The position numbers and the translations under genes are program-made. From NCBI GenBank assembly GCA_002699085.1, contig PAAR01000031.1, positions 1 to 42,750 on the forward strand: a stretch of 42,750 bases of DNA, given 5' to 3'. Positions 1-42,750 of the stretch are shown here, piece by piece. Position 1 is the first letter of the stretch. The number at the start of each line of letters is the position of its first letter. Under the pieces are notes generated by a model. That model searched no databases, had not been told where the DNA came from, and saw only the letters and a list, made by a program, of their open reading frames with translations. This stretch comes from Micavibrio sp. Lineage in GTDB: Bacteria; Pseudomonadota; Alphaproteobacteria; Micavibrionales; UBA9664.

Positions 1-2
1 TG

Positions 3-821
3 TATATTATGATTCTACCAGCTTTTGGTATTATCTCTCATATCGTATCAACTTTCTCTCGTAAGCCAATTTTTGGTTATTTAGGAATGGCTTATGCGAT
101 GGTATCTATTGGCTTTGTCGGCTTTATCGTATGGGCGCACCACATGTACACAACAGGCATCAGTGTCGATATGCGTGCATATTTTACAGCTGCAACTTTA
201 ATTATTGCTGTGCCTACAGGGATCAAAATTTTCTCATGGATTGCCACAATGTGGGGCGGTTCGATCGAATTTAAAACACCTATGCTTTGGGCTATTGGCT
301 TTATTTTCCTTTTCACTGTGGGTGGTGTAACAGGGGTTGTGTTGGCCAATGCGGGTATGGATGTTGTTCTCCATGACACCTACTATGTTGTGGCGCATTT
401 CCATTATGTTTTATCACTTGGTGCGGTCTTTGCTTTATTCGCAGGTTTTTACTACTGGATTGGTAAAATGTCAGGCCGTCAATATCCTGAGCTTTTAGGT
501 AAGATTCATTTCTGGATCACGTTTTTTGGTGTGAACTTAATCTTCTTCCCTCAGCATTTCTTAGGTCTTCAGGGTATGCCACGTCGTTATATTGATTATC
601 CAGATGCCTATGCAGGTTGGAATATGGTGTCATCTTTTGGTGGTTATCTAACAGGTGTAAGCGTTATCTTATTCGTGTTCATTGTGTTCTACACATTGAT
701 GTTTGGGAAACGTGTTGGTGCTAACTACTGGAACGTCGATAAAGATGTGATGACTTTAGAGTGGACAGTAAGTTCTCCACCACCGTTCCACCAGTTCGAT
801 GAACAACCAACGGTAAAATAA
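3..821 (+). CDS. ctaD: Cytochrome c oxidase subunit I, C-terminal part (5' truncated by window)
   Basis: This is the C-terminal roughly 270 residues of the heme-copper oxidase catalytic subunit, which reduces O2 and pumps protons in the inner membrane. The frame is open to the window edge, so the start lies upstream. Visible hallmarks are [15 protein letters not shown], which carries the paired histidines that ligate heme a and heme a3, the segment [14 protein letters not shown], and [16 protein letters not shown], typical of aa3-type CoxA/CtaD. Several hydrophobic helices are evident. The gene ends 3 nt before a strong terminator. ctaB lies about 0.7 kb downstream, separated by a phosphatase gene rather than directly adjacent as in many alphaproteobacteria. 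Confidence 0.97.
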
Positions 822-823
822 TT

Positions 824-852
824 AAAAGCCCCGCCTCAAAGCGGGGTTTTTT
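824..852 (+). terminator. Rho-independent terminator after ctaD
   Basis: The stem is CCCCGC (829-834) pairing with GCGGGG (841-846) around a CTCAAA loop. It is preceded by AAAA and followed by TTTTTT (847-852). The position immediately after the ctaD stop codon fits the end of the cox transcript. Confidence 0.9.
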
Positions 853-853
853 C

Positions 854-882
854 TTGACATAAATTATTGCTTCGGGCATAGC
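854..882 (+). promoter_or_regulatory. Possible sigma70-type promoter for the phosphatase-ctaB unit
   Basis: A perfect TTGACA -35 box at 854-859 sits directly after the ctaD terminator. A 17-bp spacer leads to CATAGC at 877-882, a weak -10. The predicted start would lie close to the ATG at 890, giving a very short leader. The -35 match and location support it; the poor -10 keeps confidence low. Confidence 0.35.
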
Positions 883-889
883 TACTTTC

Positions 890-1483
890 ATGTCTATACC
901 GCTCATAAAGTTACATTTTGTTCGCCATATACGCGTTGAGGATAATGGTGTTGTGTACGGCCCGACGGTTGATTTCCAGCAGACAAATTTATGTGAATTA
1001 ATGCCATGCGCAGATAAGTTGCCTTCGCCTGATAGGTCGTTATGGTTTTCCTCTGATTACGCCCGTGCTATGCATACAGCGTTGTCACTGCTCTCTCTTA
1101 AGAAAGCAGTGCAACGGCCAAAAATTAGGCAGATGATATCCATGCGTGAACACTGCCTTAAACCTTTTGAAGGATATCGTTGGGATGATCTATGGACAGA
1201 TGAAGAGCTGCAGCCATGGTTTAAAGATCCGTGGACGGTTCAGCCATCTTATAAAGGTATCGAAGGTGGAGAAACTTTAGAGGCTTTCCAGCAACGTGTA
1301 TCTGAGGGTATTAACAAAGTCATAGACGTGTTGGCGGTTAATCCAGACGGCAAAAACGAAGCAGTGATTATCTGTCATGGCGGTGTCTTGCAGATGGCAC
1401 GTTATTTAGCAGGGCGTACGACTCGTCAAACTTATTTAGAGCCTTATCCAAATAACCTTGAAATCTTGACGCTTGAGATATAG
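890..1483 (+). CDS. Histidine phosphatase superfamily protein (phosphoglycerate mutase/CobC-like)
   Basis: The 197-aa product has the branch-1 histidine phosphatase layout. The N-terminal motif LHFVRHIRVEDNGVVYG carries the phospho-accepting histidine, and a C-terminal AVIICHGGVLQMARYLAG carries the second histidine. YKGIEGGETLEAFQQRV in the middle corresponds to the GES/E region that supplies the acid. The usual RHG triplet reads RHI here, resembling the RHAPV variant of CobC-like proteins. It lies between ctaD and ctaB, 12 nt upstream of ctaB, so the two are probably co-transcribed. The substrate cannot be inferred. No strong Shine-Dalgarno is visible; the start was chosen because the catalytic motif begins at residue 8. 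Confidence 0.8.
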   Translation: MSIPLIKLHFVRHIRVEDNGVVYGPTVDFQQTNLCELMPCADKLPSPDRSLWFSSDYARAMHTALSLLSLKKAVQRPKIRQMISMREHCLKPFEGYRWDDLWTDEELQPWFKDPWTVQPSYKGIEGGETLEAFQQRVSEGINKVIDVLAVNPDGKNEAVIICHGGVLQMARYLAGRTTRQTYLEPYPNNLEILTLEI

Positions 1484-1495
1484 TCTCTGACGGCA

Positions 1496-2389
1496 ATGAA
1501 CATAGTTTCTAAAATCAGTAATGATGACACACGCATTAAAGACTATTTCGACCTGTTAAAACCACGGGTGATGAGCCTTGTTATTTTTACAGGTATATGC
1601 GGTATGCTACTCGCCCCTGGTGTATTCTCAATGCATCCTTTGGTGGCGGCTATTGCCATTTTATCGCTAAGTTTTGGTGCAGGGGCCGCTGGTGCCTTTA
1701 ATATGTGGTATGACCGAGATATTGATGCGCAAATGAAGCGTACAAAAAACCGCCCTATTCCTTCGGGTAAAGTCCCATCTGCTGAAGCATTAGGCTTTGC
1801 TGTAGTGGTGAGTTTATTCTCAGTAATGCTCATGGGAATGGCGACAAATTGGGTGGCAGCTGGCTTACTTGCGTTTGCTAATTTCTTTTATTCAGTGATT
1901 TATACAATGTGGTTGAAGCGTTCTACCTCACAAAATATTGTGATCGGTGGCGCAGCGGGTGCATTCCCACCGATGATTGGTTGGGCGGCTGTCACTGGTG
2001 ATGTAACGCTTTACCCTGTATTGTTATTTTTGATTATCTTTATGTGGACGCCGCCGCATTTTTGGGCGTTGGCTTTGTATTCCAATGATGATTTCACAAA
2101 GGCTAAACTGCCGATGCTACCTGTGACGCATGGGGCGGCGCATACAAAATGGCAGATGCTTATATATACGCTTGTTTTAACGGCTATTACTTTATTGCCG
2201 TTTGTACTCGGTTATGCGGGTCTTATATATGGGATTACAGCGCTCATCCTGAACGGCTTTTTTATTTTGAGCAATGTCAATGTACTGAAAGAAAAACAAG
2301 GGTTTAAGCAAGCCAAGCTGATGTTCGCTTATTCCATTTTCTATCTCTTTGCTATTTTCGGTGCTTTGGTGATCGATCATTTTGTTTAA
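1496..2389 (+). CDS. ctaB: Protoheme IX farnesyltransferase (heme O synthase)
   Basis: CtaB/CyoE is an inner-membrane UbiA-type prenyltransferase that converts heme B to heme O, the precursor of heme A needed by the oxidase encoded upstream. At 297 aa it is normal length. The diagnostic motif NMWYDRDIDAQMKRTKNRPIP contains the DxxxD-type prenyl-diphosphate/Mg site, and MWTPPHFWALAL is a second family signature. About nine hydrophobic helices are apparent. It lies 12 nt after the phosphatase gene in the same direction. Confidence 0.95.
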   Translation: MNIVSKISNDDTRIKDYFDLLKPRVMSLVIFTGICGMLLAPGVFSMHPLVAAIAILSLSFGAGAAGAFNMWYDRDIDAQMKRTKNRPIPSGKVPSAEALGFAVVVSLFSVMLMGMATNWVAAGLLAFANFFYSVIYTMWLKRSTSQNIVIGGAAGAFPPMIGWAAVTGDVTLYPVLLFLIIFMWTPPHFWALALYSNDDFTKAKLPMLPVTHGAAHTKWQMLIYTLVLTAITLLPFVLGYAGLIYGITALILNGFFILSNVNVLKEKQGFKQAKLMFAYSIFYLFAIFGALVIDHFV

Positions 2390-2424
2390 GTGGACAAATC
2401 TTTCCTTTGTGATTAAATAGGTCT

Positions 2425-2811
2425 ATGTCGATACGTTGTTTTGTCTTATTGATCGTTGCCTTTGCTTTCACCATGACTTCTATGGTGCCGAAAGGCTTTA
2501 TGAGTAGCGTCGATGAAAATGGTAAAATTGCCATTGTTATTTGTTCAGGCGTTAGTCAAAAAACAATCTATATTGACCAAGAACAAGCCCCTGAGGAGGG
2601 GAATAAAGGTAGTGCTGATGCTGATGACGAACAACAGCCAGATAGCTGTCCAGCAACAATTGTCTCACATCAGCAGCTTCTAACACCAGTTGCTACACTT
2701 TTTGTACCATTATCAGAGCCTTTCGAGATATTTGATCCTTCCTTTGATAGCGTGATAATTCAAAAAACCACGACTATCGCACATAGCCGTGCGCCGCCTC
2801 TCTTCGCTTAA
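2425..2811 (+). CDS. DUF2946-like exported small protein
   Basis: This 128-aa protein begins with a hydrophobic signal/anchor segment (about residues 3-20) followed by VPKGFM. A central acidic low-complexity stretch (about 52-70) precedes a C-terminus ending in SRAPPLFA. A hydrophobic start, a VPxGFM-like motif and a terminal RxPP are features I associate with DUF2946 proteins, which often neighbour copper-handling genes; that link is family knowledge, not shown here. Only one SCP cysteine motif is present rather than a fuller HCPxC site. It lies 35 nt after ctaB, so a role near oxidase or copper biology is possible but inferred. Confidence 0.55.
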   Translation: MSIRCFVLLIVAFAFTMTSMVPKGFMSSVDENGKIAIVICSGVSQKTIYIDQEQAPEEGNKGSADADDEQQPDSCPATIVSHQQLLTPVATLFVPLSEPFEIFDPSFDSVIIQKTTTIAHSRAPPLFA

Positions 2812-2851
2812 TTTTATTTTTTGAAAAATTAAACGAAGAAGGATTATTTAC

Positions 2852-3187
2852 ATGAATAACAATATTAAAACGATCGCTCATTGTGGCGTGGGGTTTGGCG
2901 GTCATTTAGCAATGTGCTTTACGGCTGCTGCGGCGACACCGTTTGTGGCGGCTGCCGTAGGTTTAGCGATTACACCAGTGGCTGGTATGGCGGTTGGCTT
3001 AGGTCTAGCAACAACCATCTTTGTAGCTTGTGGGGGCTATAAAAAACCTGCAGCCTCAGCAGGCTTTGTGGCACTCGGTTTGGCGGCCTTTGTGACACAT
3101 TGCATGTTTTTTATGGGGAACGATATGAGTGACATGTCTTTATTTGAGGCGATCGCTAATGCTAGTCGTTGTTTTACGCCACAATAA
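2852..3187 (+). CDS. Unrecognised small hydrophobic membrane protein with His/Cys motifs
   Basis: The 111-aa product is preceded by AGAAGGAT, a plausible Shine-Dalgarno. It has three hydrophobic segments (about 18-38, 42-60 and 68-92). Cysteine and histidine residues are paired near the membrane edges: HCGVGFGGH at 10-18, an MC in the first helix, and HCMFF after the third. I do not recognise a family. The paired residues could bind metal, which would fit the DUF2946-like and oxidase neighbours, but this is inference. It is the first of four consecutive unrecognised genes in the same direction. Confidence 0.6.
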   Translation: MNNNIKTIAHCGVGFGGHLAMCFTAAAATPFVAAAVGLAITPVAGMAVGLGLATTIFVACGGYKKPAASAGFVALGLAAFVTHCMFFMGNDMSDMSLFEAIANASRCFTPQ

Positions 3188-3224
3188 AATTGCAAAAACC
3201 ATAAAAACTCTTTAAGGAAAAGAT

Positions 3225-3572
3225 ATGTCTGTAAATATTTTAGAAAGACCCGTCACTGAACCAAAAGAAGCTGCAACCATCTATATATGGGACATGGAGA
3301 TGGACGCTCAAACACAGGCAGCTATTGACAAAATCCTTGATTACATTGCGCGTCATAATATATCACCAAATATTCAGGTACAGGGTAACCTTGTGACGGC
3401 TGTTTCCACGATTATTGAGCAGTTTAGTGCGCAATTACCTAGCTATATGAAGGCCGAGCAAGATATGTTTTTTAATCACATGATCCGCTGGATTGCCGAT
3501 TACGCAAAAGAGACTAATTTACGCAATTTAGATGTTACCTTTAGCTTTAAGCAACAAGGGGTGGCGTCATGA
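3225..3572 (+). CDS. Unrecognised 115-aa soluble protein
   Basis: The product starts after AAGGAAAAG, a good ribosome-binding site 37 nt beyond the preceding gene. It looks largely helical, with no membrane segment, and contains WDMEMDAQTQAAIDKILDYI and a second amphipathic helix around HMIRWIADYAKE. Its stop codon overlaps the start of the 673-aa gene as ATGA, indicating translational coupling. No family was recognised. Genes this tightly coupled often encode interacting proteins, so it may partner the downstream large protein; that is inferred from arrangement only. Confidence 0.6.
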   Translation: MSVNILERPVTEPKEAATIYIWDMEMDAQTQAAIDKILDYIARHNISPNIQVQGNLVTAVSTIIEQFSAQLPSYMKAEQDMFFNHMIRWIADYAKETNLRNLDVTFSFKQQGVAS

Positions 3573-5590
3573 GTTTACCCGCAGTTCTTTATAAAGATCG
3601 CTTAGAAATTGGCTTTACCCATAGTAATCAAGGCAATGGTTCAAAAGCACGCCAGCTTGTTGATCTTAATGGTTCGCACCGTGCTAGCCAATATACAATG
3701 GGCGGCACGGTTAATTCTAAGGTCAATGATGCAGGGCTTATGGCCTTAATTGGCAATGTCAAAACATTGGTTTTAGAAGCATCAGCGATTGAAAATGAGG
3801 CGGATATTTGGGCCAATGATAATGATGTACGCCTTGATATTCAATTATTAGAAACTTTTGGCGCGGACATCGTCAATGTTCAAGATTTTGCCCAAAGTAT
3901 CTTGGCTGCCGAGACAATTATTGAAGGGCCGTTACCTGTTGAGCAAGTAGAAACATTGTCCAAGTTGATTGTTGATATGGCCGAACTTCGCCAGATGGTT
4001 TTACATGCTGATACGCCAACATTAAAAGCCGCTATGCAAGTGCGTGCTAGCATCCTAATAGAGGAAGTGCTGGATGCTCTGGAAGTAGGCGGTGATGACC
4101 AGTCCATACAGATGAACGCTATTTTATCACCCGCTGTTATTTTGGCGACAATGCAGCTTATGACAGTTACAGCTCAGCATTTTGGCGTTGGCGCGCAGTT
4201 TAGCCAGCGCTTTGAGGCAGTTCAAAAAACGGCTGTTTTGCGTCAGTCTATAGAAGTGGCTGCGCAGCAACAACAGCAATCAATGTCTATGGTAATGGAG
4301 ACTTTGCAACAAGTGTTACAAAATCCTGAATTGGATGAGCAGAGGCGTGTCACAATTGAGTCTACTATAGAAGCGTTAATGAGTGTCCAAGAAGGCCAAA
4401 AATCTTTATCTCCCACATTATTAGAAAAAGTACAAAAATTGGTCGCCATAGAGGGTATGGCCCCTGTCATCAATACATTTATTCAAGCGACGATGACACT
4501 TAATGAGGTGAGTACGACAGCAATATCCCAAGGTGTACAAATATCGAATATCAGCCCAATTGTCTCGGCCATTGTTAAGCAAAGCGTTTCTAATGAAATC
4601 TCAGCAAGACCTATGCCTGAAGCAGTGCGTTATGCGCAAAAAGCCTCACCAATTTCAGCTGATAATGTAATCCGCTCTGCACCGATTAATTTTTCAAAAA
4701 TAGTTCCGATGACAAGCGCACCAATAAATATTTCACCTCTTGTGATGCAATTGAAAGAAGCGTTGCCAGCCCTCCCTGAGCGCCCAACGGCTAGCGATAA
4801 AGCCTTGTTTGTTTATGTAGAAAAACTGGCGCAAACACCGCCCCCATCACCAAAAGAGATCGACCAAATTATTGTTGAGATTGAAGCACGCTTGCCTGAT
4901 GATCTACCACAAGAGGAGCGAGATGCCATTACTAAGCTAGTCGAAGAAATTAAAGGGCAGCCTAATCTAGACCCTGATAAACCAGACGAACAAAAGTTAA
5001 AAGAACCTTTACCAGAAAAGCTGGATGATTTTGAAGCTGCACCAGAGCCAATAAAACCAGACTGCGGACCAATATGTAATTGTTTTCCAAAACCAAAAGC
5101 CATGAGTTCGGATCAGATTGCCGAGCTAAATGCTGCAGTTAATAAGAATAGTGATGCAAATAGAAGAACATCTTTTAACGAAGATGGCAGCGTCACAATC
5201 ACAATACGTCAAGGGGATGGTAGTGTCGTGACCCAAAGCTACACCGCAGAAGAGATAGCTAGAGACGCTGAAGCTGTTGCGACTGAGGTAAAAAATATAG
5301 AAAATAAGGGCTGGTCTAAGAAGACAACAACAGCAAAAGAGCTAGAAGATATTGTAAATCGTAGATCTTCTTATGGGCCGGGCCATGTGCATCACGCAGG
5401 TTGCGGTTGTGTACCAGACTTTTCAAAAGCAAATGGCAAAGATGGCGATGATGCGGGTTTAAAAGTAGTTGAGGCGACAATCACTGTTGCTGATCTGGGT
5501 AACGGAAAACCAAATACCGAATTAGACAATACTCTTGGCAAAAGGAAAAATGTCGATATGGCGGCCTTATTTGCACCAGCCTTGACATAA
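3569..5590 (+). CDS. Unrecognised 673-aa protein, helical N-part and Cys/His-rich C-part
   Basis: No known family was recognised. Residues 1-60 are polar. Residues 60-345 are mostly helical and alanine/glutamine/valine-rich, including a QQQQQ run near 233. Residues 395-495 are rich in proline and acidic residues. Two small Cys/His clusters follow: DCGPICNCF (C499, C503, C505) and GHVHHAGCGC (H606, H608, H609, C612, C614). Between them lies SVTITIRQGDGSVVTQSY, a short beta-like segment. There is no signal peptide or membrane helix. It is ATGA-coupled to the gene upstream. The clusters look able to bind a metal or cluster, but spacing and function are unknown. Confidence 0.65.
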   Translation: MSLPAVLYKDRLEIGFTHSNQGNGSKARQLVDLNGSHRASQYTMGGTVNSKVNDAGLMALIGNVKTLVLEASAIENEADIWANDNDVRLDIQLLETFGADIVNVQDFAQSILAAETIIEGPLPVEQVETLSKLIVDMAELRQMVLHADTPTLKAAMQVRASILIEEVLDALEVGGDDQSIQMNAILSPAVILATMQLMTVTAQHFGVGAQFSQRFEAVQKTAVLRQSIEVAAQQQQQSMSMVMETLQQVLQNPELDEQRRVTIESTIEALMSVQEGQKSLSPTLLEKVQKLVAIEGMAPVINTFIQATMTLNEVSTTAISQGVQISNISPIVSAIVKQSVSNEISARPMPEAVRYAQKASPISADNVIRSAPINFSKIVPMTSAPINISPLVMQLKEALPALPERPTASDKALFVYVEKLAQTPPPSPKEIDQIIVEIEARLPDDLPQEERDAITKLVEEIKGQPNLDPDKPDEQKLKEPLPEKLDDFEAAPEPIKPDCGPICNCFPKPKAMSSDQIAELNAAVNKNSDANRRTSFNEDGSVTITIRQGDGSVVTQSYTAEEIARDAEAVATEVKNIENKGWSKKTTTAKELEDIVNRRSSYGPGHVHHAGCGCVPDFSKANGKDGDDAGLKVVEATITVADLGNGKPNTELDNTLGKRKNVDMAALFAPALT

Positions 5591-5636
5591 TCTTGAAAAC
5601 TGTTTATTAAAATGAGTAAAATAAGGAGATATAAGA

Positions 5637-6302
5637 GTGACTGATTTAGTAATGCCCCGTATTGATGCGATTATCCCTGTTACCTCGGATGTGGCAGCCG
5701 CCGCAAAGAATATTTATACGCATCCTGCTTTACCTGCAGGTATGACAGCGCAACTTTTGCAAGTAACGAAAGATATTCATTGGCGTCGATTAGATGACCC
5801 GTCAAACCCTTTGATTAAAGAAGATTCACAAGGTCGTAAACTTATGTACATGCTATGGGGTCATCCAAATCCAGAACACACATTGGATCCTGATTTTATG
5901 GTAGCAATGATTTGCCCTTTGGTAAGAGTGAATAATGACACCAAATGGGGCTTTAAGCCTGAAACGATTATCCGTGGCAGCAAGATAGATTTTATTGCTG
6001 TTGGTGGGATGTCTTGTTGTGCAGGGTCTCTTCAATTGCATTGGTCACAAATAACTGAGCAAGGAAATGTTGATGAAGCGCGCATTCCTGTAAGCGGTTT
6101 GCCACATCCTGAAGAAGCAAATTGGTTAAAGGGTCGTGTTCGTGTTGCTACAAATGATCAAGGGCGTGCAGCGCTTCACCATTTGGCGACAGATATGCTT
6201 CATCACCGCATGCCAAATGACCAGCGTTTTGCGTATAATTGCGGCCACAAAGCAGATTACACCGCTTATGCGAATGGCCTCGGTACACCTAAATTGGGGT
6301 AA
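5637..6302 (+). CDS. Unrecognised 221-aa protein with a CC motif and many histidines
   Basis: The gene uses a GTG start at 5637, chosen because AAGGAGA lies 8 nt upstream and the next in-frame ATG has no such site. The product is soluble, with GGMSCCAGSLQLHW (about residues 122-135) and a histidine-rich stretch HHLATDMLHHRMP near residues 181-193. It also contains MLWGHPNPEHTLDPDF. I know no matching family. It follows the 673-aa gene by 46 nt in the same direction and is the last gene of this unknown cluster. The CC and His runs suggest metal binding, which is inference. Confidence 0.6.
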   Translation: MTDLVMPRIDAIIPVTSDVAAAAKNIYTHPALPAGMTAQLLQVTKDIHWRRLDDPSNPLIKEDSQGRKLMYMLWGHPNPEHTLDPDFMVAMICPLVRVNNDTKWGFKPETIIRGSKIDFIAVGGMSCCAGSLQLHWSQITEQGNVDEARIPVSGLPHPEEANWLKGRVRVATNDQGRAALHHLATDMLHHRMPNDQRFAYNCGHKADYTAYANGLGTPKLG

Positions 6303-6382
6303 GCCTTTTTCAAATGCAGTATTAAAATGTTCGGTCTATCAATACGGCCATGGTCATGCACCTATACCTGTGATGAAGTAGA

Positions 6383-6528
6383 TTAGAACCTGTTCGGGAT
6401 AAACTCACGACCTAATGTGCCGTCAAAGCCTTCATGTACATCCCATTCTTTAGGGAAGAAGTGTTTTAACTTCTCTATGTCACCGCTATCATAGCTTAGC
6501 CAGTAAGTTCTCTTAGTTCTTTTTTCAT
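6383..6528 (-). pseudogene. Frameshifted small gene remnant
   Basis: The minus strand encodes a convincing peptide tail, RTYWLSYDSGDIEKLKHFFP...HEGFDGTLGREFIPNRF, ending in TAA at 6385-6383. There is no ATG in that frame. An ATG followed by a run of six A (start at 6528) is in the neighbouring frame and terminates after ten codons. One extra A in the run would join them into an intact protein of about 50 aa. This looks like a broken small gene or the 3' remnant of a longer one. It occupies most of the roughly 300-bp gap at the left edge of the AT-rich block. I see no other gene in that gap. Confidence 0.5.
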
Positions 6529-6605
6529 TTTTTCTCGTTACTTAATTGAAATTATAGGTTGAGATTACATCATTTTAATCTTAGTTTCTATTAAAAGGTA
6601 GCCCT

Positions 6606-8072
6606 ATGAGTATATTGTTTATCGATAATATAAATTTTCATTCTAAGAATTTTCCAGAATTGTTTAGAACAATTAATATGTGTAACTACACTTATCGGTA
6701 TCATTTTAGTAAATATGATAAGTTAAAGACGGCCTATGGTAACTATAAGAGCCATGCTAGACAGCTTAGTAAATATAAAAATAAAATTAACAAACAACCG
6801 CTTTCATATTGGCTGGATAATGATATTGACGGCTTGAATCTCTTTTCTTTTGCAAAAGCTGAGGTGCTGCTCCGCGCCATATCAAAAAAAGCGTGGTATG
6901 ATCAGTGTACAGATAATAATGATACTATAGTTTTTCAGAAGCTCTTAAAAAGCGATGCTGATCTTTTGGTAGATGGGCTGGCTGCTGCCTGTTTATGGTT
7001 AGAATACTGGGAAGAGTTTTTTAAAAAAAATCACGCAAAATATAAGTATTTATTTATTTTTTCTAATTCATATATTTACACAAAGACAGCAGCACTAATG
7101 GCCGATAGATTTGACATTACTGTCTATGTGATGGAGCATTTCTTCACAGGAAAAGATTATTATATTGAACAGACAACACAATCAATTCAGTCGGCTAATC
7201 CGCTTTCTTTGCCTGTACCAGAGGATACGAAGATAAATGAAATACAAGTTAACAGGATGTTTGTGGATAGTCAGAATAGAAATGTAAAAAAAGAGAATAT
7301 GGCTTATAGATCTTTTTTTGACAATAAATCTAAGACAGTACTTCTTGTATGTCAGGTCTCTAATGATTTTTCTTTGATTGAGAGCCATGCCGATTCTTTG
7401 GGGAGCATCTATTTTTATAAGAGTGCGATTAAAGAAATTCTGGAAAAGACCACATATAACATTTTGATTAAAACCCACCCTTATGAAGCCCGTAAATTAG
7501 CGTTAAAGGATAAGATTACTTATAATGAATTGACGAATTATAGAATTAATTTACCGGATCATTTAGTGAGTAGAGTTGAAATCACAGATAGGTATCCTTT
7601 TGAAGCAATGTTGAAACAGTCCGATTGTGTCCTGTCATTATGCTCTCAGGCAGGACTTGAAGCGCTATGGCATAAAAAGCCAGTTTTAATTCATAAGAAT
7701 GCTTTTTATTCTTCAAAAGGTTTTACTAAAGAATTTTCTTCTGTCGATGATATCGTTAATATACTCAATACATCAGAAAGATTAGCGTTGTCAGACACTG
7801 AGAATAAAGCTTTTTATGCGTTTATGACTCATGCGAAAAACCTTCTTTATTCCGCACAAACGGCTGAATTAAAATTTCTACCTTTATTTGAAAACGCAGC
7901 CGTAGGAAAGAGAGGTGAGAATCTTCTGGGTAAAGCCTCTTTTTTGAACAGTTTTTATGTTTACAGAAAAATTTCTTATATATTGCCTACAAGAAAAATA
8001 AAAAAACTTCTAAAAGACCCAAGGGGTTTCTTTAGAGATGCCCATTTGAATAAGAAAAAGAATGCAAGTTAA
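6606..8072 (+). CDS. KpsC/KpsS-like capsular polysaccharide glycosyltransferase
   Basis: The 488-aa product has a C-terminal half resembling capsule proteins of the KpsC/KpsS (LpsZ) family, which add beta-Kdo linkers to the lipid anchor of exported polysaccharide. The visible parts are ILIKTHPYEARK (about 293-304) and CVLSLCSQAGLEALWHKKPVLI followed by NAFYSSKGFT (about 343-376). The latter matches the family pattern of S-x-x-G-x-E-A-L, then KPV, then FY-x-x-G-x-T. The C-terminus LLKDPRGFFRDAHLNKKK resembles the basic KDPxxFFxDS tail of many surface-glycan enzymes. An AAAGGTAG site precedes the ATG. No transmembrane helix is evident. The exact sugar transferred is unknown. Confidence 0.6.
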   Translation: MSILFIDNINFHSKNFPELFRTINMCNYTYRYHFSKYDKLKTAYGNYKSHARQLSKYKNKINKQPLSYWLDNDIDGLNLFSFAKAEVLLRAISKKAWYDQCTDNNDTIVFQKLLKSDADLLVDGLAAACLWLEYWEEFFKKNHAKYKYLFIFSNSYIYTKTAALMADRFDITVYVMEHFFTGKDYYIEQTTQSIQSANPLSLPVPEDTKINEIQVNRMFVDSQNRNVKKENMAYRSFFDNKSKTVLLVCQVSNDFSLIESHADSLGSIYFYKSAIKEILEKTTYNILIKTHPYEARKLALKDKITYNELTNYRINLPDHLVSRVEITDRYPFEAMLKQSDCVLSLCSQAGLEALWHKKPVLIHKNAFYSSKGFTKEFSSVDDIVNILNTSERLALSDTENKAFYAFMTHAKNLLYSAQTAELKFLPLFENAAVGKRGENLLGKASFLNSFYVYRKISYILPTRKIKKLLKDPRGFFRDAHLNKKKNAS

Positions 8073-8757
8073 AAGAAAAGAAAAGTTAAGAGCGCAAATT
8101 ATTTTGAGCGATTCAATCCAGAAAATATGGGGAGCGTTATTCTATGAATATGCGTATGTTAATGCAAATGTCTCTGTGCTGGTAAATTGGGAAAAATTAG
8201 AAATTAATAGAGAGACTATAGCAATAGGGTCTTTCGATTCCTTTGTTTGTGCGTGTATAAAACATAATTCTCTAGAAAGCGTTTTTATATCGGAAGCAGA
8301 CTTTGCTGATAAAAGCGTTATAGGTTTTACAGACGGACCAAGTGTAGAGGATATTGTTTTTGTGAAAGAAAAACTTAGTTCGTTGCCGGATGTTTTAAAT
8401 GTATTGTTGCCAGTGAGTTATGCGAAAATTTGGGAAGCTTTTATGTTTTATAGGCAGCTTCCTAAGATCATTAATATATTTGATAAGCGTTCCAACATCA
8501 TTCCGGAGTGGTTTGAGAGAAAAATTCGTTCCTTTAATATCGCACTGAATTATTTTGAGATTGAAGAATTGAGTGAATTACAGCCGAAAACTACGTATTA
8601 TAGAGATTACAAAAGAACTATTGATTATTATGACACTGTCTTGTTAAAGAAGCATAGCATTAGTTATTTAAGCAATAATAAGAAAGAGCATTTTTCGTCG
8701 TCGACTATAAAGGGTAAGCTATTAAATATAAGTAAGTTTTTGGAAGAGTATGTCTGA
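8062..8757 (+). CDS. Unrecognised 231-aa protein in the glycan cluster
   Basis: The gene overlaps the preceding one by 11 nt and the following one by 8 nt, so it is translated within the same operon. The product is soluble, rich in Lys, Ile and Ser, and has no clear nucleotide- or sugar-binding motif. Notable stretches are SVIGFTDGPSVEDIVFVKE and PKIINIFDKRSNIIPEWF. I do not recognise it. Its position between two glycosyltransferases suggests a role in the same pathway, perhaps as a divergent transferase or modifying enzyme; this rests on context only. Confidence 0.55.
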   Translation: MQVKRKEKLRAQIILSDSIQKIWGALFYEYAYVNANVSVLVNWEKLEINRETIAIGSFDSFVCACIKHNSLESVFISEADFADKSVIGFTDGPSVEDIVFVKEKLSSLPDVLNVLLPVSYAKIWEAFMFYRQLPKIINIFDKRSNIIPEWFERKIRSFNIALNYFEIEELSELQPKTTYYRDYKRTIDYYDTVLLKKHSISYLSNNKKEHFSSSTIKGKLLNISKFLEEYV

Positions 8758-9853
8758 TATAAATATCGTTTGTTTTGATCCTAGCTATTTGTTTTCAGAC
8801 CTTGTTAAGCGGTTTGAAGGTAGAGGCTGTGTATTTTCAGAGTTCCCTTTGGCGTCAGCAAAAACCTATGTTTGGATGCGTCCTCAAGAATATGTGGCTT
8901 ATCTTGATTTCATTGAAGGTATTGAACCTGAAGATGTCACGAGCAAATTTGTTTCTGCGATCAACAAGATAGAAAATCAGATAACATTAGATAAGCTAAA
9001 GAAACGCTCTGTTGTGATTCACCACGGCATATGTCCCGACCCTATTTATCAATTTGATGCGTATAACAGCACGATAAAATTAAGTGATGTAGCAAGAGTT
9101 GTTGGCGTGTGTCCTTTTGACGACTGTTATAGGCAAATGTCAAACATAGGGAATAAAAATAATTTCTCATTTTGCCCGATTGGTTACGATCATGAAGTCT
9201 TTTCAGAGGAGTACATAAAAGATAAAAAAAATAGTGATAAAGAGAATGTGTTAAATATTGGTTTTGTCGGGCGTGCTTATGGGACGACTGATGAGAGCCT
9301 TTTAAATAGCAGTATAAAAGCATCGCCAAAAGGGTATATTAAAGGGGGGGATCATCTTTTGAATTTGTCCCTGAGATTAAAAGCCCTTGATGTGAAATTC
9401 AAGATACATATTTTAGGTCAAAACTGGGAAGAACAGGTTAAATTATTTGATACCTATGGTATTGATTGCCACTATTATCAAAGAGATAAGGATATTAAAT
9501 ATACAGATTATCCGAAAATATACGCAGGATTTGACTTATTAATTGTGACGAGTCGTGGAGAAAGTGGCCCTGTGCCTGTTCTTGAAGCACTGAGTTTGGG
9601 TGTGCCTGTGGTGGGGTGTGAGAACGCAGGGATGGTGAAATATGTGGCTACTATTACATCAGGTTGTCATACGTATAAATATGATACAAAGTGGCATATT
9701 GCGGAAATAGAAAAATTAACTGAGCATATTTTACGGCTACGCCAAAAACCTTTAGCCTTAAGAGATAAATTAATGCTACGAAAAGATATTGAGCAATACA
9801 CAACAATTAATTGGATAAACACTATAATGAAGTATTCTGAGGGGCTGACTTGA
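8750..9853 (+). CDS. Glycosyltransferase, GT4-like (GT-B fold)
   Basis: The 367-aa product has the C-terminal GT4 signature: NIGFVGRAYGT (about residues 164-174), then a long Rossmann half ending in RGESGPVPVLEALSLGVPVVG (about 272-292). The E-x7-E pair (E274 and E282) and the GVPVVG strand contact the nucleotide sugar in this family. A preceding HHGICPDPIY lies in the acceptor half. The gene overlaps its upstream neighbour by 8 nt and ends in TTGA, shared with the start of the next gene. The donor sugar is unknown. Confidence 0.75.
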   Translation: MSDINIVCFDPSYLFSDLVKRFEGRGCVFSEFPLASAKTYVWMRPQEYVAYLDFIEGIEPEDVTSKFVSAINKIENQITLDKLKKRSVVIHHGICPDPIYQFDAYNSTIKLSDVARVVGVCPFDDCYRQMSNIGNKNNFSFCPIGYDHEVFSEEYIKDKKNSDKENVLNIGFVGRAYGTTDESLLNSSIKASPKGYIKGGDHLLNLSLRLKALDVKFKIHILGQNWEEQVKLFDTYGIDCHYYQRDKDIKYTDYPKIYAGFDLLIVTSRGESGPVPVLEALSLGVPVVGCENAGMVKYVATITSGCHTYKYDTKWHIAEIEKLTEHILRLRQKPLALRDKLMLRKDIEQYTTINWINTIMKYSEGLT

Positions 9854-10509
9854 AGACACCTGTATTTATACATATCCCTAAGACAGCGGGGAAATCTGTT
9901 AGGAAAGCTTTAGAGGATGTTCCTAATCTTATCGATATAAAACATTCAACAATTGATATTCAAAGGAAGCAATATAGAAAGAGAGGGAAGGAATTTCCTG
10001 AAGATATTTTTTCATTTTGCTTCGTGAGAAATCCTTATAAAAGATTAATGTCTTCTTTTTATCATTTATCTGAAGTGAGTGATGTTGCGCAAACTAGTTT
10101 CACACAAAACAGGCGAAAGCTGCGTGAAGAATATAAACTAAACTTCCAGAACTTTGTTATGGACAAGGGCTTTGAAAAATATGATTTCGGCCATTTTAAA
10201 CATCAAACAAGATGGCTATTAGATGAAAATGGATTGGAAGTAGTTGATTCTATTGGACGTTTCGAATATTTGCAACAAGACTTCTCTAAGTTGTATTTCT
10301 ATTTATCGGGAAAAAGTGGAGTAATACTTCCTAAAATAAATAAAACAATATCTAAGAATTACAGTGATGACTTTTTGACTTCTTGGGATGAAAAGATGCT
10401 GTCATTAGTGGCTGGTTATTATAAAAAAGATTTTGAGTATCTAGGTTATTCTTATGATATTAAGGATGCGGCATCCCTACCTAAAGGGGATATTTATGAT
10501 ACTTTGTAA
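9850..10509 (+). CDS. Sulfotransferase family protein (first copy)
   Basis: The 219-aa product carries both PAPS-binding elements of sulfotransferases. The 5'-phosphosulfate loop FIHIPKTAGKSVRKAL is at the extreme N-terminus (about residues 5-20), and the 3'-phosphate site FCFVRNPYKRLMSSFYHL is around residues 56-73. This is the Sulfotransfer_2-type arrangement used on carbohydrates. The start is TTG at 9850, overlapping the preceding TGA as TTGA; no ATG lies upstream of the phosphosulfate loop. It probably transfers sulfate to the glycan made by the neighbouring glycosyltransferases (inferred). No PAPS synthesis genes lie in the window. Confidence 0.82.
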   Translation: MKTPVFIHIPKTAGKSVRKALEDVPNLIDIKHSTIDIQRKQYRKRGKEFPEDIFSFCFVRNPYKRLMSSFYHLSEVSDVAQTSFTQNRRKLREEYKLNFQNFVMDKGFEKYDFGHFKHQTRWLLDENGLEVVDSIGRFEYLQQDFSKLYFYLSGKSGVILPKINKTISKNYSDDFLTSWDEKMLSLVAGYYKKDFEYLGYSYDIKDAASLPKGDIYDTL

Positions 10510-11146
10510 TGGCTGTTCTAAAACAGGTACCCATATTTTGACTATATATGCCAAGGCAATTGGGCTTAGTCAAGTTGGGGGCACGCTAATTAAAAGACAC
10601 CCTAAAGCCACGCTAAAAACTACGAGTATAAAACTAATTAAAGACATAATGGCGCATGATAATGGACATTTCATGCACTGCCATGTTTCTTATACAAATA
10701 ATTTACGCCAGAGACTGATAGTTGGAGAGCACAAGATGATTCACATCATTAGGCATCCTAGAAATGTGGCTGTGAGTTGGATGCGACATAGAAACAAACA
10801 AAACCCAGACATCGAAGTTTCAACGGATAGCTTAAAAGAGCTAATCCAAGGAAAGATGTTTAATATGAGTGTCCCGGATCATTATAAGGGATTTCTTAAG
10901 TGGGTGCATACGCCAGAGGTACTAACAGTAAGGTTTGAGGATGTATTTGAAAATTCAGATAAGGTATTTTCTCAAATGTCTGCTTTTATTGGTATTGATG
11001 GTTGCCCTAAGCCTGAGGATGTTTTTGGACATGGAGTTACAAATAATGATAAAAAAAGCACGTGGCAAGAATGGTGGGATGAAGATGTTGATTTTGTTTG
11101 GCGTGAGGCTGGGGGTATAGAATTAGAGGGAGCTCTTGGGTACTAA
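10496..11146 (+). CDS. Sulfotransferase family protein (second copy)
   Basis: I chose the ATG at 10496 because AGGGGA lies 5 nt upstream and the phosphosulfate loop then starts at residue 5. A longer start at 10454 lies deeper in the upstream gene. The 216-aa product has NGCSKTGTHILTIYA as the 5'-phosphosulfate loop, HIIRHPRNVAVSWMRHR as the 3'-phosphate site, and VRFEDVFEN, a frequent sulfotransferase motif. It differs strongly from the first copy, so it is not a recent duplicate and may act on a different hydroxyl. The 14-nt overlap indicates coupling. It is the last gene of the AT-rich block. Confidence 0.78.
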   Translation: MILCNGCSKTGTHILTIYAKAIGLSQVGGTLIKRHPKATLKTTSIKLIKDIMAHDNGHFMHCHVSYTNNLRQRLIVGEHKMIHIIRHPRNVAVSWMRHRNKQNPDIEVSTDSLKELIQGKMFNMSVPDHYKGFLKWVHTPEVLTVRFEDVFENSDKVFSQMSAFIGIDGCPKPEDVFGHGVTNNDKKSTWQEWWDEDVDFVWREAGGIELEGALGY

Positions 11147-11300
11147 TAAGCTGGTGCACCCGACAAACAGGATTGGCTCGCAAGCTCGCCGCGTCTGCAT
11201 CATACTCTTTTTTTTATATGCTCGCATGCACGCTTGCTCGCCTTAATGAATGATTGGCCGTCGAACCTTTTTTCGGTTCGAATGCTTATCAACCATCAAT
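11147..11300. other. Gene-free spacer between the glycan island and tRNA-Arg
   Basis: No credible coding sequence is seen. It holds a degenerate tRNA end (11152-11175), repeated GCTCGC words between about 11176 and 11242, and the inverted repeat TCGAACC (11261-11267) / GGTTCGA (11275-11281) around a TTTTTTC loop. The last resembles a tRNA T-arm consensus but is not part of a foldable tRNA. Confidence 0.5.
11152..11175 (-). repeat. Degenerate copy of the tRNA-Arg 3' end (possible att scar)
   Basis: TGGTGCACCCGAC, a 4-nt insertion, then AGGATT corresponds to the end of the functional tRNA-Arg gene at 11335-11355 (TGGCGCACCCGACAGGATT). On the minus strand this reads as an acceptor end with CCA but no complete tRNA upstream. 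Such partial copies arise when elements integrate into tRNA 3' ends. A decayed tandem tRNA is the alternative. Confidence 0.45.
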
Positions 11301-11324
11301 AATAAAAAGCCCCCTTGCGGAGGC
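11301..11324 (-). terminator. Terminator of tRNA-Arg
   Basis: On the minus strand, GCCTCC pairs with GGGGGC (one U-G pair) around a GCAA tetraloop and is followed by TTTTTATTATT. It lies about 10 nt beyond the tRNA 3' end in the tRNA's own direction. Confidence 0.8.
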
Positions 11325-11334
11325 ATGTTATTAT

Positions 11335-11411
11335 TGGCGCACCCGACAGGATTCGAACCTGTGGCCTCTGGTACCGGAAACCAACGCTCTATCCAGCTGA
11401 GCTACGGGTGC
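11335..11411 (-). tRNA. tRNA-Arg (anticodon CCG)
   Basis: The minus strand folds as a 77-nt tRNA. The acceptor stem is GCACCCG/CGGGTGC with discriminator G and an encoded CCA. The D-arm stem is GCTC/GAGC. The anticodon stem TTGGT/ACCAG encloses the loop TTCCGGT with CCG at positions 34-36. The T-arm is ACAGG-TTCGAAT-CCTGT. A terminator follows directly downstream. Confidence 0.95.
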
Positions 11412-11518
11412 AGTTAATCTTCTTCTCATTAGTACGCATTGTGCTGCGGACTGTCAATAAAGATAGAAGGCTTTAAATTCCAGATGCGCAGTGGCATAAA
11501 TCTTGCTATAATTGATCC

Positions 11519-11788
11519 ATGTGGTTATTCGGTAAAAAAGATAAAGACAAGAAAAAATCAGGACAAGAGCCTGCCTTGACGGGTAAGGAAGCGGCTGTTG
11601 AAAAGGCTATGGCGCAATTTCGCCAGACACGCCAAGAGCTTGGGCCAGAGACTGTTGAGGCGATGGAACGTGCGATGCGCTTAGAACAAGTCAAAAATCA
11701 AATCAAAGATGCCATAGATAATAAAGAAGGCAGCAATCGTGAGGCTGTGTTAACTCTTCTGGCAGAGATGAAAGAAAAGCAAAAATAA
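11519..11788 (+). CDS. Small charged helical protein, function unknown
   Basis: The 89-aa product begins MWLFGKKDKDKKK, a hydrophobic-plus-lysine start that could sit at the membrane surface, followed by two amphipathic helices (about 23-65 and 68-89) rich in Glu, Gln and Arg. No catalytic motif is seen. The pattern resembles short hypothetical proteins of alphaproteobacteria that I cannot name. It stands alone between tRNA-Arg (opposite strand) and the acyl-CoA dehydrogenase gene. Confidence 0.6.
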   Translation: MWLFGKKDKDKKKSGQEPALTGKEAAVEKAMAQFRQTRQELGPETVEAMERAMRLEQVKNQIKDAIDNKEGSNREAVLTLLAEMKEKQK

Positions 11789-11871
11789 CCAATTTTGCAC
11801 TGCACATTGTACAGACTTTTTTATTAACCATTTCATGGTATATTTAATAAAAATTTTTGGAGTAATAATTT

Positions 11872-13665
11872 ATGCCTGTATACCAAGCCCCCCTCAATGA
11901 TATGCGTTTTGTCTTAAAAGACGTTCTTGATGTCGAGCAATTAAGCAAATTGCCCGGTTATGAAGAAGCAGGTGTTGACCTTATTGATGCGGTTATGGAA
12001 GAGGGCGCAAAAATTTGCCAAGATGTTTTGTTCCCGCTCAATATGTCTGGCGATCAAGAAGGCTGCACGCGCCATGATGATGGCTCGGTAACCACACCTA
12101 AAGGTTTCAAAGAAGCCTATCAAACATTTATCCAAGGTGGCTGGACGGGGATTTCGGCTGATCCAGAATATGGCGGATCAGGTATGCCAGTGCTTGTGAA
12201 CACAGTTATGCAAGAAATGATCTGCTCGTCTAATATGAGTTTTGGGATGTATCCAGGGCTTTCGCAAGGTGCTTATGAGGCGATCCATCTTTACGGTACG
12301 GAAGAACAAAAAGCACTATATTTGCCGAAAATTGTATCGGGTGAATGGTCAGGCACAATGAATTTGACCGAACCACATTGTGGGACAGATTTAGGATTGA
12401 TCCGCACAAAAGCCGATGATAATAAAGACGGCTCTTATGCAATTTCAGGGTCTAAAATATATATTTCGGCAGGCGAGCACGATATGGTCGAAAATATTGT
12501 GCATCTGGTATTGGCGAGGCTGCCCGATGCACCAGAAGGCGTGAAGGGTATATCGCTTTTCGTTGTGCCGAAGTTTTTACCAAAAGAAGATGGTTCTTTA
12601 GGCGCGCGCAATAAACTTATTTGTGGTTCAATCGAGCATAAAATGGGCATTCATGCCAACTCCACCTGTGTGATGAATTTTGATGGCGCGCAAGGCTGGC
12701 TCGTAGGTGAACCGCACAAAGGTCTACGCGCAATGTTTGCGATGATGAATGCTGCACGTCTTGGTGTGGCCATGCAAGGGTTAGGTATTGCCGAAGTGGC
12801 CTATCAGAACGGTTTGGCTTATGCGAAGGATCGTTTGCAAATGCGCTCACTCGACGGCACAAAATTCCCAGATAAGCCAGCCGACCCGATTATTGTGCAC
12901 CCAGATGTGCGCCGTATGTTGCTGACCAGTAAATCAATTATTGAAGGCTGCCGTGCGTTGTCTTTTTGGACGAGTATGAATCTTGATATCTCATTAAAGA
13001 GCGAAAATGAAACTGAGAAGCAGGCTGCCGATGATCTTGTGGCCTTAATGACTCCAATTTTAAAAGCCTATCAAACAGATATGGGCTTGGAAATTGCCTC
13101 TCATGCAGTGCAAGTTCATGGCGGTGCTGGCTTTATTCAAGAATATGGTGTCGAGCAATATATGCGTGATGCGCGTATTGCGATGATCTATGAAGGCACA
13201 AACGGTATCCAAGCGCTTGATCTTGTGGGCCGTAAAATGGGTCAGCATATGGGTCGTTTGCTGCGCCGCTTCTTCCATCCAGTCAATGATTTTATTGAAG
13301 CGCATCAGGCTGATGCAGAAATGGCTGAATTTGTAATGCCACTCGCTAAAGCCTTTATGAAACTACAACAAGCCACCGCAACTGTTGCACAAAAAGGTCT
13401 CAAGAATCCTTTAGAAGCAGGTGCGGCATCTTCTGATTATCTACGGATGTTCGCACTAACGGCACTCGCTTATATGTGGGCAAGAATGGCAAAAGTGGCG
13501 CAGCAAAAATTACAATCTGGTGAAGGCGATAAAGAATTTTATGATGCTAAAATCAAAACCGCACAATTTTTTATGAGCCGTGTGCTGCCTGAGGCCGATG
13601 CACGATTTAAGATGTTAATGGCTGGTGCTGATACGATGATGGCACTCAAAGCAGAACAGTTCTAA
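11872..13665 (+). CDS. Acyl-CoA dehydrogenase with C-terminal extension (DmdC-type)
   Basis: At 597 aa this matches the long acyl-CoA dehydrogenases that carry an extra C-terminal helical domain, the group including 3-methylmercaptopropionyl-CoA dehydrogenase DmdC. It is an FAD enzyme that oxidises acyl-CoA to enoyl-CoA. Visible are the N-terminal MPVYQAPLNDMRF start typical of the group, the FAD/substrate motif MNLTEPHCGTDLGLIRTKA (about 162-180), QVHGGAGFIQEYGVEQYMRDARI, and IYEGTNGIQALDLVGRK holding the likely catalytic glutamate. The palindrome ACCATTTCATGGT lies at 11827-11839 in its leader. The SCP2 gene follows 10 nt later, pointing to fatty-acid metabolism. The exact chain length or substrate is not determinable. 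Confidence 0.92.
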   Translation: MPVYQAPLNDMRFVLKDVLDVEQLSKLPGYEEAGVDLIDAVMEEGAKICQDVLFPLNMSGDQEGCTRHDDGSVTTPKGFKEAYQTFIQGGWTGISADPEYGGSGMPVLVNTVMQEMICSSNMSFGMYPGLSQGAYEAIHLYGTEEQKALYLPKIVSGEWSGTMNLTEPHCGTDLGLIRTKADDNKDGSYAISGSKIYISAGEHDMVENIVHLVLARLPDAPEGVKGISLFVVPKFLPKEDGSLGARNKLICGSIEHKMGIHANSTCVMNFDGAQGWLVGEPHKGLRAMFAMMNAARLGVAMQGLGIAEVAYQNGLAYAKDRLQMRSLDGTKFPDKPADPIIVHPDVRRMLLTSKSIIEGCRALSFWTSMNLDISLKSENETEKQAADDLVALMTPILKAYQTDMGLEIASHAVQVHGGAGFIQEYGVEQYMRDARIAMIYEGTNGIQALDLVGRKMGQHMGRLLRRFFHPVNDFIEAHQADAEMAEFVMPLAKAFMKLQQATATVAQKGLKNPLEAGAASSDYLRMFALTALAYMWARMAKVAQQKLQSGEGDKEFYDAKIKTAQFFMSRVLPEADARFKMLMAGADTMMALKAEQF

Positions 13666-13675
13666 GGAGTAAATA

Positions 13676-13981
13676 ATGATCTCAGAATCTCTTATCAATC
13701 AAGTTAGACAAAAAATGCAATTTGCGGGTATTAAGGATAAGCGCATTGTCTTTGAAATTGAGGATGAAGGTAAAATCCTTATCAATACCCATGAAGTGCC
13801 GTATGAGATTGAGGAAACCGAGACCGATGATTACGATGTAAAAATGCGCGCTAAATTATCAGTTTTTGAGGGTATCCTCACAGGGACGCAAGACCCTAAT
13901 ATGGCGTTTATGATGGGCAAGTTGAAAGTCGATGGCTCAACGGGCTTGGCGATGAAATTGGCGTCAGTCTTAGAAGATTAA
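13676..13981 (+). CDS. SCP2 sterol-binding-domain protein
   Basis: The 101-aa product consists of a single SCP2-type lipid carrier domain. AKLSVFEGILTGTQDPNMAFMMGKLKVDGSTGLAMKL is the family signature, including the GKLKVDGD-like strand. AAGGAG precedes the ATG. It follows the acyl-CoA dehydrogenase by 10 nt and is very likely co-transcribed, probably binding or delivering acyl chains. Its stop codon lies within a bidirectional terminator shared with the convergent gene. Confidence 0.85.
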   Translation: MISESLINQVRQKMQFAGIKDKRIVFEIEDEGKILINTHEVPYEIEETETDDYDVKMRAKLSVFEGILTGTQDPNMAFMMGKLKVDGSTGLAMKLASVLED

Positions 13982-13999
13982 AAGTTATTCAACTTTTTT
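13980..13999. terminator. Bidirectional terminator overlapping two stop codons
   Basis: AAAAGTT (13980-13986), loop ATTC and AACTTTT (13991-13997) plus two more T form a perfect 7-bp AT-rich hairpin with T-runs on both strands. It overlaps the TAA of the SCP2 gene and the TAA of the convergent minus-strand gene. Confidence 0.6.
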
Positions 14000-14407
14000 A
14001 GCAGAGATCATAACCGATCCTAATTCTTTGTTAGCAGGTCGCCATACAGTTGTATTCATATCATCATTTAAAATAGAAGGGTGCGGCACATAAAAGGTAA
14101 TAAGCTCATTTTCTATTTTTGTAATGGGCATATAAAAACTTTGCCAGCCTTCTGGTGTAGTTGAAAGATATTGGCCGTGTTTCTTAAGACCTATCTTTAT
14201 ATCGTCATTTTCAAAAAGAACACCACCTATAGCTTCATTTTCAGTGCCTTTAAATAGCGTTATAGGCTCAATCTTACTGTTCATTTCATTATTAAAAGAA
14301 AAATAATGTGCTGTGTTTGGTTTTTGTTGCTCTGATATGCTTAAAACGTAAGTTTCAGCCTGTGCAGCCGTTGTAATAAATAACAATAATAAAAACAAAT
14401 AACGCAT
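13985..14407 (-). CDS. Exported protein of unknown function
   Basis: The 140-aa product has a classic signal peptide, MRYLFLLLLFITTAAQA, with a likely cleavage after AQA at residue 17. The mature part is beta-rich and includes NEAIGGVLFENDDIKIGLKKHG and two segments with charged edges. There are no cysteines and no family was recognised. It is convergent with the SCP2 gene (3 nt between stops) and alone in its transcription unit. Confidence 0.7.
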   Translation of the reverse strand: MRYLFLLLLFITTAAQAETYVLSISEQQKPNTAHYFSFNNEMNSKIEPITLFKGTENEAIGGVLFENDDIKIGLKKHGQYLSTTPEGWQSFYMPITKIENELITFYVPHPSILNDDMNTTVWRPANKELGSVMISAKKVE

Positions 14408-14421
14408 ATTACAAATCTATC

Positions 14422-14535
14422 ATGGAAAATTTATATAGCCCAGTTTTTAGATTTTCTGCGGCTATCATTTGGATGTATTTCAATATGTGGATCAATAAGC
14501 CTGCAATCCATAGATTATCCGAACAAGTCGGGTAA
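14422..14535 (+). CDS. Possible 37-aa small membrane protein
   Basis: An ATG-TAA frame encodes MENLYSPVFRFSAAIIWMYF, then a short tail ending SEQVG. Residues 8-25 are hydrophobic enough for one membrane helix. It occupies part of the 181-bp divergent intergenic region. No convincing ribosome-binding site is visible upstream, so it could be chance. Confidence 0.25.
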   Translation: MENLYSPVFRFSAAIIWMYFNMWINKPAIHRLSEQVG

Positions 14536-14549
14536 ATGGCGTTAGATGT

Positions 14550-14555
14550 TATAAT
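14550..14555 (+). promoter_or_regulatory. -10 box upstream of the thioesterase gene
   Basis: A perfect TATAAT lies 33 nt before the ATG at 14589. The expected -35 region (about 14527-14532, GTCGGG) is poor, so an activator-dependent or extended promoter is possible. Confidence 0.4.
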
Positions 14556-14588
14556 GACATTTATACATGATCCCGCTATCATCATTTT

Positions 14589-15146
14589 ATGAATCTCATT
14601 TTCCGTGTTTTATATGTTTTTATCCTGAGTCTGTTTAAGCCGAAATTGCGGTTACCAGAAGAAGAGGCGCATCTTGATTTAACTGTTTTGCCGAATGATT
14701 TGGATAGTAACTTCCATATGAATAATGGGCGCTATTTGACAATTATGGATTTGGGGCGGTTGGATATGATCTTACGCTCTGGCTTTTTAAAAGTGATGCG
14801 TGAAGAAAAGGCTGTGCCTATTCTGGCTTCTGCTACAATCCGATACCGCTTATCGCTTGATCCTTGGATGTCCTATCGATTGAGTTCAAAGATTATATGG
14901 TGGGATGAAAAATGGCTGTATATCGAGCAGCGTTTTATCCTTAACAAGGGTGACAAGGCGGGTGCTGTCGCCGCTATTGCTTTGGTAAAGGGTAATTTCT
15001 ATAGCCGCCGTGATAAGGCGGTATTGCCGACGACTCAGATCATTCAATCTATTCACCCTGAGCCCCTGACGATCCCAGAATGCCCAGCTCATTTAAAAAA
15101 ATGGATTGAAACTGACCAAGAAATGCGAGAGGTTACTAAGTTATGA
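14589..15146 (+). CDS. Hotdog-fold thioesterase family protein (4HBT_2/THEM6-like)
   Basis: The 185-aa product has a hydrophobic N-terminal segment (about 1-17), then a hotdog domain with NDLDSNFHMNNGRYLTIMDLGRLDM. That segment carries the HMNNxxY core typical of THEM6-like and 4-hydroxybenzoyl-CoA-type thioesterases, followed by the strand pair around IWWDEKWLYIEQRF. Such enzymes cleave acyl-CoA or acyl-ACP thioesters. The substrate is unknown. The gene overlaps xthA by 4 nt (ATGA), so the pair is coupled although functionally unrelated. Confidence 0.75.
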   Translation: MNLIFRVLYVFILSLFKPKLRLPEEEAHLDLTVLPNDLDSNFHMNNGRYLTIMDLGRLDMILRSGFLKVMREEKAVPILASATIRYRLSLDPWMSYRLSSKIIWWDEKWLYIEQRFILNKGDKAGAVAAIALVKGNFYSRRDKAVLPTTQIIQSIHPEPLTIPECPAHLKKWIETDQEMREVTKL

Positions 15147-15949
15147 AGATAGCTTCTTGGAATATTAACTCTGTGCGGTTGCGCGCACCGATCGTATTAG
15201 ATTTTTTAAACTCCCATCAACCTGATGTGTTGTGCTTACAAGAAACAAAAACACCAGATGAGCATTTCCCGCATGATGCCTTTAAAGGCACACCGTATAA
15301 GCATATCCACATGCATGGTATGAAGGGCTATAATGGGGTAGCGATACTCTCAAAAATACCATTTACGAAACAAGATATCCATCACCGTGCTTGCAAGGAA
15401 GATTGTCGGCATATTGCCGTCACCCTTGAACCTAAAGGGTATGGTAAGCCAGTAACAATCCATAATTTATATATCCCAGCCGGTGGGGATGAGCCTGATC
15501 GTGCGCTGAATGAAAAATTTGACCATAAGCTGAATTTTGTCGAAGAGCTGACGGATTGGTTTCCAAAGCATCATAAGAAAGATGAGGCCGTAATTGCGGT
15601 AGGCGATTTTAATATTGCACCCTTGGAACATGATGTCTGGTCACATAAGCAGTTACTCAAAGTCGTATCGCATACACCGATTGAGGTCGAGAAATTAACA
15701 GAGATGCAAAAGGCGATGAATTGGATTGATACAGCGCGTCATTTTGTCCCAGAGGATCAAAAGTTGTATAGCTGGTGGTCTTATCGTTCTAAAGACTGGT
15801 TAGCGTCAAACCGAGGCCGCCGCTTGGATCATATTTGGGTAACGCCCATTTTGAAAGAAAACTTGAAGAGCCATAATATTTATACTGACCCACGTGGTTG
15901 GGATAGGCCATCCGATCACGTGCCGATTATCACAGAATTTTCATTTTAA
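15143..15949 (+). CDS. xthA: Exodeoxyribonuclease III (AP endonuclease)
   Basis: The 268-aa product has the full endonuclease/exonuclease/phosphatase fold of ExoIII, which nicks abasic sites and removes 3' blocks in base-excision repair. Motifs in order: KIASWNINSVRLR at the start, VLCLQETKTPD (metal-binding glutamate), AVGDFNIAP (Asp/Asn catalytic), SWWSYRSKDW, GRRLDHIWVT, and the terminal SDHVPIITEF with the catalytic Asp-His. Length is normal. It starts within the stop of the thioesterase gene. Confidence 0.95.
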   Translation: MKIASWNINSVRLRAPIVLDFLNSHQPDVLCLQETKTPDEHFPHDAFKGTPYKHIHMHGMKGYNGVAILSKIPFTKQDIHHRACKEDCRHIAVTLEPKGYGKPVTIHNLYIPAGGDEPDRALNEKFDHKLNFVEELTDWFPKHHKKDEAVIAVGDFNIAPLEHDVWSHKQLLKVVSHTPIEVEKLTEMQKAMNWIDTARHFVPEDQKLYSWWSYRSKDWLASNRGRRLDHIWVTPILKENLKSHNIYTDPRGWDRPSDHVPIITEFSF

Positions 15950-15987
15950 GGGGTTGTCCTCGCTTTGTAAAAAGCGTATCCCAAACT

Positions 15988-17220
15988 ATGATTTCAAAAA
16001 CTTTATCCAATAACTGGCCGCTGTTTTTCGGTATTTTGCTTATTATGATCGCAAATGGTCTGCAAGGTACATTACTAGGTGTGCGTGCAGGCATTGAAGG
16101 GTTTTCTACCCTGACCATTGGTGTCTTGATGTCCTTTTATTATTTGGGCTTTTTGGGTGGGTATTTCTTTGTCCCCAAATTAGTGTTGAGGGTCGGCCAT
16201 ATTCGTGTGTTTGCAGCCCTTGCTTCTTTAGCATCGACGGCGGTCTTATTGCACGGTCTTTTTCCTGTGCCTTGGTTGTGGCTTTTGGCACGGGCTGTAA
16301 CAGGGTTTTGTTATGCAGGTCTCTATATCGTAATTGAAAGCTGGCTTAATCAGGCTGCTGATAATAAAAGCCGAGGGTCTATATTGGCGCTTTACCTATT
16401 GGCCAGCCATGGTGGGATGATGTTGGGGCAATTCTTATTGAATATCACTGACCCAGCGCAATTAGAATTATTTGTTTTGACCTCGGTCATTGTGTCCTTA
16501 GCGTTGTTGCCTATTTCATTAAGCCAGCGCCCAGCCCCTGTTATTGAAACGCCAGACCCTATTTCATTAAAGACACTTTATAAAACATCGCCTTTGGGTG
16601 TGGTTGGTATGTTCTTTAATGGCTTCGGCAGCGGCACAATTTATGGTTTAGCACCTGTTTTTGCGGCGATGGTTGGTATGAGCATTCCGCAAATATCATT
16701 ATTCATGGCAAGCTTTGTTTTTGGTGGTATTACCTTAACCGTGCCGATTGGTTGGCTATCCGATCATATAAGCCGTAGTTTTGTGATGGTCAGCGTGTCT
16801 ATTCTGGTCGCTATTTCTGCAAGCATATGTTTTTTTATTGGCATAGAAAGTTTCCCAATTTTGTTGCTTGCGACCACATTGCTTGGCGGCTTGTGTTTTT
16901 CAACTTATGGGTTAAGCATTGCTTATACCAATGATCGTTTGAAGCCCAGTCAAATGCTCTCGGCCAGTTCCTCAATGATTTTAGTCAATGGGGTGGGTGC
17001 TTGTTTTGGTCCGGTTTTGGTATCATTAGTGATGAGTCAGTTTGGCTCAACCAGTTTCTTCCCAGCTATTGCCATGATTTTCTTGGGTATTGCACTCTTT
17101 GGTTTATACCGTGTCAAAGTTGGCAAGAAAGTTACTTTAGAAAACCAAACGGACTCATTTTTGGTGCCCGTGCGGACATCGTCTGTCCTTATGCGTCTCG
17201 TTAAAGAAGAAATTGAATAA
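15988..17220 (+). CDS. MFS transporter (YcaD-like)
   Basis: The 410-aa product has about twelve hydrophobic helices and begins with SNNWPLFFGILLIMIANGLQGTLLGVRA, similar to the YcaD branch of the major facilitator superfamily. A conserved-looking loop with GWLSDHISRSFVMV after helix 8 corresponds to the MFS motif-A-like GxxxDxxxR. ARAVTGFCYAGLYIVIESWLN in helix 4-5 is also typical of this branch. The substrate is unknown. The gene is in the same direction as xthA with a 38-nt gap and may be expressed on its own. Confidence 0.85.
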   Translation: MISKTLSNNWPLFFGILLIMIANGLQGTLLGVRAGIEGFSTLTIGVLMSFYYLGFLGGYFFVPKLVLRVGHIRVFAALASLASTAVLLHGLFPVPWLWLLARAVTGFCYAGLYIVIESWLNQAADNKSRGSILALYLLASHGGMMLGQFLLNITDPAQLELFVLTSVIVSLALLPISLSQRPAPVIETPDPISLKTLYKTSPLGVVGMFFNGFGSGTIYGLAPVFAAMVGMSIPQISLFMASFVFGGITLTVPIGWLSDHISRSFVMVSVSILVAISASICFFIGIESFPILLLATTLLGGLCFSTYGLSIAYTNDRLKPSQMLSASSSMILVNGVGACFGPVLVSLVMSQFGSTSFFPAIAMIFLGIALFGLYRVKVGKKVTLENQTDSFLVPVRTSSVLMRLVKEEIE

Positions 17221-17295
17221 TTGCCTTGACCTTTTTGGCCAAATTTCATTAATGTTGCAGCACACAAGATAAGAATTTTAATAAGGAAGAAATTA

Positions 17296-17835
17296 ATGGG
17301 TATCTCAAAACTTGCAATAGGTAAAAATCCACCAGAAGAAGTCAATGTTGTCATTGAAAATCCAATGGGCGGTGAGCCAATTAAATATGAAATCGACAAA
17401 GAAACAGGCATGGTTTTTGTCGATCGTTTTTTGCATACATCAATGTATTACCCAGGTAATTACGGCTTTATACCGCATACTTTATCAGGTGATGGCGACC
17501 CTGTTGATTGTCTTGTCATAGGCCAAACATCAGTTATGCCAGGGGCTGTTATCCCTGTAAAACCAATTGGTGTATTGCTCATGGAAGATGATGGCGGTGT
17601 TGATGAGAAAATTATTGCCTCTCCAGCACCAAAGCTTCACCCTTATTATGATGATATTCAAGATATTGAAGATCTACGCCCTATTTTACGTGAGAAGATT
17701 GAGCATTTCTTCGCTCATTACAAAGATCTCGAGAAAAATAAATGGTCTAAGATACTAGGCTGGGGTGATAAGGAAAAAGCAAAAGCACTTATTTTAGAGG
17801 GCATTGAGCGTGCTAAAGGCGACAAAGCCGCTTGA
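17296..17835 (+). CDS. ppa: Inorganic pyrophosphatase, family I
   Basis: The 179-aa product is a normal-length soluble pyrophosphatase that drives biosynthesis by hydrolysing PPi. The PROSITE-type signature [11 protein letters not shown] (about 63-73) supplies the metal-binding aspartates. [18 protein letters not shown] and [14 protein letters not shown] are also characteristic. AAGGAAG precedes the ATG. The stop codon overlaps the TTG start of the downstream methyltransferase as TTGA. Confidence 0.96.
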
Positions 17836-19094
17836 CCCAATTAAAGGTCACAGCCTTAGGCCAGCAAGGCGACGGGTTAGCACTTTATCAAGACAAAAAA
17901 GTCTTTGTTGATGGTGGCTTACCTGATGAGACGCTAGAGGTTTCGTTAACACCTCAGCCTGATGGCCAGAGCTTCCGTGGTTCTATTAATAATATTATTG
18001 AGGCGTCTCCCCACCGTGCAACGCCACCTTGTCCGCATTATAATCAATGTGGTGGGTGTCAGCTCCAGCATATGTCTGAAAGCTTTTATCGTTCTTGGAA
18101 ACAAGAGATGGTCATGGCTTCGCTCTCATTTAATGATCTCACACCAGAGTATATAGAAGAGCCTATTTTTATTTCGGCACAAACCCGCCGCCGTGCGAGT
18201 TTCAAGGTCATAAAACAGCATGGTAAGGCGGTGATTGGCTATCATCAAAAACGTTCACACTATATTACGGCGATTACAGAATGCTTGGTGCTTGATCCTG
18301 CGCTATTAGAAGCCAAAGACTCTTTACAGCCCTATCTGGATGAGTTGGTGCAAGATAAAAACGGTATCGATTTATTCCTGCAAAAGATCGGTGCGCAAAT
18401 AGATTGCGTGATAACAGGTCAAATAGGGGCGGCTAAGGAGCCTGATTTAGATGTTAAGTTGACCGTGGCCGAGATCATTCATAATACCCCGATTACCCGC
18501 ATAAGTTGGCGTAAGAAAGAGCGTGCAGAGCCTGAATTACTGATTGAAAAGGCTCCGATCCGAACATTGATGGGGCCGTTAAGTGTGGCGTTACCACCTT
18601 TGGCATTTTTGCAACCGTCTCAACAAGGGGCGGATGCATTAATTTCTAAAGTATTAGCGGCTCTGCCAGATACGCCTTTAAATATTGCAGATTTATTCTC
18701 AGGCAACGGCACTTTTACGGGTGCCTTATTGCAAGCGGGGCATGAGGTGATGGCCTATGAGGGCGATGAAGCAGCGGTCAATGCGCTACGCAAAGCGGGA
18801 CACAGTAAAACCGAACGTCGTGATCTATTTAAAGAACCCTTATCGGTGACAGAAGTTAATCGTTTTGAGGTGATCGTGCTCGACCCACCGCGAGCGGGGG
18901 CAAAAACGCAATGTGAAATCTTGGCTAACTCAGATGTGCCGCTGATTATCTATGTTTCTTGTAGTCCTGTTAGCTTTGCCCGAGATGCCGCAAAACTCGT
19001 GGAGGGCGGCTATGACTTCACCCGCTTTGGCATGGTCGATCAATTCATATGGTCAACCCACACAGAAATAGTCGGCGTTTTCAGGAAAAGCTGA
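17832..19094 (+). CDS. Class I SAM-dependent rRNA m5U methyltransferase (TrmA/RlmD family)
   Basis: The 420-aa product belongs to the RNA 5-methyluridine methyltransferases with a 4Fe-4S cluster. An N-terminal TRAM-like beta domain (about 1-55) is followed by [16 protein letters not shown], the CxxxxxCxxC cluster site, with a fourth cysteine in ITECLVLD. The C-terminal Rossmann domain has [16 protein letters not shown] for SAM binding, [10 protein letters not shown], and YVSCSP with the catalytic cysteine. The start is TTG at 17832 overlapping the ppa stop. Whether the target is rRNA U1939, U747 or tRNA cannot be settled here. Confidence 0.88.
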
Positions 19095-19139
19095 ATTTAA
19101 ACTTGCATTTTAAAAGCTACGGGTATAGGGTACGGCTCT

Positions 19140-19167
19140 ATTCAGTTGATTGAGGCTGAATTTTCTT
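19140..19167 (+). terminator. Possible weak terminator before tRNA-fMet
   Basis: ATTCAG, loop TTGATTGAGG, CTGAAT, then TTTTCTT lies after the methyltransferase stop and just before the tRNA. The short AT-rich stem makes this only suggestive. Confidence 0.3.
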
Positions 19168-19178
19168 ACATTTGGTGG

Positions 19179-19255
<77 letters not shown>

Positions 19256-19291
19256 ATTTTTTACTTTATATTTCAATTATTTAAGTCGATG

Positions 19292-19310
19292 GCACCGAAA
19301 GGCGCTTTTC
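19292..19310 (+). terminator. Imperfect hairpin with T-rich tail after tRNA-fMet
   Basis: GCACC-GAAA-GGCGC with one mismatch, followed by TTTTCTGTTTTT, lies 37 nt beyond the tRNA. It could end the tRNA transcript. Confidence 0.35.
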
Positions 19311-19323
19311 TGTTTTTAGCCCC

Positions 19324-19396
19324 AAGGGACACTCACGGGACAGTAGGAAACAAACAACTACAATCACTTACGATAAAGTGTCCCTTTTATTGTCCC
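19324..19396. repeat. Interlocked GGGACA/TGTCCC inverted repeats, putative integrase arm sites
   Basis: AAGGGACACT (19324-19333) is the exact inverse of AGTGTCCCTT (19377-19386). A second GGGACA at 19337-19342 is matched by TGTCCC at 19391-19396. Two direct copies therefore face two inverted copies between the tRNA 3' end and the integrase gene. This resembles the arm-type sites that tyrosine integrases bind beside the crossover core. The recombinase-binding role is inferred. Confidence 0.5.
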
Positions 19397-19521
19397 ATGC
19401 CTTTGTATGCAAAGGCTAAGCCACTGTATCCCCTGTATATTTTCATGCTACAAGCATAAGAGTTGCAATCTTTTGTGACTGATGGCTTGATGCATGTACT
19501 TGTTTTGTTCTATTTTGAATT

Positions 19522-20589
19522 ATGGCGACGATTGAGAAAAGAGAGTTAAGCGGCGGCGCGACATCCTACCGCGCCAGAGTACGGATCAAAGGGCATCCGC
19601 AGGAAATTGCGACCTTTGAGCGCCTGACAGATGCCAGGCGCTGGGTGCAACAGACGGAAGCGGCGATTCGGGAGGGCCGGTATTTCAAAACCAGCCAGGC
19701 ACGCAAATTCACGCTGTCCGATGCTATAAAACGTTACCGCGAGGAAATTCTAAGCCACAAGAAAGCCAGCAATAAAAACGTAACCAATTATCTGGATTAC
19801 TGGGATCAGGAACTTGGCGCCTATGCTCTGGCGGATATTACCCCCGCCCTGATCGTGAGCGCGCGGAATAAATTTGTTGGCAGCAAAAGCAGATACGGGC
19901 GCACGCGCGGGCCGACAACGGCCAACCGTTACGTGTCGGCACTCAGCCATGTATTCACTATAGCGATTAATGATTGGGAATGGCTGGAAATTCATCCGGT
20001 GCGCAAAATATCAAAGCTGAAACAGCCACGGGGCCGGGTACGGTTCTTATCTGATGATGAACGGAAGAAGCTGCTGAAAGCCTGCAAGAGTAGTGAAAAC
20101 CCGCATTTGTATAAGATCGTCGTAATGGCGCTCAGCACAGGCGCACGAAAAATGGAAATTGTCGGCTTGAAATGGAAGGATATCGATCTGGAGCGCGGCA
20201 CAATCATTTTGCACGAAACCAAGAACGGGGAGCGGCGTGTTATTCCGTTGGCCGGTTATGCGCACCAGATTATGAAGGCGCATTATAAAAAGCGGGATAA
20301 GAAATGTGAGTATGTGTTTCCGTCCCAATCCAAATGCCAGCCGATTGATATCCGCACCGCGTGGGAGAATGCGCTGATCAATGCCAAAATTACAGATTTC
20401 CGTTTTCATGATCTGCGCCACAGCGCCGCATCCTATCTGGCGATGAATGGTGCAACGCTGGCAGAGATTGCGGAAGTGTTGGGGCACAAAACGCTGCAGA
20501 TGGTCAAACGCTACGCACATTTGTCGGAGGCTCACACGCATAAAGTGGTCGCCAGCATGAATGATAAGATTTTTGGGGAGGCAAAATGA
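19522..20589 (+). CDS. Tyrosine-type site-specific recombinase (integrase)
   Basis: The 355-aa product has an AP2-like or arm-binding N-terminus (about 1-60), a core-binding SAM-like domain (about 63-165) and a catalytic domain. The active-site set is complete: R209 in STGARKMEI, K234 in HETKNGERRV, H296 and R299 in FRFHDLRHSAAS, H322 in EVLGHKTLQ and nucleophile Y331 in VKRYAHLS. It therefore should be functional. It lies about 270 bp from tRNA-fMet, whose 3' end is the likely integration site. Its stop overlaps the next gene as ATGA. Confidence 0.96.
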   Translation: MATIEKRELSGGATSYRARVRIKGHPQEIATFERLTDARRWVQQTEAAIREGRYFKTSQARKFTLSDAIKRYREEILSHKKASNKNVTNYLDYWDQELGAYALADITPALIVSARNKFVGSKSRYGRTRGPTTANRYVSALSHVFTIAINDWEWLEIHPVRKISKLKQPRGRVRFLSDDERKKLLKACKSSENPHLYKIVVMALSTGARKMEIVGLKWKDIDLERGTIILHETKNGERRVIPLAGYAHQIMKAHYKKRDKKCEYVFPSQSKCQPIDIRTAWENALINAKITDFRFHDLRHSAASYLAMNGATLAEIAEVLGHKTLQMVKRYAHLSEAHTHKVVASMNDKIFGEAK

Positions 20590-21191
20590 CGGCGCAGATA
20601 TTTGATAAAATGAAAGAAGATTATGAATCCAGCGATCATGACCTTGGTGTTTTTATCCGCTCCTTGAAAACGGTGGCCTATGTCATGAAAAAGAAACATG
20701 GCACCGATATAGACTGGTTGTTTGAAGGTGCGCTTCATCATCTAAGAGCCAAGACAAAAACCTATATCGACGATAAGCGGATTGGCCTGCTGGCGGCGCT
20801 TCTGGTTGGTTATGGCAGCAGCTTTAATCAGGTGATGCAGGCGCTGGGGGAATGGCTGGATATCAGTGACACCAAAATCAAGAACGCCTATTACAGCGTT
20901 AACAAGGAATACAAACTTCCTAAAAACGAGAGCAATCTTGATTGTCCGGCGTTCATTAAAAAGGCAGAACTTATGCCTTATATTATGACGATCCAAAATG
21001 ACCGGCCTTTTCCCAAACGGTATAAAAAAGCATATGATGCTTTTATAAAGGCCCGCCATCAGGCGGAGGCTGTGCATATTGAACATATCCTCCGCATGCT
21101 AACGGAGACCAGAAATCTTCAGGTCTCTTTCGCAGATGTCGAGGAGCGTCAAGACATTATCAAGGATATCAATCAGTCATATTTATTGTGA
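20586..21191 (+). CDS. Unrecognised 201-aa protein coupled to the integrase
   Basis: The product is soluble and mostly helical, with a pattern of short amphipathic helices and a segment LLAALLVGYGSSFNQVMQALGEWL (about 67-90) that could form a helical hairpin. No HTH or catalytic motif is recognised. Its ATGA overlap with the integrase gene means the two are co-translated, which suggests a role in element maintenance, recombination directionality or immunity. That is inference from position. A 24-bp palindrome follows its stop codon. Confidence 0.6.
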   Translation: MTAQIFDKMKEDYESSDHDLGVFIRSLKTVAYVMKKKHGTDIDWLFEGALHHLRAKTKTYIDDKRIGLLAALLVGYGSSFNQVMQALGEWLDISDTKIKNAYYSVNKEYKLPKNESNLDCPAFIKKAELMPYIMTIQNDRPFPKRYKKAYDAFIKARHQAEAVHIEHILRMLTETRNLQVSFADVEERQDIIKDINQSYLL

Positions 21192-21200
21192 CCGGTTATT

Positions 21201-21224
21201 TTTAATCCGGCATGCTGGATTAAA
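21201..21224. promoter_or_regulatory. Near-perfect 24-bp palindrome, putative operator
   Basis: TTTAATCC (21201-21208) and GGATTAAA (21217-21224) flank GGCATGCT; only one position pair in 24 bp breaks symmetry. No T-run follows, so a terminator is unlikely. It sits 10 nt after the integrase-operon stop and about 90 nt before the first HTH gene, a natural place for autoregulation. Confidence 0.5.
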
Positions 21225-21315
21225 TTAGCCTCATACCACTTCATTATAAAACCGTTCAGGCTTTCTCCATGTCGTGCAATTCAGCGCGGCACTCACCAAT
21301 AAAGGAGAAAGCAAA

Positions 21316-21543
21316 ATGTCCGAAACACTTGAAATATCACCGCCCCTGCAGCGGCGGTTTATCCCGCTCACCGAATGGCCGAAACATCACAGCTGGCCAC
21401 CTATCGGGGGATTGCGCCACCTGGTCTTTTATGCCGAAGAGAACGGCTTTGATAAAGTCATTCGCCGTGCAGGCCGCCGCGTTCTGATTGATGAACAGGC
21501 CTTCTTCCAATGGCTCGACGAGCAGAACGGGGGCCGGAAATGA
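21316..21543 (+). CDS. Small DNA-binding protein, excisionase/HTH-like
   Basis: I chose the ATG at 21316 because AAGGAGA lies 8 nt upstream; an earlier in-frame ATG at 21274 lacks such a site. The 75-aa product has the arrangement of excisionase-like winged-helix proteins: PLTEWPKHHSWPPIGGLRHLVFYA as the helix-turn-helix, then RRAGRRVLIDEQAFFQWLDEQ as the wing and terminal helix. Such proteins control excision or integrase expression. The stop overlaps the next start as ATGA. Confidence 0.65.
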   Translation: MSETLEISPPLQRRFIPLTEWPKHHSWPPIGGLRHLVFYAEENGFDKVIRRAGRRVLIDEQAFFQWLDEQNGGRK

Positions 21544-21743
21544 GCGAACAACTTTTCTTTTCGCAGGAAGAACTGGCTCAGCGCTGGCTGATTTCCAAAC
21601 GGACGCTGGAGCGTTGGCGCTGGCTGGGTACTGGTCCGCGTTATCATAAAATCGGCGGCCGGGTGATTTACAAGCGCGACGATATCGAGGCGTTTGAGGA
21701 TACGCGGCAATTTCCACCTCAAAGAGCGGGAGGTGTATTATGA
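21540..21743 (+). CDS. AlpA/MerR-like HTH_17 regulator
   Basis: Starting at the ATG that overlaps the upstream TGA, the product is 67 aa. FSQEELAQRWLISKRTLERWRWLGTGP is a MerR-like helix-turn-helix, and HKIGGRVIYKRDDIEAFED is the wing and dimer-helix part typical of AlpA/excisionase (HTH_17) proteins. These activate or redirect integrase in prophage-like elements. It is ATGA-coupled at both ends, making a three-gene translationally linked set. An upstream in-frame ATG at 21510 is less likely since it lies inside the preceding gene. Confidence 0.78.
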   Translation: MSEQLFFSQEELAQRWLISKRTLERWRWLGTGPRYHKIGGRVIYKRDDIEAFEDTRQFPPQRAGGVL

Positions 21744-22177
21744 TTATCGATAAAATAAATAAAGCTGCCCGCATTCTGGGCATGAGTCCTGATCTGTCTT
21801 GCGCTGGTGGTGATAAAAAGCTCTTCGGCATTATTCATGAAGGCAATATTAAAGCCGTTCCCGTTGCCGATAGTCCTTTTGCTCCGATAGAAGAGCCAGT
21901 TTTGACCATTGCCTGCTATCCGGAATACGCCGCCGGTATATACAAAAACGCACCACGGCCTGTCTGGCTTTATGATCGGATTGAAGATATTCGTGATATG
22001 CGCCTGCCAAAATCAACGAATCCGGGCTGGATCATTCTTGTGGCGCATATGGATGATTTTGTTCCGGCGAATATGTTGGCCGACCGCTGGACGGATGACT
22101 ATGAAGTCTCAGTCATGATCGCTGATGAAAAGCAGCTGAACAGTATATTCGCCGCCAATCGCAAGCCAGTATTTTAA
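21740..22177 (+). CDS. Unrecognised 145-aa element protein
   Basis: The product is soluble. It contains LTIACYPEYAAGIYKNA and GWIILVAHMDDFVPANMLADRW, followed by DYEVSVMIADEK, giving an alternating strand-helix impression. No family is recognised. It lies between the AlpA-like gene (ATGA overlap) and the Toprim-helicase gene (13 nt), so a role in replication or its control is plausible but unproven. Confidence 0.55.
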   Translation: MIIDKINKAARILGMSPDLSCAGGDKKLFGIIHEGNIKAVPVADSPFAPIEEPVLTIACYPEYAAGIYKNAPRPVWLYDRIEDIRDMRLPKSTNPGWIILVAHMDDFVPANMLADRWTDDYEVSVMIADEKQLNSIFAANRKPVF

Positions 22178-22190
22178 GGAGGATATAATT

Positions 22191-24311
22191 ATGCCCCTTA
22201 AAACTTTGGATTATAACGATCCCGATTTACCGTCCCGTGATGAGATCAAGGCTGCGATGTTGGTGCGGCTGCCGGAGGTGTTGCGGCATCTGTTCCCGAA
22301 CGGCAGACAGCAGAAACGAGAGTTCCAAATAGGCAGTTTGCAGGGTGAAAAAGGCCAGAGCCTTAAAATTACTATGAGCGGTGATAAAGCCGGGCTATGG
22401 CATGATTTTGATAGCGGCCACGGCGGCGATATTTTCGACCTGTGGGCGGCGGTGAAAGGACTGGATACGCAGCTGGATTTTCCGGCGGTGTTGCGATCCT
22501 GTGCGGACTGGCTGGGAATCTCGCCGGTTATGCCGTCCGTATCACCGGAGCGCAGAGAATGGATATACACAGATGTATCCGGAAAATCGCTGGTCACCGT
22601 CAAACGCACAGACGGAGCAGACGGCAAAAAGACTTTTTTGCCCTATGATCATGTTACCGGAAAGCATTCCATGCCGGAGATCAGGCCGCTCTATAATCTG
22701 CCCGGCATCGCCATCGCCGACCCAGTTATTATTACAGAAGGTGAAAAATGCGCGCAGGTGCTGATTGATCTCGGCATTCCGGCCACGACCGTCATGGGCG
22801 GTGCAAATTTTGATCCGGCAAAAACAGATTTCAGCCCACTGGCTGGCAAGGACATTATCATCTGGCCGGACAATGATAAGGCCGGGCAAGATTACGTCGA
22901 GCATCTGAAAACCGGACTGCAATCCATAAAGCCCAGAAGCCTGCGGGTCATCATCCCGCCCGCCGATAAGCCGGAGAAATGGGATGCCGCCAATGCGGTG
23001 CAGGACGGCCTTAACATTCAGGCCTTTTTGAATTCTGTACCACAATCAAAAATCCATCTGCAACGCTACGAAGCCTTCTCGCTGGCAGAGCTGATCGCCG
23101 ATAAAAGCCCGATGCCGGATGATCTGATCGCCCCGCGTCTGCTCACGCCATCAGGAATGCTGGTGATTGGCGGCGCCCCTAAATCGGGCAAGAGTGATTT
23201 TACTCTCTCGCTGCTGACCCATATGGCCGCCGGGCAGCCGTTTCTGAAATTCACACCGCCCAGGCCATTGCGAGTGTTCGTGCTGCAGGCAGAAATCCAG
23301 TATGATTATCTGCGCGAGCGTCTGCAGAAAATGGGGTTATCAGAGGACGCCATTCAAAAAGCTGGGCAAAATATCCATATCACGCCGCAATTAAAGCTCC
23401 TGCTAAATGATGATGGGTTGGAGATCATTAAAGATCTAATCCATGAGAAATTTCCGGATGCGCCGCCAGATATTATCGTCATTGATCCGATCCGCAATGT
23501 CTTTGATGGTGGGCCCGACTTTGGCAATCTCGGCGAGAATGATAACAACGCCATGCTGTTTTTCCTGCAGCAGCGCGTGGAAATGCTGCGCGATATGATC
23601 AACCCGCGCGCTGGTATTATCCTCGTCCACCACACAAAGAAAATCAGCAAGGCCATGTTCAAGGATGACCCGTTTCAGGCCTTGAGCGGTGCCAGTTCGC
23701 TGCGCAGTTATTACACCAGTGGTATGCTGATCTTTCGCCCCGATGAGGCAGAGGATGTGCGCTCCCTGCATTTCGAGCTGCGTAATGGGCCCGGCATTGT
23801 GAACATGCATGTTGTCAAACGTGGTGGTGTCTGGACGGAGATCGATCCGGATACGCAGCCGCTGATCCGCCAGGATTATTCCAATAAGCTCAAATCCGAA
23901 CGTCATCGTCAGCATGATCAGATTTTGCAACGCCTGCTGGAGGATGCGCAGTTTGATCAAAAGCTCTACACAATTGAGAGCTTCAGTGAGGCGTATGAGG
24001 ATATTGACGGGCTGGGCAGCCAGACGACTATCAAAAAGCGGATCAGCGTTCTCATGGGCAAGGGCTATATCAAATGCCTGAAGACCCCGCACCCGCTGAC
24101 GAAACAAACGGCGGAGCGCAGCAAGTATGGCTATCTGGTCGTTGAGAACATGCAGCTGGGGCAAGATGAAATCGATGAAGATACTGGTGAGATTGTGACC
24201 TTAGCCATTGCTGTCCTACCCACGCATTATAAGGATGAGGGCTCCGGCGGTGTGCGTCAGGTCGAGAATGCGCAGAGCTGGGTTTATCATGATGAGGAAA
24301 AAGCCAGATGA
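22191..24311 (+). CDS. Toprim primase-like/AAA (RecA-like) replication helicase fusion
   Basis: The 706-aa product combines three parts. An N-terminal region (about 20-110) has DKAGLWHDFDSGHGGDIFDLWA, as in primase DNA-binding domains, but without the CHC2 zinc cysteines. A Toprim domain follows with VIITEGEKCAQVL (E183, E185) and IIWPDNDKAG (D227, D229). A RecA-like helicase core has Walker A GGAPKSGKS (327-335) and Walker B PPDIIVIDPIRN. The C-terminus looks winged-helix-like. Such proteins replicate phage satellites and plasmid-like elements. AAGGAGGAT precedes the ATG. Whether it still synthesises primers is uncertain. Confidence 0.85.
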   Translation: MPLKTLDYNDPDLPSRDEIKAAMLVRLPEVLRHLFPNGRQQKREFQIGSLQGEKGQSLKITMSGDKAGLWHDFDSGHGGDIFDLWAAVKGLDTQLDFPAVLRSCADWLGISPVMPSVSPERREWIYTDVSGKSLVTVKRTDGADGKKTFLPYDHVTGKHSMPEIRPLYNLPGIAIADPVIITEGEKCAQVLIDLGIPATTVMGGANFDPAKTDFSPLAGKDIIIWPDNDKAGQDYVEHLKTGLQSIKPRSLRVIIPPADKPEKWDAANAVQDGLNIQAFLNSVPQSKIHLQRYEAFSLAELIADKSPMPDDLIAPRLLTPSGMLVIGGAPKSGKSDFTLSLLTHMAAGQPFLKFTPPRPLRVFVLQAEIQYDYLRERLQKMGLSEDAIQKAGQNIHITPQLKLLLNDDGLEIIKDLIHEKFPDAPPDIIVIDPIRNVFDGGPDFGNLGENDNNAMLFFLQQRVEMLRDMINPRAGIILVHHTKKISKAMFKDDPFQALSGASSLRSYYTSGMLIFRPDEAEDVRSLHFELRNGPGIVNMHVVKRGGVWTEIDPDTQPLIRQDYSNKLKSERHRQHDQILQRLLEDAQFDQKLYTIESFSEAYEDIDGLGSQTTIKKRISVLMGKGYIKCLKTPHPLTKQTAERSKYGYLVVENMQLGQDEIDEDTGEIVTLAIAVLPTHYKDEGSGGVRQVENAQSWVYHDEEKAR

Positions 24312-24532
24312 ATCTGCGGCAGATCTGCCGGGCGGTGATATCTGCTTTTGTTTTATTACAAGAACTTACGCGCAGAGCAGAAATTCTGGTACATCTGCAT
24401 CTGCCGTCTGCATTTCTGGCTATAAGGCTTGGTGTGTATAGGCTTACGGCATATAAGCAGATCTCACTCTCTCCACCCCTCCCTAAAGGGAGGGGGCGTG
24501 GGATACAGATCCACGCACCCCATCCCGGTCGG
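24312..24532. other. Non-coding stretch after the replication gene
   Basis: I see no convincing gene here. A frame starting inside the replication-gene stop (24308) runs for 94 codons but crosses the GC hairpin and has an unnatural, repeat-derived composition. The stretch appears to mark the boundary between the element core and its cargo. Confidence 0.4.
24476..24495. repeat. Perfect GC-rich hairpin, REP-like
   Basis: CCCCTCCC, loop TAAA, GGGAGGGG forms an 8-bp perfect stem. No T-run follows on the plus strand, so it is more like a dispersed REP-type palindrome than an intrinsic terminator. Confidence 0.55.
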
Positions 24533-24766
24533 TTAAGGTTCGATGCCGAGCAGCATATGAATAACATCCCAAAAAAGAATCCGAACTTCTGAATCCGTAT
24601 GTTTGCTGGGATCCCATTCTTCACTGAAGGTAAAAAAGACAGCGAAATCTGATACACCCAAAAGGATGCAGGGTTCTCAATCATGTAACGCACTGTATCG
24701 TGCCAGGGCATTTCCTATAGGGGCGGGGAACGCACGGGATTTTTTTAGAGACAGGGCTTTCAACTT
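24533..24766 (-). pseudogene. Small ORF interrupted by an in-frame TGA
   Basis: The minus strand reads through as LKKSRAFPAPIGNALARYSA, then LHD, a TGA at 24679-24677, then EPCILLGVSDFAVFFTFSEE and a further WDPSK...LFWDVIHMLLGIEP, ending in TAA at 24535-24533. Both halves share one frame and look protein-like. TGA is an ordinary stop elsewhere in this window, so a nonsense mutation (for example from TGG) is the simplest reading. No clear ATG start is visible; the open frame begins near 24766. The family is unknown. It may be a degraded mobile-element gene. Confidence 0.35.
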
Positions 24767-24871
24767 AGTGGACAAAATGGTTTCGGTTGGTAGTTAACTA
24801 TTTGATTTATATAGAAAACTGCCGAAACGAAATCACAGCTTGGCTGACAGGCGGCATATCCATGAGATATT

Positions 24872-26659
24872 TCATTTAGGATCGGTTTTTTTCATACCAG
24901 ATCCTTCTGGAGGGTAGGATAAAGTATCCTCCAGATCCTTGATCGTTTCAAAATCAAACCGCGGAATTTGCAGATCATTATTGGCGATCCAGTCTTTGAC
25001 CTGTTTTTCCGCCGTTTTGGTTTTGGCTTTATCCAATCCCTGATCTTGCGCCATATAGATGGTTTGTGAGGGGAAAGCAAAGCCGCTGCCGCTTTCGTTC
25101 ACGACATCGAAAACGCGCAGGTTTAAATCTTCCTGGACTTCAAGAAATTCATTGTAATCATTGGCATGGACATAGGCGAAAATTTCGATATCGAGCGAGG
25201 ATGCACCGAAGCCTAGAAACCTGACCCGCGCCGGATCATCATTCACGCGGGGGTGCGCGTAGAAAATTTTACGAAGCTCCACCAGCAAATAACGGATTTG
25301 ATCGGGAGAGGTTTCATACCGCAGCCCTAAAATATGACGATAGCGGAACATATCACGCAGAGCGTAGTTTTCGATTTTCTGGGCGGAGAAATCCCCGTTG
25401 GGAATTGTGACCACGGTTCTATCCAAAGTGCGGATTCGTGTCGAGCGCATGCCGATTTGCTCAATCGTCCCCGCGATTTCTCCGACTTGGCAATAATCAC
25501 CGACACGCACGGGCTGATCGAAGATTACGGTCAAGCTGCCGACTAGATTCTCAATCGTCTTTTGTGCCCCTAACGCTAAAGCCAGACCCCCGATCCCAAG
25601 AGCGGCCAATCCGGTTGTGACATCCACACCGATAATATCAAGCACGGAAATACAGCCGACACCAATCAAAACAAATTTGGCGACGCGCCGGAAAAACAGT
25701 ACGGCGGATAGGCGCCCTTTATCGCCGCGATACCGTGTCCGGTGAATACCAACTTCAGCAAATACATTCACCAGCCGCCAAAGTAAAAGAACGAAAGCAA
25801 TCCAGGCGACAATTACGGTGATTTCTGAAAAATTCTGCCGCGCGATAATCGAAATGCCCATCTTTTGCGTGCTGGTAGAAAACAACCATGCGGCGGAAAA
25901 CAGGCAGAATGGAAGCGCGAACGCCTCGACCAATCCGGTATGGCGGTTCGGCCAAAATTTATGCACGATCCGGCGCATAATAAAAATGCCGATTTTTGCG
26001 GTCAACCAAGCGACCAGAAAAGACAAAGGAATTAGGATAGCGATCATCAGCCAATGAGCATAGGAGACACCGTCCCATTTGTTTTCTAACAAAACACGTG
26101 GGAAATATTTTTCAAGCCTACTGATATCTGCAATATCTAGCGTATCGGGGACTTTTCCCAGAGTTTGCGCTGAAAAAAGCCAGATTGGGCCATGTTCTGC
26201 TTGCTCTACCCGTTCAAGCAGAACAGGCACGGTTTCGCCCTCCAGTATAAAACTGCCTGCCTTATCAAGGTTATCTTCCAGAAAGTCATCTGCTCGACCG
26301 GATGGCTTGTCGCTGAAGAAATTGTTAGGCAATAACGTTCCGTTAAAATTTAAGAGCCTTTGGAAGTTTCTAGCAATCTCGGCAGCTTTTTCATCCCGTT
26401 TGCGCTTTGGGACATAGCTTAGATCAAAATACTGTGCGGCTTTTTCGTAATTTTCCCGGGCGATAGCCTCCACATAACCTTGGATCGTACCGCGCGGTGT
26501 CGATCGTCCCAGCAGATCTTGAGGGATTTGCGGCGACTCCTCGACTGCGTTTACGCTCTGCGCTGACTCTGTAATCTGCGCATTTGCGGATAATATATAT
26601 GTCTGCCCGCATAATAATGCGAGCAATAAAAGAAGGAGTGTCCGTTTTATGTGCGCCAT
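24872..26659 (-). CDS. MscS-family mechanosensitive ion channel, long form with periplasmic N-domain
   Basis: The 595-aa product has a signal peptide (about 1-27), an extracytoplasmic helical region (to about 190) and several membrane helices. The MscS core is LAALGIGGLALALGAQKTIENLVGS (pore helix TM3), followed by beta-domain motif DYCQVGEIAGTIEQIGMRSTRIRTLDRTVVTIPN. Such channels release osmolytes on hypo-osmotic shock; long variants resemble YbdG or YnaI. The start lies 3 nt after the stop of the upstream lipoprotein gene, so it is the last gene of a long leftward operon. Confidence 0.92.
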   Translation of the reverse strand: MAHIKRTLLLLLLALLCGQTYILSANAQITESAQSVNAVEESPQIPQDLLGRSTPRGTIQGYVEAIARENYEKAAQYFDLSYVPKRKRDEKAAEIARNFQRLLNFNGTLLPNNFFSDKPSGRADDFLEDNLDKAGSFILEGETVPVLLERVEQAEHGPIWLFSAQTLGKVPDTLDIADISRLEKYFPRVLLENKWDGVSYAHWLMIAILIPLSFLVAWLTAKIGIFIMRRIVHKFWPNRHTGLVEAFALPFCLFSAAWLFSTSTQKMGISIIARQNFSEITVIVAWIAFVLLLWRLVNVFAEVGIHRTRYRGDKGRLSAVLFFRRVAKFVLIGVGCISVLDIIGVDVTTGLAALGIGGLALALGAQKTIENLVGSLTVIFDQPVRVGDYCQVGEIAGTIEQIGMRSTRIRTLDRTVVTIPNGDFSAQKIENYALRDMFRYRHILGLRYETSPDQIRYLLVELRKIFYAHPRVNDDPARVRFLGFGASSLDIEIFAYVHANDYNEFLEVQEDLNLRVFDVVNESGSGFAFPSQTIYMAQDQGLDKAKTKTAEKQVKDWIANNDLQIPRFDFETIKDLEDTLSYPPEGSGMKKTDPK

Positions 26660-26661
26660 AT

Positions 26662-27981
26662 TTAACTGTCTCCCGATGGTTTAGCCGTTTTCGCAGGTAA
26701 TCCTTCAATCTTCATCCATTTACAGCTTTTTTCAATTAAAGGCGACGGACGATTACGGTGCATACCGTTTGCAATCAGTGTAATAACACGGTCGTCCTCA
26801 ATATAACCGTTGTGAGCCAGTGCGGGGTTTGCAAAAGAAAATGTCCCGAATACATCTTGTTCCGGGGCAACATTTAGGCTCACATTCACAACGGAAGGGC
26901 AAATCCGGCTGTCGATGTACTCTTGCGCGAAATTCGTTGGTATAGGATAAGACAAAATATCGTTGGGGTCGCTAAAGGCCACGATGTTCATTTTTTTCAT
27001 GACACGCTGCTCCCCGTATTTGCCTCCCGCGCTGCAATATGCGGCCTGATCCTCCGGAACATCAGGCGCATTACGTCCCATTTGCAATAAAGGAAGCTGG
27101 TTCGCCATCATAAAAACTGTAAATTCCTTCTGTCTGACCTTGCGTGCGATTTCGCTTTGGCGCATATTTTTATTGGGGGTCGTCTTGCGGGAAGCGAAAT
27201 TCTGGATCGTATCAATCGTAATTCGGCTGCCTAGGGAATGCGTCACAAAGAAATGATCATCTTGTAAAATGCTGGCGAATGTCGAACCTTTCCATGCGGC
27301 ACAGCTATGCGCACCGCTTTCCGGCAAAGTGTCCCAATCATCGGCAAGCATCCAGCAGACGGATTCTTCAATGGCCTTGGTAATTTTCTCATAGCCGTTA
27401 CCGTTATAAATCAGCATATCGGGTACGGTAGCGTTCATAAAACTTTTAAGGGATCCGTTCAGATTGCTGCGCGGCAAGCCTTCAGTATTGGCGGAATCAG
27501 CGGCCAAAGATTCTTTTTGTGGGGTTGTGATCGGCGACCAGGTCAGCTCGTAAAATATCAGCTCTCGCGTTTGCTCGTCGTTCATATGGCGTGTGATATG
27601 AAGCTCCCCCAGAACGTGATCCTCATCGCCCCATTCAATCTCATCGCTATCCAGCCTGATCGTTTTTACGATTTCATCAGTTTTGTTAAGGTTTAGCGTA
27701 TCATAGAGCTTTTTCTGGAAACGGTTGGAATATCCTGGCAAATGGGTGCTAATCCCATGCACCATTAAAACTTTCGTGACTTTCTTCGGGTGTATTTCCT
27801 GCGCTTCAATGCTTTGTGTCACGCCGTCAAATTCCGCTCCTGCGATTTCGCATTGCCTGCTATCTTCTCCTTTGCGCTCCAAAACCGCTTCGGTTACACC
27901 TTTGGCGATAGAGCTGCAGCCCGAGAGCGGGAATAACAGCAGCGGCAAAACAGCTAAAAGAATAAATTTATTTTTGATCAT
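26662..27981 (-). CDS. Lipoprotein with alpha/beta-hydrolase-like (esterase) motifs
   Basis: The 439-aa product begins with a lipoprotein signal: a hydrophobic stretch ending LFPLSGC, with the lipid-modified cysteine at 22. Downstream are KVLMVHGISTHLPG (oxyanion-type HG) and FFVTHSLGSRITIDTIQNF, where the S in HSLGS is the likely nucleophile. Near the C-terminus FSDPNDILSYPIP could supply the acid. This resembles serine esterases or lipases tethered to a membrane. The substrate is unknown. It overlaps the DUF4105 gene by 14 nt and is 3 nt from the MscS gene. Confidence 0.72.
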   Translation of the reverse strand: MIKNKFILLAVLPLLLFPLSGCSSIAKGVTEAVLERKGEDSRQCEIAGAEFDGVTQSIEAQEIHPKKVTKVLMVHGISTHLPGYSNRFQKKLYDTLNLNKTDEIVKTIRLDSDEIEWGDEDHVLGELHITRHMNDEQTRELIFYELTWSPITTPQKESLAADSANTEGLPRSNLNGSLKSFMNATVPDMLIYNGNGYEKITKAIEESVCWMLADDWDTLPESGAHSCAAWKGSTFASILQDDHFFVTHSLGSRITIDTIQNFASRKTTPNKNMRQSEIARKVRQKEFTVFMMANQLPLLQMGRNAPDVPEDQAAYCSAGGKYGEQRVMKKMNIVAFSDPNDILSYPIPTNFAQEYIDSRICPSVVNVSLNVAPEQDVFGTFSFANPALAHNGYIEDDRVITLIANGMHRNRPSPLIEKSCKWMKIEGLPAKTAKPSGDS

Positions 27982-29038
27982 CAGGGAAATCCTTTACAGG
28001 TTGGCGAATAAATTCAGAAAAATCAATGCCGCTTTCAGGGGCGTAACCTTGCGCAGAGGCCGAGATATGGGCGCGGGATTGCAGTTCTTCTAAGCTTAAA
28101 TCATGGCCAAAGCCGCCCAGATCGTAAATATAAGACGGCAAAAGTCCGGAGAACAGAACGCGGTAATCAGCCGGAAGACCAGGCACAAACGTCTTGATCA
28201 TCTGATAGGGAACGGTCGTACAATTTTCAGTAATCGTGTTGTAAAACTCCGGATTATCGCGCAAGGCGTTGCCGCGCTGGACATAGGATAAAAACAGCGC
28301 ACGGCGCTGTTCCGCATTCATATGAACGCGGTAAAGGCTGACATCCTCTTTACGGATATGTGTACGCAAATATATCATATCCCGCTCTTGCCCGGCCAGC
28401 AGCGCAAGCTCGTATTGTTTGAAAAATCCGGCAACGGGTGAATATTCTTCATCACGCTCCTTGCGGATGCTCACGGAAAAAACCACATGGCGACCATCAT
28501 CAAAGCCAAAGCTGACCAATGTATGAGCGATAAGAGGGCTTGACCAGCTGCTTAAGAACAAATCGATGGATTCAAGGCTCTCCAGATCATACGCTTGCGT
28601 AGCCCATTTTTGATCGTACTCTTTGTCCGATCCATGCCATGTAAAGTCGCGAATATTATACAGCGTAACGATGTTGCCGTTTACATCGCCATGCACCGTT
28701 CTACTCAACTCGTCTTTCCAGATACGATCATTGGACGGCGCAATTATCATCCACCAAAGGGTCGTCAAAACAAAGGCTACAGACAATGCTATTCTTGAGC
28801 GCCAGCGGTTGCGGGTAAAATCAGCGACGATAACGCCAAGGCCGAACAACCCACCAAAAATCAGGATATATATTTTTATGATTTCCGAAACGGGAAGCGT
28901 GTACCACCACGCGGCTCCTATCAGCAAGCATATGGCTGCTATTAATAAGATGCGCAGTACTGCTATCAGCAAAACCGTGACTTTTTTTAAGTTATGTAGG
29001 CACGGCTTTTGGATAATATGCGTTTGTTCATAGATCAC
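27968..29038 (-). CDS. DUF4105-domain membrane protein
   Basis: The 356-aa product has three N-terminal membrane helices (about 20-47, 52-70 and 79-98), then a soluble domain with SRTVHGDVNGNIVTLYNIRDFTWHG and the DUF4105 hallmark YNTITENCTTVPYQMIK, whose invariant Cys in NCTT suggests a papain-like catalytic site. DUF4105 is often linked to lipid or cell-envelope genes, which fits the adjacent lipoprotein. It is ATGA-coupled to ndh and overlaps the lipoprotein gene by 14 nt. Biochemical function is not established. Confidence 0.82.
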   Translation of the reverse strand: MIYEQTHIIQKPCLHNLKKVTVLLIAVLRILLIAAICLLIGAAWWYTLPVSEIIKIYILIFGGLFGLGVIVADFTRNRWRSRIALSVAFVLTTLWWMIIAPSNDRIWKDELSRTVHGDVNGNIVTLYNIRDFTWHGSDKEYDQKWATQAYDLESLESIDLFLSSWSSPLIAHTLVSFGFDDGRHVVFSVSIRKERDEEYSPVAGFFKQYELALLAGQERDMIYLRTHIRKEDVSLYRVHMNAEQRRALFLSYVQRGNALRDNPEFYNTITENCTTVPYQMIKTFVPGLPADYRVLFSGLLPSYIYDLGGFGHDLSLEELQSRAHISASAQGYAPESGIDFSEFIRQPVKDFPDDQK

Positions 29039-30324
29039 TTCAGCTCCACGCTATCATTTTTTTTAACCGTAATCAGGCGGACACTGCGCGCTTTGGTAAA
29101 ATACGCCCAGAACCAGTCTCCGGCGACCATCATCCTGTTTCTAAAACCGACCAGAGGCATCAGGTGAACCAGCCCCCATAACGACCAGGCAAGACGTCCT
29201 GTAAACGTCCATGACCCAACTTTGCCAACGGCCTTGCCACGTCCGATCGTTGCCATGATCCCGTAATCCTTGTACGCAAACGGTTCGGGAGCGGGCTTGT
29301 TTTGCAGTCTGCTTTCGATCAAACGGGCTACATAGTGCCCTTGTCGTTCGGCAGCAGGAGCCAGTCCGGGGACGGCCACACCGTTTCTATCGGTAAGATG
29401 AGCCGTATCACCAATGACAAAGACATCATCATGTCCCGGGAGGGATAAATCGGGATTGACCAGAACGCGTCCGGCTCTATCACATTCTGCCTTCAGCCAC
29501 TCAGCCGCAGGGGAAGCCTTAACGCCCGCCGACCAGATAATGGTGCGCGCCGGGATAAACTCTTCACCAATATAAACGCCTTCCGCCGTGCAATTCGTCA
29601 CGGCCTGGCCGGTTCTGACCTCAACGCCCAGATCCTGTAAATCCTGCAAAGCGCGCTGCGATAAATGACTTGGGAAAGGCGCCAGCACTTTTGGCCCGGC
29701 CTCAATGAGCAAAATTCTGGCGCTGTCCGTTCGAATTCGCCGGAATTCGCCGGGCAAGGTATGGCGCGCAAGTTCGGCAATCGCACCTGCCATCTCAACA
29801 CCTGTCGGTCCGCCGCCAACGATTACAAAAGTTAGAAGAGCTTTCTGACTGTCAGAATCACTACTGGTTTCTGCTTCCTCAAAAGCATCCAGCAATCGTC
29901 CGCGCAAGGATAAAGCATCTTCTATGGATTTTAGTCCTGGCGCAAAGGACGCCCATTCGTTATGACCGAAATAGGTATGGGTCGCGCCTGTGGCGACAAT
30001 GAGATAATCATAAGCCAGATCGCCTTTCGGCCCGTAAATCACTTTTTTATCGGGATCAATGCCGCTGACTTCCGCTAACGCCGTAGTGCAGTTCTTCTGC
30101 CCGCGCAAAATAAGACGCGTGGGCTGCGCGATTTGAGCAGGAGATAAAGCAGCCGTTGCCACCTGATAGAGCAACGGCTGGAAGATATGGTGATTGCGGC
30201 GGTCGATGAGGATAATATCGGCATCCGCATCGGCCAGATTCTTAGTAGCTGCAAGGCCGGCAAACCCGGCGCCTATAATTGCAACGCACGGACGCTTGTC
30301 TTGCTTTGATGGTTCCAGAGGCAT
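29035..30324 (-). CDS. ndh: Type II NADH:quinone oxidoreductase (NDH-2)
   Basis: The 429-aa product is a non-proton-pumping, membrane-surface flavoprotein that moves electrons from NADH to quinone. It has two dinucleotide folds: AIIGAGFAGLAATKNL (about 15-30, FAD) and FVIVGGGPTGVEMAGAIAEL (about 167-186, NADH). FVIGDTAHL and the AAERQGHYVARLI region are also typical, and the C-terminus has a hydrophobic/amphipathic patch (WSLWGLVHLMPLVGFRNR) for membrane association. It would dispose of reducing power beside the PHB pathway. Its stop overlaps the DUF4105 start as ATGA. Confidence 0.9.
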   Translation of the reverse strand: MPLEPSKQDKRPCVAIIGAGFAGLAATKNLADADADIILIDRRNHHIFQPLLYQVATAALSPAQIAQPTRLILRGQKNCTTALAEVSGIDPDKKVIYGPKGDLAYDYLIVATGATHTYFGHNEWASFAPGLKSIEDALSLRGRLLDAFEEAETSSDSDSQKALLTFVIVGGGPTGVEMAGAIAELARHTLPGEFRRIRTDSARILLIEAGPKVLAPFPSHLSQRALQDLQDLGVEVRTGQAVTNCTAEGVYIGEEFIPARTIIWSAGVKASPAAEWLKAECDRAGRVLVNPDLSLPGHDDVFVIGDTAHLTDRNGVAVPGLAPAAERQGHYVARLIESRLQNKPAPEPFAYKDYGIMATIGRGKAVGKVGSWTFTGRLAWSLWGLVHLMPLVGFRNRMMVAGDWFWAYFTKARSVRLITVKKNDSVELK

Positions 30325-30349
30325 TGCTTACAAATATTCGTATCTTTAG

Positions 30350-30607
30350 TTATTTTGAGGGTGGGGCCTTTTTAACGCTACCACCCGCGATTTTCACATA
30401 GTCCTGAAGAATATTGTTGTTATGCGCGACCTGATTTTGAATGATCTTTGACCACAAATCATACTGCTCCTTCTGGAAGTTCATATTTTTCTCCACAAGG
30501 CCGGTCAGAAAGGCGCTTTGCTCCTTGCCAAATTCCTGCAATTTCTTCTGGGTTTCTTGAAGGTTTTCGCCCAAGGCGAAGATATCGTCTTTTTGTTGTG
30601 CACTCAT
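30350..30607 (-). CDS. Phasin-like PHB-granule-associated protein (tentative)
   Basis: I chose the ATG at 30607 (85 aa) because AGGAAAG lies upstream at the correct distance; a longer frame extends to 30646. The product is nearly all amphipathic helix: LQETQKKLQEFGKEQSAFL and NFQKEQYDLWSKIIQNQVAH with a basic tail ending APPSK. Phasins are small helical proteins that coat PHB granules, and this gene lies in a unit beginning with phaB. The sequence match is only a general pattern, so the call rests partly on context. Confidence 0.5.
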   Translation of the reverse strand: MSAQQKDDIFALGENLQETQKKLQEFGKEQSAFLTGLVEKNMNFQKEQYDLWSKIIQNQVAHNNNILQDYVKIAGGSVKKAPPSK

Positions 30608-30655
30608 TTTAGTCTTTCCTTTCGGTTGGGGGTTAAAAGTTTCCAAAGGCCTTTG

Positions 30656-30907
30656 TTACAAAGCACCCTTAATTCGTTTATAGGCATTTTTCAGTTCTTC
30701 ACCCACTATGCCGAAAGCACTTGTAATATCCTGCCCACTTTTTGCGAGATCGGCGTCTTTATAAAACTTTTCCCATTTCTCTTCCAGCTCATGCCACTCA
30801 TCCTGAAGGTCTTTCGAACCTAAATGGATTTTCAGCCGCGTTTCATCACGCAGCTCCAAAATCTCGTTCAGAAGATTCTTATATTTTTTATGATCCGTAT
30901 CAGTCAT
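30656..30907 (-). CDS. Small helical protein of the PHB gene set
   Basis: The 83-aa product is highly charged and helical, with a probable coiled coil over about residues 8-50 (LLNEILELRDETRLK and WHELEEKWEKF). It has no recognised family. It is ATGA-coupled to ohr and 48 nt upstream of the phasin-like gene. It could be a second granule-associated or accessory protein; this is inferred from its fold and location. Confidence 0.55.
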   Translation of the reverse strand: MTDTDHKKYKNLLNEILELRDETRLKIHLGSKDLQDEWHELEEKWEKFYKDADLAKSGQDITSAFGIVGEELKNAYKRIKGAL

Positions 30908-31374
30908 GCTTTTTTTCCTTTATAATTTAAACCCAATGTTTGAGAAAACGGCTTGCCTTGCGTATTTAAAACAACATCAATATTGCCTTTGATTGCGTTA
31001 GAGTATGGACAAACAGCATGTGCCGCCTGAACCAGCTCCTCGGCATCTCTCTGGCTTAAGCCGTGAATAATCGTCGTCAAGCTCACTGCCAGATCGAATC
31101 CTTCCTGATCGTTGGCGTGAAGGGAAATATCTGCTATCACGCTGACATCTGCATCCTTTATTTGTATTTTCTGTTTTTTGGCCAAGTGAATGACTGCATT
31201 TTCAAAGCATGCAGCGTATCCGGCTGCAAAAAGTTGCTCGGGATTAGTAGCATCGCCCTTACCACCCATTTCCTTCGGTATTGCTAAAGCAAGATCAAGG
31301 AGACCGTCGCTGCTTTTGACGTGCCCGTGCCTTCCTTCTGTGGCGATAACTTGTGTTTTATAAAGGGCAGACAT
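30904..31374 (-). CDS. ohr: Organic hydroperoxide resistance protein (Ohr/OsmC family)
   Basis: The 156-aa product is a thiol peroxidase that detoxifies organic and lipid hydroperoxides. The two redox cysteines are in their expected places: C56 in ATNPEQLFAAGYAACFENAV and C122 in AAHAVCPYSNAIKGNI. Length and motifs fit Ohr rather than the wider OsmC group. An AGGAGA site precedes the ATG. It lies 11 nt after the phaB stop, so it is probably co-expressed with PHB synthesis genes. Confidence 0.92.
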   Translation of the reverse strand: MSALYKTQVIATEGRHGHVKSSDGLLDLALAIPKEMGGKGDATNPEQLFAAGYAACFENAVIHLAKKQKIQIKDADVSVIADISLHANDQEGFDLAVSLTTIIHGLSQRDAEELVQAAHAVCPYSNAIKGNIDVVLNTQGKPFSQTLGLNYKGKKA

Positions 31375-31385
31375 TATATTTTCTC

Positions 31386-32108
31386 CTATTGCATATACAG
31401 CCCGCCATTCACGGACAGCGTTTCCCCTGTAATAAAGCCGGATTCATCGTGCGCTAAAAATAGAATAGCGCGGGCGATCTCTTCCGGCTTTGCCAAACGG
31501 CCCACAGGTACTTTATCGATAATTTTTTGCAGCGTTTCATCCGGCACGGCCTGCATCATACTGGTGTCGGTATAACCTGGCGCAACCGCATTGGCTGTGA
31601 TGCCGTAGCGCGCCGTTTCCAGCGCAAGGGATTTGGTGAATCCTATAATTCCCGCTTTGGCCGCCGCGTAGTTGGTTTGGCCAAACTGCCCGGCAAGACC
31701 ATTCACCGAGCTTAAACTGATGATGCGTCCGAACTTCTGCTCTTTCATTGCAGGTACGGCTTGACGAGCCATATAAAAACAGGCGTTCAGATCCACATTT
31801 AAAACGGATTGCCATTCCTCGATGGTCATTTTGGTGATGGTGTGATCCTTGATAATGCCCGCATTATTTACCAAAATGGAGACGGGGCCAAAATCATCGC
31901 TGATTTTTTTAAAGCCCGCTTCGCAGGCGTCAGGATCTGTAACATCCCATTCATAGACAGCAATACCGGTTGTTGCAGAAAAACTCTGCGCTTTTTCCTT
32001 GTTGCCAATATAATTGCACACTACCTGATACCCATTTTCTTTGAACATCAGCGCTGTTTTCGCACCGATTCCGGTCGTTCCACCTGTAATTAAAACTACG
32101 CGAGCCAT
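31386..32108 (-). CDS. phaB: Acetoacetyl-CoA reductase
   Basis: PhaB reduces acetoacetyl-CoA to (R)-3-hydroxybutyryl-CoA with NADPH, the monomer for PHB synthase. The 240-aa short-chain dehydrogenase has GGTTGIGAKTA (about 8-18), LVNNAGIIKD, SSVNGLAGQFGQTNYAAAKAGIIGFTKSLA with catalytic Tyr-x3-Lys, and the PhaB-type ending LSVNGGLYMQ. AGGAAATAGG precedes the ATG. A strong inverted repeat (32146-32170) lies 38 bp upstream, so this gene probably starts its own regulated unit. No thiolase (phaA) is present in the window. Confidence 0.93.
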   Translation of the reverse strand: MARVVLITGGTTGIGAKTALMFKENGYQVVCNYIGNKEKAQSFSATTGIAVYEWDVTDPDACEAGFKKISDDFGPVSILVNNAGIIKDHTITKMTIEEWQSVLNVDLNACFYMARQAVPAMKEQKFGRIISLSSVNGLAGQFGQTNYAAAKAGIIGFTKSLALETARYGITANAVAPGYTDTSMMQAVPDETLQKIIDKVPVGRLAKPEEIARAILFLAHDESGFITGETLSVNGGLYMQ

Positions 32109-32145
32109 CCTATTTCCTTTTTTGTATGCGCTAAGTATTACATAG

Positions 32146-32170
32146 GATAGACTGGTCAGTCCAGTCTATC
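32146..32170. promoter_or_regulatory. TetR-type operator upstream of phaB
   Basis: GATAGACTGG (32146-32155) and CCAGTCTATC (32161-32170) are perfect 10-bp inverted arms around TCAGT. The sequence TAGACTGGnCnGTCnAGTC recurs at the phaC/tetR divergent region. It lies between the fabI-like stop and the phaB start. Confidence 0.72.
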
Positions 32171-32183
32171 TTTGAACAATATT

Positions 32184-32945
32184 TTACGCATGAACGCTAT
32201 ACCCGTTATCAATATAAATTGTCTGACCGGTGATATGGCGGGATTTGTCTGAAACCAGAAATGCCGCCGCTTCGCCGATCTGCTCGATAGATACCAATGC
32301 GTGAATGGGGGCTTCCTTCGCCGCCTTTTCCATGAGAGCGTCAAAATGGGATAAGCCAGAGGCCGCACGGGTCATCACCGGACCGGGCGAAAGCGCGTTA
32401 ACGCGGATATTCCTTGGCCCCAGCTCATGCGCCAGATAACGCATGGAAGATTCTAATGCGGATTTGACCGGCCCCATCAAATTATAATTCTCAATGACTT
32501 TTTCCGCGCCATAATAGCTCATGGTCAGAATAGAGCCGCCATCCTTCATAAGAGGTTCGGCACGCTTTGCCAGCCGGATTAAGGAATGGCAGGAAATATC
32601 CATCGCCATCTGGAATCCCGCCGAGGAACTGTCAAGCACACGGCCTTGTAGATCCTCTTTCGGCGCAAAGGCAATGGAGTGCAGGAGGAAATCCAGCCCG
32701 CCCCATTGTTTTTTTACGCTAGAAAAAACGGCGTCCATCTGCGCCTCGTCTGTCACGTCGAGCGGCAGGTAAAGCGGTGCGTTGATCTTGGCCATGAGAG
32801 GCTCGGTATATTGCCGGGTTTTTTCATTCAAGTACGTTACGGCCATTTCCGCGCCCAGGGCATCAAAAGCCTGAATACAGCCCCAGGCAATAGACTGTTC
32901 ATTGGCAAAACCGACAATCAGGCCTTTTAACGGTTTTTTGCTCAT
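32184..32945 (-). CDS. FabI-like enoyl-ACP reductase (SDR) in the PHB operon
   Basis: I chose the ATG at 32945, giving 253 aa; a GGGGAG site precedes it and the frame then starts MSKKPLKGLIVGFANEQSIAWG, the FabI-type cofactor loop. The FabI catalytic pattern is visible as ENYNLMGPVKSALESSMRYLAHELG (Tyr-x6-Lys), with RVNALSPGPVMTRAASG and a terminal ITGQTIYIDNGYS. FabI reduces enoyl-ACP in fatty-acid synthesis. A copy beside PhaC and MaoC-Pta may work on short enoyl-CoA or ACP chains; that is inferred. It starts 1 nt after the upstream stop. Confidence 0.82.
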   Translation of the reverse strand: MSKKPLKGLIVGFANEQSIAWGCIQAFDALGAEMAVTYLNEKTRQYTEPLMAKINAPLYLPLDVTDEAQMDAVFSSVKKQWGGLDFLLHSIAFAPKEDLQGRVLDSSSAGFQMAMDISCHSLIRLAKRAEPLMKDGGSILTMSYYGAEKVIENYNLMGPVKSALESSMRYLAHELGPRNIRVNALSPGPVMTRAASGLSHFDALMEKAAKEAPIHALVSIEQIGEAAAFLVSDKSRHITGQTIYIDNGYSVHA

Positions 32946-32946
32946 T

Positions 32947-33705
32947 TTAAACGGCTCCCCAGCCACCATCAGAAGGAAGAATAACGCCATTAATATTTTT
33001 AGCCTCATCGCTGGAAAGCCATGCAATCGCTTGCGCGATTTCAATAGCTTCAGCTGTTGGCGGCATTAAGGCTTTCATTAAAGGTTCGATTCTATTAATC
33101 GAAAGGTTCGATTCCATCGGGGCTTCAATGCTGGTTTTTACAGCGCCTGGCGCTACGGCGTTGACACGGATGCCTTTATCTCCATAGAAAAAGGCGGTGT
33201 TTTTGGTCAGCCCGTTAATGGCCCATTTAGAAGCCGTATAAGCAGCACCAGCAACAGATCCGCGCAAACCGGCTTCTGACGAAACATTGACGATAGATCC
33301 GTGACCGGCTTCCAGCATAATAGGTAAAGTTGCCCGTGTTAGTTTCATAACAGCCGTCAGATTTACAGCTATCACTTTGTCCCATGTGGAATCATCGATT
33401 TCACCGACGGATAAAAAACGATCCATAATGCCTGCGATATTAGCAAGTACGTCAATTCGTTCTTGAGCCATTTTAACGATTTCTTCTATCACCTTCCCAT
33501 TGCATACATCACCTGCACAGGTTTTTATGTCGTATGCTTCCAATGTACGGGAGAGAGCATCAAGGCGTGCTTGTGAAATATCACAAGCAATAACTTTTGC
33601 ACCTTCTTGTGCGAATAATGTTGCGGTCGCTTCCCCAATTCCGGAGCCTGCACCTGTAATGACAGCCGTTTTTCCCAAGAATCTTTGTTGTGTTTTTTGT
33701 GTCAC
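32947..33705 (-). CDS. SDR-family oxidoreductase (3-hydroxybutyrate dehydrogenase- or 3-oxoacyl reductase-like)
   Basis: The 252-aa product is a classical short-chain dehydrogenase: TGAGSGIGEAT (about 17-27), LANIAGIMDRF, NVSSEAGLRGSVAGAAYTASKWAINGLTK with catalytic Tyr-x3-Lys, and a terminal VILPSDGGWGAV. The start is GTG overlapping the ackA stop as GTGA. The neighbours suggest a hydroxyacyl-CoA or hydroxybutyrate oxidoreductase, but substrate specificity is not visible in the sequence. Confidence 0.8.
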   Translation of the reverse strand: MTQKTQQRFLGKTAVITGAGSGIGEATATLFAQEGAKVIACDISQARLDALSRTLEAYDIKTCAGDVCNGKVIEEIVKMAQERIDVLANIAGIMDRFLSVGEIDDSTWDKVIAVNLTAVMKLTRATLPIMLEAGHGSIVNVSSEAGLRGSVAGAAYTASKWAINGLTKNTAFFYGDKGIRVNAVAPGAVKTSIEAPMESNLSINRIEPLMKALMPPTAEAIEIAQAIAWLSSDEAKNINGVILPSDGGWGAV

Positions 33706-34814
33706 GGATGCATCTCCTTTTGAAAATTTCTCCAGATTTCTATCGCCATTGCGCGCTCTTCATTGGCCGGAATGATATGATGTTCGAAAGGCGGCAGGAA
33801 AGATAAATGTCTTAAAATCATGATGCGGATTTTCTCGGAATTTTCTCCAATACCCCCGGTAAAAATCAGCGCATCCATACCGCCGAGCGAAGTCGCCATC
33901 GCCGCGATATATTGCGCGGTCTTCAGGGCAAAATATTCAAGTGCAAACGCGGCCTTTTTATCCGTGCTTTCAGACAGGACTTTCACATCATTGGTCAGGC
34001 CGGACAATCCTTTGAGGCCGGATTCATTATAGAGGATATTTTCCGTCTCATCTGGCGATAAACCAAGCGTACGGATTATATACAGTACCGCCCCGGCATC
34101 GAGCGCACCGCAGCGCGTGCCCATCGGCAGGCCGTCGAGCGCCGTCATGCCCATTGTCGTGTCGATGCTGCGTCCGTTTTGCATCGCACACAGGCTCGCG
34201 CCATTGCCCAAATGTGCAACCACCACCTTACCTTCAACCAAGTGTGGATAATCGGTTTTCAGGCAATGGGCGATCCAGTCATAAGACAGGCCGTGAAAGC
34301 CATAGCGTTTTACCCCTTGGTCACGGATGGATTGCGGCAAGGCAAATTCATTGAATAATCGGCCATGCCGCGCATGAAAGGCCGTATCGAAACATCCCAT
34401 TTGTGGCAAACCCGGCTGACGACTCTGCAATATATCGACGGCGGCCAGATTATGCGGCTGATGTAGCGGTGCGAGAGGTTCAAGACTGCGCAGATATTTC
34501 ATCGCACCCTCATCCAGTTTTACAGGCGCGGCATACTGTTCGCCGCCATGGACGATGCGGTGTGCAACCACCGAAGTAGGCAAGCGGTTGTCTTCCAGCC
34601 ATTTTAAAACAAGATCGATAGCTTCCTCATGGGACAATCCTTCGCTCAAGGGATATGTTTCAGGTACTCCGTTTTCTTTTGAAACGTCAAAGACAGGCGT
34701 TCCGCCAATACCGCTGATCTTTCCGCCCGCCAATAACGGCAAAGTTTTTTCCAGCCCAAACAGGCGGAATTTAACGCTTGAGGAACCTGTGTTGAGGGTC
34801 AGAAGATGGGTCAT
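33702..34814 (-). CDS. ackA: Acetate kinase (acetate/propionate family)
   Basis: The 370-aa product has the sugar kinase/Hsp70/actin-like motifs of AckA: LTLNTGSSSVKFRLF at the start, VVAHRIVHGGE, VVAHLGNGASLCAMQNGRSIDTTMGMTALDGLPMGTRCGALDAG, and FTGGIGENSEKIR. It is somewhat shorter than the usual roughly 400 aa. With the phosphate acetyltransferase upstream it interconverts acetyl-CoA and acetate with ATP formation. Its start overlaps the MaoC-Pta stop as TAATG, and its stop overlaps the SDR start. Confidence 0.95.
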   Translation of the reverse strand: MTHLLTLNTGSSSVKFRLFGLEKTLPLLAGGKISGIGGTPVFDVSKENGVPETYPLSEGLSHEEAIDLVLKWLEDNRLPTSVVAHRIVHGGEQYAAPVKLDEGAMKYLRSLEPLAPLHQPHNLAAVDILQSRQPGLPQMGCFDTAFHARHGRLFNEFALPQSIRDQGVKRYGFHGLSYDWIAHCLKTDYPHLVEGKVVVAHLGNGASLCAMQNGRSIDTTMGMTALDGLPMGTRCGALDAGAVLYIIRTLGLSPDETENILYNESGLKGLSGLTNDVKVLSESTDKKAAFALEYFALKTAQYIAAMATSLGGMDALIFTGGIGENSEKIRIMILRHLSFLPPFEHHIIPANEERAMAIEIWRNFQKEMHP

Positions 34815-36223
34815 TATTTGATCCGCCCTTCCTGCCGCGCCGTCGAAAGCGCCATCGCCACACCGCAGGAAAACATGCGCGTGCGCTTGGAATCAGCGCG
34901 GCTGGTCAGAATGATCGGTACGCGCGCCCCCAGAACGATTCCGGCGGCGTCCGCCTTGCCAAGAAAAATAAGCTGCTTGGCGAGCGCGTTTCCGGCCTCG
35001 ATATCCGGCACCACCAGAATATCGGCATCGCCCGCCACATCGGAAATGATATTTTTATCCTTGACCGCCTGTGCGCTGATCGCGTTATCAAAAGCCAAAG
35101 GCCCGTCGAGGCGGCCTTCCTTGATCTGTCCCCGGTCGGCCATTTTGCACAAAGCCGCAGCATCGATGGTAGAGGGAATGCGCGAGGTGACTTCTTCGGT
35201 GGCGGAGAGAATGGCGACTTTCGGATCGCCGTGTTCATGGTTGAACAACACATGCCACGCATCAATGGCGTTTTGGCAGATATCGGCTTTTTGTTCTAGA
35301 TTTGGGGCAATATTGATCGCCGCATCTGTAATCATCAGCGGCTTATGATAGGTGGGGATATTCATCAGGTATACATGAGAAATTCGCCGTTCTGTCCGTA
35401 ATCCTGCCGAGGATGGCACAACGGCCTCCAATAATTCTTCGGTATGGAGCGAGCCTTTCATGATCGCGCCCACTTCTCCGGCCACAGCCATCTCAACCGC
35501 TTTGGCGGCGGCGGCATGGCTGTGTTCGGTGTTGATGATCTGCCATCCCTTTGCGTTCACGCCGCTTTCCTTGATCGCGGCCTCGATACGCTCTTTCGGC
35601 CCGATAAGCACAGGAACGATAAGGTTCTCTTCAACCGCTTCTGCGGCCGCCTCTATGACATTGGCCTGTACCGGATGAACAACCGCGACTTTGAGAATGC
35701 CAAAAGCGCGGCATTTTTCCATCGTGCCTTTGTAGTGGTCTTTTTCGCGGATATCGACCCAGGGGATATCCGGGCGGGGAATTCTGATTTTTTCGGTCGG
35801 CGCGAGAACAGTCGCCGTGCCCTCGACCAGCACCTCGCCTTTTTCGTTCAGGCATATGCAATCAAAGACAACAACAGGCTTATCATCGCGCTTTGATTTG
35901 ACGCTAACGCGTACCGTGACCTCATCGCCCAGCATCACAGGTTTTTTAAAGCGCATATCCTGCTCCATATAGATTGTGCCGGGGCCGGGAAGTTCTGTTC
36001 CCAGCACCGTGGAAATCAGCCCGCCCGACCACATGCCGTGACCAATAACACCGTGGAACAGGCTGTTCTCCGCATAATGTTCATCCATATGCGCAGGGTT
36101 TACATCACCGGAAACGGCTGCGAATAGCTCGATATCCTTTTGAGTGAGCCTGCGCTTCAACTCGGCGCTTTGTCCGATTTCAAGCTCTTCAAATGTTACG
36201 TTTGCCATGATGTCTTCAGCCAT
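34814..36223 (-). CDS. Bifunctional MaoC-type enoyl-CoA hydratase / phosphate acetyltransferase
   Basis: The 469-aa fusion has an N-terminal MaoC hotdog domain (about 8-145) with DVNPAHMDEHYAENSLFHGVIGHGMW, the Asp/His hydratase motif. A C-terminal Pta domain (about 160-469) follows, with AIMKGSLHTEELLEAVV and ILVVPDIEAGNALAKQLIFLG. The fusion is a known family. The hydratase half can supply (R)-hydroxyacyl-CoA to PHB synthase and the Pta half feeds acetate kinase. AAAGGAC lies 7 nt before the chosen ATG; a second in-frame ATG at 36208 is possible. phaC ends 11 nt upstream. Confidence 0.92.
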   Translation of the reverse strand: MAEDIMANVTFEELEIGQSAELKRRLTQKDIELFAAVSGDVNPAHMDEHYAENSLFHGVIGHGMWSGGLISTVLGTELPGPGTIYMEQDMRFKKPVMLGDEVTVRVSVKSKRDDKPVVVFDCICLNEKGEVLVEGTATVLAPTEKIRIPRPDIPWVDIREKDHYKGTMEKCRAFGILKVAVVHPVQANVIEAAAEAVEENLIVPVLIGPKERIEAAIKESGVNAKGWQIINTEHSHAAAAKAVEMAVAGEVGAIMKGSLHTEELLEAVVPSSAGLRTERRISHVYLMNIPTYHKPLMITDAAINIAPNLEQKADICQNAIDAWHVLFNHEHGDPKVAILSATEEVTSRIPSTIDAAALCKMADRGQIKEGRLDGPLAFDNAISAQAVKDKNIISDVAGDADILVVPDIEAGNALAKQLIFLGKADAAGIVLGARVPIILTSRADSKRTRMFSCGVAMALSTARQEGRIK

Positions 36224-36234
36224 GAGAGCGTCCT

Positions 36235-37956
36235 TTATGCCTGATGCACGTATTTTCCCGGTGCATCGTAAAGCGGTTTGAATTTATCATTTCCAGGTTT
36301 TTTAGGCGCTGCAATTTCTTCTTTACCCATCCGGTTCTTGAGCCATTTATCCCAGGCAACCCACCATGATCCTTCAAAATCTTTCGCGTTCTCCAGCCAT
36401 TCATCCGGCGCTTCATAAGCGCTTCCCGGTTTTGTGCTTGCCATATGATAATGGCGGTATTTATGCCCCGGTTCCGAGACGATACCCGCATTATGGCCGC
36501 CATTGGTCAAAACAAACGTCACTTCATTACCCACCATCAGGTGGATTTTATAAACCGATTTCCACGGTGCGACATGGTCTTTTTCGGTGCCGACAGCAAA
36601 AACGGGAAGCGTGATGTTTTCCGGTGCAATCGCCTTACCCAGAACGCTATATCTTCCGTTTGCGAATTCATTGTTGAGGAAAAGCCGTTCCAGGTATTCG
36701 CTGTGCATTTTATAGGGCATGCGGGTAGCGTCGGCGTTCCAGGCCATGATGTCAAACAGTTCTCCGCGTTGTCCCATCAGATATTCCTTGACCATGCGAG
36801 ACCAGATCAAATCATAAGAGCGCAGCATCTGAAAGGCGCCCGCCATTTGCTTGGTATCAAGATAGCCTTGCCCTTTCATCATTTTTTCAAGGTAATCCAC
36901 TTCGCTGGGGGTCACGAACACCATCATTTCTCCGGCCTCGGTAAAATCACCTTGCGCGGCGAACAAGGACAGGCTTTTTAGACGCTCATCCTTTTCATGT
37001 GCCATATAAGCCGCCGTAATCATGGCCAGCGTTCCGCCTAGACAATAGCCGGTCAGGTGGATCGGCGCATTGTTCGTAATGGAGGACACGGCATCAACCG
37101 CCGTCAGCGCGCCGTCACGGACATAATCATCCATGCCGAGACTGCGGTCTTCGCTGGTCGGATTTTTCCATGAGACGATAAAGACCTGATGGCCTTGCTC
37201 CGTCAGCCATTTTACCAGCGAGTTATGTGGCGAAAGATCCAGAATATAATATTTCATGATCCAGGCGGGCAGTATGAGAACTGGTTCCTTGCTCACCTTC
37301 GGGGTAAGGGGATCATATTGTATCAACTCCATAAGATCGTTTTTGAAAACGACCGTGCCTTTTGTGATCGCCAGATGCTCGCCAGGCTTAAAGTTTTCTA
37401 TGCCCGCAGGGGGCTGGCTATTGATATTACGCTTAAAATCCTCGGTGGCGTTCACCGCGCCTTGAATTAAGCTTGCTCCGCTGCTGCGAACCGTTTCGAA
37501 TAATAAATCAGGATTGGTGAGTAAAAAGTTTGAGGGCGCACGCGCATCCAGAATTTGACGCGCCATAAACGAAACGGCCCGCTCAGTTTGAGGATCCAGC
37601 CCCGGAATATCTTTTGTCGCCAGATCCCAAAACTCCTCCATGGCATGGAATGTTTGCAAATACATGGCCCACGGCCAGATCTTCCAGCTCTCCGAGGAAA
37701 AGCGAGGATCATCGGCGCAGGCCGGATTATCGTCATCGCAGCCTTGCAAAAGACGGGCGGCAAGTTTAACAGAAGGAAAAGCCGCCAAAGACGCGAGCCG
37801 CCCCGGGCATAAGGAAAGCTGAGAGAGCCATGTCGCATACATTTGCACCAATCCGGCGGGGCTGAGGCCGTAAGTGAGGTGCGCCAGTTTCATCTGAAAA
37901 AAGTCATCCAGATCATCCATAGCAGACGTAAATTGCTCTATAGGCGTATTGGTCAT
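36235..37956 (-). CDS. phaC: Class I poly-3-hydroxybutyrate synthase
   Basis: PhaC polymerises (R)-3-hydroxyacyl-CoA into granules. The lipase-box-like LTGYCLGGTLAM holds the catalytic cysteine (about residue 305 from this start). Asp is in VGTEKDHVAPWKSV and His in LTNGGHNAGIVSEP; SWWVAWDKWLKNRMG near the end is typical. At 573 aa it fits class I. I chose the ATG at 37956 because it leaves the upstream operator 41 nt away, similar to phaB; a GTG at 37986 gives 583 aa, and ATG 37965 is another option. No start has a strong Shine-Dalgarno. It is the first gene of the leftward operon. Confidence 0.93.
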   Translation of the reverse strand: MTNTPIEQFTSAMDDLDDFFQMKLAHLTYGLSPAGLVQMYATWLSQLSLCPGRLASLAAFPSVKLAARLLQGCDDDNPACADDPRFSSESWKIWPWAMYLQTFHAMEEFWDLATKDIPGLDPQTERAVSFMARQILDARAPSNFLLTNPDLLFETVRSSGASLIQGAVNATEDFKRNINSQPPAGIENFKPGEHLAITKGTVVFKNDLMELIQYDPLTPKVSKEPVLILPAWIMKYYILDLSPHNSLVKWLTEQGHQVFIVSWKNPTSEDRSLGMDDYVRDGALTAVDAVSSITNNAPIHLTGYCLGGTLAMITAAYMAHEKDERLKSLSLFAAQGDFTEAGEMMVFVTPSEVDYLEKMMKGQGYLDTKQMAGAFQMLRSYDLIWSRMVKEYLMGQRGELFDIMAWNADATRMPYKMHSEYLERLFLNNEFANGRYSVLGKAIAPENITLPVFAVGTEKDHVAPWKSVYKIHLMVGNEVTFVLTNGGHNAGIVSEPGHKYRHYHMASTKPGSAYEAPDEWLENAKDFEGSWWVAWDKWLKNRMGKEEIAAPKKPGNDKFKPLYDAPGKYVHQA

Positions 37957-37997
37957 TTTCCACATATCCCATGTTTTGTTGTGCACTGTGCCATAAT

Positions 37998-38016
37998 TAG
38001 ACTGGACTGTCTAGTC
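37998..38016. promoter_or_regulatory. TetR-type operator in the phaC/tetR divergent region
   Basis: TAGACTGGACTGTCTAGTC contains the inverted arms AGAC/GTCT and matches the phaB operator at 16 of 21 aligned positions. It sits between divergent phaC and the TetR-family gene, a standard autoregulatory position. Confidence 0.68.
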
Positions 38017-38083
38017 GCAATATGCTAGAAGTGGACGAATTTTCAGGATGGACACCATGCAGATAAGGCAACAAAGGGAAGAT

Positions 38084-38683
38084 ATGTCGAAGGAAAGCGC
38101 TATTTTAGAGGCGGCAACACGTTCGTTCTTGCGTAAAGGGTTTAGTGGTGTAAGCATGGAAGAGATTGCACGCGAATCTAATGTCGCCAAACAAACGCTT
38201 TATAGTTATTTCAAAGGCAAGGATGATTTATTTCATGCCATTATTCGTGCGCAAAGCGATGGTTTTTTTTCTACGTTGCCTCACAATGATGACCAAACTC
38301 AGAATATAGAAGAATTCCTGTACATTATGGGAGAAAGAGCGATGGACATGCTCTTCAAGCGCGACACACTGGCGCTGTACCGCGTGATCGTATCTGAAAC
38401 ACCACGTTTCCCAGAACTTGGGAAGTTCTACTGGCAATCAGGGGCGCAGGCTTTTACCGACCGTCTCAGTCATTTTTTAATCGCTCGCGGGTTTCCCAAG
38501 GGAAAGGCGCAGAGCGCCACAGAACAGTTCTTAAGTTTTATGTTTGGCACATTGCTGACAAAAACGCTGTTAAATAAAGAATATCATCCTTCGAAGGAAG
38601 AGAAAAAAGCGCATATCGAGCAGGCCGTTTCCGCGTTTTTTATGCTGAACGGTCAATATGTAACAGAAAAAGTAAATCCATGA
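38084..38683 (+). CDS. TetR/AcrR-family transcriptional regulator
   Basis: I chose the ATG at 38084 (199 aa) because AAAGGGA lies just upstream and the HTH then begins near residue 5; an earlier ATG at 38048 would add 12 residues without a clear site. AILEAATRSFLRKGFSGVSMEEIARESNVAKQTLYSYFKGKDDLFHAII is a complete TetR helix-turn-helix. The C-terminal ligand domain is helical. It is divergent from phaC with an operator between, and ATGA-coupled to an HlyD exporter gene. It probably represses itself, the exporter and the PHB units; the ligand is unknown. Confidence 0.9.
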   Translation: MSKESAILEAATRSFLRKGFSGVSMEEIARESNVAKQTLYSYFKGKDDLFHAIIRAQSDGFFSTLPHNDDQTQNIEEFLYIMGERAMDMLFKRDTLALYRVIVSETPRFPELGKFYWQSGAQAFTDRLSHFLIARGFPKGKAQSATEQFLSFMFGTLLTKTLLNKEYHPSKEEKKAHIEQAVSAFFMLNGQYVTEKVNP

Positions 38684-39675
38684 AAAAGAAAAACACATTC
38701 ATACGCCTTACCATTATACTCGCGCTTGCAGCGATCCTCGGAGGCGGCTATTTTTTCTGGCAAGCGCAGCAATCAAGTCTGCCGGAATTTATCGCGTCCG
38801 GGAACGGACGGATCGAGGCGGAAGAAACGCACGTCGCCGCCAAATATGCCGGCCGCGTGATCGACGTTCTGTTTGATGAGGGCGATATGGTCAAGCAAGG
38901 CGACATTATCGCACATATTGATGCAGAAGATCTGGAAGCACAACATGACGGCGCAATAGCCAATCTTTCCTCTGCAAAAAATGCCGTAGCAGAAGCGCAG
39001 GCCGGAGTTATTCACCGTGAGGCCGAGATGGAACTGGCCCAGGCCGAAGAGCAGCGCGCCAAGGCCCTGGTCGGCACCGGGGTTTCCAAAGAACTGTATG
39101 ATCAACGCAAGGCCTCGGTTAAAACGGCAGAAGCCGCCCTGAATGTTGCCAGGGCACAACTGGCTTCGGCAGAAAATCAGGTGGAAACGGCGCAATCCGA
39201 AATCGACCGTTTGAATGTCTTGATCAAAGACGCGACATTAAAAGCCCCTATGAGTGGACGCGTGCAATATCGTCTGGCTGAGCCGGGCGAGGTTTTGAGC
39301 GCCGGATCACGTGTTGTCACCATCCTTGATCTTGAGAATGTCTACATGACCATTTTTCTGCCCGCCAAAGATATCGGCAAAATCATTGTTGGCAGCGAGG
39401 CGCGGATCGTGCTGGACGCCCTGCCGGATGTAGTCATTCCTGCCAAAGTCTCCTTTATTTCCTCTGAGGCGCAATTTACGCCGCGCGAAGTAGAAACAAG
39501 AGAAGAACGTGAGAAGCTCATGTTCCGCGTAAAAATCCGTATCCCTAAATCTTTGCTTTCCAAACATATTGAGAAAGTCCGTACCGGATTGCCGGGCATC
39601 GGCTATGTCATGCTGGGGGACAAAAATGACTGGCCGGAGTATTTAAAGGTGAATATTGGACAATCACAGGAGTAA
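38680..39675 (+). CDS. HlyD-family membrane fusion/periplasmic adaptor protein
   Basis: The 331-aa product has an N-terminal membrane anchor (about 6-27), then a biotinyl-lipoyl half (ETHVAAKYAGRVIDVLFDEGDMVKQGDIIAHIDAEDLEAQ), a long coiled-coil hairpin (about 80-175), and the second lipoyl half (ATLKAPMSGRVQYRLAEPGEVLSAGSRVVTILD), followed by a beta-barrel. This is the YbhG/EmrA-type adaptor that links an inner-membrane pump to the outer membrane. It overlaps the tetR stop (ATGA) and precedes the ABC genes by 3 nt. Confidence 0.92.
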   Translation: MKKKNTFIRLTIILALAAILGGGYFFWQAQQSSLPEFIASGNGRIEAEETHVAAKYAGRVIDVLFDEGDMVKQGDIIAHIDAEDLEAQHDGAIANLSSAKNAVAEAQAGVIHREAEMELAQAEEQRAKALVGTGVSKELYDQRKASVKTAEAALNVARAQLASAENQVETAQSEIDRLNVLIKDATLKAPMSGRVQYRLAEPGEVLSAGSRVVTILDLENVYMTIFLPAKDIGKIIVGSEARIVLDALPDVVIPAKVSFISSEAQFTPREVETREEREKLMFRVKIRIPKSLLSKHIEKVRTGLPGIGYVMLGDKNDWPEYLKVNIGQSQE

Positions 39676-39678
39676 GGT

Positions 39679-42435
39679 GTGAACATGCAAGAGCGCAGCG
39701 TTATCACTCTTTCGCATGTGACACATGTCTACGGTAAAGCGCAGGCGCTTGATGATGTTTCTCTGGAGATCCCTGCTGGAAAAATGATCGGTTTTATCGG
39801 CCCTGACGGTGTCGGAAAATCGACCTTATTCGGCCTTGTCGCGGGCGCGCGAAAAATTCAGAGCGGCGAAATAAAGGTTTTAGGACAGGATATCGGCAAC
39901 GATAAAAAACGCAAAGACCTTCTTCCCCGTATTGCCTATATGCCGCAGGGATTAGGCAAGAACCTCTATATGGATTTGACGGTATTCGAAAATCTGGATT
40001 TTTTCGCCCGTCTGTTCGGTCAAGGTAAGGCTGAGCGGGAAGCGCGGATTAAAACATTGCTCAAAGCCACAGGGCTTGATCCGTTCCCCGATAGACCCGC
40101 CGGGAAGCTTTCGGGCGGCATGAAACAAAAGCTGGGGCTGTGCTGTTCCCTGATTCATGATCCTGACCTGCTGATTCTTGATGAGCCGACAACGGGCGTT
40201 GATCCGCTCTCCCGCCGTCAGTTCTGGGATTTGATCCGCTCTATCCGTAAAGATCGCCCGCAGATGAGTGTTCTGATCGCCACCGCCTATATGGAAGAAG
40301 CGGAAGGCTTTGACTGGCTGGCGGCCATGAATGACGGGAAAATTCTTGACACCGGCACGGCGGAAGAATTGAAAGACAAGACGGGTGGCGGAACGCTGGA
40401 AGAAGCCTTTATCGCTCTGGTCGATGATGGGAAACAGGTCAAGCATGAAAAACTGGTTCTACCGCCTTATGAAGATGGTCATGGAGAAGATCCGGTTATT
40501 GTGACGAAAAACCTGACTAAAAAATTTGGCGATTTCACGGCTGTCAATAATGTCTCGGTTGAGATCATGCCGGGGGAGATTTTCGGCTTTTTAGGCTCGA
40601 ACGGCTGCGGCAAAACGACAACCATGAAAATGCTGACCGGCCTGTTGCCCGCAAGCGAGGGCGAGGCCAAAATTTTCGGTAAAACACCCAGCAATGACGA
40701 CATGGAATTTCGCCACCGTGTCGGCTATATGTCCCAGGCCTTTTCGCTCTATTCAGAATTGACCGTGTGGCAGAATCTGGAGCTGCATGCCCGGCTTTTT
40801 CATGTGCCGGACGATACAATCAAACCGCGCATTGATGAATTGCTGAGACGTTTTGGCCTGGAGACGCATAAAGACACACTGCCATCTTCATTGCCGCTTG
40901 GCGTTCGTCAACGCCTGTCGCTGGCCGTGGCGGTTGTGCATGAGCCGGAAATGCTTATTCTGGACGAGCCAACCTCCGGCGTCGATCCGGTCGCCCGCGA
41001 CGAGTTTTGGAAACTGCTGATCGATCTGTCCCGCAATAAAAAAACCACGATTTTTATCTCGACCCATTTTATGAATGAGGGGATGCGCTGTGACCGGATT
41101 ACGCTCATGCATGCGGGAAATATTCTTGCGTGCGACGCACCGGACAAACTGATCGAGGGTAAAGGCAAGGACACGCTGGAAGAGGCCTTTATCGCCTATA
41201 TGGAGGAAGCCAATGCAGAAAAGGGCGGAAAACCTGACAGCAGCGCTGCCAGCGACATAACGGCAAGCGTTGCAGATGATAAAAAGACCGGCGCTTCACT
41301 TGCTCTTGTTCAGGGGGGGCGGCGCATTGCCGCCTATGCGATGCGCGAAGCCAAGGAATTATCACGCGACCGCATCCGCGAGGCTTTCGCTTTCTTCGGC
41401 ACGATGATCCTTATGCTGGTCTTTGGTTTTGGCATTACGTTCGATGTTGAAAATATTACCTTTGCCGTTCTAGATCAGGATAAGACGCCGGAAAGTCGCC
41501 TATATACACAAGCTCTCGAAGGCTCACGTTATTTCACGGAAAAAGCGCCGCTTATCGATCATGCCGATATGGATCACCGCCTGAAGAGCGGGCAAATTAC
41601 GCTGGCGCTTGATATTCCGCCCGGTTTTGGCAAAAACCTGCTGCGGCAAAAATCGCCGGAAGTCGCGGTCTGGGTGGATGGCGCCATGCCGTTCCGGGCG
41701 GAGACGGCGGGTGGTTACATGCAGGGGCTGCATTATGATTTTATCGGCAGGCTCTATGAAGATTATTACGGTGAACAGGTTGCACTTTCTCCCGTCTCGA
41801 TTGAACCGCGTTTTCTCTATAATCAGGGTTTTAAAAGCGCCTATGCGATTGTACCGTCCGTGATTGCCCTGATGCTGCTGTTTATTCCCTCGATTCTGGC
41901 GGCTTTAAGCGTCGTACGGGAAAAGGAGCTGGGATCAATCACCAATCTGTATGTCACGCCGACCTCAAAGTTTGAGTTTTTACTGGGCAAGCAAATTCCG
42001 TATGTCGCCATTACGATGATGAACTTCCTTTTGCTGGTTTTAACGGCCTGGCTGGTTTTTGGCGTTCCCGTGAAGGGATCTTTTATTGCCCTGTTTATCG
42101 GTGCGTTCCTTTATGCAGGTTGTACAACGGCTTTGGGACTGTTCTTTTCTGCCTTTACAGGGACGCAGATCGCGGCGCTCGCGGTGACGGCCATTATGAC
42201 CTTGCTGCCTGCCGTACAGTTTTCCGGCTTGATGCAGCCTGTGTCAACGTTGGAAGGCGTGGGTGCCTTTATCGGGCGCATTTACCCGACCACACATTTT
42301 ATTACAGTGGCCAAAGGCGCCTTCGCCAAGGATCTGGATTTTGCTGAATTATGGCCCAGCTTGCGCGCTTTGCTGATCTCCTGGCCGATCATTCTGACCG
42401 CCGGAATATTCTTTTTAAAAAAGCAGGAGGCGTAA
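39679..42435 (+). CDS. ABC exporter: two ATPase domains fused to a permease (RbbA/YhiH-like)
   Basis: The 918-aa product has NBD1 (about 10-245) with GPDGVGKST, LSGGMKQKLGL and LLILDEPTTGVDP. NBD2 (about 270-510) has GSNGCGKTT, a deviant signature LPLGVRQRLSL and MLILDEPTSGVDP. The last third is an ABC-2 permease with one helix at about 570 and a cluster of helices from about 725. It resembles RbbA/YhiH, which pairs with an HlyD protein and a second permease. The start is GTG at 39679 after AAGGTG; ATG 39685 is an alternative. The substrate is unknown. Confidence 0.92.
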   Translation: MNMQERSVITLSHVTHVYGKAQALDDVSLEIPAGKMIGFIGPDGVGKSTLFGLVAGARKIQSGEIKVLGQDIGNDKKRKDLLPRIAYMPQGLGKNLYMDLTVFENLDFFARLFGQGKAEREARIKTLLKATGLDPFPDRPAGKLSGGMKQKLGLCCSLIHDPDLLILDEPTTGVDPLSRRQFWDLIRSIRKDRPQMSVLIATAYMEEAEGFDWLAAMNDGKILDTGTAEELKDKTGGGTLEEAFIALVDDGKQVKHEKLVLPPYEDGHGEDPVIVTKNLTKKFGDFTAVNNVSVEIMPGEIFGFLGSNGCGKTTTMKMLTGLLPASEGEAKIFGKTPSNDDMEFRHRVGYMSQAFSLYSELTVWQNLELHARLFHVPDDTIKPRIDELLRRFGLETHKDTLPSSLPLGVRQRLSLAVAVVHEPEMLILDEPTSGVDPVARDEFWKLLIDLSRNKKTTIFISTHFMNEGMRCDRITLMHAGNILACDAPDKLIEGKGKDTLEEAFIAYMEEANAEKGGKPDSSAASDITASVADDKKTGASLALVQGGRRIAAYAMREAKELSRDRIREAFAFFGTMILMLVFGFGITFDVENITFAVLDQDKTPESRLYTQALEGSRYFTEKAPLIDHADMDHRLKSGQITLALDIPPGFGKNLLRQKSPEVAVWVDGAMPFRAETAGGYMQGLHYDFIGRLYEDYYGEQVALSPVSIEPRFLYNQGFKSAYAIVPSVIALMLLFIPSILAALSVVREKELGSITNLYVTPTSKFEFLLGKQIPYVAITMMNFLLLVLTAWLVFGVPVKGSFIALFIGAFLYAGCTTALGLFFSAFTGTQIAALAVTAIMTLLPAVQFSGLMQPVSTLEGVGAFIGRIYPTTHFITVAKGAFAKDLDFAELWPSLRALLISWPIILTAGIFFLKKQEA

Positions 42436-42438
42436 GCA

Positions 42439-42750
42439 ATGCGGCTGAGTGTAAAAAATATATACCGTCTTGGCATTAAAGAACTGCGCAGCCTCTACCG
42501 CGATCCGGTGATGCTGTTTATGATACTCTGGGCGTTCAGTGCATCTATCTATATCGCTGGAACATCGATTTCCCACGACCTTCACAATGCATCAATCGCC
42601 ATTGTAGATGAGGATCAATCGCCTTTGTCCCTGCGGATCCGCAGCGCATTCCTGCCGCCCTATTTCAAACAGCCGGACATCATCGCCTTTCAGGACATCG
42701 ATGAAGGTATGGATCTGGACAAATACAGTTTTGTTCTGGTTATTCCCGAA
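42439..42750 (+). CDS. ABC-2 type permease, N-terminal part (3' truncated by window)
   Basis: An open frame from ATG 42439 runs to the window edge without a stop (104 codons). AGGAGG lies 7 nt upstream and overlaps the end of the preceding gene. It begins with a basic amphipathic stretch (KELRSLYRDPVMLFMILW) and a first membrane helix, followed by an extracytoplasmic segment with IAIVDEDQSPLSLRIRSAF. This is the pattern of YhhJ/YbhR-like permeases that partner RbbA-type fusion proteins. Confidence 0.85.
   Translation, partial: MRLSVKNIYRLGIKELRSLYRDPVMLFMILWAFSASIYIAGTSISHDLHNASIAIVDEDQSPLSLRIRSAFLPPYFKQPDIIAFQDIDEGMDLDKYSFVLVIPE

Follow-up and report, generated by a model that had tools for sequence, protein, structure and literature searches.

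The window analysed here is a stretch of 42,750 nucleotides from Micavibrio sp. (contig PAAR01000031.1). Directly downstream of ctaB and cytochrome oxidase genes it carries five consecutive genes, designated P1 to P5:

2425..2811, + strand: P1, DUF2946 protein of 128 aa (Pfam DUF2946, E = 3.6e-6)
2852..3187, + strand: P2, small membrane protein of 111 aa (ORF, with positional homologues sharing H-x(2-3)-C)
3225..3572, + strand: P3, 115 aa, putatively one half of an N-terminal head (matched by profile in 10 genomes of the order)
3569..5590, + strand: P4, 673 aa (homologues in G001, G031, G012, and other genomes)
5637..6302, + strand: P5, soluble protein of 221 aa with a GTG start (profile search within the order; alignment of 12 homologues)

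The ORFs of P2–P5 are all intact. The gaps between genes measure 35 bp (ctaB–P1), 40 bp (P1–P2), 37 bp (P2–P3), and 46 bp (P4–P5), and the frames of P3 and P4 overlap through ATGA. P1 has an N-terminal hydrophobic stretch and the motifs ICSG and SRxPP, and P2 contains H-x3-C within its first hydrophobic segment and one Cys near its C-terminus. The first-pass annotation had described P2–P5 as four genes in order on one strand, the middle two ATGA-coupled, with Cys/His motifs in their products. Coordinates, strand, and the P3/P4 overlap were confirmed, as were the H-x3-C of P2, two Cys/His clusters in P4, and a Cys-Cys pair at residues 127–128 of P5. The boundary of the set was moved upstream to take in P1, because P1 travels with P2–P5.

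No convincing family was found for P2–P5 in Pfam, NCBIfam, PHROGs, or PADLOC, matches such as those to SiaC, DEK_C, and CynR being weak or sub-threshold and judged to be due to chance. Searching the PDB with profiles of P3, the P4 head, and P5 yielded nothing credible either. A relationship of P3 to hexokinase or histones was rejected, as the PDB matches were confined to one short stretch, and so was an HPr phosphocarrier fold for the P4 N-terminus, which had no HPr match in Pfam at E ≤ 10 and none in the PDB. The initial impression that these four proteins belong to no recognised family thus held for the curated libraries and, as regards P3, the P4 head, and P5, for the PDB profile searches. 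AlphaFold, given three input sequences in each case, produced models of P5 (mean pLDDT 43) and of the N-terminal half of P4 (mean pLDDT 46) whose quality was insufficient for a fold search, the sole confident part of the latter being a helical stretch at about residues 220–320. P1 is the only one of the five proteins assigned to DUF2946 (PF11162), its score of 28.1 bits lying above the curated gathering threshold of 23.7. To our knowledge, this family has no known function. P1–P5 are a real, conserved module not described in the family libraries.

Whole-genome profile searches detected P5 in 11 and P3 in 10 of 142 genomes of the order Micavibrionales. Among 385 genomes across the class the window genome was the sole match for each of the two proteins, with none outside the order, and a search of plasmids with P5 gave no match. 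A first scan of genome contigs with P4 alone was also without a match; a second retrieved two contigs of Micavibrio MAGs (L080, L081). Seven Micavibrionales genomes, which represent three families, share the gene order, as P1-P2-P3-P4-P5 with separate P3 and P4 in the window genome, G001, and G031, and as P1-P2-[P3P4]-P5 with P3 and P4 fused in G007, G023, G093, and G139; P1 occupies the same place in all six genomes other than that of the window. In these comparisons P1 was identified through similarity to DUF2946 or, if this was weak or missing (L042, L028), through its position and motifs. P2 was identified through its position and its H-x(2-3)-C motif; the motif is indistinct in G031. A second group of P3-P4 genes, lacking P1, P2, and P5, occurs in genus g15. 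Since homologues are arranged in this order in further genomes as well, the pattern is not due to chance. A neighbourhood conserved beyond the window genome, for which the first-pass annotation had suggested a search, does exist, but P1–P5 are a set limited to the order Micavibrionales, as judged from P3 and P5 in the 142 genomes of the order and 385 of the class.

The fused proteins bear on the nature of P3. In G051 (L026) a single polypeptide is colinear with the concatenated profile of P3 and the P4 head (E = 9.9e-21). The other fused proteins gave weak single-sequence scores against this profile; in profile-profile alignments they were colinear over 185–188 columns across the gene boundary, with a probability of 92–95% and E-values of 6e-7 to 6e-8 that apply to the comparison of one pair. 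P3 and the N-terminal domain of P4 are therefore likely to form one head, which is a single polypeptide in several genomes. P4 consists of this conserved N-terminal domain (about residues 1–110), a helical or variable linker, and two C-terminal Cys/His clusters, CGPICNC at residues 499–505 and HVHHAGCGC at residues 606–614 of the window protein. Its Cys residues, exactly five, all fall within these clusters (at 499–505 and 612–614), and the same confinement is seen in G001, G007, and G139, whereas several other homologues have one to three Cys outside the clusters and some carry a third C-terminal cluster. Across homologues the first cluster is of the CxxxCxC, CxxC, CC, or CxC type, and the second is often HxCGxxCxH (HVCGPGCDH, HKCGAGCNH, HVCGAGCAH); P4 of the g15 group shows a single glycine/cysteine cluster, and one contig-truncated protein lacks clusters altogether. 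Complete members are between 550 and 2,362 aa long, a difference that lies mostly in the low-complexity or helical linker. The longest (L020, 5914-13002) has long Gln/Lys/Ala-rich repeats and, between its Cys clusters, a His-rich stretch (HVHHHHDGHNHNHGHDHGHSHG). In P5, residues P108, G114, C127, and C128 are invariant in 12 of 12 aligned homologues, H182 is near-invariant, and C202 is present in most. The P4 clusters and the conserved Cys and His residues of P5 are candidate metal ligands. No signal peptide was seen in the sequences of P4 and P5.

When upstream regions were scanned, TGTTATAnTATAACA-like palindromes were found no more than about 60 bp before the start of P3 or of fused P3-P4 at L025 (two), L027 (two), L028, L042, L043, L044, and L079/L095 (two), and also upstream of P5 at L020. 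The Zur sites GATGTTATATCATAACAAT and ATTGTTATGATATAACATC, published for Caulobacter (PMC4176598), conform to this pattern. When up to two mismatches were allowed genome-wide, all four sites in the 1.9-Mb genome of G007 lay at its two P3-P4 loci, and two (overlapping) of the three sites in G023 lay at P4. The single G093 site with at most one mismatch is located at P4, and the two exact sites in G139 are at a COG0523 gene and at P4. The corresponding chance probabilities extend from 5e-4 to about 3e-16 (the latter for G007) and are a guide only, as the 130-bp target was chosen after the sites had been seen. In sum, a Zur-like operator is present at the module in G007 (two loci), G023, G093, G139, G090, and G051, and in G012 for P5 only; the clusters in the window genome, G001, and G031 yielded none. 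The box also precedes COG0523 genes (G001, G139), zur (G015), a Zrg-type ATPase gene (G012), and a P5-like gene (G051). At L076 (3055-5144) and L077 (2648-4766), paired Zur boxes lie between the genes of two proteins, one His-rich and predicted to be exported, the other a small membrane protein that contains Cys and whose gene is followed by zur; these are likely further members of the zinc regulon. Other palindromes occur as well. Fur-box-like 7-1-7 palindromes (TGAGAATGATTCTCA; TGAGAATAAATCTCA) upstream of fused P3-P4 at L026 (about 5820-5933) and L045 (about 12442-12550) suggest iron control in some lineages, so that the metal may not always be zinc. In genus g15, GGAC...GTCC palindromes precede P3, most clearly in L024 (AGGACAAATTTCGTCCT) and less cleanly in L022, L023, and L029, and possibly represent an Rrf2/IscR-type site.

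Zur-like proteins are encoded next to the operons of L042, L043, L075, L094, and L095. Two of the FUR-family proteins adjoining clusters were compared with the PDB and matched E. coli Zur (4mtd) with E-values of 5e-26 and 2e-22, versus 1e-8 or weaker for PerR and Fur. In four genera (L042, L043, L075, L095) the P4 locus also holds, besides zur, genes for a Zrg-type ABC ATPase, an FtsX/MacB-like permease, and a DUF3299 protein. L042 carries on one strand P1, P2, a box, P4, P5, the ABC ATPase, the FtsX permease, DUF3299, and Zur, with ORFs that touch or overlap from P5 on. L095 has two boxes, P4, a further box, a shortened P5-like gene that lacks the CC, a peroxiredoxin-like gene, COG0523, ABC, FtsX, DUF3299, and Zur. 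In L043 the Zrg/Zur genes are divergent from COG0523, a small membrane gene, P1, P2, P4, and P5. L075 contains Zur, a P4 remnant, P5, ABC, FtsX, and DUF3299; here (3510-4461) the zur-like gene is immediately followed by the C-terminal remnant of P4 in an overlapping frame, which reflects a deletion or an assembly error. P3-P4 copies apart from zrg exist in L025 and L044, and DUF3299 was found in 35 of 142 genomes of the order, among them 5 of the 11 P5-bearing ones, which amounts to a loose association.

The P1–P5 locus of the window itself has no Zrg-type ABC, permease, or DUF3299 genes. A Zrg-like operon lies elsewhere, on contig C17 (L093, 5140-7947), and comprises a small DUF2946-like protein (a sub-threshold match, E = 0.024), an ABC ATPase, an FtsX permease, and DUF3299, with neither a Zur box nor an adjoining zur. 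The one FUR-family protein of the window genome has an unrelated neighbourhood and does not adjoin the cluster. A full COG0523 GTPase was not found in this genome, which gave only marginal COG0523-like matches, and a genome-wide scan for Zur boxes returned ten weak sites, none of them near P1–P5. As the completeness of the genome is 97%, zur may simply be missing from the assembly.

Our preferred explanation, held with modest confidence, is that P1–P5 probably constitute a lineage-restricted metal-limitation module of the Micavibrionales, most likely for zinc, with P4 and P5 as metal-binding partners of a Zrg-like transporter. Judged from genome sequences, a role in metal (zinc) limitation appears well supported in the relatives and, by extension from them, is probable in the window genome. 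Where promoter sites occur in the relatives, Zur would leave its operator when zinc is scarce and the module would be made. P3 and the N-terminal domain of P4 would form one head, from which a long flexible linker would extend to the two far-end Cys/His clusters, the putative zinc-binding sites; P5 may be a second, soluble metal-binding partner acting through its Cys-Cys pair and His, and the hydrophobic segments of P1 and P2 suggest envelope components. P4 and P5 might capture or hand over zinc for the Zrg-type transporter on the cytoplasmic side. This role is proposed because in L042 and L075 they stand directly before the ABC genes, in the place of ZrgA of Vibrio; we infer their cytoplasmic location from the absent signal peptides, and the direction of zinc flow is equally inferential. 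The window genome would have retained the module without a detectable Zur and with its Zrg-like operon at another locus.

Other readings have to be weighed against this one. The first-pass annotation had raised metal handling or respiratory assembly as possible functions. The metal-handling part is borne out by the Zur boxes at P3/P4 and the zur, Zrg, and COG0523 loci of the relatives, and the respiratory part is undermined by a linkage limited to one genus. That P1–P5 are assembly factors for cytochrome oxidase, heme, or copper would fit the position of ctaB and oxidase genes immediately before the set in the window. This neighbourhood is restricted, however, to the genus of the window (in G001 with two unrelated genes between ctaB and P1); no oxidase genes lie beside any other cluster found, where the neighbours are zinc genes or unrelated, and the family libraries gave no match of P2–P5 to an oxidase or heme assembly-factor domain. 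The gene context largely refutes this reading, which is very improbable. A histidine-phosphatase-like gene lies between coxA and ctaB in the window (890-1483) and has a counterpart in the corresponding position in G001.

A general transition-metal limitation module, serving zinc in some lineages and iron in others, with P4 and P5 as a cytosolic buffer or chaperone without a fixed tie to Zrg, would accommodate the Fur-like and GGAC...GTCC palindromes, the retention of the set in the window genome, where no Zur was identified, and the P3-P4 copies that are not located at zrg. Among the promoter signals, however, it is the Zur box that is statistically strong, and this alternative appears somewhat unlikely. 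MacB/FtsX permeases are a class with exporters among its members, and the long, variable low-complexity linkers of P4 are of a kind common in exposed proteins; both features would suit a P4 sent out by the neighbouring ABC transporter as an exported or surface zinc scavenger, with P5 as its chaperone. Yet P4 showed neither a signal sequence nor RTX repeats nor any other sign of secretion, and module and transporter lie at separate loci in the window genome, which makes such export quite improbable. A bolder version of the preferred zinc-limitation reading regards P3, P4, and P5 as founders of a new class of zinc-limitation proteins, in which a head-linker-metal-tip protein of up to 2,362 aa would shuttle zinc within the cell together with a Zrg/MacB-type transporter lacking an ordinary periplasmic binding protein; this we consider speculative and distinctly unlikely.

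The Micavibrionales include epibiotic predatory bacteria. For four unannotated protein families of this order, the genome evidence provides a physiological context, zinc limitation, which bears on zinc handling by FtsX/MacB-type Zrg transporters and on substitutes for ZrgA. The module reading also predicts zinc-repressed expression through a named operator.

Two known systems invite comparison. The operator sequence of the Zur regulon of Caulobacter crescentus is the same as the module box in the relatives, and two DUF2946 proteins are among the genes changed in a zur mutant of this organism (PMC4176598). These genes go down in the mutant, however, whereas those shown as derepressed encode TonB receptors and ABC-2 transporters (PMC4176598), and neither P3 nor P5 was detected in the sampled members of the class that belong to other orders. 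The zinc uptake system ZrgABCDE of Vibrio consists of ZrgD (DUF2607), ZrgA (DUF2796), the ATPase ZrgC, the permease ZrgB, and ZrgE (DUF3299), encoded in the order D, A, C, B, E (PMC9817125). Given this order, P4/P5 occupy the position of ZrgA in L042 and L075. None of P1–P5 has a Pfam DUF2796 match, however, and P2–P5 differ from the Vibrio components in lacking any family match; as P4 and P5 have no signal peptide, a direct replacement of the periplasmic ZrgA is impossible. Just as the DUF2607 protein leads the zrg genes in Vibrio, a small DUF2946-like protein leads the run in L042, and the ABC ATPase, FtsX/MacB permease, and DUF3299 protein of Vibrio Zrg recur at the P4 locus of L042, L043, L075, and L095, beside Zur boxes or zur.
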